From a virus, in the IMG/VR virus record IMGVR_UViG_3300018080_000230, positions 1 to 52,981 of that record: 52,981 bases of DNA; one strand, 5' to 3'. Numbering within the stretch: the first letter of the stretch is position 1; every line of letters begins with the position of its first letter. Made by a program: the position numbers and the translations under genes. Below are positions 1 through 52,981 of the stretch, piece by piece. The notes under the pieces were generated by a model. That model had not been told where the DNA came from, did no database searches, and worked only from the letters and a program-made list of their open reading frames with translations.

Positions 1-156
1 ACCGTCTTTGTTAAGACCGTGATTCTGGTCTCCCAGGTTATACCGATTATGAAAACAAACCATCACACCAAGATTGTCCCATGCCTCTCTTGGATTCTCA
101 GCGCATTCGTCCTGAGATATTTTGATTTCGTACCCCTTGTATTTTTCGCTCTCCAT
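1..156 (-). CDS. Small phage protein, 3' part cut by window edge
   Basis: An open frame of 52 codons runs from ATG at 156 to the window edge with no stop, so the gene is partial. It begins MESEKYKGYEIKISQDE, continues with NLGVMVCFHNRYNLGDQNHG, and has a clear site (AAAGGAGAATATC then ATG). Short phage proteins with a 'V-C-xH-x-RYNLGD' stretch are common and uncharacterised, and this one fits that pattern. It follows the 100-residue gene upstream after a hairpin-bearing gap. Function unknown. Confidence 0.75.
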   Translation of the reverse strand, partial: MESEKYKGYEIKISQDECAENPREAWDNLGVMVCFHNRYNLGDQNHGLNKDG

Positions 157-179
157 GATATTCTCCTTTTTATGTTATT

Positions 180-205
180 GGGGATCGGTTCTGCATCCGA
201 TCCCC
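180..205. other. Intergenic hairpin
   Basis: GGGGATCGG (180-188) pairs perfectly with CCGATCCCC (197-205) around an 8-nt loop. It lies between two small minus-strand genes. No T-run follows on either strand, so a classical intrinsic terminator is not supported. An RNA-processing or mRNA-stability hairpin is as likely. Confidence 0.5.
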
Positions 206-214
206 GGTTATTAT

Positions 215-517
215 TTACGCCATTGCTGCTTGCTTCTCCTCTGACCTTAAGTATTCAACCGCCATGAAGATCATCTCCTCAAGCTTCTTTGAATCCTTAA
301 CGTCTTTGATATGGTAATGTACCACCGGCATCCCCAGGCTTATCCCGGAGCATTCATCTTTCACATAATCTTCCAGGTCGGGATAATAAACATGCCAGTG
401 TTTTTGACCGCCGAAATCACAAAGACCGATACGGCCATTCACGTCAATCATGAACATTCCGAAAGCCACCCGCCAGGCAGCTACCAGGCTCATCAATTCT
501 TTGAACTGCTTTTCCAT
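215..517 (-). CDS. Hypothetical protein, 100 aa
   Basis: The 100-residue frame has a strong site (AAAGGAGAGTATC then ATG). The protein is small and soluble, with a central aromatic patch (KHWHVYYPDLEDYV) and a C-terminal helix rich in Glu and Met. No family is recognised. It lies in the run of short genes downstream of the structured RNA region, all on the minus strand, which resembles the host-takeover or accessory cassettes of phages. Soluble, cytoplasmic, unknown function. Confidence 0.7.
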   Translation of the reverse strand: MEKQFKELMSLVAAWRVAFGMFMIDVNGRIGLCDFGGQKHWHVYYPDLEDYVKDECSGISLGMPVVHYHIKDVKDSKKLEEMIFMAVEYLRSEEKQAAMA

Positions 518-528
518 GATACTCTCCT

Positions 529-606
529 TTACTTTTTTTTGTTTTTCTTTTCCTTTTCCATTTCCTTTTTCATATCCTTTTTCCAGGCAAATTCTTGTAA
601 AGTCAT
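529..606 (-). CDS. 25-residue lysine-rich micro-protein
   Basis: ATG at 606 overlaps the TGA of the upstream gene as ATGA. The frame reads MTLQEFAWKKDMKKEMEKEK and ends with five more residues, mostly Lys, then TAA. A site (AAGGGAGTAAGAA) precedes the ATG, so translation coupled to the upstream gene is plausible. About half the residues are Lys or Arg and the rest are mostly Glu or Met, giving an amphipathic charged helix. A short translated peptide is favoured over chance because site, coupling and stop all fit the local pattern, but function is unknown. Confidence 0.55.
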   Translation of the reverse strand: MTLQEFAWKKDMKKEMEKEKKNKKK

Positions 607-821
607 TTCTTACTCCCTTCTACGTTGATCATGTAGACATTGCAGACCGCCCCGTTGTACTGTCCAAGGCCGTCATATTTCTTTTCCTGATTCGGAAGCG
701 TCCAGCAAATCGCTTTGCGTCCTTCCGCTCTTAACTCTTTCGCCCTCTTATTCCTGGCCCTCAATGCTGCTTTGTCCGATTCGTAACCATCCCACAATCT
801 TGAGAATGATTCCTGACACAT
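603..821 (-). CDS. Hypothetical protein, 72 aa
   Basis: This 72-residue frame has a good site (AAAGGAGTCGGCC then ATG). The first half is helical and basic (KAALRARNKRAKELRAEGRK). The second half contains CWTLPNQEKKYDGLGQYNG, a compact Trp/Tyr/Gly segment. No known domain is recognised. Its leader shares a 20-bp identical block with the next gene upstream (850-1059), implying a common origin of the two leaders or a shared control element. The stop overlaps the start of the 25-residue gene. Confidence 0.7.
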   Translation of the reverse strand: MCQESFSRLWDGYESDKAALRARNKRAKELRAEGRKAICWTLPNQEKKYDGLGQYNGAVCNVYMINVEGSKK

Positions 822-829
822 GGCCGACT

Positions 830-849
830 CCTTTATTAAGGTTATAGGT
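830..849 (-). repeat. 20-bp leader repeat, copy 1
   Basis: CCTTTATTAAGGTTATAGGT is identical to 1067-1086. It sits directly upstream of the 603-821 gene, with the Shine-Dalgarno region at its inner edge. On the coding strand it reads ACCTATAACCTTAATAAAGG. Degenerate relatives (AACC followed by an A/T run and AAGGAG) precede the genes starting at 2408, 19518 and 25435. Confidence 0.7.
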
Positions 850-1059
850 TTATTTTAGAAACCTCTTTTTCAAAATCGCCCTCCAATCCTTTTTCACAAT
901 CATGCATTTCTTGTCCGTTTGAATTTCAATAATGATACCGTGACAGTGATTTGACATACTTCCAAACGATAGACTCTCACGATGCTTTTTTAAATTCGCT
1001 TTCTCGATGCGCTTGAGCGCACTGTCAAATTGACCGTAACTTATTATCTCGTTTTCCAT
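850..1059 (-). CDS. Hypothetical protein, 69 aa
   Basis: The frame is open two codons further, to a GTG, but AAGGGG lies six bases before the ATG at 1059, so that start is chosen. The protein is basic: a central SMSNHCHGIIIEIQTD segment is followed by a Lys/Arg-rich tail ending KKRFLK. It is the first gene downstream of the structured RNA on the same strand and may be co-transcribed with it. It does not resemble IscB, IsrB or TnpB, so it is not the usual protein partner of an omega-RNA. Confidence 0.65.
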   Translation of the reverse strand: MENEIISYGQFDSALKRIEKANLKKHRESLSFGSMSNHCHGIIIEIQTDKKCMIVKKDWRAILKKRFLK

Positions 1060-1066
1060 GACCACC

Positions 1067-1086
1067 CCTTTATTAAGGTTATAGGT
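1067..1086 (-). repeat. 20-bp leader repeat, copy 2
   Basis: Identical to 830-849 and in the same position relative to the next start codon. It forms the 3' boundary of the structured region that extends to about 1490. Confidence 0.7.
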
Positions 1087-1094
1087 ATTTCGTT

Positions 1095-1490
1095 TAAAGA
1101 CTCTTGTTCAACCTGGGCTTGTCAATCCCAAGGATACCTATTGGGAAGGAAATCAAAAACGCTACCACATTCTTGATCCCCTTCCCGGTATCGGAACTTT
1201 CCCTCATCCATTCCCTGCTAAGACTTAGGCTTCTACCCCATCATCGTCTTGGCCTTTCGGCTCTTACAGCTTTCACTCCGGCCCTATACAGTAGTATAGG
1301 CCAGGGCTGGAATCCGTACTGATTCCCAGGCGGTTGGTTTCCCGCCCGGCAACCGAAGGTGGTTGCTCAACCTCACGACTCTGTTCTTATTCGGCCCCTT
1401 GGGGGGGCCCGCCTCTAACGGCTTCGTCGTGACTCATCTTTGAAAGAACGCCCGAAGGTCAAACTTGATTGAAACAGCTTCAATCATCGA
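1095..1490 (-). ncRNA. Candidate large structured RNA (about 390 nt)
   Basis: The only stretch over 300 bases in the window without a protein gene. Read on the minus strand it is dense in stems: 1426-1432/1373-1379 (7 bp, enclosing 1404-1409/1393-1398), 1361-1366/1349-1354, 1342-1346/1329-1333, 1321-1326/1309-1314, 1294-1300/1283-1289 (perfect 7 bp with tetraloop), a GCC-GAAA-GGC hairpin at 1252-1261, 1246-1250/1220-1224, and an 18-bp interrupted hairpin built from 1187-1192/1133-1138, 1180-1186/1143-1149 and 1173-1177/1152-1156. GAAA and UUCG tetraloops appear only in the minus orientation, which agrees with a TTGACA box at 1516-1521. Size and 'ornate' style recall phage RNAs such as ROOL and GOLLD, or HEARO/omega-RNA. 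I cannot assign a family, and no IscB-like gene is adjacent. Confidence 0.65.
1387..1487 (-). other. Two chained mini-ORFs at the 5' end of the RNA
   Basis: ATG at 1487 follows GGAGG by three bases and encodes MIEAVSIKFDLRAFFQR. Its TGA overlaps a second ATG (1437) encoding MSHDEAVRGGPPQGAE, ending at 1387. They could be leader peptides, or chance frames in a structured RNA. The second lies inside the outer stem, so translation would disrupt the fold. Weak evidence. Confidence 0.3.
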
Positions 1491-1493
1491 CCT

Positions 1494-1521
1494 CCTATAT
1501 ATAATATACTATATGTGTCAA
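1494..1521 (-). promoter_or_regulatory. Promoter for the structured RNA
   Basis: A perfect TTGACA on the minus strand (1516-1521) is followed by an A/T-only stretch. Candidate -10 boxes are TATAGG with 16-bp spacing (1494-1499) or TATATA with 14-bp spacing. The predicted start near 1487 coincides with the beginning of the structured region. The -35 box is strong; the -10 is not consensus. Confidence 0.55.
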
Positions 1522-1529
1522 CCCGGCCT

Positions 1530-1566
1530 GGTGAGGAAAAATTGGTGAGGAAAATTGAACAATTTT
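1530..1566. promoter_or_regulatory. Candidate operator between divergent promoters
   Basis: Two near-identical direct repeats, GGTGAGGAAAAATTG (1530-1544) and GGTGAGGAAAATTG (1544-1557), are followed by the inverted repeat AAAATTG-AA-CAATTTT (1551-1566). The block lies between two back-to-back TTGACA boxes, where a repressor could control both transcripts. Confidence 0.5.
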
Positions 1567-1572
1567 AAACAC

Positions 1573-1601
1573 TTGACACGATTCATCTAAGTTATTATAT
1601 A
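1573..1601 (+). promoter_or_regulatory. Promoter for the HNH gene
   Basis: TTGACA (1573-1578), 17-bp spacing and TATATA (1596-1601) place transcription start within about two bases of the ATG at 1610. No Shine-Dalgarno sequence is present, so a leaderless transcript is predicted. Confidence 0.6.
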
Positions 1602-1609
1602 CAGAAAAT

Positions 1610-2251
1610 ATGGAGCTTCTCAAAACCTGCTCAAGATGCAAGCTTACCAGACCGGTTTCTGAATTTACCAAGAACCGTTCTAAAAAGGATGGTCTTTCTT
1701 GTGAGTGCCGGTCATGTAAAGCAGAGTCTCAGGCAAGATATCTAAACTCTGATAAGGGCCGTAAAGCCGTCCAGAGGGCCGTTAAGAAGTACCAGGCGAC
1801 CGGTGGGGGCAAAGAGGCTTTTAATAAGGCTACGGCCAAATACTGTGCGTCTGAGCATGGAAAACGGAAGCGATCTGAATACTATTCCTTACCAGAAGTC
1901 AAAGACATGAGAAGGGACAAAGGACGGGATTATTATAAAAAACGCAAAAAAGAGCATCCCGAAAAATATCGTGCTTATTGTAAATTGAAATATGCTCTTG
2001 AAAGCGGTAAAATCAAAAAGCCGGACAAGTGCGAGGATTGTCCGGCTACTAAGAACATCCAGGCCCACCATGAAGATTACAGTAAGCCCTACAATGTAAA
2101 CTGGTTGTGTCCGAAATGCCACCGCAGACGAGACCGGGAGCGTAGGGTCAGGCTGGCTCTTTCTTCGGGCTCGGCTTCCCATCCAGGTCAGGAAGACCGC
2201 CCGGGAAAGCCCTCTCTATCAGAACCAGGCGATCCTGCAAACCTTTCGTAA
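1610..2251 (+). CDS. HNH endonuclease (homing-type)
   Basis: This is the only convincing plus-strand gene. An N-terminal zinc-binding module has CSRC (C7, C10) and C33-x2-C36 around a KKDGLS turn, a form typical of phage free-standing HNH nucleases. The middle is basic with repeated Lys/Arg-Tyr helices suited to DNA binding. The C-terminal nuclease module has C141-x2-C144, IQAHHEDYSKPYNVNWL (H153/H154 and the Asn/Asp region) and C167-x2-CH, the HNH beta-beta-alpha metal fold. The last 35 or so residues are read from the strand opposite the 3' end of the 2148-2408 gene and look like non-native run-on. Its own promoter, leaderless start and opposite orientation mark it as a late insertion. Likely function: DNA cleavage that promotes its own spread. 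Confidence 0.85.
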   Translation: MELLKTCSRCKLTRPVSEFTKNRSKKDGLSCECRSCKAESQARYLNSDKGRKAVQRAVKKYQATGGGKEAFNKATAKYCASEHGKRKRSEYYSLPEVKDMRRDKGRDYYKKRKKEHPEKYRAYCKLKYALESGKIKKPDKCEDCPATKNIQAHHEDYSKPYNVNWLCPKCHRRRDRERRVRLALSSGSASHPGQEDRPGKPSLSEPGDPANLS

Positions 2252-2408
2252 CCTGTAAAATTGTCTGAGCAAGCTGATTCTTCTTTTTGCGAATATCCCG
2301 CAGACCTTCTTCTGCCTGGTACTCGGCCAGCATTAAATCCTTGTACTGGTTTTCCAGGTCTGCCAGCTTGACCTCAACCATGCCATCCTGTTTTTTAGTG
2401 TCCGTCAC
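2148..2408 (-). CDS. Small coiled-coil protein, 86 aa
   Basis: The chosen start is GTG at 2408, preceded by AAAAAAGGAGCGGAAC. The frame extends to TTG at 2438, but that overlaps the upstream fibre gene and has no site. Residues 10-65 form a charged helix (KLADLENQYKDLML) followed by a Pro/Gly/Lys tail. It directly follows the last tail-fibre gene, where phages often place a fibre-assembly chaperone or a small late protein. That role is inferred from position only. Its 3' 104 bases overlap the HNH gene on the other strand. Confidence 0.65.
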   Translation of the reverse strand: MTDTKKQDGMVEVKLADLENQYKDLMLAEYQAEEGLRDIRKKKNQLAQTILQVTKGLQDRLVLIERAFPGGLPDLDGKPSPKKEPA

Positions 2409-2430
2409 GTTCCGCTCCTTTTTTAATAGG

Positions 2431-4743
2431 TTATGCAAATTTTATGTATATACCATAAATGTCAATCGACTGATCTCCCCCAATATTATTTCCCTCTATC
2501 TCAATCCAGTGAGTCTGTCCTTCATAAAACGGATTCGACCCCGCCGGAGTCGCAACCGACTTGAGTTTATATACAAGATGATCTCCATCAACAAAGGTAA
2601 GGTCTGAATTTAAAAGCAACTGCTCACTGCTTGCTTCTGCCGAATCTATTGCACCCAAACAATAAGAATTTAATCTTATGGTCATACTTGCAGAACCCGA
2701 CCCTTTGTTAATCACGGAAATAATATAAATCGTATAAGCACCAGCACCCGCTCCCGCACCGGGGGGCATGTTAAATGAAAACATGCATTTTGTTCCAGTA
2801 GATGCATTGTTCCAAAAAATAAAGGTATATCCAGAAGCTTTCCATAATTTCGGAGTAGACCCACTATCAATAGGATCGCCATTACTATCAAGTATTACTC
2901 CGCTTATAGGAATATGAATTGTTCCGGCATGAACATGAAGCGGATCGGCATTGCTTCCATTAATAAGTTTTTCTGCCTGTGCGCCGGTCACACTTGTCTG
3001 CCCCGCACCCGTACCGTCTGAACCTCCTAAACGCAGAGACCCTCCATCATGGACTTCCAGCCGTCCACCGGCCTGGAAAATTGTTCTTACCCCACTACTG
3101 GCAAAGTTATTGACCCCGCCGGTCAACCAATTCATGACCCCGTTTATTTCTGGATAGGATAGCAGAAGATTATTTATTCTCCCATTCGTTCCTTCCCATA
3201 TACCTTCAATCGTTCCCAGGTCATTATAAGAATTAAGGATACCCCGGATATTAAGATAATTGCTGGCATCAACATATATCTCACCACCGGAAAGAATTTT
3301 GATTATACTTCCCGCTCCGGTCACGGTCACAATACCGCCATTAAATACCAGGAAAGAGCCATCGGTAACAAAGCTGTCTGCTGCCACGCTGCACTCAAAC
3401 AAAAAGGAGTTTGTACCGTAGGAATACTTCATAAACATTTTCTTGGGCTTTGTATCCCCGGCCCACCATCTTACAGTATTTGCCCCGCTTGCTTTTCCCG
3501 GAAACCAGCGATCAAAACCATTTTCATAAGACCACCATCCGGCATCCATGACGACCATGCCTTCACGGTAATTCCATTCAAATCGTTTGAGACCTTCTGT
3601 TCCAAACCGGCGTTCATCCCATATACCCTTTGTACCGGCACTGGCATCATCGGCTGGTAAAACACATAGCGGACTCCCGCCGTTCCAATCCCATTCAAAT
3701 TTTCCAAGAGGTATTTTGTCCGCAGGAAAATTATAAAGACCCTGGCTGGCGGTCTCTTCCAATAACCCAAACGCACCCGCACTGTCCAGATATACAAAAT
3801 ACGTTTTGCCATCATCACCAGACCCCAGGACTGAACTGGCATCGAAAGAAAGCGTACCCGGTTCTGGAATTTCATCACCGTCAATTATAATGACAGTACC
3901 GGACTTGTACGATGCAAAATTAATCAAGGTATCCGTGACGGCATCAATGGTAGGCTTCAAGGAGTTATTAACATTCTGTGATGCGTCTCCCCAATCCTCA
4001 TCTATGCGATCCGCAAAAGGGGCAATGATGTTATTGATATGGCCCTGGCGACGGTGCGCTGTCCATACATCTTGAGAAGCTGACGTTATAACAGAAGTAA
4101 TCGTTTTTGGTGTAAAGGATTCAAAAGTAATATTTCCCGAACCATCTTTTGTTATCTTTGCCAAAAAAAGATCATTCTGGTTTGACCCAACACTTCCATC
4201 ACTTCCTTTTGCGTTTGCATCCGCTCCTGTTCCACCAAAATCAGTAGGGGCATCCGTACCGGCCCTCAAAAAATAGTTTTCATAAATCTTGACGTTCTCC
4301 GGCGTATAGTCCGCTATGGCTGCACCCATATATTCTGAATGTTCTTTATATGCCAGCGATAAATAAAATGTACCCGTACCCAAAAGAATGTCGCCGGTCG
4401 TTGGATGAAGACTCCATTTATTTTCCGTAGTATATACGGCCCGGTGGCCCTGCCAGGATTCCGGGATGTTCGGTACAATAATTCTATTAATGTCCCTGGT
4501 AATGCCGTATCCCTTAGATATGGCTATGGCATGTGCTTCCGGGGATGTCACGGCCAGGGAGCTTGCCCCGCCGATCTTAACGCCCCAATTAATAGAGGGA
4601 TCAAGAAAAGATTCAATCACAAATTTAATCTGATCGCTTATTGCATTTTGGCCATGCAGTATAACTCCGGCTTCCTCGACTTCACCCTCAAACGCACCAC
4701 GTCTTTTCCGGGCAGTGCTTAATTGCTGATTATTCAGATTCAT
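2431..4743 (-). CDS. Tail fibre or receptor-binding protein, 770 aa
   Basis: Strong site (AAAGGAGTGAAGT then ATG). The N-terminal 200 residues contain a conserved-looking attachment region with an IPESWQGHRAVYTTENKWS stretch. The middle is Gly/Ser/Asn-rich beta-repeat sequence (INNLLLSYPEINGVMNWLTG). Near residue 600 is DPLHVHAGT, an HxH motif of the kind that binds metal in trimeric fibre tips such as T4 gp37. The C-terminal 150 residues look like a beta-sandwich and end in IYIKFA. As the last large gene of the tail operon, and with this composition, it is the best candidate for the distal fibre that recognises the host. Exact family not recognised. Confidence 0.75.
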   Translation of the reverse strand: MNLNNQQLSTARKRRGAFEGEVEEAGVILHGQNAISDQIKFVIESFLDPSINWGVKIGGASSLAVTSPEAHAIAISKGYGITRDINRIIVPNIPESWQGHRAVYTTENKWSLHPTTGDILLGTGTFYLSLAYKEHSEYMGAAIADYTPENVKIYENYFLRAGTDAPTDFGGTGADANAKGSDGSVGSNQNDLFLAKITKDGSGNITFESFTPKTITSVITSASQDVWTAHRRQGHINNIIAPFADRIDEDWGDASQNVNNSLKPTIDAVTDTLINFASYKSGTVIIIDGDEIPEPGTLSFDASSVLGSGDDGKTYFVYLDSAGAFGLLEETASQGLYNFPADKIPLGKFEWDWNGGSPLCVLPADDASAGTKGIWDERRFGTEGLKRFEWNYREGMVVMDAGWWSYENGFDRWFPGKASGANTVRWWAGDTKPKKMFMKYSYGTNSFLFECSVAADSFVTDGSFLVFNGGIVTVTGAGSIIKILSGGEIYVDASNYLNIRGILNSYNDLGTIEGIWEGTNGRINNLLLSYPEINGVMNWLTGGVNNFASSGVRTIFQAGGRLEVHDGGSLRLGGSDGTGAGQTSVTGAQAEKLINGSNADPLHVHAGTIHIPISGVILDSNGDPIDSGSTPKLWKASGYTFIFWNNASTGTKCMFSFNMPPGAGAGAGAYTIYIISVINKGSGSASMTIRLNSYCLGAIDSAEASSEQLLLNSDLTFVDGDHLVYKLKSVATPAGSNPFYEGQTHWIEIEGNNIGGDQSIDIYGIYIKFA
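2439..2465 (-). promoter_or_regulatory. Possible promoter before the 86-aa gene
   Basis: TTGACA (2460-2465) and TAAAAT (2439-2444), spacing 15, lie at the very end of the fibre gene and read toward 2408. The -35 box is perfect and the spacing is short. It would give the 86-aa gene its own transcript. Confidence 0.35.
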
Positions 4744-4754
4744 ACTTCACTCCT

Positions 4755-7238
4755 TTAGCCTGGTACAAAAAAATCATTCAGATATTCGAGAACCTGTTTA
4801 TAAATAAAATTCTCTATAATAATATCCGTGGTATCTTTTACCATGAATTTAATTCTGAATTTATGCCATGCCTCAAGCGTTCCATCCTCGGCCCTCAAAC
4901 TGGAATTGTTTTTGAACTCTCTCCAATCCGCACTTGAAAGATCGCCCTGGCTGTAAGCCTGTTTAACCTCAATCCTAAAATAATTTCCTATTTTGTTACG
5001 CATCCAGTGAACAACATCGAAAATATAATTTTTATCCGTGACAGTAAGCTGAACATCTTCACCGGTTATGGTAATTTGCTGGTTCTCATATCCGGTCTTT
5101 AACCTAAAATAAGTCGTCATGTCTTCTATGCAGCCAGCCGGATCGACCGTAAAATTTGTGAAAGTCAAACCGTTTCCGATCTTGGTTATACCGTATGGAG
5201 AAACATTATATTTCCTGAACCCATCCAGGAAAGTAAGCGTGTGAGACGGAATATAATCTTTCAATATTTCCGTAAGCTCATGGCGTTTTGTTATGTAGGT
5301 GGCCAGGACATAGGACGGCGTAGTATTTAAATAAACAGTGCCAAACACACGGCTATTATTATGCTGCTGAATAAAATATTTTTCTACACCAGACTCAATA
5401 TTAATGGCCTTTGCTATTGCTAAAACTTCTGGATCGGCATCTCCATTATAGGCATTTGTTTGATCCGTCAATGAACTGAAAACGTATAAAATCTGAGACG
5501 TAGGATTATACCACAAGTATACTGTTCCCTCATCAGAATTTTCATCGGTTATCCCATTGAGCGTAATATAAATTATCAGGTCTGATATTCCCCCGACCGG
5601 ATCATTCACTTTCTCATCTTCATCATAAACCATGAGATGTCTTATCCAGGGACTAAGAAGTATGGCCGGTGTTCCATTCTTTATTATATCCAGTGTACCA
5701 CCAGGCGATCCCGCACTAAAATTATCGGCATCTATATAAGAACTGGCTTCTCCGATGGCCAGGTATAACCCGCAGTATTTACCGGTAATAACATCGGTAA
5801 AATCAATCGCATTAATAACAAGCTGGCCGTCCACATAGCCCTTAAGCTCCACACCACCGCCTATTTCAATGGCCTCAAACCTGATATTCCTGGTTTCGTT
5901 GCGGAAAGAATAACTGACCTCGGCCAATATAAACGTATTTGGAGTTATCCTTTTCATTATCCTGAAAACATCAAGGTCTCCGATATAAAAAAGAAAATAC
6001 CTGTTGACATTTGCCATCGTGCCTGTTGCAAGCTGCCTTAAGCTTAGTTGTAGGTATCCTGGGTGAGCGTGATCCGAAAAGGTAAAATCCGCATTGACAG
6101 ATTGATCCAGGGATGAAAGCTGGTTTTTATAAGATGCAAAGCCCCTGGGATCGCTGCATCCGTTTACGCTGGTTTTGTTGGTTAATATTAAAAGCCCCTC
6201 ATCCACAGTGTCGTGTATCCAATCCGATCCCAGGCCCACCCCTGCATCCGCAACACAGTTTGTATCCGACCGGTTAAAGTCATCCGAAAATTCAACCTCA
6301 CTGATTTGACTCAAAGCTCTTTGATATTCGTCCGGGATCGAACCAAGACCTGATTCATAGTCATCTAATTGAACATCGTTTGCGCTATTGGTATGATTAT
6401 ATATTTCAAAACCAGCGTACTCACCGGTCAAGTGTTTGTCTGCCGTAGAATCATCACCGGATATGAGAAGAACATCATCTACATACCCAAGAAGTCTAAC
6501 AGTATTTCCAATATTCATAGCCACAAGCTTAAACACGTGGTCGCCACCACCTATACCCGCACTGAGAAGCTGCTTTACCACATATCCGGTATCATTCACA
6601 TATCTTCTAAGATAGAGAACGTCCGCAGCATTGAAATATTCAAGTCGATAATAATTATCTGGATCGGTATCGGAATCCCCTCTTATCAAAAGCTTTGCAG
6701 AATATCCGTTAGTACCGGTATCCAGCGTAAATTTTGCCTGGACATAATGGGATGGATACGCAGTAAGAGGATTTTTATTCACCGCAGCACCATATTGAAC
6801 AGTCAGGCTATTTTCCCTTACCTTATTGCTTTCAATCTCAAGATTTCCGCCATAAACTGACCAATCTGTTCCAAGCGCACCATCGGCACGATCAAAATTA
6901 TCTGTAACTTCGACCGTTTTCCCGCTCAGTACCTTTGCAAACAAACCGCCGATTGCGTTAATCACCTTTGATTGAATTTTATAAAGATTCCCACACTCCT
7001 CCTCAAGAATCGGAATCGCCCCCTTAATAGTGTGCATACCTACAGAATTAAATCCCCGGATTCTCAAAATTTGATCTACATGGTGATGTCTTTCAAGATC
7101 AAGGTCTTTTGCTTTGTTTGTAAGGTAGGTGTCTTCGGACGTTCCAAGATGAAGCATTCTTTTTAAAGTCTTATACAAATCGTCAATGTAATTGATTGCA
7201 TAAGAAATAGGTACAATAAACCAGTACAGTTTTGTCAT
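4755..7238 (-). CDS. gpI-like baseplate protein fused to two lectin-like domains, 827 aa
   Basis: Starts by ATGA overlap with the upstream gene. The first 130 residues (HHHVDQILRIRGFNSVGMHT) have the helical character and position of P2 gpI-like baseplate/fibre adaptors. Two concanavalin/LamG-type sandwiches follow: residues about 115-300 (NFDRADGALGTDWSVYGG through YAGFEIYNHT) and about 315-510 (FSDDFNRSDT through SSYIDADNFSAG). Each opens with a D-F/D-NR-x-D motif and closes with a GxYxG(L/F)-type strand, so they look like diverged tandem copies. The remainder contains a beta-rich region and LTEILKDYIPSHTLTFLDG. Likely a baseplate-anchored, glycan-binding fibre protein; the gpI assignment is the weakest part. 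Confidence 0.65.
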   Translation of the reverse strand: MTKLYWFIVPISYAINYIDDLYKTLKRMLHLGTSEDTYLTNKAKDLDLERHHHVDQILRIRGFNSVGMHTIKGAIPILEEECGNLYKIQSKVINAIGGLFAKVLSGKTVEVTDNFDRADGALGTDWSVYGGNLEIESNKVRENSLTVQYGAAVNKNPLTAYPSHYVQAKFTLDTGTNGYSAKLLIRGDSDTDPDNYYRLEYFNAADVLYLRRYVNDTGYVVKQLLSAGIGGGDHVFKLVAMNIGNTVRLLGYVDDVLLISGDDSTADKHLTGEYAGFEIYNHTNSANDVQLDDYESGLGSIPDEYQRALSQISEVEFSDDFNRSDTNCVADAGVGLGSDWIHDTVDEGLLILTNKTSVNGCSDPRGFASYKNQLSSLDQSVNADFTFSDHAHPGYLQLSLRQLATGTMANVNRYFLFYIGDLDVFRIMKRITPNTFILAEVSYSFRNETRNIRFEAIEIGGGVELKGYVDGQLVINAIDFTDVITGKYCGLYLAIGEASSYIDADNFSAGSPGGTLDIIKNGTPAILLSPWIRHLMVYDEDEKVNDPVGGISDLIIYITLNGITDENSDEGTVYLWYNPTSQILYVFSSLTDQTNAYNGDADPEVLAIAKAINIESGVEKYFIQQHNNSRVFGTVYLNTTPSYVLATYITKRHELTEILKDYIPSHTLTFLDGFRKYNVSPYGITKIGNGLTFTNFTVDPAGCIEDMTTYFRLKTGYENQQITITGEDVQLTVTDKNYIFDVVHWMRNKIGNYFRIEVKQAYSQGDLSSADWREFKNNSSLRAEDGTLEAWHKFRIKFMVKDTTDIIIENFIYKQVLEYLNDFFVPG

Positions 7239-7708
7239 AGCATAGCCCTCGGTAGATCAAAATAGCAGAACGCATCCCTGGGATCACCGTTCTTCCACCC
7301 CTTCACCCTTACACCCACCCGGACATTTGCCTCAATAGTTTTATAATTCATGAACGGGGGAAATGAGCTTTTAAGCATATTTCTTACTCTGGTATTGTGC
7401 CAGTTAGAAAGCTTGACAGAGATATTCGCTCCGTTCACGCTCTCATTTTCCGTCACCGTATAACTGACAACATTGTTCCCGCCATCTTTAATAAGGTAAT
7501 TGTTTATGTAAAGCTCAAGGGTTTCCGGGATGATATTTGAAATCTCAATATCCAGCTTTTCAAGAACTTCATCGTATACACAGGAAATGTAGTCTGAGGA
7601 TAAAAATAGTATCGCCCCGCCGTACCCCAGGGAGGCTATTGGAACAGACGCAACATCGGGGGCTTCCCCGTATCCATGCTCGACTATTAATAAGGTGGTG
7701 GTTTCCAT
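7235..7708 (-). CDS. Baseplate or tail protein, 157 aa, unknown
   Basis: The start forms TAATG with the upstream stop and the end overlaps the next gene as ATGA, so it is tightly coupled in the baseplate operon. The sequence is mixed alpha/beta, with SLGYGGAILFLSSDYISCVY and a C-terminal GVRVKGWKNGDPRDAFCYFD segment. No family is recognised. Position between a beta-helix protein and the gpI-like protein suggests a baseplate periphery or fibre connector role. Confidence 0.65.
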   Translation of the reverse strand: METTTLLIVEHGYGEAPDVASVPIASLGYGGAILFLSSDYISCVYDEVLEKLDIEISNIIPETLELYINNYLIKDGGNNVVSYTVTENESVNGANISVKLSNWHNTRVRNMLKSSFPPFMNYKTIEANVRVGVRVKGWKNGDPRDAFCYFDLPRAML

Positions 7709-8793
7709 TACGGTGAGTATACCTCTCTCTCAACAATAGCACCGGAATTGAGCAATGTTGTAATAATTAAACCGGCTGGATTCTTGAGATAAAATGTTTT
7801 AAGGAGAGTCCCTTCATAATCATAGAGATATAATTTAAGACGGTTACTGTCACCGGAATCATTTTCCATCTTAAACTTTCCGGCGATACCGGAAGTTATA
7901 AGAGCAAGCGTCTCGGCCACGTTATCTACCCCAAGATAATTCTGAGGCTTTGCTTCCATAATTATATTATCGTTGTTCTTGATAATGCAATTTGCACTGT
8001 CGGCCAATAAATCAAACTTAACAAAATCTCCCGGCCCACTCCACACGTTGTCTTTTACAGTATGGTTAGTAACGCCCTCGGCCACATGCAGAACCGCTTT
8101 TCCAAACTTAACATACCTGGCAACACAGTCCCGAAGACTTACCCAACTATGTTCAGCCATCACGCAATCACAGTCTGGTTCCCCAAAAGAAACATCTCTG
8201 AGACTTAATCCGCTCTGTGCCCGGATTCCAACCTTTGTTGCTGCAATGTTATTAAGACCGATTCCTACTTTATTGAACTCAATAAAGCCTCCCTCGGTCA
8301 ACACACAGTCAACCGTATCTTCGTATGAAACACCGCCAATGCTGCTGTTCACAAGTTTTGAACTTGAGTTAAATTTGAAATAGGCAATGCTCCTATGCGC
8401 CCTGGCCTCAAGTCTGACATTGGCCAAAACAGAGCCTTCTCCAACCTCCACGATCCTGTTTGCGCCGGTCACGCCGGTATTTCCGGTAATTCTGACATGA
8501 GACTGTTTCTGGTCTCCCACACTTCCACCATGTCCGGGATGTCCGATAATCAAAATCCCTTTGGGAAAAGTTACATCTTCCTGGAACTCCTCTGCATCAA
8601 TAACGGGTGGAGGCGTACCCGTTTTAAGGGTCGCCGTCGCTATGTGCAAAATGTCACCGGGACTTAAGCCAGCCGTTATTGCTGCGCCTATCGTGGTATA
8701 GGCATTGGCCCAATCCACGCCCGTACCACCGCCGGTAGCCCCCTTCATAACATAAACATGGCTACCATCAAAATATCTTCCTTCGTATACCAT
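7708..8793 (-). CDS. Right-handed beta-helix tail protein, 361 aa
   Basis: Clear site (AAAAAAGGAGTGAGCA then ATG). The sequence opens with a GATGGGTGVDWANAYTTI pattern often seen at the start of pectate-lyase-like beta helices. About 200 residues of short strands with regularly spaced Val, Ile and Asn follow (SSIGGVSYEDTVDCVLTEGG, NCIIKNNDNIIMEAKP). It may be a tail spike or the shaft of a short fibre. No catalytic residues of a known depolymerase can be named by eye. It sits between the gpJ-like wedge and the gpI-like gene, an unusual slot for a fibre. Confidence 0.65.
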   Translation of the reverse strand: MVYEGRYFDGSHVYVMKGATGGGTGVDWANAYTTIGAAITAGLSPGDILHIATATLKTGTPPPVIDAEEFQEDVTFPKGILIIGHPGHGGSVGDQKQSHVRITGNTGVTGANRIVEVGEGSVLANVRLEARAHRSIAYFKFNSSSKLVNSSIGGVSYEDTVDCVLTEGGFIEFNKVGIGLNNIAATKVGIRAQSGLSLRDVSFGEPDCDCVMAEHSWVSLRDCVARYVKFGKAVLHVAEGVTNHTVKDNVWSGPGDFVKFDLLADSANCIIKNNDNIIMEAKPQNYLGVDNVAETLALITSGIAGKFKMENDSGDSNRLKLYLYDYEGTLLKTFYLKNPAGLIITTLLNSGAIVEREVYSP

Positions 8794-8807
8794 TGCTCAC
8801 TCCTTTT

Positions 8808-10121
8808 TTATAATCCACCAAATTCCACAAGAGAGATATCACTTGCGATCATTGTTAATTTCGGTAATTCATTTTCTGACAAAACAATGTTTGCCGGTGC
8901 GTTCCCATTGATACTGCTTATCCGATAATCATAAACACCACGCAAACCTCCAATAACCTCTTGGAGATCGGTTAGAAGAAGATCAGCCCCGTAATTCCAT
9001 TTGGCATAGCTGTAATAGCTGACCAGGTTTTGCAAAATTCTGGATTTCAAAGATGAATTATAATAACTGCCAGAAAATTCCTCTGTTTTTTCGATCTGAA
9101 CAACGGGCCTGTAATCAATAAAGGTCTGAGCAAATACCCGGATGTCAGTACCAAGCGGAGCTTTTTCTGCAAGATAATCCTCTATGCGTTCAATCAACCA
9201 GGCTGGTGGTATTCCACCAGACTCATCAGAAACAATATAAACATCGACCGAACCCGTACCCCGAACCCTTCCTACCGCCCTGGCCCGGAGAACTCTGTCA
9301 TGCCTGGTAAACTGATTACATGGCGTATATGTCCCATCAAAACAATTTGTTTGCCAGTTAGCATTATTCACCTTGCAATCAAGAACCCCGCCGTCGTTTT
9401 CAAAATTGGCACAAATAATTCTGTCCGATTCAAAAGCCCAGGATTCATGTGCATCCCGAATACCATGCGCTCTTGAAGAAAGCTGCCTCAATGCCCGGCT
9501 TCTGAGCCGTTCATCGGATTCTACAGAAAACCCGCCAACCGCCGGTGACATATTAATAAAACCGTCTATCCCCGCTATCGGATTTATTACCTGGTCGATC
9601 TCCTGTTTTCCATTATCCCCGCCCTCACCGGTTTCCAATGCCCGGATAGGTACGCCGTCAAGAATACGCTTGCCATAAGTAGGAGAATCGGTATCTGTGT
9701 CCAATGGTTGAGGACCGCCCACATTGGCCGATCCTTTAAAAAGTGCAGAAGCAATTGTTTCATAATTCACACCGTTCTTTGCCTGAACTTGATAGCCTAC
9801 CGGAATATTTACATCCGTAGTTAAATAGCTCGCTGCCTCAACCCAAAATCTTAATTGAGTAGTAGATTTTTGCTCGGTCAATCTTTCCGTAGTATAATCC
9901 CCTGCTTTATTATCAAGGTCTGCACCGGTAGCTGTTTGGAGAGAAGAAGCTTTTTCAAGTAGTTTAATCTGAAAATTAACCGTTTCGATTTCCGATCCCG
10001 CACCTTCGAGAATTTGTCTTTGTGGAGTCCCGATACTCCAATCTTTTACGTTTGAGCCGATCCCGATGACCCATTTAATCATGTCACGGACAATCTGCTC
10101 AACGGTCTTATATACGATCAT
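8808..10121 (-). CDS. Baseplate J-like wedge protein, 437 aa
   Basis: The N-terminus (DWSIGTPQRQILEGAGSEIE) and following ATGADLDNKAGDY region match the start of baseplate J/gp47 family proteins. The middle contains DESGGIPPAWLIERIEDYLA and KAPLGTDIRV, equivalent to the C-terminal half of that family where segments 'D.. P.G....V' precede the last strands. Length is usual for the family. Starts by TAATG overlap with the upstream LysM/gp25-like gene. It would form the baseplate wedge that triggers sheath contraction. Confidence 0.85.
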   Translation of the reverse strand: MIVYKTVEQIVRDMIKWVIGIGSNVKDWSIGTPQRQILEGAGSEIETVNFQIKLLEKASSLQTATGADLDNKAGDYTTERLTEQKSTTQLRFWVEAASYLTTDVNIPVGYQVQAKNGVNYETIASALFKGSANVGGPQPLDTDTDSPTYGKRILDGVPIRALETGEGGDNGKQEIDQVINPIAGIDGFINMSPAVGGFSVESDERLRSRALRQLSSRAHGIRDAHESWAFESDRIICANFENDGGVLDCKVNNANWQTNCFDGTYTPCNQFTRHDRVLRARAVGRVRGTGSVDVYIVSDESGGIPPAWLIERIEDYLAEKAPLGTDIRVFAQTFIDYRPVVQIEKTEEFSGSYYNSSLKSRILQNLVSYYSYAKWNYGADLLLTDLQEVIGGLRGVYDYRISSINGNAPANIVLSENELPKLTMIASDISLVEFGGL

Positions 10122-11797
10122 TATACTACCAACTCCTGTTTGATGGTTAAATAATCTTCTTTAAATATAGGCAATATCTCTGCCTGTACCAGAAACGAAT
10201 CGTCCGTTTTTGTCACCTGAACATTTTTTACATTCGCCACCCTGGGCTCGGCTAAAAGTGTTTTTTCAACTTCTACAGCTATAAGTTGCTGATTTTCATT
10301 TTTACCTGTGTGACCTATTAAATTAAGCGCATAGTTTCCGTATTGAGAATACCTCACCAGCGTTCTTAATGCGGTAAGCATTCTAATCTGCAATACCTGG
10401 ATTAGATTATCCAGACCCGACACCGTTTCGTACCGGCCAGTATCATTATTAAAAACCACATCTCCATCTCGAAACAAAAGGCCAGTGCCAAACACCCTAT
10501 CTTTTTCCCATATATCATAAACGTCAAGTTGATTAGCCAGGGTATCTACAGTAATGCTTTGAGTCGGCTTTGTCAATACCTTTAGTAAAGTGCCCGGCGG
10601 GATATTTTGCGGATCGTCTCCTATAACATCCTTATTGGTTTCATAGATAAGTTTCCACATCGAAGGATCGTTATAAATCTGGCTGGAAAGACGCTCCAAT
10701 GAAACACCATCTTCAAGCTCAATTTCTTGCTCTACAGAATACCCCGTACTTACCAAAATAACCTGCTGCTGCAATGGAGTTAATTCCATCTCACCATTTT
10801 CCAACGCAGTGCCTTTGTATGCTGCTTCTATTTCTTCAATATCTCTATCTGTTAAAGCTATTGACGGCGGGTCTTTTTTGTGGGTTATTGATTCATTATT
10901 CTTAATGAGATTTGTTGCGGACTCCATTCTTTTCAATGCGTTTGACGTAGCTGCAAGATACTCAGTCGGCATATTAATAAGGGCTCTCTTAGCCTCAATA
11001 ATTCCATCAAGAATACTCTGAAAACTTTCTGAAAGAGCAAGAAGCGGATTTATAGTAGTAAGATTATCGACCGTCCTGGCCACGTCCGTAATAATATCTC
11101 CTATGCTCGTAATCGGTTGTAAGCTTTTTTTCCAGACACGATCCGCAACAAACATCAACTCATTTCCTATTTCTAATACACCACGGACAGTATCAAGATA
11201 TTTCTGGACACTGTTTACCATATTGAGCCAATTATCCATTGCATCAAACCCACCACCAAGAACACCAAGGATGTCATATACGCTGCTGTTATAATCTGCC
11301 AAAAGACTCATTTCAATAGTATAAACATACTGGTGATTGCGCTGAACATTCATGGCGATCCTGAAATTGTCAATATTAATGTACCAGGCTTTTCCAACTT
11401 TCAGGTTATAAAAAACAGTCTCAAATCTCTTGCCGTCCCTTTTGAGCTTTTTGGAATTTTCATAAATCTTATAAAGAGCCATCACCTGTTCATAGCCATT
11501 AAGAAACCTAAGCCCCAGGTCTACAAACCTTGGCTTAAATCCCATATTGCCAGTAATTGATGCTTTCTGGATTCCGAACCCGAAAGTATTAAGATGAATA
11601 CCACCCAGGGTTTGAACAATGGCATCTGCACTCGGAGTATCCCATGTCCAGGACTCAGGTTTTGTTGCGAAAATAAATCGCTTATAATTTGAGGGCAGAA
11701 CAAGATCACCGCTTTTGTCGGTCGCACCTTTCGGCATATCTGCCAGATCAAGAGGGTTATAGTCTCTTATCTCGATGGCATAAAGGTCTAATAACAT
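10121..11797 (-). CDS. Baseplate protein with LysM and gp25-like domains, 558 aa
   Basis: Three parts are visible. Residues 1-200 resemble contractile-tail baseplate proteins that carry a beta-rich head (FATKPESWTWDTPSADAIVQ). Residues about 355-410 form a LysM-like module (SLERLSSQIYNDPSMWKLIY ... IPPGTLLKVL). Residues about 430-550 look like the gp25/gpW wedge domain (GTGLLFRDGDVVFNNDTGRY, LIQVLQIRMLTALRTLVRYS). In other phages LysM/gp53-type and gp25-type wedges are separate genes, so this appears to be a fusion. The protein would join hub and wedges; LysM here is probably structural rather than peptidoglycan-binding, though that is inference. Confidence 0.75.
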   Translation of the reverse strand: MLLDLYAIEIRDYNPLDLADMPKGATDKSGDLVLPSNYKRFIFATKPESWTWDTPSADAIVQTLGGIHLNTFGFGIQKASITGNMGFKPRFVDLGLRFLNGYEQVMALYKIYENSKKLKRDGKRFETVFYNLKVGKAWYINIDNFRIAMNVQRNHQYVYTIEMSLLADYNSSVYDILGVLGGGFDAMDNWLNMVNSVQKYLDTVRGVLEIGNELMFVADRVWKKSLQPITSIGDIITDVARTVDNLTTINPLLALSESFQSILDGIIEAKRALINMPTEYLAATSNALKRMESATNLIKNNESITHKKDPPSIALTDRDIEEIEAAYKGTALENGEMELTPLQQQVILVSTGYSVEQEIELEDGVSLERLSSQIYNDPSMWKLIYETNKDVIGDDPQNIPPGTLLKVLTKPTQSITVDTLANQLDVYDIWEKDRVFGTGLLFRDGDVVFNNDTGRYETVSGLDNLIQVLQIRMLTALRTLVRYSQYGNYALNLIGHTGKNENQQLIAVEVEKTLLAEPRVANVKNVQVTKTDDSFLVQAEILPIFKEDYLTIKQELVV

Positions 11798-11804
11798 AAT
11801 TGCC

Positions 11805-12215
11805 TCACTCTATTGTACCGGAATTGTTTTGCGTAGCCGTGGTATCTTTGTCCGTCCTTACCGATCCCACAACCGGATTCACACCCGCAGCCAGCGCACC
11901 ACCTTTATCACCTATCCCGGTCACATAGGTTTCAATCGTTCTTCCGGTCGCAGCAACATCAAGGTTTGTTGTAACACCTTTAATCTCAGCATTACTCTTA
12001 AAATGCTGGATAATCGCATCAGCAATATCAAAAGCTCTCTCCCTGCTTGAATCATCCAGGGCTTTTAAAACCCGCTCCTTGTATTCTTCTCCGCTTTCAT
12101 TTGCCGGATCAAAAGGAGCGACGGCCTCAATCCTTTCCTTGTGCGCTTGTTCGGCATCGTAAATTACTTTTGCCAGGCCAGCACTCGCCTCTTTATTTCC
12201 GGGATTCATTGCCAT
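11805..12215 (-). CDS. Baseplate-associated protein, 136 aa, unknown
   Basis: TAATG overlap with the spike gene upstream. Residues 10-85 are alpha-helical and charged (EASAGLAKVIYDAEQAHKER). The C-terminal third is flexible and Gly/Thr-rich (GDKGGALAAGVNPVVGSV). No family is recognised. Its place between spike and LysM/gp25 genes is conserved in many myophages for small baseplate proteins. Confidence 0.65.
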   Translation of the reverse strand: MAMNPGNKEASAGLAKVIYDAEQAHKERIEAVAPFDPANESGEEYKERVLKALDDSSRERAFDIADAIIQHFKSNAEIKGVTTNLDVAATGRTIETYVTGIGDKGGALAAGVNPVVGSVRTDKDTTATQNNSGTIE

Positions 12216-12775
12216 TATACCACCGCCACCTCAAATTTATCAGTTTTATATGTGTCAGGTCTTAAAAACGTCGTTACGAAAGTAGGTAGATGAGTCGGGT
12301 TTACCGGTACTGGTGCTGCCAGGTTTCCAAGACCAAGGGTAGCCGATACCTGGTTGAACCAATCCACAAATTCGCCGGTCGTGAGATAATGGCCATTAAT
12401 CTTGACTCCCTCGCTGGTCATGGAGATCGTATTCCCATGCTTGTCTTCAACCTCGAAATCCCCGTTTGCTTTCATGGTCTGCCTTGTTCCGCTCGGATGC
12501 TCAATTACATAGTCCTGATCTTCCTTGATATTTTCAGGTTTCTGGATCACACCGAAAATAACGGGGCTTGTATAATTATCAAGAAATGTCACGGCCACAA
12601 TGTCATCAACCTTCGGTTTAAGAGCGCAAAAAAGATAGCACTTTTCAATAATATCGTATCCGTTCCACGGCCTGACATCAAACAAATAATTATCGTATAC
12701 TTTAACAATCGTCCCGGATACCATGAGCGGATAATTATTGTACTGCTTGATGTTCTGTATTGATGACTGTAGCAT
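12215..12775 (-). CDS. Tail spike / central puncturing protein (gpV-like), 186 aa
   Basis: Residues 15-85 have the shape of an OB-fold: GTIVKVYDNYLFDVRPWNGY and VAVTFLDNYTSPVIFGVIQ. A short beta-repeat segment follows (PSGTRQTMKANGDFEVEDKH, GNTISMTSEGVKING), as in the triple-stranded spike helix of gpV/gp45-type proteins. Lies directly downstream of the hub gene, the standard order. Expected to sit at the tip of the tail tube and pierce the outer membrane or cell wall. Confidence 0.8.
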   Translation of the reverse strand: MLQSSIQNIKQYNNYPLMVSGTIVKVYDNYLFDVRPWNGYDIIEKCYLFCALKPKVDDIVAVTFLDNYTSPVIFGVIQKPENIKEDQDYVIEHPSGTRQTMKANGDFEVEDKHGNTISMTSEGVKINGHYLTTGEFVDWFNQVSATLGLGNLAAPVPVNPTHLPTFVTTFLRPDTYKTDKFEVAVV

Positions 12776-14259
12776 TATGCAAGTCTCCCGATGAGCCCCA
12801 TGTTCTCCGGTAACTCTTTCGGTTCTCCCCTGAAAACAATTCCTGGAAAACGTGTCAGGTAATTATGCAGTGACATTCCCCTTGTGACCGCCAAAGTTGT
12901 AACCCACTGCTGGCCGAAAGACCACCTTTGATCCACGCCCTCTATGTAATAAACAAAATAGTCGTCATCTTTAAGGTTTCTCCAAAGATATTCACCGATC
13001 CTGATGCGGTCGTTTCCATTTATCAAAATGCTGCCATTATGAAACTCGTCATTATAGTAGTACCAATCTATGATTTCTTTCCTTTTTTTCGTGGCCGTAT
13101 CAATACCGCCGGTCGTACTGTAATCGTTTATGAACTTATCTTTTTCGACCATTATGTTCCGGCTCGTTACCTCAAGCAGCTTTAATCCATATCTATCAAG
13201 CAGCTTGCCGATCACCTTGGTAGGAAAATATGCATGAAGATCGTCTTTTGCATTCATTCCGGGAAATGCGGGGGATACACGAAATCCAGTAAAAGCCTCA
13301 CTATCCGATTTTCCCGTATCTTCCATTATAATATCACTGGATGAAATCATGTGATGGTTATACTTACTATTGTATAATGTACCCTGGGTTATTTTTGAAA
13401 ACGGAACAGGCCGGACGATCAAGAACGATTCTGCCGGATTTCTGAAATCGGAATCAATAAACATTTCATAAAATGGTTTCTCTGCAACCCTTTCCAGGAT
13501 ACTGGTAAGCGTTCCCTGCAATGTCGCAATATCTACCCCCTGGATAGTTTCGCCCGGATACTCGTCAATCTTTTCCGTGTAGTTTATCATATCGCCCATG
13601 AGCCAGTATATACGGCCATTGTCCCTGTTCCATCTAATACCATCGTATAGACCCTGGTATGTGTCCATGATGGCCTCGACCGCTTTCTTGACATTTACCT
13701 TACCCGCTATTCTGGCCTGTAAGTCCGACCGTGAGGCAAGACCCGGAAGGGCAAACGCAGCCCTTATTGATTCTTCTTTTGTGATCGTTTTATTGGTATT
13801 AGCCCAATCAACTTTGATGTTGGATATAAGGGACGCATGATTTTTCTCAAGGATTTTTCCAGCATCGTTTCCGGTAATACTTATCGTGTGCATGACTTTT
13901 CCCCTGGTCTCAATTTTCCTTACTCTCCGCACACGGTTTATAAGACCATGCATGGTGTAATTTCTCATACCACGCCGATCATTTGTAAAAGATATTTCCA
14001 CCAGGTCATTGGACTTGAATGTTTTCAGCCATTCATTTTGATAAATGTCACTTGATGTAAAATTCATTCTATCGCCGGTAAAAATATCATTTTTTTCAAG
14101 AGGAGTAGGGGCAATGCTTAGATCAAAGCTGCCTGGAATAGTACCAATCTTTTTACTCGTACCGACCGATACAACACTGCCGGTAATATCATACATTCTC
14201 TCGTTTGTATGCAGTGTTATCTTCGGAGTTACAACGTCAAATTGATATTTATTTTCCAT
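12775..14259 (-). CDS. Baseplate hub protein (gp27/gpD-like), 494 aa
   Basis: Starts immediately after the tape-measure stop (AAGGAAATAA then ATG). The N-terminal strand pattern (ITGSVVSVGTSKKIGTIPG, FDLSIAPTPLEKND) and a following NDLVEISFTNDRRG barrel are as expected for hub proteins that carry tube-like domains. An NDAGKILEKNHAS segment resembles the 'D-xxK/xL' region of Mu gp44-like hubs. Position between tape measure and spike supports the call. It would link the tail tube with the spike. Confidence 0.75.
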   Translation of the reverse strand: MENKYQFDVVTPKITLHTNERMYDITGSVVSVGTSKKIGTIPGSFDLSIAPTPLEKNDIFTGDRMNFTSSDIYQNEWLKTFKSNDLVEISFTNDRRGMRNYTMHGLINRVRRVRKIETRGKVMHTISITGNDAGKILEKNHASLISNIKVDWANTNKTITKEESIRAAFALPGLASRSDLQARIAGKVNVKKAVEAIMDTYQGLYDGIRWNRDNGRIYWLMGDMINYTEKIDEYPGETIQGVDIATLQGTLTSILERVAEKPFYEMFIDSDFRNPAESFLIVRPVPFSKITQGTLYNSKYNHHMISSSDIIMEDTGKSDSEAFTGFRVSPAFPGMNAKDDLHAYFPTKVIGKLLDRYGLKLLEVTSRNIMVEKDKFINDYSTTGGIDTATKKRKEIIDWYYYNDEFHNGSILINGNDRIRIGEYLWRNLKDDDYFVYYIEGVDQRWSFGQQWVTTLAVTRGMSLHNYLTRFPGIVFRGEPKELPENMGLIGRLA

Positions 14260-16452
14260 TTATTTCCTTGACTGTTCGATCTGCTGGATAGTGGATGTCC
14301 CGCCTTTAAAATACGGCTGCTGCGCTATCCATTCCTGTTCTTCCGGCGTAATGACTGCACCACCGGCACTTTCTTCTTTTGTTACTCGCTCGAATATTTT
14401 CATTGCATCGGCTAATGAACTTTCCGTGGCCTGGATCACAAAAGTATTTCCGCTATTGCGATAAAATACCTGGTGCTTTCCCTCAATACCCGCAGACCTT
14501 TCTCTTATCGTTCTCCATATATCAGTAGGCACTCCCTCAGTCCCGGCCATCCTGGGATCGTATACCAAACCTCGCTCCCCGACCGGTAAAAGCGTTCTGC
14601 GTTTGAGCATTGATTCTATTTCCTCACCGGCTGCAAGTCTTTTTCTCAATACGCTCGGAGCTTGACCCATTCTTAACCAGCTCATTGTTTCTTCCCACCA
14701 TGACGCACCTTCCCCTGGGGCTTCTGCCCTCCCTGTCCGCTCCGCATAACCGATTTCTTTTCTCAACCTGTTCATCTCTTTTTGAAAAAGGGTCTCCCCT
14801 TTAAACTCCCTGGCCTGCCTCGCTGATGGCATTCCTTCTTCCTCACCCAACCACTTATTAATGGTTTTATTAAGCTGAATAACGGCCTGTTCAAGTTTAC
14901 CCATGCCCTTGACGGCCAGCCCCAAGGCCGGTTCTAATACCGTTAATGTTGTCTGTCCCAGAGATGTTGATAAATCCTTAAAACTTTTTACCGCATTATC
15001 CAGGGCAGTGACTTTTCTCTCCTCAAGCTTGGCCTGTTCCTTTTCTTTTTCCGTAGGTGCTGCCATAAGCTTTTGTAACTGCTCATCGGACATGATTTCG
15101 CCGGTCAGGTATTTGTCAACCAAGGTGCTGGCCTGGGTCATAGAAAGACCCATGCCGGAAACAAGCTGCACCATTTGTTCCCGGCTTCCTGTCTCTGTTC
15201 TCGCCCTTTCAAGCATTCTCCTGATATTTTCCGGGTCACTCACGCCCTTTTCAATCTGCATGATTGCCCGTTGATAATCAGCCAGGTTTCCACCCTCAAA
15301 TCCAAGGGAACGTAGCATAAACGCCCTTCTGGTCGAATCCTGGGATGTCATTGCTCCGTGTAGCTGCATTCCGATCCTGGCTGCACGTTCAGGAGACATC
15401 CCCTGGCCGTAAGCTTGCTGTATAGATGCAAGGGCGGTCATCGTACCTGGTGCGCTCGGAGTAACCAGTGTGCGTCCTAAAACATCGGTCGCCATTGCCG
15501 TACCGGACAAAAGACCAAAAATGTCAAATTCACGGCCACCTATCCGGGCTGCACGTCCGGCCTGTAATAGCATGTTGCTAAGTAAATCCTCGGATTCCAT
15601 ACCGGCCATTCTGAACATAGGGGCATATCTGAGCAATTCCCCTTGCTGGAATCCCCGCCTCCATTCAAGGCCGGGTAAAAACTCCATACCGCCACGTCCA
15701 AAGGCTCTGAGACCCTGTTCTGCGTACCTTGCAGCCTCAATCCTGGCCATTGCCGTACCAGCACCCCACCGGCCAATATTATCGCCAATCCGGTCGCTCT
15801 GAACATTAATCCTGGCCATGATGTTGTTAAGCTCGTTAGCCCATCTTGCCCCCTGGATCAACGTTCCTACAATACCACCCGCACCTATCAGGGCTGCGCC
15901 GATCCCTACCGTCCTCATGACCCCGCCTATGGTGGCCATGCCAGCCCCCGCAATCGCTCCCCTTCTGGCCTGGCGTTCATCCTCGGCCTGTCTGCGCTGC
16001 TCTGCCTCGGCTGCTGCTGCCTCCTGGACTTCCCGCCGTCTTTGCTGCATAGTTGTAAGGCGTTCTCGCTCCTCACGGACTCCGACCCGCATTTCCCGGC
16101 CACGCTGGATCACCATGCGGTTTATTTCGGCTTCGGTCGGAGGGGCAAGACCGGCTTCCCGGTGCTGCCGGAAAATATCTGCTGCCATCTGACCCCTGGT
16201 TTCGGGATCAACACCGGCTTTATATGCCTGGGCTGCTTGCTGGCGAATAAACTCTTTTTGTTTTTCGATGGCTTTGTCCATCAAGGATACCTGGCGTTCC
16301 AGATTATCAACAACCTGTTTAGATGCCTTGGTATCTACACTGCTGAGTTTTTCTGCGGATTGAGTTATACGATTGATTTCTTCACGCAAGCGTTCTGCTG
16401 GCATGGTATCAATGTCTAACCCAACTCCTATCTCAACTTTTTTTGCAGCCAT
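14260..16452 (-). CDS. Tape measure protein, 730 aa
   Basis: Long helical protein with coiled coil at residues 15-165 (LEREVSL-like heptads, Glu/Arg/Gln-rich stretch to about 165) and a hydrophobic Gly/Ala helix near 172-200 (GIGAALIGAGGIVGTLIQG). Further helices and a C-terminal region (IKQIEQSRK-type ending) follow. This is the standard tape-measure profile: it sets tail length and may form the DNA channel in the host membrane. The 20-nt overlap with the preceding chaperone-like gene is normal. The length is modest for the family, predicting a tail of roughly 100 nm by the usual 0.15 nm per residue rule. Confidence 0.85.
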   Translation of the reverse strand: MAAKKVEIGVGLDIDTMPAERLREEINRITQSAEKLSSVDTKASKQVVDNLERQVSLMDKAIEKQKEFIRQQAAQAYKAGVDPETRGQMAADIFRQHREAGLAPPTEAEINRMVIQRGREMRVGVREERERLTTMQQRRREVQEAAAAEAEQRRQAEDERQARRGAIAGAGMATIGGVMRTVGIGAALIGAGGIVGTLIQGARWANELNNIMARINVQSDRIGDNIGRWGAGTAMARIEAARYAEQGLRAFGRGGMEFLPGLEWRRGFQQGELLRYAPMFRMAGMESEDLLSNMLLQAGRAARIGGREFDIFGLLSGTAMATDVLGRTLVTPSAPGTMTALASIQQAYGQGMSPERAARIGMQLHGAMTSQDSTRRAFMLRSLGFEGGNLADYQRAIMQIEKGVSDPENIRRMLERARTETGSREQMVQLVSGMGLSMTQASTLVDKYLTGEIMSDEQLQKLMAAPTEKEKEQAKLEERKVTALDNAVKSFKDLSTSLGQTTLTVLEPALGLAVKGMGKLEQAVIQLNKTINKWLGEEEGMPSARQAREFKGETLFQKEMNRLRKEIGYAERTGRAEAPGEGASWWEETMSWLRMGQAPSVLRKRLAAGEEIESMLKRRTLLPVGERGLVYDPRMAGTEGVPTDIWRTIRERSAGIEGKHQVFYRNSGNTFVIQATESSLADAMKIFERVTKEESAGGAVITPEEQEWIAQQPYFKGGTSTIQQIEQSRK

Positions 16453-16885
16453 CCTTTTTCCTCACTTCTTCTTCGGCCTGTTCGATTTCCTCAAGCGTGA
16501 CCTCTTTCGTATGGGCTGGCTCTGGATTTAAAGCCTCAATTTTTTCCGTGGTAAACTTTCCTTCCTCGTCCCGGAACTCCTCATTGTTTTCGGCCAGCTT
16601 GCGTTCCATTTCCTTGCACCAATCTTCTATAAAACCGGGCTCGGATTTTGCTTTTTCGATGAACTTCCTGTTTTCAAGCTCTGCCTCAAGATCAAAATCC
16701 GGGTCTTGTTCCCGGAGTCTTTTGATCTGCCAGGCAATATCGGCATAAAACTCTAACCGAATCTGATCTGGCGTAGCATTTGTGTACCTTGGATCGGTTA
16801 AAGGCAGATTGTATTTCTGCCTATACCAGTAGTGAATAGAATCTGCCTCAAGCTCTCCAAGGCGATCCCACTCACTCTTGTTCAT
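16433..16885 (-). CDS. Tail assembly chaperone-like protein, 150 aa
   Basis: Directly upstream of the tape measure and overlapping the previous gene by 14 nt. The first half is helical with many Trp/Tyr (ADSIHYWYRQKYNLPLTDPR). The second half is acidic and Lys/Glu-rich (EVTLEEIEQAEEEVRKKDG). Position and charge suit the gpGT-type chaperone partner that coats the tape measure. Its frame relative to the previous gene is +1 (equal to -2), so a lambda-type -1 slip would not fuse them. Independent initiation near AAGGAG is the simpler reading. Confidence 0.65.
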   Translation of the reverse strand: MNKSEWDRLGELEADSIHYWYRQKYNLPLTDPRYTNATPDQIRLEFYADIAWQIKRLREQDPDFDLEAELENRKFIEKAKSEPGFIEDWCKEMERKLAENNEEFRDEEGKFTTEKIEALNPEPAHTKEVTLEEIEQAEEEVRKKDGCKKS

Positions 16886-17270
16886 CTCCTGTAGTCTCCT
16901 TCTTTTCAGGAGTTTCGCTTACCGGGGGATGGACAGCATCTTCATAAGCACCGTAAAATTCCCGCAAGAACTCAATACCGCCGTCCTTTCTCATCTCCAC
17001 CAGCCAATCAGGAATTGGCTTATCCGGGGGAACGAATATGGCTTTGTTTAACATGCAGACTCGCATATAAATCCACTGGTCGGGCTGCGTAAGATCAAGT
17101 GTGTTCAGATGGAGCATTGACTTGACCTCGGCCTCTATTTGAAGCGATTCCAGCCAATCAAGTTTTCTTCCCTGGTATTCAACACCACGGCATTTAAACG
17201 GTATCGGCGTGTCTTTGCCGATGCGAACCAGTTTTAGTTTTTCCTCAAGCGTCATGTTACTTACGTCCAT
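16872..17270 (-). CDS. Tail assembly chaperone-like protein, 132 aa
   Basis: Good site (AAGGGGAACGAAT then ATG). Compact helical protein with WLESLQIEAEVKSMLHLN and GIEFLREFYGAYEDAVHPP, followed by a charged tail. Follows the tail tube gene and precedes a second small gene and the tape measure, the order of tail assembly chaperone pairs (gpG-like). Function inferred from this synteny, not from a recognisable motif. Confidence 0.65.
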   Translation of the reverse strand: MDVSNMTLEEKLKLVRIGKDTPIPFKCRGVEYQGRKLDWLESLQIEAEVKSMLHLNTLDLTQPDQWIYMRVCMLNKAIFVPPDKPIPDWLVEMRKDGGIEFLREFYGAYEDAVHPPVSETPEKKETTGDEQE

Positions 17271-17311
17271 ATTCGTTCCCCTTTCAAAGATTCAATTCCT
17301 GATTTATTGTT

Positions 17312-17749
17312 TTACACCACCACTGCGTTTGCGGTCTTTCTCCGCTTGTAACGCCATGTGACGTTGCGCCCCACAATCGCATGAGGGGCTCTGGTTATCG
17401 ACCCGCCGGTATTATCGCAGCCGATCCATTTGGTCGCTGCTTTGTTGGGATCGCTTTTCTTAACCTCAACAATGGTAATATCGGCGAATTTCATGTCATC
17501 GTCGGTAAAACCATCGGGGGCGATCCCCAATTCTTCCAGTGTACCCAGGGTCAATTCCAGGGATGTCATGGTGAGTGTACCGGAGAACTTGGTCGCAATG
17601 GTTTCTTCCACAAAGTAGTTTCCAAGCTCCTCGATATCCTGGACACCACGATCATAGTTATCGGTAAGGCTTACGCCTTTCCCGATAACCCGATTGTTGA
17701 ACATGATAATAAATTCATTCATGCTCTTTACTGAAGGTTCTTTAGGCAT
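17312..17749 (-). CDS. Tail tube protein, 145 aa
   Basis: Strong site (AAGAAAGGAGATATATA then ATG). The length and strand-rich sequence (FIIMFNNRVIGKGVSLTD; FSGTLTMTSLELTLGTLEEL; GGSITRAPHAIVGRNVTW) fit myophage tail tube proteins, and it follows directly after the sheath gene. It would polymerise as stacked hexamers to form the DNA conduit inside the sheath. Confidence 0.8.
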   Translation of the reverse strand: MPKEPSVKSMNEFIIMFNNRVIGKGVSLTDNYDRGVQDIEELGNYFVEETIATKFSGTLTMTSLELTLGTLEELGIAPDGFTDDDMKFADITIVEVKKSDPNKAATKWIGCDNTGGSITRAPHAIVGRNVTWRYKRRKTANAVVV

Positions 17750-17781
17750 TATATATCTCCTTTCTTATTGCCTGTTTTGTC

Positions 17782-19518
17782 TTAAAGGATAATTCCCTTG
17801 AAGACCACAAAGTTGACCGGATCACTGAAATTCAAACCCGCATCGGCATAAAAAGCGTCCGCAACTTTGTAGATACGGTAAATCTCATAAGCGGGTATTT
17901 TCTCGCCCGTATCCGGGTCTTCGCCTTCCACAAGCCAGCCCTTGTTTTCCTCGAAGTCCTTTAGGGTCGCTTCAAGGTATCCTTCAAGACCAGCACCGGC
18001 ATACCTGGCATTCTGGCCCACAAAGTCACGGCCCGTACCCCTGGCCACACTCATTGATATGGCATCGGCAATACGCCTGAGTGAAATTTCAGGAGTCTTG
18101 GGATTGACACCGGAAGTCCAGAGATTCGTATTGTCCTGTAAGGTCGTAACGCCTTTCTGGATTTCCTTGCCATCGGGAGTCTGCTGGACAACCAGCACAC
18201 CGGCTTCCTGTAATTCCTCACGCTCGGACTGTAGATAAACCGCACTGAGACCGATTGCCTGAATCTTTTTCTTGGTAAGGGGAACTGCGGGATCAAGGGA
18301 TGCAGCCACACCCATCACCTTTGCAGCCACGGCCCATCCACCGATAAGACCCAGGTTTTCATTCAGATCACGATCCTGGTTTGCCGGAGCGCACACCACC
18401 ATCCGATCCGTATCAAAGGTAGTCGCATAACCCTTGATTGTGGAAACACTGTCTGCTGTTCCACCACCTACAAAACCGATGGATTTATAACCGGCATTCG
18501 TAGCTTCGATAATATGTGCCGGAAGCTTGCCGAAAGAAGCTGAATCGCTGGAAGCGACATGGCGTAACTGTGCGTTTGTGGTCACACACTTGCTGAGAGC
18601 GGTTTCAACGTCCGTGGAATCAGCCTCGCCGTCCGCACCACCATACAGGAAAGTCTCGGCCACGTCTGCGGAGAAAGCAGCCGTACCCGTAACCTGGCTG
18701 GTAATATACTGCCGGATATTGCCCATACCATTAAGCCACTGGTTCACGGTCGCATTATCATCGGCCATTGCGTCCGATACCTCGGATTCCACGCTGGCCA
18801 CCCGGACAATTTCGTATACCGGGGAAGTGAGCGTACCCAGGGCCACCGTCACGGTCACGGTATTGGCATCCCAGGATGCTATGGGATAATACCCGTTTTT
18901 TGCACCGGTCGAATTGTCATCAATAATATGGAGAAGATCACCGGCTTTCGTGGTCGCATTAAAAGCAACCAGGCCCAGGGTATCGAATCCCTTACCGGAA
19001 TCTGTGAGAACGGTCGTGGCTGAACTATCAGCCGTATCCTGGGCCACAATTATCTCACCCAGGTTATAAAGCCTTAAAGTCGTAACCACGGTATCCGGTG
19101 TGCCGGATGTCCAATCATGTTCCACAGATATCCGGTTTCCGAAATCCGAATAATCGGCACTTTCGATCTTGATCTTGTTTGTGGTATCATCAAACTCGGC
19201 CTGTTTCGCCGGGACTGTACCCGCCGAACTCTGTGTACGCAGAAAAAAGACTCTCTGCGCTCCGTGTTTGAACGCCTCCAAAAGAGACGTAAGACCGTCA
19301 CCGCTTTTGAGAATTGATTTCGCCTCACTCGGATTCGTGAAATTGTAAATGGGGGGAAGATCATTCACATTCACATTGTAGGGGACACCGCCACCGGCCT
19401 CCCCGACAATAAGGCAATTACCCACCGCTACATCGGCTGCTCTGGCCGGGGGGGTTTTCTCGAAATAGGCTACCCCCTGCGGTATTATGTACTCTTTTCC
19501 CGCAACAACAATAGACAT
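17782..19518 (-). CDS. Contractile tail sheath protein, 578 aa
   Basis: AAAAAAAAGGAGCTTCTTC precedes ATG. The N-terminus (QGVAYFEKTPPARAADVAVG) and the C-terminus (EIYRIYKVADAFYADAGLNF, then PVNFVVFKGIIL) are typical of myophage sheaths, whose conserved C-terminal domain carries the inter-subunit handshake strands. A region near 380-440 (FVGGGTADSVSTIKGYATTF; MVVCAPANQDRDLNENLG) matches the 'subtilisin-like fold' part of sheath proteins. Presence of this gene establishes the contractile tail. One of the most secure calls in the window. Confidence 0.9.
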   Translation of the reverse strand: MSIVVAGKEYIIPQGVAYFEKTPPARAADVAVGNCLIVGEAGGGVPYNVNVNDLPPIYNFTNPSEAKSILKSGDGLTSLLEAFKHGAQRVFFLRTQSSAGTVPAKQAEFDDTTNKIKIESADYSDFGNRISVEHDWTSGTPDTVVTTLRLYNLGEIIVAQDTADSSATTVLTDSGKGFDTLGLVAFNATTKAGDLLHIIDDNSTGAKNGYYPIASWDANTVTVTVALGTLTSPVYEIVRVASVESEVSDAMADDNATVNQWLNGMGNIRQYITSQVTGTAAFSADVAETFLYGGADGEADSTDVETALSKCVTTNAQLRHVASSDSASFGKLPAHIIEATNAGYKSIGFVGGGTADSVSTIKGYATTFDTDRMVVCAPANQDRDLNENLGLIGGWAVAAKVMGVAASLDPAVPLTKKKIQAIGLSAVYLQSEREELQEAGVLVVQQTPDGKEIQKGVTTLQDNTNLWTSGVNPKTPEISLRRIADAISMSVARGTGRDFVGQNARYAGAGLEGYLEATLKDFEENKGWLVEGEDPDTGEKIPAYEIYRIYKVADAFYADAGLNFSDPVNFVVFKGIIL

Positions 19519-19556
19519 GAAGAAGCTCCTTTTTTTTGGTTAAACAATTATTTCCA

Positions 19557-19853
19557 TTAATCGGATTCTGATTCGTTTTCGGCTTTCGCTTTCGCTTTTT
19601 CCCGGTCGGCCTTTTTGTATTCCTTAAGATTCTGTTCTGACCGCTTCTCGGCCTCGCTCATGTGTTTTTTCTTCCACTCGTCCCAGGTATAGCGTCCGGG
19701 TTTGCTGTTTGCAAGCTTGGCCACTTTTTTCCATTCGTCGATTGTTCTCGGCCCGGTCTCGCCCAAGAGCCTTAAAACATCATACGTCCCTTTGCTTGCG
19801 CCTGTTGTCTTAATAAAAATTTCCAAGGACTTGGATTGTTTTGCCTTGCTCAT
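19557..19853 (-). CDS. Small basic protein, 98 aa
   Basis: ATG at 19853 is chosen because AAAAAAAGGAG lies seven bases before it; an upstream in-frame start at 19877 has no site. Helical, with a DEWKKVAKLANSKPGRYTWD region in which WDEWKK recurs, and a Lys/Glu/Ala-rich tail. No family is recognised. Located between the tail terminator-like gene and the sheath, where small connector or regulatory proteins are found. Confidence 0.65.
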   Translation of the reverse strand: MSKAKQSKSLEIFIKTTGASKGTYDVLRLLGETGPRTIDEWKKVAKLANSKPGRYTWDEWKKKHMSEAEKRSEQNLKEYKKADREKAKAKAENESESD

Positions 19854-19869
19854 TAAATCACTCCTTTTT

Positions 19870-20733
19870 TTAAACATAGGTATAGTTTATTGTCACACCG
19901 CTCACCTTCGGGTCTTTTACACTCATTAAGAAATCGTACCCGATTGTGACCCTTATGGGTCTTGAAAATACCGGCTTTGATATTATCGCCCCCGAAAGAT
20001 CGTCATCGTGTCCCATACCGGCGATCTGTCTTGATATGCAGCCAATGGCCGTAAGCCTTTCCCAATGCTCATAAAGGATTTCTTTTATTGCAAGATAGAG
20101 CCTATTACATTCAGGCTGGATAAGAGAAACCGGTCTGATAATAAAACTCCATTCGTAAATGCCACCGATATAAGTAACATAAGAATCAGGATCGTCCGGG
20201 TCGGGCTCACTATGACTTTCATCCCCGATATTTCTTTGTGTCTCAGGATCATCCATTGGATGAATAAGCACAATGATTTTTTCACCAAGCTCTTGGGGAT
20301 CGACCGAATTGGCCTCCCTGACCTCAAACTCCTCCCATCCTTTATTGATTAATCCTTGCTCTATAATTACCCGAAGCTCGGTAGGGAGATAAATATTATC
20401 CGATACCACGGAATATTCAGGCTCTCCGCTCGTACTCACTACGGTCGAATAAACCGGAGTCGCATCGGTACTATAAGCCCAGGCAGAGTAAAAATATTCC
20501 ACGGAATTTTCAAGCACTCCCGATTTATAATCCCTGCCCCAATCTATCATGTAATCTCTGTTACCGTCATAGACAAGAACTGCATCGGGATCGCTCATAC
20601 TTGTAGGTGCGCTCCCTGTTTTGCGATATATTTTTACACCCGCAAAATCAGAATCGGTAGGATTAACCCACCTGGCAACCATAGCATTGCCCTGGGGTCT
20701 GGACTGAACAGTTAAAGATGATACTGGATTCAT
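19870..20733 (-). CDS. Tail terminator-like protein with N-terminal FN3-like domain, 287 aa
   Basis: ATGA overlap with the upstream gene. Residues 1-100 look like a fibronectin type III domain (NAMVARWVNPTDSDFAGVKI; SVEYFYSAWAYSTDATPVYS). Residues 115-287 (LPTELRVIIEQGLINKGWEE ... RPIRVTIGYDFLMSV) contain the compact alpha/beta pattern expected of tail terminator or tail-completion proteins. Synteny (after gp10-like, before sheath) supports a terminator that caps the tail tube at the neck. The FN3 fusion would be exposed at the neck. Confidence 0.6.
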   Translation of the reverse strand: MNPVSSLTVQSRPQGNAMVARWVNPTDSDFAGVKIYRKTGSAPTSMSDPDAVLVYDGNRDYMIDWGRDYKSGVLENSVEYFYSAWAYSTDATPVYSTVVSTSGEPEYSVVSDNIYLPTELRVIIEQGLINKGWEEFEVREANSVDPQELGEKIIVLIHPMDDPETQRNIGDESHSEPDPDDPDSYVTYIGGIYEWSFIIRPVSLIQPECNRLYLAIKEILYEHWERLTAIGCISRQIAGMGHDDDLSGAIISKPVFSRPIRVTIGYDFLMSVKDPKVSGVTINYTYV

Positions 20734-21572
20734 GCCATTGCTATCCCTTCAAAATCTTTTCTTAATCCCTCCATCAAACTTTCCTCAATAAAAGGAGCCA
20801 TTTGATTAAGGGCGGTTTCCGCAACATATTTTCCGGTCACGGCTGGTAAAACCCATGCGTTTGGATCACGCAATCTTGATTCCGCACTGGCTGTCCGAAA
20901 AGTCATGTATTCCATGTGCCTTGTGCTGCCCGGCCTCTCCATTTTAACCATACCCTCGTATTTTCCAGAGGCCCAATTTTTTCCTTCTGGAATATGCATG
21001 AGTTGATTTTCACCCGCAGAGTATCGGCTACCCCACTTATATGTGTACCTGGTAGCCGGTCTTCCATGAATGTTTGGAGAAAAATAAATCCTGGGTAATC
21101 TTCTGGATGCGCCGAACTCCCTGCTTTTCACCACTTGATGAACTTCTTCCGGCATAACATCACTGCCAAACGTAACCGATCCTGGTGTTCCATGCCTGAA
21201 CGGTATAACAAGATATGGTTTGCCTTTTTTGCTCACCCTGGTTTTTGAGCTTACCAAATAATGAGGCAGCATGTCTAATTGTGGCCGTCCTTCTTCAATA
21301 ACAATAGCATAAGGCAAATCGTTTTCCAGCCTCAATTCCAGAGGATCGCCTTTATATGGGTATTGATAGCCCTCCCGCCATTTCCTGAGATAATCCCCTG
21401 ATCGCCGTCCAACACCCTTATCCACGGAAATCCGCTTAATAGCTGATATGAGTTTTGATCCAGCTTCCTCAAAAGCCCTAAACGTATTTGGCAAAACTCT
21501 TGCGCCAAAACGCCTAAGAGCCTCAAGCTCCTCATCCACCATTTTAAAATTGACCTTGAATTTTTTTATCAT
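20730..21572 (-). CDS. HK97 gp10-like tail completion protein, 280 aa
   Basis: ATGA overlap with the upstream connector. The opening (EELEALRRFGARVLPNTFRA) followed by a helix and SGDYLRKWREGYQYP resembles the gp10-like minor tail family, though the protein is about twice the usual length. It then has LPYAIVIEEGRPQLDMLPHY, characteristic of the family's 'Y-A-xxxE-xG' turn. The extended C-terminal half is basic and unassigned. Confidence 0.65.
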   Translation of the reverse strand: MIKKFKVNFKMVDEELEALRRFGARVLPNTFRAFEEAGSKLISAIKRISVDKGVGRRSGDYLRKWREGYQYPYKGDPLELRLENDLPYAIVIEEGRPQLDMLPHYLVSSKTRVSKKGKPYLVIPFRHGTPGSVTFGSDVMPEEVHQVVKSREFGASRRLPRIYFSPNIHGRPATRYTYKWGSRYSAGENQLMHIPEGKNWASGKYEGMVKMERPGSTRHMEYMTFRTASAESRLRDPNAWVLPAVTGKYVAETALNQMAPFIEESLMEGLRKDFEGIAMA

Positions 21573-22600
21573 GGGTCAATAAAATCCTTTTTCTTCAAAA
21601 TGCACCGCTTCGGTAATAACTGAGCATCTTGTCTGCGGTTCATCGGTATTTCCCTATACACGATATAGGTCGGCTGGATCAAATACTGAACAGCATACCG
21701 CTCGGAACTTGTGCTTGTTGCATCAAGATAAAATGTATACTGGCCGTTAAGGTCGATTGTCTGGTTTGTCACCGTTGTTATTTGCCCCCACAAAAAAATT
21801 GTCCCAGGTTCCATCTGGCCTGTCTCGGCAAATCCCACAAACTCATTATGCAAAATCTGATCTGTGTTGTAATCTTCCGTGAAATCCAGAACAAATTCAT
21901 GGTTCAAACTGTCTATCATGGTCAGTTTGTTCCAATTTCCGTACTTGTCCCGTATATAACCGCCTCCAACCTGTTTCAATGATTTTGAGACATCAAGATC
22001 AAGTCTGAGCCGTTTTCCCTTAACCGGGTGATCGTTAAAATCAATTTTATTGTTATCGGTCAAGGTGAATTGAAGACCCTCGGTTAAAACCTTGTCCCAT
22101 GATCTTACGTCCAGGATGGAATCAATAAAAATATTCCGAAGTCTGTAATCGTGTTCACGCTTGATCACGTCCTCGATCCTTTGCTTGACATCCAGGAGAA
22201 TTACCTTGTCACCTTCGCCTATCACATCCCATATATTATTATGAACAAAGTGCCAGGGAACTGAGCTTTTATCCCAGGTATAATATGGTATGGTAAGCAG
22301 CATATCTCCAATTTCACCTTCTCCTATCCTGTCCCTCATTTTTTCATTATGGATCGCACTTACAAGAATACGGCTGTAATCCTCGTAAGCTTTATAGATT
22401 CTGCCATTGCCCCTGCATGTAGGACAATCTTTTTTGGGGTTATCTGAGGAAAAGGCATAATAGTCGTCATTAAAATTCCTCTCTTTGCAAGCGCACCTGT
22501 AAGAGCGGTAATAACGAACACGCTGCCCCATTGAATATGCCAACATAGCAAATTTTTGTGGGGCTATGGTAAGAAGCGGTAGTTTATCCCCGATAGCCAT
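21569..22600 (-). CDS. Head-completion/neck protein with zinc-binding motif, 343 aa
   Basis: TAATG overlap, GGAG upstream. Residues 30-70 contain RCACKERN and CPTCRGNGRIYK, a CxC...CxxC arrangement that probably binds zinc and recurs in phage neck proteins. The remainder is strand-rich. Gene order (adaptor, this gene, gp10-like, terminator, sheath) supports a head-closure role between portal and tail. Confidence 0.65.
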   Translation of the reverse strand: MAIGDKLPLLTIAPQKFAMLAYSMGQRVRYYRSYRCACKERNFNDDYYAFSSDNPKKDCPTCRGNGRIYKAYEDYSRILVSAIHNEKMRDRIGEGEIGDMLLTIPYYTWDKSSVPWHFVHNNIWDVIGEGDKVILLDVKQRIEDVIKREHDYRLRNIFIDSILDVRSWDKVLTEGLQFTLTDNNKIDFNDHPVKGKRLRLDLDVSKSLKQVGGGYIRDKYGNWNKLTMIDSLNHEFVLDFTEDYNTDQILHNEFVGFAETGQMEPGTIFLWGQITTVTNQTIDLNGQYTFYLDATSTSSERYAVQYLIQPTYIVYREIPMNRRQDAQLLPKRCILKKKDFIDP

Positions 22601-23664
22601 TAGATAAACTCCATAAGTACACCTTTTTCAGAATCTCTCCAATTCTCGATGAGCCCCGGTCTTCCAGGTTCACCGTTAAGCTCTTTCTTGTACTGAATTA
22701 TCCTTGCGCCGAAAGTCGCATTTTCGACCCCCGCCGTATAGCTTGTGCTGGCAGAAAGACCGTCTGCACTCCATGATTCCGATGATATCCCGACCCTCAT
22801 TGCATCACCAAGAAAATGGAGAACATTCACGGCTGAAAGCTTTCCAACAATCATGATTGCTGTCATCATGCCCGGCATACTACGGTCAACCAAACGGTAT
22901 GAAACGTCTGTCAATGCCGTACCGGTATAGACTTCCCTGAGTTTAAGCTGAGTATCGCTGTCAACCTGTTTTACCACATAACACCGATCCTGGTTATCCA
23001 TATTTATTTTAAGATTTCCAGGGGGAAGATTTTTAAAAGCCGTTCCCGTACCGGTCACCGTATCGCTGTTATTTGCTATGGATATCGTACCGGTTTCTTC
23101 TCGTCTGCCATACCCGCATGTATAATCACATTCAAGTAAAGCAGGAACAACTTTATGGTAATGCGTACACCAGGGGAGCCAGAACGTTCCGGCTGTCAAC
23201 TGAGTCAGGGCCAGGTCAAACGATACGCCGGTAACAGGCCGGACAACCACCATGCCATTCTTGGTTTTCCACTTAAGCCATTCAAGAGGAAAATTCAAGG
23301 CTGGCTGCTGATCCGCTTTTGCCAATTTCCAGGCAAACCGTTCAATGGAAAGAATTGGGGTTATCGGGAGCTTTTTCTTGCAATAAAAAAGCCCCGTACC
23401 AAACCCGATCTCGTCACTGTAGACATTGATCGGATCAAGCAATTCATCGTAGTCATACCCCAATTTTTTATCACTGGTAGGATTCGTAAGAAATTTAGTC
23501 TGTGCCAGCCTTACGCCCATGAAATTCTCAAACTCATCAATGGCCGTGTCTATCTCATGCTGGATCGTTTCGTCTGGAATAAGATTTCCAGACTGATCCA
23601 TAAGATCAAGACCGAACAAAAAATGAGATTTAAGCTCATAGGCATCAAAGCAGATTTTATTCAT
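22600..23664 (-). CDS. Head-tail adaptor (gp6-like) protein, 354 aa
   Basis: GGAAGG lies five bases before the ATG, and TAATG overlaps with the upstream stop. The first 55 residues (IQHEIDTAIDEFENFMGVRL) look like the helical start of gp6/gp15-type adaptors that bind the portal. Residues 195-260 contain a small beta domain (TISIANNSDTVTGTGTAF). The C-terminus has a hydrophobic helix near 265-290 (MTAIMIVGKLSAVNVLHFLG). Function inferred from helical N-terminus and neck location. Confidence 0.6.
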   Translation of the reverse strand: MNKICFDAYELKSHFLFGLDLMDQSGNLIPDETIQHEIDTAIDEFENFMGVRLAQTKFLTNPTSDKKLGYDYDELLDPINVYSDEIGFGTGLFYCKKKLPITPILSIERFAWKLAKADQQPALNFPLEWLKWKTKNGMVVVRPVTGVSFDLALTQLTAGTFWLPWCTHYHKVVPALLECDYTCGYGRREETGTISIANNSDTVTGTGTAFKNLPPGNLKINMDNQDRCYVVKQVDSDTQLKLREVYTGTALTDVSYRLVDRSMPGMMTAIMIVGKLSAVNVLHFLGDAMRVGISSESWSADGLSASTSYTAGVENATFGARIIQYKKELNGEPGRPGLIENWRDSEKGVLMEFI

Positions 23665-23990
23665 TACGCCCTTCCCATGTATTTGACGGTAATTTTTCCG
23701 CTCGTATAAGCAGAAACTTTTGCCCGGATTCCCTTAACATAGGGAATACTTGTTATCAGGGATGCGGACGTTATATTGCTTCCGATCTGGAAGAAAGTGA
23801 CATCATCTGCCGTCCCTTCAAGCTGCACAGTACCAACAAAAGTGCCGGTAACTGCAACCGATTGCAACCGCATCTTGCTCACGTCCAGGACATTGCCATT
23901 TACCTGCGCTTCCACTTCGTTGAGTAAAGTGGCAACTATCCTGTACGGATCAAAAGGGTTTCCTCTCGGAGTTACAGGAATTGTATCCAT
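23664..23990 (-). CDS. Small virion protein, 108 aa, probable neck or decoration
   Basis: AAAGGTAAAAA then ATG. Mostly beta-strands: SVAVTGTFVGTVQLEGTADD and a C-terminal SGKITVKYMGRA. The sequence resembles a single beta-sandwich of the kind used as capsid cement, and the order (peptidase, this gene, adaptor) puts it at the head/neck boundary. Family not recognised. Confidence 0.6.
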   Translation of the reverse strand: MDTIPVTPRGNPFDPYRIVATLLNEVEAQVNGNVLDVSKMRLQSVAVTGTFVGTVQLEGTADDVTFFQIGSNITSASLITSIPYVKGIRAKVSAYTSGKITVKYMGRA

Positions 23991-23993
23991 TTT

Positions 23994-24497
23994 TTACCTT
24001 TCACGTTTATAAACCCGATATGTTCCGTTACGATAAATCAAGACAGGTCGCCTTGATTTAATGGGAAAACGAAAAATAAGCTCCCTGGCCGTGGACACAT
24101 GGATAAAATTATTATCCGGGTAAAGAATAACCTGATTGAAAAGCATATTATCAATAATCCAGTGAAACACCTTTTTGCAGTTTCTTTTAAAATTCGGAAA
24201 GGTGAAATCACACGCACCGCTTCCAATAGGATTTAATTCACACCAGAAAAAATGATCCGATGTCCGGCTGGCCGGATACTTTGCATTCCGCAGAGCTTCG
24301 TAAATAATCATATCACGAATCCCGCTTGTAACCGATATGGGTTTGTTTATAAAATCCCGTATTGGCTGCATTAACTGAATACAAAGGGTTTCCACCCCGA
24401 AGACGTTTTTATTCGTCTTCGGGATGGAATAGCCGGGAACCAAGCTGGAATGATTAAACTCATTCCAGCTAAAATTTTTCGTCAAGTCTCCCATCAT
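23994..24497 (-). CDS. M15-type peptidase (D,D-carboxypeptidase/endolysin-like), 167 aa
   Basis: Start ATG at 24497 overlaps the stop of the upstream gene (ATGATG; 24494 is possible). The sequence shows LTKNFSWNEFNHS, RDFINKPISVTSGIRD, a SDHFFW motif (H82), GSGACDF (D97) and FIHVST (H133), matching the zinc ligands H...D...H of M15_3-type peptidases. Family members cleave peptidoglycan peptides. Sitting inside the neck genes rather than next to a holin, it may be a virion-associated lysin or the main endolysin displaced from a lysis cassette. No transmembrane segment is seen. Confidence 0.75.
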   Translation of the reverse strand: MMGDLTKNFSWNEFNHSSLVPGYSIPKTNKNVFGVETLCIQLMQPIRDFINKPISVTSGIRDMIIYEALRNAKYPASRTSDHFFWCELNPIGSGACDFTFPNFKRNCKKVFHWIIDNMLFNQVILYPDNNFIHVSTARELIFRFPIKSRRPVLIYRNGTYRVYKRER

Positions 24498-25435
24498 GCT
24501 GCCACTGCATCGATCACAAGCGTCGGAGCGGTCGTATCCAGGATAATGCTGCATTCAACTGTCACATAGTCGGCTGATGCGCTCTTTGCCCTGAACCGGA
24601 CATCGAAATTTTTCGTACCGTCACCGGCGTTCAGTGTTACGGTCGAAACCGATCCGATTGAAGTTTCCGTGATTTCCTGGATGGAACCGCCCGATCCCCC
24701 GCCTTCACCCAGGGTATGATCGAATACGGCCACGGTCACTGCCCCGCCTTTATTTGTCCATGAAGACATAAAGGCGATACTTACGGACGTGCTGCCTGTT
24801 GTTTGGCCCTGATATGCACCGCTATTAAGCTGAACGATATCGGACTGATTCTCACGGATATAAAAGTTTTCTTCACTTGAACCTTCATTGGCCGTTGCAT
24901 CCTCACCCCAGGCTTTGACATAATTTATCTGACCGCCGGAACTCTTGGCCAGGGGGCTGGTATGGGTAGTGGTATCCCACCGCCATCCGATCTGGAAGCT
25001 CACATTGGTCTGGTCTCCATCCGTATAATCACTCCCCAGGGTAAGGTCTGTACCCGAAACACTGGCCACGGAATAAAGGCCATCGGTAATTGATGCATGA
25101 CTGAGATAAATCCAATCACCTGTCCCGATATCCGTGTCCCACGATCCGATGGTTGAGGACGTAAGCACCAGGGAGCTTATTGATCCATCCGTTGCCTTGT
25201 CCACTGCATCGGGGGAAAGGTTTGATTTCTGATCGTTCCCGGTAGGATTCGGGGATTGACCGACAAAAAGATTCGGGCGACCGGCCACGCTGCTTTTGTC
25301 CGCAACCAAATCCATTGAAGTACATGCGATCCTGATCTCAATTCCAAGACCGGTATCGGAGACACCGTTGGAGCCGTTACCGGCCAGCATGGGATCGGCT
25401 GCGCCTCCACCTGCACTGTTAAGACGTACTGACAT
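24494..25435 (-). CDS. Candidate virion surface/decoration protein, 313 aa
   Basis: Strong site (AAAAAGGAGTTTCTAA then ATG). Ser/Thr/Gly-rich and strand-rich: SSLVLTSSTIGSWDTDIGTG and a C-terminal beta-sandwich ending TTAPTLVIDAVAA. That ending resembles the last residues of the next structural protein (TPPSLAISSIAK). Late location and composition suggest a capsid surface decoration or neck fibre. No enzyme motif is seen. Confidence 0.55.
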   Translation of the reverse strand: MSVRLNSAGGGAADPMLAGNGSNGVSDTGLGIEIRIACTSMDLVADKSSVAGRPNLFVGQSPNPTGNDQKSNLSPDAVDKATDGSISSLVLTSSTIGSWDTDIGTGDWIYLSHASITDGLYSVASVSGTDLTLGSDYTDGDQTNVSFQIGWRWDTTTHTSPLAKSSGGQINYVKAWGEDATANEGSSEENFYIRENQSDIVQLNSGAYQGQTTGSTSVSIAFMSSWTNKGGAVTVAVFDHTLGEGGGSGGSIQEITETSIGSVSTVTLNAGDGTKNFDVRFRAKSASADYVTVECSIILDTTAPTLVIDAVAA

Positions 25436-25457
25436 TTAGAAACTCCTTTTTAAAAGG

Positions 25458-26846
25458 TTATTTAGCTATTGAACTTATTGCCAAACTCGGAGGGGTAATA
25501 TCTCCACCCCATTCATAAGCACTTTTTGAAACCTTGTTGGTATCATGCGGTCTTGCATTGCCGTCGATACCAGCCGTGTTTTCCGAAAACAATCCGCTAT
25601 TGGTTCCACCTTCTTTTGCATCCGTATAATCTTTGATCTTGAGAAAGTTACCACTCGTATCATCCGTAGATAAAACATAGTCAGTGATACTCTTGCCAGC
25701 AGCATTATAATCAACATTGCCAGTACCAGCACCCAATGAAGAATCGTTTGCGGAACAATAAGTAGGATTGGAAGATGTACTTGTAACACACTGTCCACCA
25801 GCTTGCACATGATAAAGACAATTTATCTGGCCTTTAATTCTGCCCCATCCTCGAATACAATTACTTATACTATTATATATCACACAATTCTGAATATCGC
25901 ATGAATCATTATTACCGTCGGTACACTCAATTCCTCGGTACATATCCCAAATTACAAGGTTATGCAACTCGGAAGTAAGGCTCTCTAATGTACTTGGGTT
26001 AAGACGCACTGCACGTCCACCACTTGTATATGTATACCCGTTACCGTCCATCTTGCAGTTATAGACTTTGAGTTTCCAACTCCCGGTCGCACTGGCAGTT
26101 TGTTGGACACAGGATTCCATAGTAGAAGCATTGGCTTTAAAAAAGTGGTTATCAACTATACAATTTCCTGACCCGACATTTGTAAAATTATAACCGTTTG
26201 TCGCAACATTGATGATATAGGAAAATTTTGTTGTTTGGGTAATCTTAAAATCGTAAGAACTAATATCGTGTGTAAAGGTTTGGTTAGAAAGAACAAATTC
26301 TTCAATAACTTGACAGGTTAAATTTCCCGTCTGTGTCCCAACATCAGCAGTAAAATCGCCCCAGGTATCGTAAGTCCCACCCTCTCCAACCGTACAAGTA
26401 CCCGATGTTATGGCATTAAGATCAATAATGTTATCGCTGAATATTTTTAAAGTGGAATCTTGCATTACATCCTGGGTAAGACTCGTACCGTCAATAGGCT
26501 CCACCACCTTTCCCTCTGCTCTCCAATCATCTTCAAGACCTTTTATTTTTAATGCTCCGGCTATTTCTGAAATATTGATGTGTAATGGCGATCTCCGAAA
26601 ACTCGAATCCAGAACAATTTTAATCTCAGGATTGAGAACCATAGCCTGTTCTTGAAAAGAAAGGATGCGGGTCAGGTAGCTTTTGGGAAATTTTATGATA
26701 GCAAAGGTTTTTTTCATGTGATCGGATAATTGCTTATCCGCATCTTTCCAGGAAACAAACATGCCGTCTTTATAGCCCCAATGCTCACGGCCAACCGGCA
26801 TTTCCTGGTTTCCGACTTTCCAGACAGTATTTATGAAATCAGACAT
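25458..26846 (-). CDS. Beta-helix virion protein with capsid-like N-terminus, 462 aa
   Basis: Starts just after a strong bidirectional terminator hairpin; GGAAAAGAG precedes ATG. The first 120 residues are mixed alpha/beta (YKDGMFVSWKDADKQLSDHM). Residues about 150-430 are short strands rich in Asn, Thr and Cys (GNCIVDNHFFKANASTMES, CDIQNCVIYNSISNCIRGWG), typical of a right-handed beta helix. It may be a head fibre or surface appendage. Eight or more Cys in the helix are unusual for a phage fibre. Confidence 0.55.
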   Translation of the reverse strand: MSDFINTVWKVGNQEMPVGREHWGYKDGMFVSWKDADKQLSDHMKKTFAIIKFPKSYLTRILSFQEQAMVLNPEIKIVLDSSFRRSPLHINISEIAGALKIKGLEDDWRAEGKVVEPIDGTSLTQDVMQDSTLKIFSDNIIDLNAITSGTCTVGEGGTYDTWGDFTADVGTQTGNLTCQVIEEFVLSNQTFTHDISSYDFKITQTTKFSYIINVATNGYNFTNVGSGNCIVDNHFFKANASTMESCVQQTASATGSWKLKVYNCKMDGNGYTYTSGGRAVRLNPSTLESLTSELHNLVIWDMYRGIECTDGNNDSCDIQNCVIYNSISNCIRGWGRIKGQINCLYHVQAGGQCVTSTSSNPTYCSANDSSLGAGTGNVDYNAAGKSITDYVLSTDDTSGNFLKIKDYTDAKEGGTNSGLFSENTAGIDGNARPHDTNKVSKSAYEWGGDITPPSLAISSIAK

Positions 26847-26859
26847 TTTCTCTTTTCCA

Positions 26860-26903
26860 AAAAAAGCCAGCTTTCATAGAATATATGGGAAGCTGGCTTT
26901 TTT
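26860..26903. terminator. Bidirectional terminator hairpin
   Basis: AAAAAAGCCAGCTT (26860-26873) pairs with AAGCTGGCTTTTTT (26890-26903), a perfect 14-bp stem with A/T runs both sides. It lies 14 bases from the ATG of the 25458-26846 gene, and no promoter is visible in the gap. Confidence 0.8.
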
Positions 26904-26941
26904 AAAAAAACGATGGTAAAACAATCTATTTCAAAATCTCT

Positions 26942-27487
26942 TTAACCGGCTAATTCAGCTTTCCTTTCCTGGATAGCTTGTAACACCGTTTTTCTTGCCT
27001 TGTTTCCCTTGGCTTCTTCCTGTAGCTGGTAAAAATCCAGCATCTCAGGATTTTCCTCACCACTGATGGTATCAATAGCATCGTCGGCCTTGTAGTCTGA
27101 TATGTTTTCAGCCCCCTGGCTTTCGCCCGGAAACCCTTCATCTTTGCCGTCGTCGCCACCTTCTCCATCATCCTGGCCGTCGTCCACGTCACTCAGGCCA
27201 TCGTCTTCATCCAGACCGGGGGGCAGGGGAGGTAATATCGGATCTTTTGCCTGGCCGATAGCTGTGGGGCTGTCCACCATCGGCCTGTCTTTGCAGGGCT
27301 CGAACTGCTTGCCATCCTGGAAGGAAAGAGCCCATGCGATCTGCTGCGGAGTTAAGGGATCGGAAACTCCATCAACAAACCGGATTTTCTGGCCCATATA
27401 GGCCGGGAGAAGCTTTTCGCCTTTGCGAAAAGACTTGTCAACCTTATCGGTCATCTTAACCCGGTCGAAGTCAAAATTGCTTTTCAT
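26942..27487 (-). CDS. Unknown virion-region protein with acidic linker, 181 aa
   Basis: GAGAGGTGGAACA precedes ATG. A small N-terminal domain (MGQKIRFVDGVSDPLTPQQI) is followed by a Pro-rich turn and a strongly acidic Gly/Asp linker (DDGQDDGEGGDDGKDEGF), then a C-terminal helix ending QERKAELAG. Follows the capsid gene after a hairpin. The acidic linker suggests a flexible capsid- or portal-associated protein. No family. Confidence 0.6.
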   Translation of the reverse strand: MKSNFDFDRVKMTDKVDKSFRKGEKLLPAYMGQKIRFVDGVSDPLTPQQIAWALSFQDGKQFEPCKDRPMVDSPTAIGQAKDPILPPLPPGLDEDDGLSDVDDGQDDGEGGDDGKDEGFPGESQGAENISDYKADDAIDTISGEENPEMLDFYQLQEEAKGNKARKTVLQAIQERKAELAG

Positions 27488-27516
27488 TGTTCCACCTCTC
27501 TTTTTATGATCGGAAA

Positions 27517-27543
27517 GAGGGGGGAGAAAAAATCTCCCCCCTC
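27517..27543. terminator. Hairpin after the major capsid gene
   Basis: GAGGGGGGAGA (27517-27527) pairs perfectly with TCTCCCCCCTC (27533-27543) around AAAAA. On the coding strand the stem is followed by CTTTCC rather than a long T-run, so it may be a partial terminator or an mRNA-stabilising hairpin that protects capsid message. Confidence 0.6.
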
Positions 27544-27563
27544 ATGACTTGATCACGGGTTGA

Positions 27564-28940
27564 TTAGAGCTTGCCCTTGACGTTCTTGAAGACCACGAAC
27601 TTGTTGGGAGCGGTCAACTGCAAGGTTACATAAAGATTCTGCAACCACTGGACATACGCCCCCACCCTGGCAAGCGGAAGCTTGGTCAGGGGAGCAAGAC
27701 GCTTGACACAGATCGTATCAAGCAGCGTGTCCACGTCACAGACGAAAGTATTGCTCGTTCCCGGTATGTCTTCATTCTTGTCATCCACGTTCTGAGGCGA
27801 TGCTGAAAAGGCGACCGTCCTCATGTATTTCAGCACCGTGGAGGTCGGGGTCTGCAACCGGTAAATCTTGTACGCCTGGGGAGTCGCCCCCGAACCGTTC
27901 TTGGTCACGGCAATACGGATTCCTTCACCGGAAGCGACCGCAATACCGGATTCTGCGGACGGAGCGGATTCACCCTTATCCGTGATGGCGGTCACGGCAA
28001 AGGTATACGTCCCGACCGCTGCGCCGAACTGCTCATCGGCTGCTGCAATTGTGGACAGGGCAATGGTCGGGGCTAACGGGCCACCCGTTCCCTTCGCTGC
28101 CGTGGGTTTCGCCTGACCTTCTTTAATAAAGACATCGGGCCGGAAAGCAATGTCTCCGAAAGATGTCCGCACACCGGCGGTCGGCGTACCGATCATGATA
28201 CCCTGCGCCGGATTTACGGGCAGGATGAGACGCTGATCGGGCTCAATAGAGGCATCCAGGGAAGACTGAACACCGTGAGCATGGAAGGAATAGTTGGCTG
28301 AACCGTAATTATCGGCAATGATCTGCGCTGCATCCTGGAAGTTAAGCTGTGAAAGCTCGGCGTTTCTCATGTCGATAATGTGATCCGCACTGGCATTTGC
28401 CACCACCAGGGCCAGGAGTCCATCAAACTCCTTGGGGATGTTTGTGGAATTGCCGTTAAAAATGGTTTCTTCCAGTTTCCTGAGAAGAAAGCGTGTACCG
28501 GCAATGGTCTGGACATTGATCGGGCTCTGGATATTTTTCACCTGACCGGACACGTCTGAAACTTTGCGGAGAGTCCGCAAATATTTCACGACCGAATACT
28601 TACGGGTCAGGGTCGGGTCTGATTCTTCGGGATTCTCGATCTCGGAGACAAACGCACCCTCGTTCTCACCGTAGTCGCTCTCGACCGAATATTCTTCCAC
28701 CGTGGAATATGCGGGACGCTGCGGGATGACCTTTACGGCCTTGAGATGTTTTTCGGAAAAGGTCACGTTTTTCAACGTGCCGTCAAGAGACTGCATACGC
28801 AGTGCTGAACCGCCGGTAAAACCGGACGGATCAACTCCCTGACCCGTTTCCAACGCCTTGATAAGCTCCTGAATCTGTTCGGGAGTCGCCGTGGCGTTCT
28901 CAACGTTGTCAGTGTTGGCAAGTTTTTGAATGTCGTCCAT
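27564..28940 (-). CDS. Major capsid protein, 458 aa
   Basis: Strong site (AAGGAGTTTAAAGA then ATG) directly downstream of the scaffold. HK97-fold pattern: an N-terminal arm (KALETGQGVDPSGFTGGSAL), an extended loop region with YSTVEEYSVESDYGENEGAF, LRKLEETIFNGN (spine-helix region) and PDVFIKEGQAKP. Residues about 285-400 look like an inserted Ig/FN3-type domain (GTYTFAVTAITDKGESAPSA; AYKIYRLQTPT). The C-terminus ends NKFVVFKNVKGKL, as in capsid A-domain strands. The insertion is probably a surface-exposed knob. Confidence 0.85.
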   Translation of the reverse strand: MDDIQKLANTDNVENATATPEQIQELIKALETGQGVDPSGFTGGSALRMQSLDGTLKNVTFSEKHLKAVKVIPQRPAYSTVEEYSVESDYGENEGAFVSEIENPEESDPTLTRKYSVVKYLRTLRKVSDVSGQVKNIQSPINVQTIAGTRFLLRKLEETIFNGNSTNIPKEFDGLLALVVANASADHIIDMRNAELSQLNFQDAAQIIADNYGSANYSFHAHGVQSSLDASIEPDQRLILPVNPAQGIMIGTPTAGVRTSFGDIAFRPDVFIKEGQAKPTAAKGTGGPLAPTIALSTIAAADEQFGAAVGTYTFAVTAITDKGESAPSAESGIAVASGEGIRIAVTKNGSGATPQAYKIYRLQTPTSTVLKYMRTVAFSASPQNVDDKNEDIPGTSNTFVCDVDTLLDTICVKRLAPLTKLPLARVGAYVQWLQNLYVTLQLTAPNKFVVFKNVKGKL

Positions 28941-28991
28941 TCTTTAAACTCCTTGAATTAAATTGAGTTTGGTTACTTGAATAATTTCCTT

Positions 28992-29879
28992 TTACACAAG
29001 CTTGGCTTCTGTCAGCACTGCCTTGACACCGGGCGTTAGCTGGCCGGTAAGCTCGAAATTGGTCGCCTCCTGGAGACTGATCCGGCCATCGTTGTTTTCA
29101 ATGGCTTTATTCAGGGCATCGACCCTCTGGCCGTGGTTTGCCCCGCCACTGCTTTCATGACCGGCATTGTTCAGCCTTTCGGAATCCAGAAATGATTTCT
29201 CAAGCGGGGATGCATCGGTCGGCTGGCTGGATTTCCTGGGAAGGGGCTGACCGCCGATTTTCTCCACGGTCTCATGTACCGATTTCATAAGGCTTGCCTC
29301 GGCCTTTTTCACTTCGGTAAAAGATTTGTAGAAATCCCCCTGGCCTTTCTCGATGGCCGTAATGGATTTGCTGATCTTGGAAATCTGGCCGTTGATTTTG
29401 TCAATGGCCTTGTTCTGGTTCTGGATGGCCGTACACAGACCCTTGACAAGCTCACTGGATTCGTAGGCTTCCACGAAATCGGCATCCTGTTCAGTCAGCG
29501 ACTTGACAATATCGTTCTCCTCGGAGAGCGATTTTTCGGTATTGGCTCCGGTCTCACCGTCACCGGCTTCTCCTCCGGTCTCACCGTCACCGGTCTCACC
29601 GTCACCGGTCTCACCGTCACCGGTCTCACCGTCACCGGCTTCTCCTCCGGTCTCACCGTCACCGGCCTCTTTTCCGGCCTCGCCACCGGCTTCCCCGCCG
29701 GTTTCTTCGCCTTCGCCCTTGACCAGTTTTTCCATCGTACCCAGGACGGAATCAAGTGATTTCCGTAACGGGTTTTTGTCCTTGTCGTCCTCGACCTTTT
29801 CACCGGTCAGGGACTTGGCGATTTCGGAAAGCTCATTGAGGGATGCAAGAGCCTTCTTCCTCTGTTCCTCTGTAAGCAT
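28992..29879 (-). CDS. Capsid scaffold protein with pentapeptide repeat, 295 aa
   Basis: AGGGAGTTTTCCA then ATG. Helical ends flank a low-complexity acidic segment at residues about 70-111 made of GDGET/GGEAG pentapeptides. The C-terminal half is helical (LCTAIQNQNKAIDKINGQIS). It lies between protease and capsid, as scaffolds usually do. It contains at least eight x-K-S-[LFVI] sites (for example IAKSLTGE, PLRKSLDS, DIVKSLTE, SLMKSVHE, PLEKSFLD), possible processing sites for the protease encoded just upstream. Confidence 0.75.
   Translation of the reverse strand: MLTEEQRKKALASLNELSEIAKSLTGEKVEDDKDKNPLRKSLDSVLGTMEKLVKGEGEETGGEAGGEAGKEAGDGETGGEAGDGETGDGETGDGETGDGETGGEAGDGETGANTEKSLSEENDIVKSLTEQDADFVEAYESSELVKGLCTAIQNQNKAIDKINGQISKISKSITAIEKGQGDFYKSFTEVKKAEASLMKSVHETVEKIGGQPLPRKSSQPTDASPLEKSFLDSERLNNAGHESSGGANHGQRVDALNKAIENNDGRISLQEATNFELTGQLTPGVKAVLTEAKLV
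29549..29672. repeat. 15-bp tandem repeat in the scaffold gene
   Basis: GGTCTCACCGTCACC is repeated in phase, with two interruptions by a related 15-mer. It encodes GDGET pentapeptides. Copy number is likely to vary through slippage without breaking the frame. Confidence 0.85.
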
Positions 29880-29891
29880 TGGAAAACTCCC

Positions 29892-30848
29892 TTACGTTAA
29901 AATAGTGTAAAGTTTATTTACTCTTTGTCTCTTTTTATCATTCGAGAGCATCTTAACAATTTCACTCGCAACCTTTTCGGATAAACCACGGCACTCTTTA
30001 AGATGCTTCTTAAGTTTTTTTAAGTCGCTGGTCGGTTTGTTTGTTTGATGAGAACAGATTTTACCCGATACATCATCAATGTAAGTTGAACCATCCAGCA
30101 GTTTCAGAAATTCAACGCTTGCTTTCGCAATCTCATTATTCGTGAAAGTGGTAACCTTGAGACCCTTATCAATAGATTGCTTTCTGAGCGTACCTGCCCC
30201 GGATGCTGGCATGATTGCCTGGCCGGTCTCCATTGCCTTTTCAACATCCAGGTAACAAGATGCATAATGAGGACACGACTCAGTACAGGCAATGGAAGGA
30301 TTGAATTGGCAAACACCGGCAAAAGATTTTACAATATCCACCCAGGTATTGCGATTGATCGGATGTTCCGTGATGGCAATGTTCTTGACCCACGCCTTAA
30401 CAATGCGATTGCCTTTGCGTTCCAGGGTCTTGCCCTCTACGCTTGCACCGATCCTGCGTTTTGAACCCACGGATTTAAGAACACGGAGATGCTTGATAAG
30501 CTGCTCTGCAACCGGCTTCTCATTGGACTTGTAAAGAAAACCCTTTACCAGAAGTCCGCAATAACCGGTCTTGGTATTTTTGACAAACTCATAATCGGTC
30601 GGCTCACCGATCAAATACTGAGAGCCCTTATTGTGATCGTAGTTGAAATACCCGCCTTTCATAAGATAATCCAGGATAAAACCTTCCGGCTCAACCACTT
30701 CTTCCTGGATATCCTCAACGTTGTCACCGGCCAAAAGCTTGATGAAATACTTGTTGTCATCCTCGCCACCGGATTTTTCCAGATCGGTCTCCATACCCAA
30801 AGGGATTGAGAAGTCCTGTCCTACCTTGTAGTGTTCCAGATTTTCCAT
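29892..30848 (-). CDS. Prohead maturation protease, 318 aa
   Basis: Residues 60-160 carry the protease signature: GGYFNYDHNKG (catalytic His H72) and RRIGASVEGK (catalytic Ser S136) followed by VKNIAITEHPINRNTWVDIV, close to HK97/T4-type prohead proteases. A Cys-rich segment (CTESCPHYASC) follows at about 190-200, unusual for the family and possibly zinc-binding. The C-terminal third is helical and basic. The ATG at 30848 has no Shine-Dalgarno sequence and lies directly after the T-run of a strong hairpin; a start at codon 19 also lacks one. Confidence 0.8.
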   Translation of the reverse strand: MENLEHYKVGQDFSIPLGMETDLEKSGGEDDNKYFIKLLAGDNVEDIQEEVVEPEGFILDYLMKGGYFNYDHNKGSQYLIGEPTDYEFVKNTKTGYCGLLVKGFLYKSNEKPVAEQLIKHLRVLKSVGSKRRIGASVEGKTLERKGNRIVKAWVKNIAITEHPINRNTWVDIVKSFAGVCQFNPSIACTESCPHYASCYLDVEKAMETGQAIMPASGAGTLRKQSIDKGLKVTTFTNNEIAKASVEFLKLLDGSTYIDDVSGKICSHQTNKPTSDLKKLKKHLKECRGLSEKVASEIVKMLSNDKKRQRVNKLYTILT

Positions 30849-30851
30849 AAT

Positions 30852-30908
30852 AAAAAAGCCAACCTCTATAACGTAAGGGGAATCCCTTGGTTATGTGAGG
30901 TTGGCTTT
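30852..30908 (-). terminator. Terminator/attenuator hairpin before the protease gene
   Basis: AAAGCCAACCTC (30855-30866) pairs with GAGGTTGGCTTT (30897-30908). The stem extends inward through TATAAC/GTTATG and AAGGG/CCCTT. On the coding strand it ends in TTTTTTA right at the ATG of the protease gene. Confidence 0.75.
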
Positions 30909-30995
30909 ACCCTTAGTGGAGGCTTTCGCCGTAAACCTCGCCGGTTTCCCGGCTTTATACTGGACAGGGGAATCATGGGCTAAACCATGATCCCC
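30909..30995 (-). other. Structured intergenic RNA element
   Basis: On the minus strand three hairpins precede the terminator: GGGG-ATCATGG-type stem (30967-30978 with 30985-30995), GCCGG-GAAA-CCGGC (30940-30953) and GGC-GAAA-GCC (30921-30930). Two GNRA tetraloops and a terminator downstream resemble a riboswitch or attenuator layout. No known class is recognised. Confidence 0.5.
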
Positions 30996-31046
30996 CGTTT
31001 ACGAATATTCTATTTATTTATTAAATAACTAATTTTTTCACAAAAA

Positions 31047-31271
31047 TCAAATTTTTTTAATCAAAATCAGCCCAAACCCGGAATCCTGGGGATTCGTAAT
31101 TGCACCAAGATGGTTCTCGGTTTTGCAATATTTACAGACCGCCATTACCTGATTATCCCGGATTCTGAGCATTCGGGATTTTATGAGTGGATCGCCGTTG
31201 TCTTTTGCCGTCGCTGTTAAGGATTTTTTGCATCCTTTACACCGGAGCTTTCTGACATCTGTTTTAATCAC
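31047..31271 (-). CDS. Com-like zinc-ribbon protein, 74 aa
   Basis: GTG start at 31271, with AAAAGGA seven bases before it, overlapping the upstream gene by 8 nt. Two CxxC knuckles (CKGC at 11-14 and CKYC near 46-49) separated by a basic loop make a small zinc ribbon like phage Mu Com, a translational activator of mom. No mom-like gene is in the window, so a different RNA- or DNA-binding role is possible. It is the last gene before the structured intergenic element. Confidence 0.7.
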   Translation of the reverse strand: MIKTDVRKLRCKGCKKSLTATAKDNGDPLIKSRMLRIRDNQVMAVCKYCKTENHLGAITNPQDSGFGLILIKKI

Positions 31272-33174
31272 CCAGGATTCCTTTTAGGGTTTTTACCAGG
31301 TCAAGCAGCCTAAAAGCGGATTTCGTAATATATTGGGCCAGGTGCTTATTCACATAGATTTTGTTCTGGTAATAGCCTTCTTTTTTCATTGGCTTTTTGG
31401 ACAAAGTAATCACGCCCTGGCGTTTAAACATCTTCACATTGGCCACTCTTTCCTCAAGCTCGTCATAATGTTCTGATGAACTGCTGCGGATATCGGGAGC
31501 CCACCATGAATCCTTAATTGAATTTTTATACTCGTTAGAAGTACGGACAGTGCGCTTGTTCAAGAAAGCATTGACTTTCTCGGCCTCGGCTTTATCCTTG
31601 CATCGGAAAACAATGGCGTATTCTGCGGACTTGCATAACCGGTATCTTTCTTTTTTTCCGGTATCGGGATTTTTCTTGATAACGGATTCTTTGCTGAACT
31701 CCACCGGATCGTCCTCACCCCAGGAATCAGGCCACTGTACTGCGGATGCTTTAACCTTAATATCGTAATCAGGAGTAAGCCCCGCACTTTTAAGCTCGGT
31801 CAAAAGCTGCTTTCCGTGTTCGCCATTAGCTGTATAATTGTGGTACATGAGATTAAATTTATCATTGGCCGTCATGTCATTGATATAATCCTTACCGGCC
31901 ACGTCATAGGAAAAAACATTGTACCCTGTTCTCTCACCCTGCTTTAATGAAATAAGGCTGTCACCTTCTTTCTCCGCTTCTTTCTCAACAAAATTTGAAT
32001 AAGTCGTGTTCTTAAACTTTTTTGCAGCCTTATCAAATTTTGAAAAGTATTCGGTTTCCTTTGGCTTGGCGACTCCGGGTTTTTTCTCAACCACCGGTTT
32101 TTCGCCCGGCCTTTGATGTCTGCGTTTTGTAGGGTCTTTTTTCGATGGCAATAAAGGCAAATCCTTCACACCCTTAACAAGCTCAAAGTTGTCATCAAAA
32201 GACTTGGCGATAGCGATCCCCCGATTCCTGGCCTCTTGCATCAACCTGGCCAGGCGATCCTTTTGGGTTTTCATAAGCTTTTTAGATCGCTTAATCTTCC
32301 CTGCATAAAATCCCAGGAGATACGCCCTGCTTGCGTTTTCTTTCGGCCTGGTTTTATACTTCGATTCAAAGATTCCCTGTTTCCAATCCTTCGTCATGTC
32401 GTTTTGGTTATGCGCTGACTCCTTCATCATTTTTTGCCAGCGTCTTATCCGTGGATTTTTTGTTGATGGAGCAAGATGCAATCTCTCCTTTATTTTTTGA
32501 ATCAGCCCTTTACTCAATATAGGCAGATACATTGGAATATCCCTACCAAGACCTTTGCGGATGATATGAAATCCATGAAGATTTGTGAACATTTTATACT
32601 TATTGCGCTCAAGCAAATCCATGAAGTCATCCATGCTCATTCCTTTGGCTGCGCCCATCCTGACCTTGTAAGCGTATACTTGTTTATCCGGCCAATCCTG
32701 GACAAAACTAAAAACACGCTTCTCGATCTCAGTCTTTGGTTTTTTAACCTTGGATAAGTATTTATCTACTAAAGGCTGTCTCGGTTCTTTTTCGCCCATA
32801 GACTGTGCGTAAGCTGCCCCAAGTTTTGAAACCTCGGTCGCAATCTTACGCTCTGCTGCTGCCTCTTTTTTCACGGTCTCTTTTTTGACCTGTTCTTTTT
32901 TCACTACCCGTTGTTTCGACCTTTTGGCAACAAATTTTTTCCTGGCCTTGATATCAGAACGGTAAACTTTTTTTCCTTCTTTAATCTCGAATTTTTTCTC
33001 TTTCTTCTGTTTTTCTTTTTTGGCCTTTTCACGTTCAGCTTTTCGCTTGGCCAAATACCGTTCCCTGGCCTCGATATCGGACTGATAAAGAACCTTGCCG
33101 GAAGGGAGAATTTTTACAACTCTCCCTTTCCGGCCTATGCCTCTCGGCATAGCCTTTATTAGAATTTTAGGCAT
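31264..33174 (-). CDS. Lysine-rich head-module protein, 636 aa, unknown
   Basis: AGGGAGTTTCACA then ATG. The N-terminus holds two similar repeats: SGKVLYQSDIEARERYLAKR (about 26-45) and GKKVYRSDIKARKKFVAKRS (about 67-86), followed by a highly charged coil. The middle has basic helices (LGRDIPMYLPILSKGLIQKI). The C-terminal 250 residues look globular (SAEYAIVFRCKDKAEAEKVN; WWAPDIRSSSSEHYDELEER). IAKSFDDN and YITKSAF match possible protease sites. No enzyme family is recognised. Its position between head genes suggests virion packaging. Confidence 0.65.
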   Translation of the reverse strand: MPKILIKAMPRGIGRKGRVVKILPSGKVLYQSDIEARERYLAKRKAEREKAKKEKQKKEKKFEIKEGKKVYRSDIKARKKFVAKRSKQRVVKKEQVKKETVKKEAAAERKIATEVSKLGAAYAQSMGEKEPRQPLVDKYLSKVKKPKTEIEKRVFSFVQDWPDKQVYAYKVRMGAAKGMSMDDFMDLLERNKYKMFTNLHGFHIIRKGLGRDIPMYLPILSKGLIQKIKERLHLAPSTKNPRIRRWQKMMKESAHNQNDMTKDWKQGIFESKYKTRPKENASRAYLLGFYAGKIKRSKKLMKTQKDRLARLMQEARNRGIAIAKSFDDNFELVKGVKDLPLLPSKKDPTKRRHQRPGEKPVVEKKPGVAKPKETEYFSKFDKAAKKFKNTTYSNFVEKEAEKEGDSLISLKQGERTGYNVFSYDVAGKDYINDMTANDKFNLMYHNYTANGEHGKQLLTELKSAGLTPDYDIKVKASAVQWPDSWGEDDPVEFSKESVIKKNPDTGKKERYRLCKSAEYAIVFRCKDKAEAEKVNAFLNKRTVRTSNEYKNSIKDSWWAPDIRSSSSEHYDELEERVANVKMFKRQGVITLSKKPMKKEGYYQNKIYVNKHLAQYITKSAFRLLDLVKTLKGILGD

Positions 33175-33192
33175 TGTGAAACTCCCTGGGAA

Positions 33193-35220
33193 TTAATGAG
33201 CAAAGCCCTGGTCACGACCTTTTTCAAAATCCTCGGCCTCTTTGCTGGCCTTGGTGATATCACCGTCATCCACGGATTTTATCAGGCTTTCACCGATCTG
33301 CCGTTCCGATGATTTGAAAAGGTCTGTGAACATATTTTGGTTTGCATTCATGGATTTGTGAAAATCAACCTCATGCTCCACACCCATGACATTGACCAGA
33401 AGTTTCCCGTTTTCACTTTTCATGATTGTGCCGGAACCCTTGTTCGGGATATGAAAAACACCGCCGACCGGGAACTTGATCGAAAGTGCTTTATAAAGGT
33501 CTTCCACCTTGATACTTTTTTCGGTTTCCATTTCTTCTTTCTCCTCCTTTTCTTCTTCTTTTTCACCAATAGGTTTTCCAATCGGGCCGTTGCCTTTGCC
33601 GACACCAAGGCCACGGCCTTTCCCCTTGGATTTTATTTTACCGCCGGGACAGGATACGGCTTTAATAAGATCGTCCCAATCCTCACCCATGCCGGACAAG
33701 GATTTTTTTGTTTCCTTTCCGATAGTGGTATCAATACCAAATTTCTTGGCTGCTGCTGCAAGTTTGCGCTGGATAAATTTGCGCTCCTCCGGCTTGTACT
33801 TTCCGTAATTTCTCGGCATCCCGAAATACTTGATAGCTGCCTGAGTCCGCTCCTTGGTATCAATCGGATAGCGGTTATTTTTCTCATCCGCATAATCCTT
33901 ATGCTCGGCCTCGGTATATTTTTCCGGCCTCTTTGTAGTAATGGCCTTTTCCAGATTTTCGATGGCCGTATCCAGTGCGGTCACGGATTTTTTCACGCCC
34001 TTGGTTTTATTGTACTTGGCAATAATGCCGTCAAGCTGCTTTTTAAACTGGTTCATCTTGGGATCGTTATTGTCAATCGCTCCCTGGCGTACCGCATACT
34101 CAAGATTCCAGATCAGGTTATTGGCAACCTGGGCCGTCACCTTGGGCTTTGCTTTCTCGGCCATCTGCATGATTTTTTCAATCTCGGCCTTTGTGCAATT
34201 CCCCGTATAGAAATAGGAATTTTTCACCCAATCCTTGATGGAAAGCTTATAGATATCGAAATTCCTTTCCAGGGCTTCCCGGTATTCACGGAGAAGGTCT
34301 TCATACCTCTTAAGAACCTTGGCAGGTCTTACATCGGTCGGTTTCAGTTTTTTTCCGGCTTCATCAACCACGATATTTGTGGCCGGTGTTGACTGAACTA
34401 CTTCTTTTTTGGCCTCGGTAATAATGGCCTTGATTAAATCTTCTGTGGTTTCTGGAAGGTTTGAATAACCGTTTGTTGATTTATTAAAAGCACCGGCTTT
34501 CATAGAGTGTTTTTCGGCCATAAACTTATGATGCTTAAATTTTTTATCACTTTCGTCGTCGGTTTTTTTTGATTTTTTCCTATGACCTTCTGACTCTGTG
34601 TAATGCGCCTTCGCTGCATCCTCATAGTCTTTTTTAGTCCAGCCCTTTTCATGAATCCCAACCTGTTTCTGACTCGATGTCCCATAAATCGGTTTCCCGC
34701 TTCTTGTGTGTCCGATCACCTTTCCACCCCTCGATCCCTCACCTTTTATAGCCTTCTCCAATTCTTCTCCGCTAAAGATTTCTTTCAGCGACTCGATGGC
34801 CTTGACTAATTTCTCCACGTTTACCTCCTGTTTAATTTCTTTTTCACTGGAAACGCTTGATGCGCTCCCTTTCTGGATATCAATGCCGAAAATATTCATA
34901 AGATTTGCGATCACATCTCCGATTGATTTGGCAACCGGGGCTTTTCCGTATGTCTTGCCCTCGGCCTTTCTGGTTTGCGATCTTTTCTGACCACTCATTT
35001 TATGATACCAGATGCTCCCGATTGTTTCACGGATTTGCTCATCCGAATAATCGGGATTACCGGACTTGATTTTCTTATACATCTCATCCCACCATTTTTT
35101 CGGGGGCTTTTTCGACGGTGCGCTTTCGGGCTTGGCCTTTACCAAATTAAGCTCGTCCTGAATAAGTAAATCCAGGTCTGAGGTTGATTTAAGGATGTCC
35201 AGTAGTTTCTCGGACAGCAT
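33193..35220 (-). CDS. Modular virion protein with DUF6582-like segment, 675 aa
   Basis: AAAGGAGTTCCCG then ATG. Visible modules: an N-terminal helical region with PPKKWWDEMYKKIKSGNPDY; a GHTRSGKPIYG motif (about 168-178), common in phage head-associated proteins; a helical region at 260-410; and at about 432-493 an EAEHKDYADEKNNRYPIDT / GMPRNYGKYKPEERKF segment matching the DUF6582 pattern of phage proteins. A KEEEKEEKEEMETE linker and a C-terminal small domain (GGVFHIPNKGSGTIMKSENG) follow. Numerous x-K-S sites. The modular make-up and location point to an internal head or injected protein. Confidence 0.65.
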   Translation of the reverse strand: MLSEKLLDILKSTSDLDLLIQDELNLVKAKPESAPSKKPPKKWWDEMYKKIKSGNPDYSDEQIRETIGSIWYHKMSGQKRSQTRKAEGKTYGKAPVAKSIGDVIANLMNIFGIDIQKGSASSVSSEKEIKQEVNVEKLVKAIESLKEIFSGEELEKAIKGEGSRGGKVIGHTRSGKPIYGTSSQKQVGIHEKGWTKKDYEDAAKAHYTESEGHRKKSKKTDDESDKKFKHHKFMAEKHSMKAGAFNKSTNGYSNLPETTEDLIKAIITEAKKEVVQSTPATNIVVDEAGKKLKPTDVRPAKVLKRYEDLLREYREALERNFDIYKLSIKDWVKNSYFYTGNCTKAEIEKIMQMAEKAKPKVTAQVANNLIWNLEYAVRQGAIDNNDPKMNQFKKQLDGIIAKYNKTKGVKKSVTALDTAIENLEKAITTKRPEKYTEAEHKDYADEKNNRYPIDTKERTQAAIKYFGMPRNYGKYKPEERKFIQRKLAAAAKKFGIDTTIGKETKKSLSGMGEDWDDLIKAVSCPGGKIKSKGKGRGLGVGKGNGPIGKPIGEKEEEKEEKEEMETEKSIKVEDLYKALSIKFPVGGVFHIPNKGSGTIMKSENGKLLVNVMGVEHEVDFHKSMNANQNMFTDLFKSSERQIGESLIKSVDDGDITKASKEAEDFEKGRDQGFAH

Positions 35221-35623
35221 CGGGAACTCCTTTGTGATTGTTTACCCTATCTTTTATTTCCAGTACAGTGTTTATTGAAATAACGATGGCGAATATAGCC
35301 AATATGACATATAAAAACCATCTGATAAATTCCCTCAAATTCATTTTATATTCTTTTATCCCTTCCTTGACCGATTTGATTTTTTTAATCTCATTAAGAT
35401 CACGGTAGTCATTACCAAGTTTGATTTCAACATCTTCAAACCTGGTTTCACATCTGGATTTTGTCATCTCAAACGTATTCTTAAAAAGATCAACCTTTTT
35501 ATCAAGGGAAGCAATCTGCTCTGTCTGAGCTTTCCTTTCATTAAACAAAGCTTCAATATTGCTTTTTATATTCTGGATAGCTTCATGAATTGAACCAAGT
35601 TGGGCTTCAACTGTTCCGTTCAT
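35189..35623 (-). CDS. Coiled-coil membrane protein, 144 aa
   Basis: AAGGGATTATA then ATG with TAATG overlap. Residues 1-90 form a coiled coil and residues about 100-120 one transmembrane helix (RWFLYVILAIFAIVISINTV), then a short tail. The layout resembles phage XhlA/hemolysin-like or holin-accessory proteins, and also internal head proteins that insert into the host membrane during ejection. In this module, next to a helicase and far from any endolysin cassette, the ejection role is as plausible as lysis. Confidence 0.65.
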   Translation of the reverse strand: MNGTVEAQLGSIHEAIQNIKSNIEALFNERKAQTEQIASLDKKVDLFKNTFEMTKSRCETRFEDVEIKLGNDYRDLNEIKKIKSVKEGIKEYKMNLREFIRWFLYVILAIFAIVISINTVLEIKDRVNNHKGVPDAVRETTGHP

Positions 35624-35976
35624 TATAATCCCTTGTGGTGAGGTTCATAATCAATAAGGGGCATCGGTCTTTTTGATGTCTGGTAGGTCGCCTGGGCGAT
35701 CTGCTCATTGGTCAAATGCCATTCCTCGTTTGCCCGGTCAATTAAGTTATTATAGAATTGTATTGATTTCTGATCCGTCTGCTTATCCCGTTTTTCTTTT
35801 AAGCTTTTCATAGCTTCGGTAAGCTGGCCCAAGTTTTTCTTAAGCTCTGCGGTCGATGCGTCAAGTTGTCTGGTAGCGTCCGTATATTCTCCCATAATGC
35901 CAACGGTATCGGCTTCGAGACTCGTATAAGGCTTTTTGCTGGCCTTGAAAAGATTTAATATTAGTGCCCGGATCAT
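35623..35976 (-). CDS. Small coiled-coil protein, 117 aa
   Basis: AGGAGGAAAGCAGC then ATG, with ATGA overlap. Begins with the hydrophobic MIRALILNLFKASKKP, similar in style to the starts of the neighbouring helicase (MKLILSLFPDLSKAKK), then a helix with a heptad pattern (AELKKNLGQLTEAMKSLKEK). Unknown function. The shared N-terminal style may be a capsid-targeting or cleaved signal. Confidence 0.6.
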   Translation of the reverse strand: MIRALILNLFKASKKPYTSLEADTVGIMGEYTDATRQLDASTAELKKNLGQLTEAMKSLKEKRDKQTDQKSIQFYNNLIDRANEEWHLTNEQIAQATYQTSKRPMPLIDYEPHHKGL

Positions 35977-38900
35977 GCTGCTTTCCTCCTTTTTATGGCC
36001 AGCACCGGTTTGACCTCTTTTTTCTTTTTCATAGCCAATACTGGTTTAGGTTCTTCTGCAATGGGTTTGGCCTTGCCTCCCCATTTAATATTTCTCGGTG
36101 CGCCTCCCTTACCGGCAATGGCTTCCAGTAATGTTTCCTCACGTTTCATATTGCTCATGCGCTGGCTATCAATAGGATTCTCGGCATCACTCATGAAAAC
36201 CGTTTCCGCATCCCCGTACTTTTCACGGCCTGTTCTGGCATGACGGCCAGTGGCCTGAATCTTATCCCTGGCCGTCTTTGGGGTCTGGTAAAAAATGGCC
36301 GTATCTGCTCTCTGTGCATTTACACCCGCCGTACTATCACGGTCGATCACAAGAAATTTCACATCGGCCTTATCCCGGAAATTCTTAAGATGCTTGTCAG
36401 CGATTTTCTGCTTTTCCTCTTTCGTGGCTGCTTTCTCGGCCATGTCCGCAACTGTACCGGCACCATAGGTTTTTTCCAAATTTCTCACCACGGATTTCCG
36501 GGCCTCTCCGTCGCTAACATGGATAATAAACTTATGCTTTTTACCCTGTTTAGATTTTGAAAAACGCTGGTCTATCTGCTGCTTTAATGCCTGGAATCTT
36601 CCATTGTGTTTTGCATCACCGGACAAAATAGCCCTTTCTTGAAGAGCATCATAATCCTGTTCAATTTTATCCAGGGCTGCTTTTCGTTGCTTTGCGCTCC
36701 ATTCTTCTTTCTCGGCTTTAAGGTTTAGGGCTTTCCGGTCTTCCCGTTTCCTTGAATTAAGCTCTATGACCTTGAGCTTTTGCTTTTTGGTCATATTGGA
36801 TTTTACCTCAGAAATCTTATTCTTGAAATCGTGCTTTGATTCTGAGGAATATATAAACGGGCTCACATGCTCCTTGAGACCTTCCACCACGGAATTTTCC
36901 CACCCTGTCGTTCCGGTCGCAATAGTATTGTATTTATCCCGGAACTCCTTGGTCGTTCCAAGCTCTTTTGATTTATTGGAAACATACTGCATGATAGCAT
37001 AGGTATCCATCACACCCTTGTTCCCGACCGGCGTACCGGTTAAAGCTAAACGATATTTAAGGTTTTTATCCCTTCGGGTTTTCGTCCTGGTATGTTCTGG
37101 AAGCTGGTCATATTCATCCACCGCTCCGGCCTCGAATCCGGCTGCGTTAATCGCATCGACATTCTTGGCGTAGAAATCATGGGTAATGATTTTCACATCG
37201 ATCTTGGGATTTTTTAAATCCTTAACATTGGTAACAATCTTCCCCTTCATCTTGGTAAAATTATGAAGCTCATCCAATGCCTGTTTTGCGGTTTTGTTCG
37301 GACACGCATAATATTTGTTTAATTTTTTGCCGTCCCGCTTTTCAAGCTCTGAAAACACACCGAAAGAAACCGCCGTCTTTCCACCACCCACTTCAATATT
37401 ATGCAGCATTCCACCGCCCTTATCCTTATCCATTGCTGCAAGTGAGGACCGTATGGCTGTCTGCTGATGACGGTATTTTGGGTCTTTGCTCATATCCAGG
37501 GGGACAATTTTTTTCTTGCCATCCACAACCACGGTTATTTTTTTGTTGAACCTATCCGGTAGCCAGCCCTTCTTATCCGTCTTCCCTTCTTTAACAGCCC
37601 TCAGATGATCCATCCTGGCTTGTTCACGCTGAACAGCCTTTGTATAGTTTTTGAGGGAATCTACCGGAACAGAGATTTTATAACCCACGTCCGTTTTTCG
37701 GACATTGTACTTTACGCCCTTTTCCTTGAGCTTAAGACCAAGACCACGGATAGCCTGGGTAACATTTTTGCGCTCCTTACCTACGTTCATGTCAATCGTG
37801 CCATTCTTAAACCCGGAGTCAAGAATGTGCTTTAGGGTCGCTATTGTTTGAAGACTCCCCATTGCTGTACCAAGATGCAAATTTTTCTGAACCCTGGCCT
37901 CGTTCTGTTTCCGATTAATGGCTGTCCCGGTAATAAGCGCAGCCTCGGCCACAACCTTACCGCTCGGATCGGTGAGCTTTTCCTTGACTCCTCGTTTTTC
38001 TTCAAGGTCTTTTATCACCGCATCATAATGGTCTGCTTTTTTCAAAACGTCCTGGACAAGCTGCGGATGCTGCTTTTCGATATACTTGTCAAGACCTTCC
38101 TTGATATTCTTAAGCTCTCCCGGTGTTTTCCCGGACATAATGAGATGAGCAAGAACCGCCGTACTCCCCTGAATACCAAGACCCTGCATAACCTCTTTCT
38201 TGATTCCCGTACCGCCGAATACTTCTACCTGGACACCGTTCAGGGCTTCAAATGCTCCCTGCTGAATATTTTTCTCCATTCTCGGATCGGTATGGATTCC
38301 CTTTTTCCTGAACTCCTCACCCTCGGTTTTTCCAAGGATCGCAAAATTGATCTCGTCATAGAGTCGCCGGTTATCTTCGATTGCTTTATTGCTCATGAAT
38401 TTTTTACTGGCACGATGCAATAATTCATCCGGGGAAATTTCGACGTGTTCCAGGCCAGATAATGAATCAAGAACCTTTGCGCCTTTTGTCTCAACTTGTT
38501 TGAGCCGTTTATCAATCTTACGGATTTCTCGTAACCGATCATTGTGGGCCTCAATATGGGATTTTAGAGATAAAGCTTCCTCCATTCTCATTGTCATAAG
38601 GTCATGCTTTGCAGCCATGTTCTCGTCTACCTGGCCCGGATCACCTTTTTCATAAAGCTGAGTATTCTCGCCATCACGAAATCTTGCTGTTCCTTTATAG
38701 CTGAGATCGTTATTTTCAATAGCCTGGTCGCCTGATTCCAAAACATTAAAGCCGGGCATTCCCTGTTCTTTACCCATAGACTCGCCCATTTCTTTGCGTC
38801 TGCGGATTTCAAGCATTCGCTGGCGTAACTCCTCACGCTGTTCATCGGTCAAGTCCCTGGTAATCTTTTCTTTGGGTATAGGTTCACCGTCATCGTTCAG

Positions 38901-39809
38901 CTTGAGATTATCCTGTTCCCCTTCGGGCTTAAGGGGCTTTTCGTCCACGGTTTTAATTTCCGGTTTCGGTTCTTCTTTATAAACCTTCTGGACATCCTGG
39001 GGCAAAGATTTAACCTCATCCTCGGTCAAACTATGCCCTACCAGGCTATCCGGTTTCCGGGCCTCGGCTTTAAGGTTATCCCTGGATTTTTTATCAAGCT
39101 TGCTGACCGCCTCATCATTAATGACAAATTTCTTGGGCTCTGGTTCTTGCTTAAACTCATCCAGCTTGCCGGTTTTCTTGGCCGTGGTGATAAAGTCCTC
39201 GCCGGTCGCATGTGCCTGTAACATAATATCAAGCTGCTTATCCAGCTTGCGGATCGCCTTATTGTGTTCCCGCTTAATCTGCTGGTTTTTTCTCCTAACG
39301 GCCTCTGCAATTTTACCTTTCATTTCCTCCGGGGCAACTCCAAGCTTTTTAAATTCCCACTTCTTCTTTGCGATAAAAAGCTTCTTTTCCTTTTCCCCTA
39401 ATTCTTTTTTGACACCTTTCCTGGCAACCACCTTGCTTAATTTTTCCCGCTTTTCCTGGGAGATCGCTCTTTTCTCTTTCCTTAATTGCCTGGCTTCTTT
39501 TGAAAGCTCCCTTTTCTTTTCCCGTTGCTCCTGGCGAATCTTTGCGGTCTTTTTCTTTTTCTCCATATCAAGCTCGATGTGTTCCAGGTGTTTCCGCTTT
39601 GCATTCATGCCACCACCGGCAATGATACCCCATGTTCCACCGGCTTTTTTCTTGATAAGGATATGACGGCCATGCAGGGGGCTGGTATCATCCGTTATTG
39701 TAATCCAGCGTTCTGTTCCCACGGCTGCTGCACCGTAGTCAAAGGATTTAGGTTCTTTGGCCTTCTTTGCCTTTGACAAATCCGGGAATAATGATAAGAT
39801 CAGTTTCAT
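35973..39809 (-). CDS. SNF2-like helicase/translocase with N-terminal phage module, 1278 aa
   Basis: AGAGGAAACA then ATG. Residues about 30-75 hold an ERWITITDDTSPLHGRHILI / GGMNAKRKHL module that resembles N-terminal domains on phage head-delivered effectors. A long Lys/Arg/Glu coil follows. The helicase core spans about 790-1230: GGGMLHNIEVGGGKTAVSFG (Walker A, about 806-810), DEYDQLPEHTR (Walker B, about 894), LALTGTPVGNKG (motif III, about 920), VIDRDSTAGVNAQRADTAI (motif V) and QATGRHARTGREK (motif VI, about 1183). Family knowledge: such enzymes move along DNA using ATP. Its location between head genes, like DarB in phage P1, suggests it may be packaged and injected to protect or process incoming DNA. 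That is inference. Confidence 0.8.
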   Translation of the reverse strand: MKLILSLFPDLSKAKKAKEPKSFDYGAAAVGTERWITITDDTSPLHGRHILIKKKAGGTWGIIAGGGMNAKRKHLEHIELDMEKKKKTAKIRQEQREKKRELSKEARQLRKEKRAISQEKREKLSKVVARKGVKKELGEKEKKLFIAKKKWEFKKLGVAPEEMKGKIAEAVRRKNQQIKREHNKAIRKLDKQLDIMLQAHATGEDFITTAKKTGKLDEFKQEPEPKKFVINDEAVSKLDKKSRDNLKAEARKPDSLVGHSLTEDEVKSLPQDVQKVYKEEPKPEIKTVDEKPLKPEGEQDNLKLNDDGEPIPKEKITRDLTDEQREELRQRMLEIRRRKEMGESMGKEQGMPGFNVLESGDQAIENNDLSYKGTARFRDGENTQLYEKGDPGQVDENMAAKHDLMTMRMEEALSLKSHIEAHNDRLREIRKIDKRLKQVETKGAKVLDSLSGLEHVEISPDELLHRASKKFMSNKAIEDNRRLYDEINFAILGKTEGEEFRKKGIHTDPRMEKNIQQGAFEALNGVQVEVFGGTGIKKEVMQGLGIQGSTAVLAHLIMSGKTPGELKNIKEGLDKYIEKQHPQLVQDVLKKADHYDAVIKDLEEKRGVKEKLTDPSGKVVAEAALITGTAINRKQNEARVQKNLHLGTAMGSLQTIATLKHILDSGFKNGTIDMNVGKERKNVTQAIRGLGLKLKEKGVKYNVRKTDVGYKISVPVDSLKNYTKAVQREQARMDHLRAVKEGKTDKKGWLPDRFNKKITVVVDGKKKIVPLDMSKDPKYRHQQTAIRSSLAAMDKDKGGGMLHNIEVGGGKTAVSFGVFSELEKRDGKKLNKYYACPNKTAKQALDELHNFTKMKGKIVTNVKDLKNPKIDVKIITHDFYAKNVDAINAAGFEAGAVDEYDQLPEHTRTKTRRDKNLKYRLALTGTPVGNKGVMDTYAIMQYVSNKSKELGTTKEFRDKYNTIATGTTGWENSVVEGLKEHVSPFIYSSESKHDFKNKISEVKSNMTKKQKLKVIELNSRKREDRKALNLKAEKEEWSAKQRKAALDKIEQDYDALQERAILSGDAKHNGRFQALKQQIDQRFSKSKQGKKHKFIIHVSDGEARKSVVRNLEKTYGAGTVADMAEKAATKEEKQKIADKHLKNFRDKADVKFLVIDRDSTAGVNAQRADTAIFYQTPKTARDKIQATGRHARTGREKYGDAETVFMSDAENPIDSQRMSNMKREETLLEAIAGKGGAPRNIKWGGKAKPIAEEPKPVLAMKKKKEVKPVLAIKRRKAA

Positions 39810-39819
39810 TGTTTCCTCT

Positions 39820-40239
39820 TTATGATATATAGCCGTTTATCTCGAACTTGCCGGACGGCATCTTATACCATTGTATATGTAGCTGCTGCTTTATGGGCTG
39901 GTAAAATTCTCCCTTCTTGGTATCCTTATGAGCTATACCGATACTCGCCCTCCCTTTTGCGCCGGTCAAAATCCCCTCGTACTCTGTATTGTCTTCCTGT
40001 AACAATACATAGCCATGCTCATTAAACTTTTTTTCAATCTTATCCAGGGGAATTGTTTTATGATATTCTTTTCCAAGATTGCTTATAAAAGTAACAATCT
40101 TGTTTTTTGATGCCTGGTCGATTTTCTTCCACCGCTTGCCTTTACCGGTCTGCTGCAATGCCAGGCCCGGCCTCCCTTTTATCGGCTGCGCTTTTGACAA
40201 TCCAAGATTGCCAATGGTCTTTTTAAATAACTGGATCAT
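39820..40239 (-). CDS. Unknown head-module protein, 139 aa
   Basis: ATGA overlap with the upstream gene. Short hydrophobic/basic start (MIQLFKKTIGNLGLSKAQP), then a compact domain with KIVTFISNLGKEYHKTIPLD and QPIKQQLHIQWYKMPSGKFE. No family is recognised. The N-terminal SKA motif echoes the helicase start (LSKAKK), fitting a shared sorting signal or protease site within this module. Confidence 0.6.
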   Translation of the reverse strand: MIQLFKKTIGNLGLSKAQPIKGRPGLALQQTGKGKRWKKIDQASKNKIVTFISNLGKEYHKTIPLDKIEKKFNEHGYVLLQEDNTEYEGILTGAKGRASIGIAHKDTKKGEFYQPIKQQLHIQWYKMPSGKFEINGYIS

Positions 40240-41132
40240 GAAAACAGTTTTGAGAAAAATCCTTTTTTCTTTTTAAGACTTTCCCCGGTCTGCATTTTCA
40301 TCTCTGCCGGTTTATCGCCATACTTTTTGCTGGCATTGTCAATGGCTTTATCAAGATCGGCTAATGAATTATGCTCCATTTCCAGGGGGCTTGTTTTGAT
40401 ATCCGTGGATTCCAGACCTTCAATGGTTTGCTCAAGCTTATTAACATAGTCGGTCAATTCCACTTTTTCCTTTTTGGCATGGGCTTCCCGGAAAAGCTTA
40501 ACCAGGCGATCCCGCTCGTCAATCATCCTGAGAATAAGGGTCTCAAGATTCCTGATCTCAATGTCTGTTGATTCGGGACGGCTTTTGATTTCTTTATAGG
40601 CATCCTCAATTTCCTTTTTGCGCCGTTCCAGTAAATTCATTTCCCTGGCGATCTCGCCATCCATTTTCTTGTGCTGCGATTCCTTATAGACCTTAAGGGC
40701 GACATCATACTGCGGGTCTTTTTCGTCAAGACAAATAATCTTGCGCCGGTTTCCAGCACCGGTTTCCCAATAACCGATCTGGTACATTCCATCTCTCGCT
40801 CCCCTGGCAAGCTTTTTCCTGAACTGACCACGTAAATGATTATGCACCTGCTTTTCCAGCCGGTTATAATCTATCCATTCCCCGTAAGTAGCCAGGGCCA
40901 CAATAACCATTTCCCGCATCTTGGCAGAAAATTGTTTTGCATCCAGGGGGATCACATCATTTATAGAAAGCTTGGATTTATTGATTTCATCCTTAGTTTT
41001 TTTAACACCGGCCTCGTTCTTGTGGTGTGTTATTTTTTCAATTCTTAATGCCTGGCCGTCCGATGTTCTGATAACCTTTCCCTCTTTTGCAGTTTCCAGG
41101 TCTAATACCGCCGTTTCATTTTCTTTATTCAC
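40236..41132 (-). CDS. Unknown head-module coiled-coil protein, 298 aa
   Basis: GTG start overlapping the MuF stop as GTGA; AAAAGGAAGG precedes it. Residues 1-145 look globular (TYGEWIDYNRLEKQVHNHLR; GYWETGAGNRRKIICLDEKD). Residues 150-250 form a long charged coiled coil, and the tail is Lys-rich (SLKKKKGFFSKLFS). Unknown. Lysine-rich coiled coils next to portal and MuF genes are typical of internal virion proteins. Confidence 0.65.
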   Translation of the reverse strand: MNKENETAVLDLETAKEGKVIRTSDGQALRIEKITHHKNEAGVKKTKDEINKSKLSINDVIPLDAKQFSAKMREMVIVALATYGEWIDYNRLEKQVHNHLRGQFRKKLARGARDGMYQIGYWETGAGNRRKIICLDEKDPQYDVALKVYKESQHKKMDGEIAREMNLLERRKKEIEDAYKEIKSRPESTDIEIRNLETLILRMIDERDRLVKLFREAHAKKEKVELTDYVNKLEQTIEGLESTDIKTSPLEMEHNSLADLDKAIDNASKKYGDKPAEMKMQTGESLKKKKGFFSKLFS

Positions 41133-42289
41133 GCTGCCTTCCTTTTCTTAAAAGATTCGTACCACTGTTCCCACTTCTTTGAATCTTCTTGTTTCATTCG
41201 TGGATATCCTTTTTCATCTATCCACTGAGATTCTGGAAAGAACTTATTCCAGTTACACCGGCAATGAGGATGCAAGGGTATGGTAGGCATCCATATCATT
41301 GAATCCGGTCTGCGTACCCACTTGCCGGAAACCGGGTCTTTCGTGTAGTGCGCTGCGTACCGGCCATAATTTGTTTTCCCTACCCATATTTGGGTCTTCC
41401 AGTTTCCGGGGGCATCGGTCTTCTGATAAATCTTACCATGAATCATATCCAGGCAATGCTCACACGCATCCGGGGCAGAATCCCCGATCACCCATTCCCC
41501 TTGAGACAGGGCATCAATATACCCGTTTGAATCCCCGTAAGATACCTCGGTCAATGCCACCCTTCTCCAATCCCGGTTATCGCTCCCAAGCTCCTGGAAT
41601 AAATTCTGCCGAATTTTCCCGGTCGCATAATTGTTCCGGTATCCATCAAGAATGATTCTCTTAGTCCCTTCTTTGACCTTATCAGTTTGGGTCTGGATGA
41701 GAGAGCCGGTAAAATCTTTTGAGAAAATCATAGACCTGGCTATGTCCGGTTTTACCCGGTATTTTTTCATGGCTTCAATAACGGTCTTTGGGAGTTTCCT
41801 GGGATCGACAAGTTTGAAAGGCAGGGCTGCGGATTCCCCGGCCCGGATCAATCCCAAAAGATGAGACCGAACAGCCACCATTTCCGCTATTGCCTTATTT
41901 TTTTCCGGGGATGGAAAATACTTTTTCATAAGCCGGTCAATCAGATCGATATCATCCGACTCGTATTTAGGCATGGCTTTTACCAAAGTCTCACGCCGTT
42001 TTCCCAAATTGAATTTTTCCAGAACAGCATTCTGGAAACTTTTCATGGGCTCTGCTAAATAAAGGTAATAGATATCCTCAAGAATAGCCTGGGGTTTATA
42101 GGTGTGAGGATTCCAGATTTTGCTTGAATCTTTTTCTTTAACGGCCTTGATTAATTCACTGGCATCATCTGTAGAAAAAGATAGATAAGAAGTAAAAGCC
42201 TTAAATAAATGAGGGGATAAGGCAAGTCTTTCCGATGCGCTCAAATCATCGTCGAAATTAACCTTGTACGCTTCTGTTAAGCCTTTCAC
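41129..42289 (-). CDS. Mu gpF-like minor head protein, 386 aa
   Basis: GTG start, overlapping the portal gene by 32 nt. The C-terminal half contains the MuF pattern: DNRDWRRVALTEVSYGDSNG, then CEHCLDMIHGKIYQ (two Cys) and IPLHPHCRCNW. The paired Cys and HPHCRC residues form the conserved metal-binding core of this minor capsid/head-morphogenesis family. It would bind the portal inside the head. Ends in KKRKAA, almost the same last residues as the helicase (KRRKAA). Confidence 0.85.
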   Translation of the reverse strand: MKGLTEAYKVNFDDDLSASERLALSPHLFKAFTSYLSFSTDDASELIKAVKEKDSSKIWNPHTYKPQAILEDIYYLYLAEPMKSFQNAVLEKFNLGKRRETLVKAMPKYESDDIDLIDRLMKKYFPSPEKNKAIAEMVAVRSHLLGLIRAGESAALPFKLVDPRKLPKTVIEAMKKYRVKPDIARSMIFSKDFTGSLIQTQTDKVKEGTKRIILDGYRNNYATGKIRQNLFQELGSDNRDWRRVALTEVSYGDSNGYIDALSQGEWVIGDSAPDACEHCLDMIHGKIYQKTDAPGNWKTQIWVGKTNYGRYAAHYTKDPVSGKWVRRPDSMIWMPTIPLHPHCRCNWNKFFPESQWIDEKGYPRMKQEDSKKWEQWYESFKKRKAA

Positions 42290-44120
42290 TTATACGCCTT
42301 ATGGTAAAGGAAATGGATTTACCCATTTCCGCACCCTCGGCTGGCTTAAAGCGTCCACCGGTCTTAGCTTCGGGACTTTCCTGTGGTGTAACTTGTTCTC
42401 CCTCGACTGTGCCTTGCTCCCCGGTCGGTTCCTCTCCTGGTGCGCCTTCTTCTCCTTGTGCGCCTTCTTCCATTGAGAACTCACCGCCGGTTTGGGCTTT
42501 AGCCATTTTTTCTGATTGCCAGGCTTGAAAAAGTATCGGGTTGGCCGGGGCATCTAACCATTCCTGGTTTTCTCCTTCCGGTATCTCCTCATCATTCTCC
42601 TTGATAAGTTGACGTACCGTTGACCCGGTTTCCAACCTTAATTTTCTGATCTCAAGTTTATCTTTTGTGCGGTCTTCTTTGACACCCACCCAATAAAATT
42701 CATATTTACCGCCATCGATCTCATTGAGGATATTGTTATTGAAAATATCCGCAATGAAATCCATAAGGGGCTCAAACCCCTTATCTTTCGATGACTTGAT
42801 TTTATCAAGAGGGCTTCCCTGGGATAGCGGAGCAGCACCCATCCGCAATGACTGAAATCCGATCTCCTCCACGTCTATGCGGAAAAGCGCACCGCATATC
42901 TGAGCCATGAAGGTCAAGAATTTATGTTGCTCCTCGGACGTTGCGTTCTTTCCCTTGAACTCCACAAAGGAAACGCCCTTGCCGTCCTTGGTTCTCATAA
43001 TGGGTATCTTGTGCTTGTAATTGGGATTTGACATGGAAAGATAAAACTGGTCTTTGAAATCTTGTAGCTCCTGGGTGTTCCAGTTTCCGATAATGGACAA
43101 GACACCGGCTGGAAGTTTGTTCTCGGAAAAGGTGCTGGTCGAAAAGCTCAATCCGTTTATCCATGCCGTGACCGCTCTGATCAAAAGCTCAAGCTCGGCC
43201 ACGCCATATCCGAAAAACCTGATATCAGTCCTGGGATTCTCAGAAATGTTCAGCATTTCATTTCTGAGAAAGTAAGCCGTATCCCTGTTATAGATGCGCT
43301 GGACATAAACGATGTCATCCGGGTTTACATTCTTGTCCTCTAACAAATCATGGTCATGCAAAAGGGCTGGCTGCATCTGCTGTGGATTTTTCCCCTGGAA
43401 ATAAAGCTCTTTCATGTACCTGGGAACAAGGGGATAAATAGTTGCTGCATCCACGGCATAGAAACTGTGAATATCTCCTTTGCGTGTGCGCTGCAATTCG
43501 ATATTCACTTTGTCACAGGTAAGCCGGTCACGGATAACCTTGGTCACGAATTTTTTAAGGGTGTCCCTTTTCTGAAATCCAACATAACCCTCGTCCCATC
43601 CGGTATGATACAGGAATTGTTCAATCTCGGCCATGCGTTTCTTATCCTGTTCAGTCGCCTTGGCGTTCCGATCCTTGAGCCTTATCCTGTATCCAAGCTC
43701 GTCCAATCCTTCATCGGTCGGCTTTGTGAATCGTACCGCCTGGGCGATCCTGGTAGATATGATAGCTGCGGGGATTTCGGTATCGGCCATTTGCCGAAGA
43801 ACGTCAAAGGTAAGAAAACGCTTTGTGCGGATTTGCCCGTAAGATGAATACTCGTACATATCATACGGGTCTACCACATAGGATTTGAGATCGTCAAGCT
43901 GAACAGTGTTTGAGCGTTTGCGGTCGTTCAGGTCTGAGACTTTTTCCTGAATGTCCAAAACTCTGTTTTGGATATCAAGAGCTTTCTCAATCTGATTCGG
44001 ATCGACCCATTGAATAATTCCACCGGCTTGAATAGGAATTGGGGTATTTGAGGATTTTTGAATATTGGATTTCTTTTTATTCGTAATTCCAAGAGCTTCC
44101 AATTCTTCCAACTGGATCAT
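42258..44120 (-). CDS. Portal protein, 620 aa
   Basis: CAGGAGTTATGA precedes the start. Residues 65-480 have portal features: RLGDLR-like linker in the N-terminal third, RAVTAWINGLSFSTSTFSEN, GVLSIIGNWNTQELQDFKDQ and AQICGALFRIDVEEIGFQSL, which match the stem and crown regions of large myophage portals. The C-terminal 80 residues are a flexible Glu/Gly/Gln tail. NIQKSSNT near residue 20 and EMGKSIS near the end are possible protease sites. It is the first gene after the TTGACA promoter at 44,176-44,204. Confidence 0.8.
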   Translation of the reverse strand: MIQLEELEALGITNKKKSNIQKSSNTPIPIQAGGIIQWVDPNQIEKALDIQNRVLDIQEKVSDLNDRKRSNTVQLDDLKSYVVDPYDMYEYSSYGQIRTKRFLTFDVLRQMADTEIPAAIISTRIAQAVRFTKPTDEGLDELGYRIRLKDRNAKATEQDKKRMAEIEQFLYHTGWDEGYVGFQKRDTLKKFVTKVIRDRLTCDKVNIELQRTRKGDIHSFYAVDAATIYPLVPRYMKELYFQGKNPQQMQPALLHDHDLLEDKNVNPDDIVYVQRIYNRDTAYFLRNEMLNISENPRTDIRFFGYGVAELELLIRAVTAWINGLSFSTSTFSENKLPAGVLSIIGNWNTQELQDFKDQFYLSMSNPNYKHKIPIMRTKDGKGVSFVEFKGKNATSEEQHKFLTFMAQICGALFRIDVEEIGFQSLRMGAAPLSQGSPLDKIKSSKDKGFEPLMDFIADIFNNNILNEIDGGKYEFYWVGVKEDRTKDKLEIRKLRLETGSTVRQLIKENDEEIPEGENQEWLDAPANPILFQAWQSEKMAKAQTGGEFSMEEGAQGEEGAPGEEPTGEQGTVEGEQVTPQESPEAKTGGRFKPAEGAEMGKSISFTIRRISERLNRSVQG

Positions 44121-44175
44121 TCATAACTCCTGAAAAAAAATTGAACTATGCTGATTATAATACCCTGTTTCTTAA

Positions 44176-44204
44176 GAAATAATAATAAGTTACAAATTTG
44201 TCAA
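44176..44204 (-). promoter_or_regulatory. Promoter for portal and downstream head genes
   Basis: TTGACA (44199-44204) is perfect. The A/T-rich -10 region offers TATTTC at 17-bp spacing (44176-44181) or TATTAT at 14-bp spacing (44179-44184). Lies between a terminator and the portal start. Confidence 0.6.
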
Positions 44205-44210
44205 GTCTTA

Positions 44211-44245
44211 TAAAAAGAGCCCAGGTCAAGGAGTAACCTGGGCTC
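44211..44245 (-). terminator. Terminator after terminase gene
   Basis: GAGCCCAGGT (44217-44226) pairs with ACCTGGGCTC (44236-44245); on the minus strand TTTTTA follows. It separates the terminase transcript from the portal transcript. Confidence 0.8.
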
Positions 44246-44290
44246 AATGCCTGGCATTACCGAAAGGTAACGGAGTGTGCCATGTTTACC
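44246..44290 (-). other. Palindromes and short ORF in the terminase-portal gap
   Basis: On the minus strand an ATG after AAGGGTAAAC encodes MAHSVTFR and a stop. The same bases contain AATGCC-A-GGCATT and TTACC-TTTC-GGTAA palindromes just before the terminator. The arrangement recalls leader-peptide attenuation, but the peptide has no run of a single amino acid. Confidence 0.35.
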
Positions 44291-44345
44291 CTTATAATAT
44301 ACCATATCTTGTGATCCCGGTCAAGAAATCTCTACATTTTGGGGT

Positions 44346-46340
44346 TTATGCGCCGAAATCGAATCCGTGAGCGTCCAGGTCTGTATCGGTAATCATCTTG
44401 ACCACCATAGCGGTCGCATCGGCCACGTCCTTTGATCCCCCTGGTGGATGGTCAACTTTATTGTGGTTTATGTCCAATAGCTGCCTTAATTCGGTTTCCA
44501 GTTTTGGATAATCCATGCATCGAAAAAGACCGCTATAAACTACCCGCCGTAAATGGACATAGAGTTGATACTGAACTTTGTTGCTGAAAAATTTCACATC
44601 GGCATCCACGCCTTCCGATTCCAACTGCTGCTTTGCCAATTCACTTTGCCAGTGGTCATACTTAATTTTTCTCATGTTTGGGAAAACCATGTTTAAGGTA
44701 CTGACCACGTTTTGAACATTGACAAAATCCACCGGTATCTTCATGCCGGATTTGTCTTTGATAGGCAGAAATTCAACAATCAGATCAATGACCGGCATGG
44801 ACAAGACTTTGAACCTGGCTGCTGCCTCGGCCAGCGTTTTATTCTGAATATCTATGCGCTCACAATACCCGCACACAAGCGCATAGGTATCCCCGCTCAA
44901 TCCTGGATCACACGCAACAAACCGGATTCTATTATCACCGATCAACTTCTCATGCGTTCCCCGGCCACGGCCAACAAATTCGCCCTTTGCATTATACGAT
45001 CCTTCGGTAATGGTACTGCGTAACTTCATGGCCTTTAATTCTTCGAGACGTTTCATTTGATCGGGAATACACATTATCCTGAAATGCTCATTGAGATCAT
45101 CCACGGTTTTTATCTTAATGCTTTCATCCAAAGGATTGACTTTAATTAAACGGTCTGAAATCATTTCTGTAAAACTGATGGCCGTATATTTCCTTACCGC
45201 AACCACCTTGTTATCTTGCTTGATAACCCTTTCCGTAATTCCCCGTTTATACTCAGCGAAAGGTTTAAGCTCTTTGTCCATGATTTCTTTTATGCGCTCT
45301 GGATGCGCTGCAAAGAAACCGGTCTCAGGGGATTTCACATTGCAGTTATACGCAACGTCCGCAAACTCTGGATCGTCATCGAATATTTGCTGCAAATCTT
45401 CCTGGGTCAGATCGTCTCGTACCTCGACCGTCCGGGCCAGGTCTGTATAAACATTGGGGTTATTGATATTAGTTTTGTACCGCTCCCACCCGTAGTCAAT
45501 GGTATCGTTATCCGGGTATGTTATCAGCATCCCGCTTCCGTATTTTTTGAAAGTCGCCTTGCAGTTTGCGATCACGGTCTTAAGCTGCGCTTTCGCTTTT
45601 TCATACCTGGGCTTTGTGTTCGCCCTGGAAATCTCATCACCTACCCAAAAGTACACATTGAATCCCTGGAAAGCATCGGCTTCTGTATTGAATGAGCATA
45701 ACCGGATATTACCTGGGATATCCATTTCCTTGGTTTTAATATCTTTGCCATCCCGGATATCCATACCTAATCTTGATTGAAACCAGTTAAGACCGGTATC
45801 CGGGTCTATACAATGCTTCAAAGTATTACAAGCATTTTTAAAAAACACCTGCCGGGCCTGGCGTTCATTCACCACGGACACATTGATAAGGTCAATGGTT
45901 CTATCCGGGGTCAGTCCGAAATATCCATGAGGATCGATGAGGCATTTAAGCTGGTATGTTTTATAAACGTAAATCCCCTCACTTAAATAATTCTTTCCCG
46001 ATCTCATGCCCCATATCAGATCGGCTTCTTGCTTTGGTGGAATAAGGGAAAACGGGTCTTCACCGCAGATGGCCAGCCCTGCTTTTCTTTGACGATCAGA
46101 TAATTTTTTGTTCAAAAACTTTCTGAAAAAATATAGAACGTCAACAGGCTCGTACCTCCAAATATCATCAAAGGTTTTTTCTTCTTCCATATATGCCTGG
46201 TCAACAACATTTATATTCCGTCCGCTCGAAGCTTGGGGATGCGCTATGCTGCCGAAGTGAGTAGGGATTACCGGTTTAATTAAAACAGATTCGATCAAAG
46301 AGTCTTCGGAAATTCCACCGGAATTTTTCAATCTTGACAT
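44346..46340 (-). CDS. Terminase large subunit, 664 aa
   Basis: ATG follows the upstream stop directly (GGATAAATG). ATPase: Walker A GMRSGKN (111-117) and Walker B with catalytic Glu, VGDEIS (233-238). Nuclease: RFVACDPGLSGD (D478) and a C-terminal GGSKDVADATA Asp, the acidic residues of the RNase H-like fold that cut concatemers. The protein packages DNA through the portal. The linker between ATPase and nuclease (about 300-450) is longer than in lambda. No terminase small subunit is recognisable in the window. Confidence 0.9.
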   Translation of the reverse strand: MSRLKNSGGISEDSLIESVLIKPVIPTHFGSIAHPQASSGRNINVVDQAYMEEEKTFDDIWRYEPVDVLYFFRKFLNKKLSDRQRKAGLAICGEDPFSLIPPKQEADLIWGMRSGKNYLSEGIYVYKTYQLKCLIDPHGYFGLTPDRTIDLINVSVVNERQARQVFFKNACNTLKHCIDPDTGLNWFQSRLGMDIRDGKDIKTKEMDIPGNIRLCSFNTEADAFQGFNVYFWVGDEISRANTKPRYEKAKAQLKTVIANCKATFKKYGSGMLITYPDNDTIDYGWERYKTNINNPNVYTDLARTVEVRDDLTQEDLQQIFDDDPEFADVAYNCNVKSPETGFFAAHPERIKEIMDKELKPFAEYKRGITERVIKQDNKVVAVRKYTAISFTEMISDRLIKVNPLDESIKIKTVDDLNEHFRIMCIPDQMKRLEELKAMKLRSTITEGSYNAKGEFVGRGRGTHEKLIGDNRIRFVACDPGLSGDTYALVCGYCERIDIQNKTLAEAAARFKVLSMPVIDLIVEFLPIKDKSGMKIPVDFVNVQNVVSTLNMVFPNMRKIKYDHWQSELAKQQLESEGVDADVKFFSNKVQYQLYVHLRRVVYSGLFRCMDYPKLETELRQLLDINHNKVDHPPGGSKDVADATAMVVKMITDTDLDAHGFDFGA

Positions 46341-46610
46341 TTATCCCCGCCACTTCTTTTTAAATATCGGCTTGTTACCGTGACAAAACCATCTATTATC
46401 AAACGTTCCCAGGACATCATAGTATCCTTTGTCCGTAGGACAGATAATAACTTTGTTTGGATAATAAATGTCACGCTCAAGCACGTGCCATAACCCGAAT
46501 ATGGCGGTCAATCTGCCCGTACCTTCTTCGATAATGGAATAGGTAAGATCGATAATAGGGCTGGCCGGTTCAAAATTAAGAATAACTTGTATTTTAAATC
46601 CTTGCTTCAT
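46341..46610 (-). CDS. Unknown protein before terminase, 89 aa
   Basis: Mixed alpha/beta protein with strands (FKIQVILNFEPASPIIDLTY; RDIYYPNKVIICPTDKGYYD) ending KKKWRG right at the TerL start. No Shine-Dalgarno sequence; the ATG comes 14 bases after a terminator T-run, so its message may be leaderless or arise by read-through. Could fill a terminase small-subunit-like role by position, but it lacks a helix-turn-helix and I do not call it so. Confidence 0.6.
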   Translation of the reverse strand: MKQGFKIQVILNFEPASPIIDLTYSIIEEGTGRLTAIFGLWHVLERDIYYPNKVIICPTDKGYYDVLGTFDNRWFCHGNKPIFKKKWRG

Positions 46611-46623
46611 ATCTATAATATAA

Positions 46624-46661
46624 CAAAAAAAGAGCCGATGGGAGAGATGCCACCGGCTCTT
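46624..46661 (-). terminator. Terminator ending the non-structural operon
   Basis: AAGAGCCG (46630-46637) pairs with CGGCTCTT (46654-46661), followed on the minus strand by TTTTTTTG. Confidence 0.8.
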
Positions 46662-46674
46662 ACTTAACCACGGA

Positions 46675-46707
46675 GGGGAGCGGAATCGGCCAAGATCGAC
46701 CGCCCCC
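46675..46707 (-). other. Hairpin upstream of the terminator
   Basis: GGGG-A-GCGG (46675-46683) pairs with CCGC-CCCC (46700-46707), with inner TCG/CGA. Together with the terminator it makes a two-hairpin 3' end for the upstream transcript. Confidence 0.6.
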
Positions 46708-46746
46708 TGGCCAGAAAAGTTAAAAAGCTATTTCTAATATACATTT

Positions 46747-46950
46747 TTATTTCGGGGATTCCACTCTAATACTTTTCCTGATAATCTCTATTACCTTATT
46801 GTAATCATCAAGGGTTTGCACCTTCCAGTATTTTATACAATTCGGGGAATTGAAATAAATCTCCGCTCCTATTGCGTCCACCACCCTGGTCTGTTTGTAG
46901 TGAATAATTCCCCGCCGGTTCACCCAATAGTATCCGCTTCCATTAAACAT
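46747..46950 (-). CDS. Hypothetical protein, 67 aa
   Basis: ATG at 46950 is chosen (AAAGGAGCTTGACT before it) over a TTG two codons upstream. Short basic beta-type protein: YYWVNRRGIIHYKQTRVVDA and KVIEIIRKSIRV. It overlaps the previous gene by 8 nt and is the last gene of the non-structural operon. Unknown. Confidence 0.65.
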   Translation of the reverse strand: MFNGSGYYWVNRRGIIHYKQTRVVDAIGAEIYFNSPNCIKYWKVQTLDDYNKVIEIIRKSIRVESPK

Positions 46951-47140
46951 AGTCAAGCTCCTTTACTCTGCATGACCGGCATTCTCTTTCTTGAAAAAGC
47001 TTTCCCTTTAAAATGCACTCATGGCAAATAGGATTAAAGCCCTTGGTCTTGAATGAATAATAGCAATTTTTTTTAAACAGGCGAAATACCAGAAGGATAA
47101 TTATTGCTGTCATCATCCAGCATATCAGGTCTGGTAACAT
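46943..47140 (-). CDS. Small membrane protein with Cys-rich tail, 65 aa
   Basis: AAGGGTAGATA then ATG. One N-terminal transmembrane helix (residues 5-22, ICWMMTAIIILLVFRLF) is followed by CHEC and CRSC pairs that could bind zinc on the cytoplasmic side. Overlaps the previous gene by 68 nt in a different frame. Unknown. Confidence 0.55.
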   Translation of the reverse strand: MLPDLICWMMTAIIILLVFRLFKKNCYYSFKTKGFNPICHECILKGKLFQERECRSCRVKELDYV

Positions 47141-47267
47141 TATCTACCCTTTTGCTTAATTCATTTCTGCAAGGGAGATGCGCCGGTCTGCCAGTACATT
47201 TTGTACGGTATAGCGGACACGCCTGGCACTCGGTAGAAACCGATTGAGTATCATCGTGTATACCCAT
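47073..47267 (-). CDS. Small Cys-rich protein, 64 aa
   Basis: CAGGAGTAATTTTTA then ATG. Contains CQACPLYRTKCTGRPAHLPC: four Cys in 20 residues, a probable zinc-binding knuckle resembling host-derived 'CxxC-xx-C-C' mini-domains of phage proteins. The remainder is acidic and disordered. Unknown. Confidence 0.6.
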   Translation of the reverse strand: MGIHDDTQSVSTECQACPLYRTKCTGRPAHLPCRNELSKRVDNVTRPDMLDDDSNNYPSGISPV

Positions 47268-47291
47268 TAAAAATTACTCCTGAAAAACTGA

Positions 47292-47495
47292 TCAAAGAAC
47301 AACATTGAGTCCTTTATTAATCATGGCCTCAAATCTATGTTTGCATACAGACATCCCTTCACCGTCAATAGTTCATAACCAGTAAAACGGTTCTCCTGGG
47401 GCTGACCGGCAATGTTCCTCATCTGGAAAACGGTAGATTTCATAATCTTTTGTTCTCATCACAAAAGTCATTCTGCCCTGGTCTGTTTCTGTCAT
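47292..47495 (-). pseudogene. Small gene apparently interrupted by an in-frame TGA
   Basis: ATG at 47495 overlaps the methyltransferase stop (ATGA) and opens 40 codons ending RSAPGEPFYWL-TGA (47373-47375). The same frame goes on without another stop for 26 codons (TIDGEGMSVCKHRFEAMINK, then GLNVVL) to TGA at 47292. The second half is protein-like and starts nowhere else convincingly except at its internal Met. Either a nonsense-disrupted gene, a two-cistron split, or a read-through product. TGA is used as a normal stop elsewhere in the window. Confidence 0.45.
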
Positions 47496-48046
47496 GGATG
47501 CCTCGGATGCCATACGATTACCATTGATGGAAAACCGGCTGCGTTCTTTTTCCCATATTGATGATAAAGAGAATTGGGCTTATTGTGAATCGTGTGCTGT
47601 TCCCATAGCCATTCCCAATATTCGTCTGAGCCGAAAATTAACCGGCCCTGCTGCGGTCTGAACTCGATCCCCTTTTGAGGCATATTGATTTCATCGTCCC
47701 ATATATACCGGTGAAACCATTTTGTATCTATCCGTCCAGGGATTAAACCAACTACCTGGATGTGCCTTGAAGATTCGAGAAAAGCTTTCCTTACCCATTT
47801 GTCCGTGATACTCCGGCCATAGGGGGGATTCATGAAAGCGCATTTATAGCCGTCCCAGGATTCTGCCAAACCGTCCTGGCCTTTGTCCAAACAAAAACCA
47901 TTGGGAGCTTTCTGGCTTTTTGTTGTGCAGCATGGATCAAGGTCGAAATGAAATTCCTTGTCCAGCATGTTATAAAAATCCTGGGGAGTATCGTGTTCTC
48001 CATCCTGGGGTTTAAGGTTTTCTGAAAACATTAGATCGGTATTCAT
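47492..48046 (-). CDS. Phage DNA N6-adenine methyltransferase (Dam type), 184 aa
   Basis: Contains DTPQDFYNMLDKEFHFDLDP near the start and the catalytic motif AFMNPPYGR (N73-P-P-Y76), with DPC at 37-39. This is the compact phage Dam family (about 170-190 aa), which methylates adenine in GATC or related sites to protect phage DNA or regulate it. Start: ATG at 48046, overlapping the previous stop. No cognate nuclease is nearby. Confidence 0.85.
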   Translation of the reverse strand: MNTDLMFSENLKPQDGEHDTPQDFYNMLDKEFHFDLDPCCTTKSQKAPNGFCLDKGQDGLAESWDGYKCAFMNPPYGRSITDKWVRKAFLESSRHIQVVGLIPGRIDTKWFHRYIWDDEINMPQKGIEFRPQQGRLIFGSDEYWEWLWEQHTIHNKPNSLYHQYGKKNAAGFPSMVIVWHPRHP

Positions 48047-48774
48047 TTTAACGCTGCCTTATAATATCCGCATGGAGGACACATACCGATTGCACCCTTG
48101 CCTATAAGATCGGCATTCACAGGGGCAATCCATACCGGTTTATGGCATACTGAACACTCCCCGCCTTTCCATTTCTTTTCCGGGGCTGGATGCGCCACCA
48201 TTGCCTGTAAGGGTAACAGCACGATTTTACCACATGGGTTTTTATCCCCTATCCGATACAATGGGATCGCCTGGGCCTTGCGCTGAATCATGCGCCGGTG
48301 ACGTTCCAGGTTCTTTTTCTGCATACGCAATTCCCGGATATGCTCATGGGCTATATTCTCATAGCTCTCCCATTCCGCAATCACCTGGTCAATCTGTGCA
48401 TCGTTCAGCTTGGTATCAATGGTAAAGGGTTTGTAATAATTCACGATCATGGTCATCCCACGGCCACGCACCAGGGCTTCCAGGTCTGCATCGGAAAACT
48501 TGTGGGGCTCAAACTGGAAATCATAGGGAGTAAATAAAATCATGGCCTTTCCCAAAGTCTCTGCCTTGAAATTCATCTTGCTCAATTCTCTGTTAAAGGA
48601 TTTCATGATTTCATGCTTTTCGGAATTGCCAATACTCTCCATGCCTTGAACCTTGAAAAGAAAAAACGTCTCCTCAAGATCGGTGAAGTCAATGCGCTCC
48701 ATCTTGAGCCGAATTTTTTCAATCATCTTCAATGCTGCTGCGTCAATGGTCTCTTTGGTTTTATTCTCGCTCAC
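48043..48774 (-). CDS. Unknown protein with C-terminal zinc finger, 243 aa
   Basis: GTG start at 48774 after AAGGAGGAACGA; it overlaps the previous gene's TGA (GTGA). The N-terminal half is helical and acidic, with a long helix (ENIAHEHIRELRMQKKNLER). The C-terminal 45 residues hold CSVCHKPVWIAP and CPPCGYYK, a CxxC...CxxC zinc finger. Function unknown. Possibly a DNA- or RNA-binding protein in the replication/regulatory block. Confidence 0.65.
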   Translation of the reverse strand: MSENKTKETIDAAALKMIEKIRLKMERIDFTDLEETFFLFKVQGMESIGNSEKHEIMKSFNRELSKMNFKAETLGKAMILFTPYDFQFEPHKFSDADLEALVRGRGMTMIVNYYKPFTIDTKLNDAQIDQVIAEWESYENIAHEHIRELRMQKKNLERHRRMIQRKAQAIPLYRIGDKNPCGKIVLLPLQAMVAHPAPEKKWKGGECSVCHKPVWIAPVNADLIGKGAIGMCPPCGYYKAALK

Positions 48775-48977
48775 TCGTTCCTCCTTTTATCATCCACCAC
48801 GGTATTAAACAGTCGCCTGAGATTTGCACCGTATATATAAACCTTGAATCCGTCCTTGCTCTCAAATACCATGCTGTCTGATTTTTTAATTTCCATTTCC
48901 ACCACCGGCGTTCCCGGTGTTAATCCAATGTCTCTGAATAAACTTTGGTCTTGTGTTTCAAACCTGGAAAACCTCAT
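48771..48977 (-). CDS. Hypothetical protein, 68 aa
   Basis: ATG at 48977 (20-nt overlap with the previous gene) is preferred to 49028, though neither has a clear site. Mixed alpha/beta: LTPGTPVVEMEIKKSDSMVF and KDGFKVYIYGANLRRLFNTV. The end overlaps the next start (GTGA). Unknown. Confidence 0.55.
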   Translation of the reverse strand: MRFSRFETQDQSLFRDIGLTPGTPVVEMEIKKSDSMVFESKDGFKVYIYGANLRRLFNTVVDDKRRNE

Positions 48978-49236
48978 GAGTAAATTTGCTTTCTGATTGA
49001 CGGTGAAACAAAAATTTCCCTTCCACATGCGCTATGTTATAATACGGAATTTGCTCATCCTCGGAAAGATTATCAAAATCAGCGCATCGGCATTTATATT
49101 CATAGCACTTGCTCTTGAAATCAAATTCCACGCTGAGAATTTTAACCTCGGACAATAAAGCATCCCGTATTTTCTCACCACCAGGCACAAAGAAAAAACT
49201 GCTGCCTAACTGAAATCTGCCTATTCTCCTTTCCAT
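48958..49236 (-). CDS. Hypothetical protein, 92 aa
   Basis: Adjacent to the upstream stop. Beta-rich (VKILSVEFDFKSKCYEYKCR) with two Cys; a HVEGKFLFHRQSES turn near the C-terminus. Unknown. Likely translated by coupling. Confidence 0.6.
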   Translation of the reverse strand: MERRIGRFQLGSSFFFVPGGEKIRDALLSEVKILSVEFDFKSKCYEYKCRCADFDNLSEDEQIPYYNIAHVEGKFLFHRQSESKFTHEVFQV

Positions 49237-49571
49237 TATCCCCTTCTTAAAACTTCAACAACCATCACGCTCCCCAGGCCCGAATCGTGACGCTCCTTTT
49301 TAAACACTACGTCATAGTGCGGGGCTTTGCAGTTTTCTGGTAAAACGTCAAACAAAGGACACCACCCATAGTATATAACGGAATCACTGCACATATCATA
49401 CTCTGCCTTGTAGGGAAAAAACTGGCTGAATAAAGCTTTGAACGCTTCGTCGTTTGACGTATCATGGTACATATCAAACCGGATAGAGATATGGCCAAAT
49501 CTGCGATCCCTATTGTCATGCTTGATTTTCTCCGGCTCGTTTTCCTTTTTTGATCCCTGGCTTGTCATCAT
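49236..49571 (-). CDS. Hypothetical protein, 111 aa
   Basis: ATGATG start overlapping the previous gene. Basic N-terminus then RFGHISIRFDMYHDTSNDEA and EYDMCSDSVIYYGWCPLFDV. No family is recognised. The segment spacing and aromatic content suggest a small globular protein. Confidence 0.6.
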   Translation of the reverse strand: MMTSQGSKKENEPEKIKHDNRDRRFGHISIRFDMYHDTSNDEAFKALFSQFFPYKAEYDMCSDSVIYYGWCPLFDVLPENCKAPHYDVVFKKERHDSGLGSVMVVEVLRRG

Positions 49572-49897
49572 GGCCTTGCTCCTTTTCCATTTTTCTTAAG
49601 ATGGACAAATCCCAAGGCATTCAAAATAAATACCACGGCCACGCCTATCATCGTACCGTATGCATTTATTTTACTTGAGCTTATTTGCTGCTCATAAATC
49701 CGATCACGCTTTTCCTGTTCCTTGTACCGCTTGCTCCCCTTGATATAGATTTCATGATAATACTGGTTCAGGTCACTCTTGATTTCTTCAATGTCTTCCT
49801 TGAGATTTTTATTATCGGCTTCCAGGGTAACTATCCGATCCCGTAAGGTCTGCGGGATCGCCACGGATACAAGGATTAAAAAAAGAATGGTCTTCAT
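49568..49897 (-). CDS. Membrane protein with coiled coil, 109 aa
   Basis: Hydrophobic N-terminus (residues 1-16, MKTILFLILVSVAIPQ; signal-anchor-like), coiled coil at 17-70 (IVTLEADNKNLKEDIEEIKS), second transmembrane helix at about 77-100 (GTMIGVAVVFILNALGFVHL). Two-helix membrane topology could be a holin or spanin-like accessory, or a superinfection-exclusion factor. No lysis partner is adjacent. ATGA overlap upstream. Confidence 0.6.
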   Translation of the reverse strand: MKTILFLILVSVAIPQTLRDRIVTLEADNKNLKEDIEEIKSDLNQYYHEIYIKGSKRYKEQEKRDRIYEQQISSSKINAYGTMIGVAVVFILNALGFVHLKKNGKGARP

Positions 49898-50292
49898 GCT
49901 CCCTGCCTTGACTGTAATTCCTCCCTGGCCCGTTCAACCTCGGTTATGAACGTGTCACAGGCAGATATCTCCGCTTCGTCTCCGTATATCATGGTAAGAA
50001 TTTTATTGTGGAGCTTAAGAGAGTCGTGGGTTTTTGCCTCGTCCTCCGTGATAACTCCGATGTCCACACCTATTGCCAACTGTTTGGGTATTGGAAGCTG
50101 AACAAACTTCTCATGCGCTTTGCGGGTCTCATCGAACATGCTCTTATCCCCTACCGGAAATTCATTTACCAGCTTAATCCAATCATGTGCATTGATTTTT
50201 AAATCAATGGATATATCACCTTGCTTGGCCTTTAAAAGAATCACGCCGTCCTCAAGGGGCTTCACCGATAAGTTATCATTGACTATAAACAT
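49894..50292 (-). CDS. Hypothetical protein, 132 aa
   Basis: The start at 50292 is chosen because GGAGG lies five bases before that ATG; an ATG at 50304 overlaps the previous stop. N-terminal strands (VKPLEDGVILLKAKQGDISI) and a helical C-terminal part (SACDTFITEVERAREELQSR). Unknown. Confidence 0.65.
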   Translation of the reverse strand: MFIVNDNLSVKPLEDGVILLKAKQGDISIDLKINAHDWIKLVNEFPVGDKSMFDETRKAHEKFVQLPIPKQLAIGVDIGVITEDEAKTHDSLKLHNKILTMIYGDEAEISACDTFITEVERAREELQSRQGA

Positions 50293-50303
50293 CTTAACCT
50301 CCA

Positions 50304-50459
50304 TTAATTAAAGTCTTCATCTGGCCATTCTTCTTCATTGGCCAATTCGTCAAGGTCTTCTATGAGACCGGAATTTTCTTGTGCAAAAATATCTTCGTCA
50401 TCCGGTTCACCATTAAGTAGGTTATCCGGGATTGTTTTGTCTTCGCCTTCGCCAATCAT
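50304..50459 (-). CDS. Small acidic protein, 51 aa
   Basis: GGAGGAGTTAG then ATG. About one third of residues are Asp/Glu, including EDLDELANEEEWPDED. It overlaps the previous gene by 38 nt and its stop overlaps the next start (TAATG). The charge and size recall phage DNA-mimic or inhibitor peptides, but that is speculation. Confidence 0.6.
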   Translation of the reverse strand: MIGEGEDKTIPDNLLNGEPDDEDIFAQENSGLIEDLDELANEEEWPDEDFN

Positions 50460-50580
50460 CTAACTCCTCCTGGCTTTTTGGAATATAAGCACTCTCAATC
50501 CTGCCCTTTATTAGTGAAGCTATCTTATCTGCCAGGTAATCGTCAAGGCGTTCTTGTTTGCAGTCTCCTATTTCATCCAT
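50422..50580 (-). CDS. Small helical protein, 52 aa
   Basis: The frame opens further upstream, but ATG at 50580 overlaps the preceding stop as TGATG and suits coupled translation. Helical: QERLDDYLADKIASLIKGRI, ending in a run of Arg (RRRRQNNPG). Unknown. Confidence 0.55.
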   Translation of the reverse strand: MDEIGDCKQERLDDYLADKIASLIKGRIESAYIPKSQEELDDWRRRRQNNPG

Positions 50581-51032
50581 CAACTCATCCACACACAATT
50601 TGGGTAATACGAATTGTATCCTTTGCTGGCATAAGTGGCCGGTATTGTTCCGTAGCTGGAACACATATCAGGCTTAATCTCATGAATAGTGCATACCGCT
50701 TTTCCGTTCTCCATAACAAGATGTTTGCACCGATACATATATTTCTTTTCTCCCTGGATGTTTCCGGCCTGAGTAATTCCATTGAACTCATTGGCTTCTC
50801 TTATGAAAATCAGCATTGTATAAATTAGCCAAATCTCATGAGGCACAGTACGTCTTTTTACTTTCGATACCCTGCGCCTTGTTTTATCATGCCAATCTTT
50901 CCAAAGCATATAATTTCTTTTAAGTCTTAATGGCGATAATGGCAAAACAATCTGTGAGCAGCACTGACCGCACCGCTTACATTTCAATTCCTCTTTGGCC
51001 GGGGGCTCTTTTACTGCTGCCACTTTATTCAT
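50580..51032 (-). CDS. CxxCxxCC (YkgJ-type) metal-binding protein, 150 aa
   Basis: ATGA overlap. CKRCGQCC (C18, C21, C24, C25), then YRCKHL and CTIHEIKPDMCSSYG near residues 100-135 match the zinc/iron-chelating CxxCxxCC family. Members occur in bacteria and phages with unclear roles. The middle is basic. It is one of several Cys-cluster proteins in this block. Confidence 0.75.
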   Translation of the reverse strand: MNKVAAVKEPPAKEELKCKRCGQCCSQIVLPLSPLRLKRNYMLWKDWHDKTRRRVSKVKRRTVPHEIWLIYTMLIFIREANEFNGITQAGNIQGEKKYMYRCKHLVMENGKAVCTIHEIKPDMCSSYGTIPATYASKGYNSYYPNCVWMS

Positions 51033-51337
51033 GCTTTCTTTTTCCTCATAAGGTTCTGGTCTATTAAATGGATGAGCCGAATCCTGTCATCCGGCGTACA
51101 GTTTACCAAGTCCCAATGGATAATATGCTGGCCGGTATCATAAAGAGCCGTCTTGCCTTTAATCAGTTTTTCAAAGTGCGCCTTGCTCCACGGCATATCA
51201 AATTTAAGATCACCGATATCCTGTAACTGAGATGGATCACAAATTATCTCATTCGGCTCGAAAGGGAGATTGAGAACAAACTTCTTGAATAAATCAGGAG
51301 TAATGAATAAGTTTACTTTTTTCTTCACGTCAAACAT
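51029..51337 (-). CDS. Hypothetical protein, 102 aa
   Basis: Although the frame is open to 51427, ATG at 51337 overlaps the end of the preceding gene by 8 nt and is the better start. Alpha/beta protein: KVNLFITPDLFKKFVLNLPF, then DTGQHIIHWDLVNCTPDDRI. No family is recognised. It ends in basic residues (RKKKA) and overlaps the next gene. Confidence 0.6.
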   Translation of the reverse strand: MFDVKKKVNLFITPDLFKKFVLNLPFEPNEIICDPSQLQDIGDLKFDMPWSKAHFEKLIKGKTALYDTGQHIIHWDLVNCTPDDRIRLIHLIDQNLMRKKKA

Positions 51338-51575
51338 TAAAATAAATTCTCCCGCTCCCCTTGCAAGTATTACATTTATGTTCCGTGTTATCTGGCAAAA
51401 GGAAAATGCCCGTACCGTTACAATCACCGCATGGTCTTACCTGGTATCCTCGTTCTGATTCATAGGGAAAGATTAGGATAACGCTGCATGGCTCTCGAAA
51501 TATTCCACCTATGATCCACCCGTAATTGCATCCTACCAATTCTGCCGGTGTGAACTCGGTATCTGATTTGTCCAA
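51330..51575 (-). CDS. Small protein with DnaJ-type zinc finger, 81 aa
   Basis: TTG start at 51575 with CGGAGGAG ahead. Residues about 50-76 hold CGDCNGTG and CNTCKGSG, the CxxCxGxG repeat of DnaJ zinc fingers, which binds zinc and often unfolded protein. The N-terminal part is short and unassigned. Phages use such mini-proteins as partners of larger enzymes; the role here is unknown. Confidence 0.7.
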   Translation of the reverse strand: MDKSDTEFTPAELVGCNYGWIIGGIFREPCSVILIFPYESERGYQVRPCGDCNGTGIFLLPDNTEHKCNTCKGSGRIYFNV

Positions 51576-51586
51576 TTAACTCCTCC

Positions 51587-51610
51587 GGTTAATTAACCCC
51601 TGGGGTTAAT
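51587..51610. promoter_or_regulatory. Overlapping palindromes, possible operator
   Basis: GGTTAATTAACC (51587-51598) is a perfect 12-bp palindrome overlapping ATTAACCCC-T-GGGGTTAAT (51592-51610). They lie between a stop and the TTG start of the zinc-finger gene. They could form a weak hairpin on the transcript or bind a dimeric regulator. Confidence 0.45.
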
Positions 51611-51611
51611 C

Positions 51612-52079
51612 TTACTTATAGACCTGCTCATACTTGAACTGAGCAACCACAAGACGATTCAAAGCAGACCCCACGGACTTGGACGTTTTCACAAGCTCGA
51701 ATGTTTCTTCCGGCACTCCCTGATAATGGTACATGGATTTGTTCTTGAACCGGACACGCATCGTACCGTCTTTGAATCCCACACTTTCAATGTTTGAGGA
51801 TTCCACGGACTCCATGCCAAACAACTGATCAACATCCTTAACCCTTTCAAGATAACTCTTTCCATCCGATTCATTATTTTTCGGTGGCGGGTTAGTTGAT
51901 TTGCTGGCCGTCTCCGGCTGTCCGATGTTCATGGCCTGGATGGTCTCTACCATTGCACCCAGGACTTCCAGAATTATGATCTGGTTATCGCAGAGCATTT
52001 TTGCCACACCACTGATTTTTGGTGATTGCCTCAATGACTTTGCATCACCCAGGGCATGTTGAATTTTTTCTTTTAGCAT
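51612..52079 (-). CDS. KTSC-domain protein, 155 aa
   Basis: The N-terminal 60 residues are helical (ISGVAKMLCDNQIIILEVLG) and a Pro/Asn/Ser linker follows. The C-terminal 60 (SSNIESVGFKDGTMRVRFKN; KSMYHYQGVPEETFELVKTS) match the KTSC domain found in phage and bacterial proteins, named after its Lys-Thr-Ser-Cys-like motif; here the corresponding stretch reads KTSKSVG. Function of the domain is not established; nucleic-acid binding has been proposed. It sits in the early or replication-type block. Confidence 0.75.
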   Translation of the reverse strand: MLKEKIQHALGDAKSLRQSPKISGVAKMLCDNQIIILEVLGAMVETIQAMNIGQPETASKSTNPPPKNNESDGKSYLERVKDVDQLFGMESVESSNIESVGFKDGTMRVRFKNKSMYHYQGVPEETFELVKTSKSVGSALNRLVVAQFKYEQVYK

Positions 52080-52082
52080 GAC

Positions 52083-52463
52083 TCACTCCTTGTTTAATTT
52101 TTTATAAATAGCTTCCAGCGCACTCATCAAAGCTATTTGATTTGTTAAAATCCTTCTCAATGGATCGGCCAAACTGAAATTCTCTTTAAACCCTTCGGCC
52201 ATTAATTCAAAGGTGTCCTTTACACCTATCAGCAAAGGTTCAAGATAATCGTATTCTCTTTGATATGGCAAAAACTTAATCTGTGATGGATAAGCTTCAA
52301 TAACTCTGCCGTCCGGCATTTCAATTATACCGACCGTACTCAATCCGTTTTCTGTATCGCCATCTTGCCCCCAGGTATGGAATAAACCCTCCTCGGTTTT
52401 TTCCTCGCCCTGTTTCTTTTCTTCCTTGATCCATTCACGGTATGTTACCTGGCATTTCCGCAT
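52083..52463 (-). CDS. Hypothetical protein, 126 aa
   Basis: GAGGAATAATT then ATG, adjacent to the upstream gene. The first third is charged and may be disordered. Residues 43-65 (TVGIIEMPDGRVIEAYPSQI) form a strand-turn pattern seen in many phage proteins of this size. A helical C-terminal half ends EAIYKKLNKE. Function unknown. Confidence 0.65.
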   Translation of the reverse strand: MRKCQVTYREWIKEEKKQGEEKTEEGLFHTWGQDGDTENGLSTVGIIEMPDGRVIEAYPSQIKFLPYQREYDYLEPLLIGVKDTFELMAEGFKENFSLADPLRRILTNQIALMSALEAIYKKLNKE

Positions 52464-52465
52464 AA

Positions 52466-52981
52466 TTATTCCTCGCTTTCGTAATTTTCCATGAAGTCTT
52501 GCATCTTCTCCTTATCCACTTCTTCTTGGTCAAGCTGCTCTTGGTACAAATCCATATCCATTAAATCCTCAATGGCTTTTGTCAAAAGCTTATTAAGGAC
52601 TTTGGGCTCAAGCGCATCCACTTCCCAGGATGTCCCGCCGTGTTTGCTAATATACCATCCGGCCCTTGGGTCTGTTATCTTTGCCGGGTTTGGCGGGGGA
52701 TTGTACCTGGTAATCTGCTGCCTGGTAAGTGCGATATGAATAACGTCAATGGAAATTCCAAATTCTTCTTCTCGCTCCGTGATATCCCGTATCATATCCA
52801 GACCGGACGGATCATGGTCTCCCAGGTAAATCAATTTTAATTCCTGGTCATTGTATTTGCTGGCATTTGCATAACGCTGGTATGCATCATGCATAGCCGT
52901 ACAGCTTGAATACCCACGATTGACCATTAGCCGGACATGGTATTTATTTGTAACTCTTTTCAGGACGTTTGATAGCGCATC
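52466..52981 (-). CDS. TOPRIM-domain protein, 5' end cut by window edge
   Basis: The frame stays open through 18 codons to the right edge (DALSNVLKRVTNKYHVRLMV), so the ATG at 52927 is internal and the gene is partial. It continues NRGYSSCTAMHDAYQRYA and LKLIYLGDHDPSGLDMIRDI. The GDHDPSG stretch is the D-x-D of TOPRIM folds, and the layout matches phage TOPRIM proteins related to topoisomerase VI A/Spo11-type or OLD-like nucleases. A role in DNA processing is expected. The C-terminal acidic tail is Glu/Asp/Gln-rich. Confidence 0.75.
   Translation of the reverse strand, partial: DALSNVLKRVTNKYHVRLMVNRGYSSCTAMHDAYQRYANASKYNDQELKLIYLGDHDPSGLDMIRDITEREEEFGISIDVIHIALTRQQITRYNPPPNPAKITDPRAGWYISKHGGTSWEVDALEPKVLNKLLTKAIEDLMDMDLYQEQLDQEEVDKEKMQDFMENYESEE

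Follow-up and report, generated by a model that had tools for sequence, protein, structure and literature searches.

Results

What is encoded by the roughly 550 bases that lie, without a convincing gene, between a divergent HNH-type endonuclease gene (1610-2251, plus strand) and a small gene on the opposite strand (850-1059, minus strand) of a phage contig? The window analysed here is the whole of the linear IMG/VR record IMGVR_UViG_3300018080_000230, 52,981 bases in length, which is probably a fragment of a phage genome. It encodes a contractile-tailed phage (myovirus), whose terminase (44346-46340), portal, major capsid, tail sheath and baseplate genes are all carried by the minus strand. 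The capsid protein has relatives in SPO1-like phages and in Herelleviridae, with about 30% identity, and it shares at most 36% identity with the closest viral contigs found. Searches through the HNH, capsid and tail proteins gave no close kin of the phage among the searchable records, a set from which very near records may be missing. Our results indicate that a stretch of about 400 nt within this gene-free region very probably makes a tightly folded RNA that heads an operon of small genes.

A strongly folded candidate RNA on the minus strand

Coding capacity offers little explanation for the stretch, as each of the three minus-strand frames across it contains 6-12 stops and the one plus-strand frame of 72 codons matched no NCBIfam family. 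Folding of the minus strand of 1085-1500 gave -165.8 kcal/mol against -126.5 +/- 6.4 in dinucleotide shuffles (z -6.2), with none of 100 shuffles as good, while the plus strand of the same interval was weaker (z -3.9). At a scale of 400 nt the stretch ranked first among 214 sampled across the window on both strands (its z of -6.4 compares with a mean of -1.0, standard deviation 1.4). The fold model of the minus strand contains about ten stems with a pair probability of at least 0.8 (Table 1), and the proposal of the preliminary description that some 390 gene-free nucleotides are well folded on this strand was borne out. At 160 nt, minus-strand sub-windows were negative over nearly all of the stretch; since similar single z values at this scale occur elsewhere in the genome, the claim of structure is based on the stretch as a whole and not on any single hairpin. 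Its GC content is 52%, compared with 40-46% in most sampled stretches.

Table 1. Predicted elements of the RNA and of its surroundings, with the basis for each
Feature	Position	Strand	Basis
Structured RNA core, best-supported extent	1098..1495	-	Fold z, window rank, helix pair probabilities
5' hairpin, 17 pairs and one bulge, GGAGGUCGAUGAUUGAA / UUCAAUCAAGUUUGACCUUC	1454..1495	-	Mean pair probability 0.98-0.99; z -4.4 alone
Helix UCACGAC/GUCGUGA around two small hairpins (1411-1422, 1393-1409)	1373..1432	-	Probability 0.98-0.99
Three hairpins abutting without linkers (1349-1366, 1327-1348, 1309-1326)	1309..1366	-	Probabilities 0.92-1.0
Hairpin GCCCUGGCCUAUAC / GUAUAGGGCCGGAGU	1275..1307	-	Probability 0.79-0.86
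GAAA loop, GCC-GAAA-GGC	1252-1261	-	
Long hairpin, 26 pairs, 20 uninterrupted including 5 G-U	1133..1192	-	Probability 1.0
Last hairpin, CUUGGG..CCCAGG, no T run after it	1112..1132	-	Probability 0.85; no terminator found there
Long-range closing helix	1440-1453 / 1098-1111	-	Mean probability only 0.62
Possible 17-aa leader peptide MIEAVSIKFDLRAFFQR after AGGAGG (3-nt spacing), within the 5' hairpin	1434..1487	-	Sequence, frame translation
TTGACA box, with a poor -10 TATAGG (4/6) at 1494-1499, spacing 16 nt	1516..1521	-	Sequence; absent from promoter-scan output
Alternative promoter-like site, TTGAGA-N18-TATAAT, 11/12	1594..1623	-	Promoter scan
Leading gene of the small-gene cluster downstream, with AAGGGG at 1065-1070 as ribosome-binding site	850..1059	-	Sequence
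Divergent HNH-type phage endonuclease gene	1610..2251	+	phrog_2340, E 9e-28; relatives about 33% identity

The long hairpin near the 3' end of the core deserves separate mention. In its run of uninterrupted pairs it surpasses every other hairpin on both strands of the window, and its G-U pairs would be C-A mismatches on the opposite strand, an asymmetry that argues for selection on the minus-strand RNA. These features bear on the possibility that the stretch has no function at the RNA level and is either a chance or relic sequence with a fortuitously stable fold or a feature of the DNA. Values of z near -5 occur in coding stretches of the genome as well (17001, 33001), and no homologue was found in any set searched, both of which would agree with such a reading. 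The rank among sampled stretches, the many independent helices, the strand asymmetry of the G-U pairs and the lack of a gene here in a compact genome stand against it, and we consider it improbable.

Finer points of the fold were less stable than its main stems. Long-range stems had been described at this locus, but the helix that would close the structure reached a mean probability of only 0.62 and was replaced once 90 nt of upstream sequence was included in the fold. GAAA and UUCG loops had been described as well; the GAAA loop stood, whereas neither UUCG string forms a tetraloop in the best model. Extending the RNA to a start at about 1587-1590, which adds a tandem repeat and a long-range closing stem, gave z -6.9, but this larger RNA is not claimed here: when the added 90 nt were shuffled, 19 of 300 versions folded equally well. 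The putative leader peptide within the 5' hairpin may be a chance reading frame.

Elsewhere in the window, a second structured stretch without a gene was observed on the minus strand at 30848-31030, with z -5.0 over 30830-30950, GAAA-loop hairpins and a 3' end in which a long hairpin and a T run resemble an intrinsic terminator; it matched no Rfam family at gathering score and nothing meaningful in phages. A separate intergenic hairpin of 16 uninterrupted pairs, perhaps a terminator, lies at 24390-24429 on the same strand.

Flanking regions

The perfect TTGACA box described upstream of the RNA makes a poor promoter: the box is paired only with a poor -10 element, is missing from the promoter scan and implies a start at about 1487, which would fall within the 5' hairpin. 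The scan reported the alternative site listed in Table 1, but it found no more sites than in shuffles, and the promoter evidence upstream of the RNA is no better than chance. Tandem copies of AATTTTCCTCACC (minus strand) were observed at about 1528-1556, between the RNA and the HNH gene. They might serve the divergent promoter region as an operator, and they could pair with positions 1195-1210 of the RNA.

On the other side, the ribosome-binding site of the first small gene lies 28 nt 3' of the last helix of the RNA core. The terminator scan scored nothing in the interval from the RNA to this gene, which starts at 1059, and burial of its ribosome-binding site in the RNA fold was not predicted. 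The product of the gene matched neither a protein family nor a phage protein. A 23-base repeat, ACYCCTTTATTAAGGTTATAGGT, containing the palindrome CCTTTATTAAGG, occurs at 827-849 and 1064-1086, each copy directly preceding the start of one of two successive small genes.

The HNH gene is, to judge from its sequence, a separate and generic phage endonuclease. Among its nearest relatives that we looked at, one interrupts a gene for DNA polymerase, three others adjoin genes for single-strand binding proteins, and none of the checked relatives has a similar RNA beside it in its annotated neighbourhood. The preliminary description had likewise seen this gene as divergent and had noted that there is no IscB-like protein; the HNH protein shows no IscB domain.

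Comparison with known RNA families

Rfam was searched over the whole window at gathering score, and at the locus also with E values up to 5 and 10, and no family matched; the locus gave only chance matches far below the cut-off, among them one to mir-4782 at the long hairpin. The covariance models of GOLLD, ROOL and OLE gave no match at gathering score or at E up to 10, and that of HEARO/omega RNA gave none at E up to 10, which rules out a recognisable member of these four families; the resemblance to ROOL, GOLLD and HEARO/omega RNAs suggested earlier was not upheld. The suggestion of an uncharacterised large structured RNA remains the best description. Computation supports a strongly folded RNA, encoded by positions 1098-1495 of the minus strand and lying outside the described families.

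Group I (RF00028) and group II intron models and retron RNA models also gave no match at E up to 10. A self-splicing intron of either group, or its relic, tied to the HNH gene was weighed as an explanation: HNH genes of the same type sit in introns of related phages, as in Bacillus phage BSP12, where DNA polymerase I is split. Yet the same Rfam search detected the divergent group I intron of BSP12 (23 bits, E 0.005), used as a positive control, and returned no intron here. The HNH gene is on the opposite strand, no split gene flanks the RNA, which lies between a divergent promoter region and an intact small gene that has a ribosome-binding site of its own, and a P7-P3-P8 reading of 1217-1253 examined by eye left the P3 strand without a partner. 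The intron reading is largely refuted and we regard it as quite improbable.

An orphan guide-type RNA (HEARO/omega RNA) serving an IscB- or TnpB-like nuclease encoded elsewhere had also been put forward, and the size of about 400 nt and an HNH gene in the neighbourhood would be in keeping with it. HEARO/omega RNAs resemble the present RNA in these same two respects, but they are expected to have IscB or TnpB encoded next to them in the same orientation; here the HNH gene lies on the opposite strand and its product shows no IscB domain. Neither a TnpB-type zinc-ribbon gene nor a reverse-transcriptase gene was present in the record, itself a fragment, and the controls of both searches worked; a search of the window for the IscB N-terminal domain was empty, as were its controls. 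Guide-like matches of the RNA to the phage's own DNA were at most 13 nt long, a length expected by chance. With no HEARO match either, a guide function is very improbable, the least probable of the explanations weighed here.

Search for homologues

Homologues of the RNA were sought by sequence, by structure and through neighbouring proteins, and none was found. Searches with blastn among phages and plasmids gave only chance matches, and so did four patterns of 16-17 bases among viral contigs, where the matches inspected were dissimilar beyond the pattern. Two single-sequence covariance models run on 50 capsid-related viral records, and one of the two run on 25 genomes, reached only chance-level scores. 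In 20 relatives, the 20 kb lying tail-ward of the capsid gene contained no RNA similar in sequence, and Rfam and tRNA scans of some of these stretches returned only a group II intron in one of them (RF02005, 138 bits, at 1027-1282 on the minus strand of the capsid-related viral contig L140).

A DNA search of about 1,040 genomes of three bacterial phyla (398, 398 and 245) returned two matches of 27 nt. The first sits in an NtrC-like reading frame and the second has nothing similar past the 27 nt; both were rejected as homologues and are best taken as chance. Because single-sequence models reach little, the missing homologues are weak evidence.

Discussion

Our analysis indicates that this phage carries a real, strongly structured candidate RNA, an orphan of a known kind to which no family is assigned. 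The reading we tentatively prefer, with a probability of roughly 0.4, is that the RNA is the 5' leader of a leftward transcript of small genes and would act in cis, on shielding of the transcript or on read-through by RNA polymerase. The transcript would begin with the minus-strand RNA and continue through the small genes at 850-1059, 603-821 and 215-517. The RNA is read as a leader because only 28 nt and no terminator precede the ribosome-binding site and because a promoter-like region lies upstream. Less firmly, the folded leader might shield the transcript, or might let RNA polymerase run on through the cluster in the manner of the HK022 put RNA. The long hairpin would be a likely processing site for RNase III, by which the leader could be cut from the message. 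Since the ribosome-binding site is free of the fold, effects on elongation, termination or RNA stability are likelier than translational gating.

Put elements are far shorter than the RNA here. The put RNA of HK022, an antiterminating leader, is a structured 5' leader before phage genes (PMC9378689), an arrangement that we propose here from position. The present RNA differs in being much larger and in having no sequence match, but its position and the absent terminator fit a put-like structured leader of a downstream operon.

The main rival to a cis-acting leader is a large phage RNA that accumulates separately and acts in trans, like GOLLD, ROOL or the RNAs of ICP1 and phage K. Such an RNA would have its own promoter, would be processed from the transcript or ended before the small genes, and may self-assemble or bind host factors. 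A separately made large RNA would look alike from sequence. The size and stem density of the RNA here, and a GC content above that of the surrounding sequence, favor this view, and large lytic phages are documented to make orphan long noncoding RNAs in abundance. In phage K the long noncoding RNA lnc001 is transcribed from an early promoter of its own (PMC9241854), and the most abundant transcript of ICP1, a phage without tRNAs, is noncoding and about 800 nt long (PMC7567579). Like these RNAs, ours occupies a gene-free stretch in a large lytic phage, and phage K belongs to Herelleviridae, the family to whose capsid proteins the one encoded here is related; they differ in that the RNAs of phage K and ICP1 were seen as transcripts, whereas ours is predicted from sequence and has no sequence match in the phage collection.

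GOLLD shares with the present RNA that it is large, many-stemmed, noncoding and phage-borne, but GOLLD RNAs often exceed 800 nt (PMC12286853), against about 400 nt here. GOLLD frequently lies near tRNA genes, which is common but not required, and no tRNA gene was found in the 53-kb window, itself a fragment. ROOL is likewise a large phage RNA without an assigned function, but the RNA here lacks both an Rfam match and a tRNA island. The 3' end without a terminator, the lack of tRNA genes in the window, the lack of any Rfam relationship and the length below that of GOLLD all count against a separately accumulating RNA, which we consider somewhat unlikely. The narrower proposal of a new class of large structured phage RNA, so far represented by a single genome and unrelated to GOLLD, ROOL or OLE, appears rather unlikely; such an RNA would be produced for its own sake during infection and would act in trans, for instance through binding of host machinery or through self-assembly.

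Several lytic phages produce abundant long noncoding RNAs that have no assigned function or family. A compact and strongly folded orphan at the head of an operon adds a defined candidate, drawn from sequence evidence, to these phage RNAs, and indicates that present RNA libraries miss at least some of the RNAs that phages encode.
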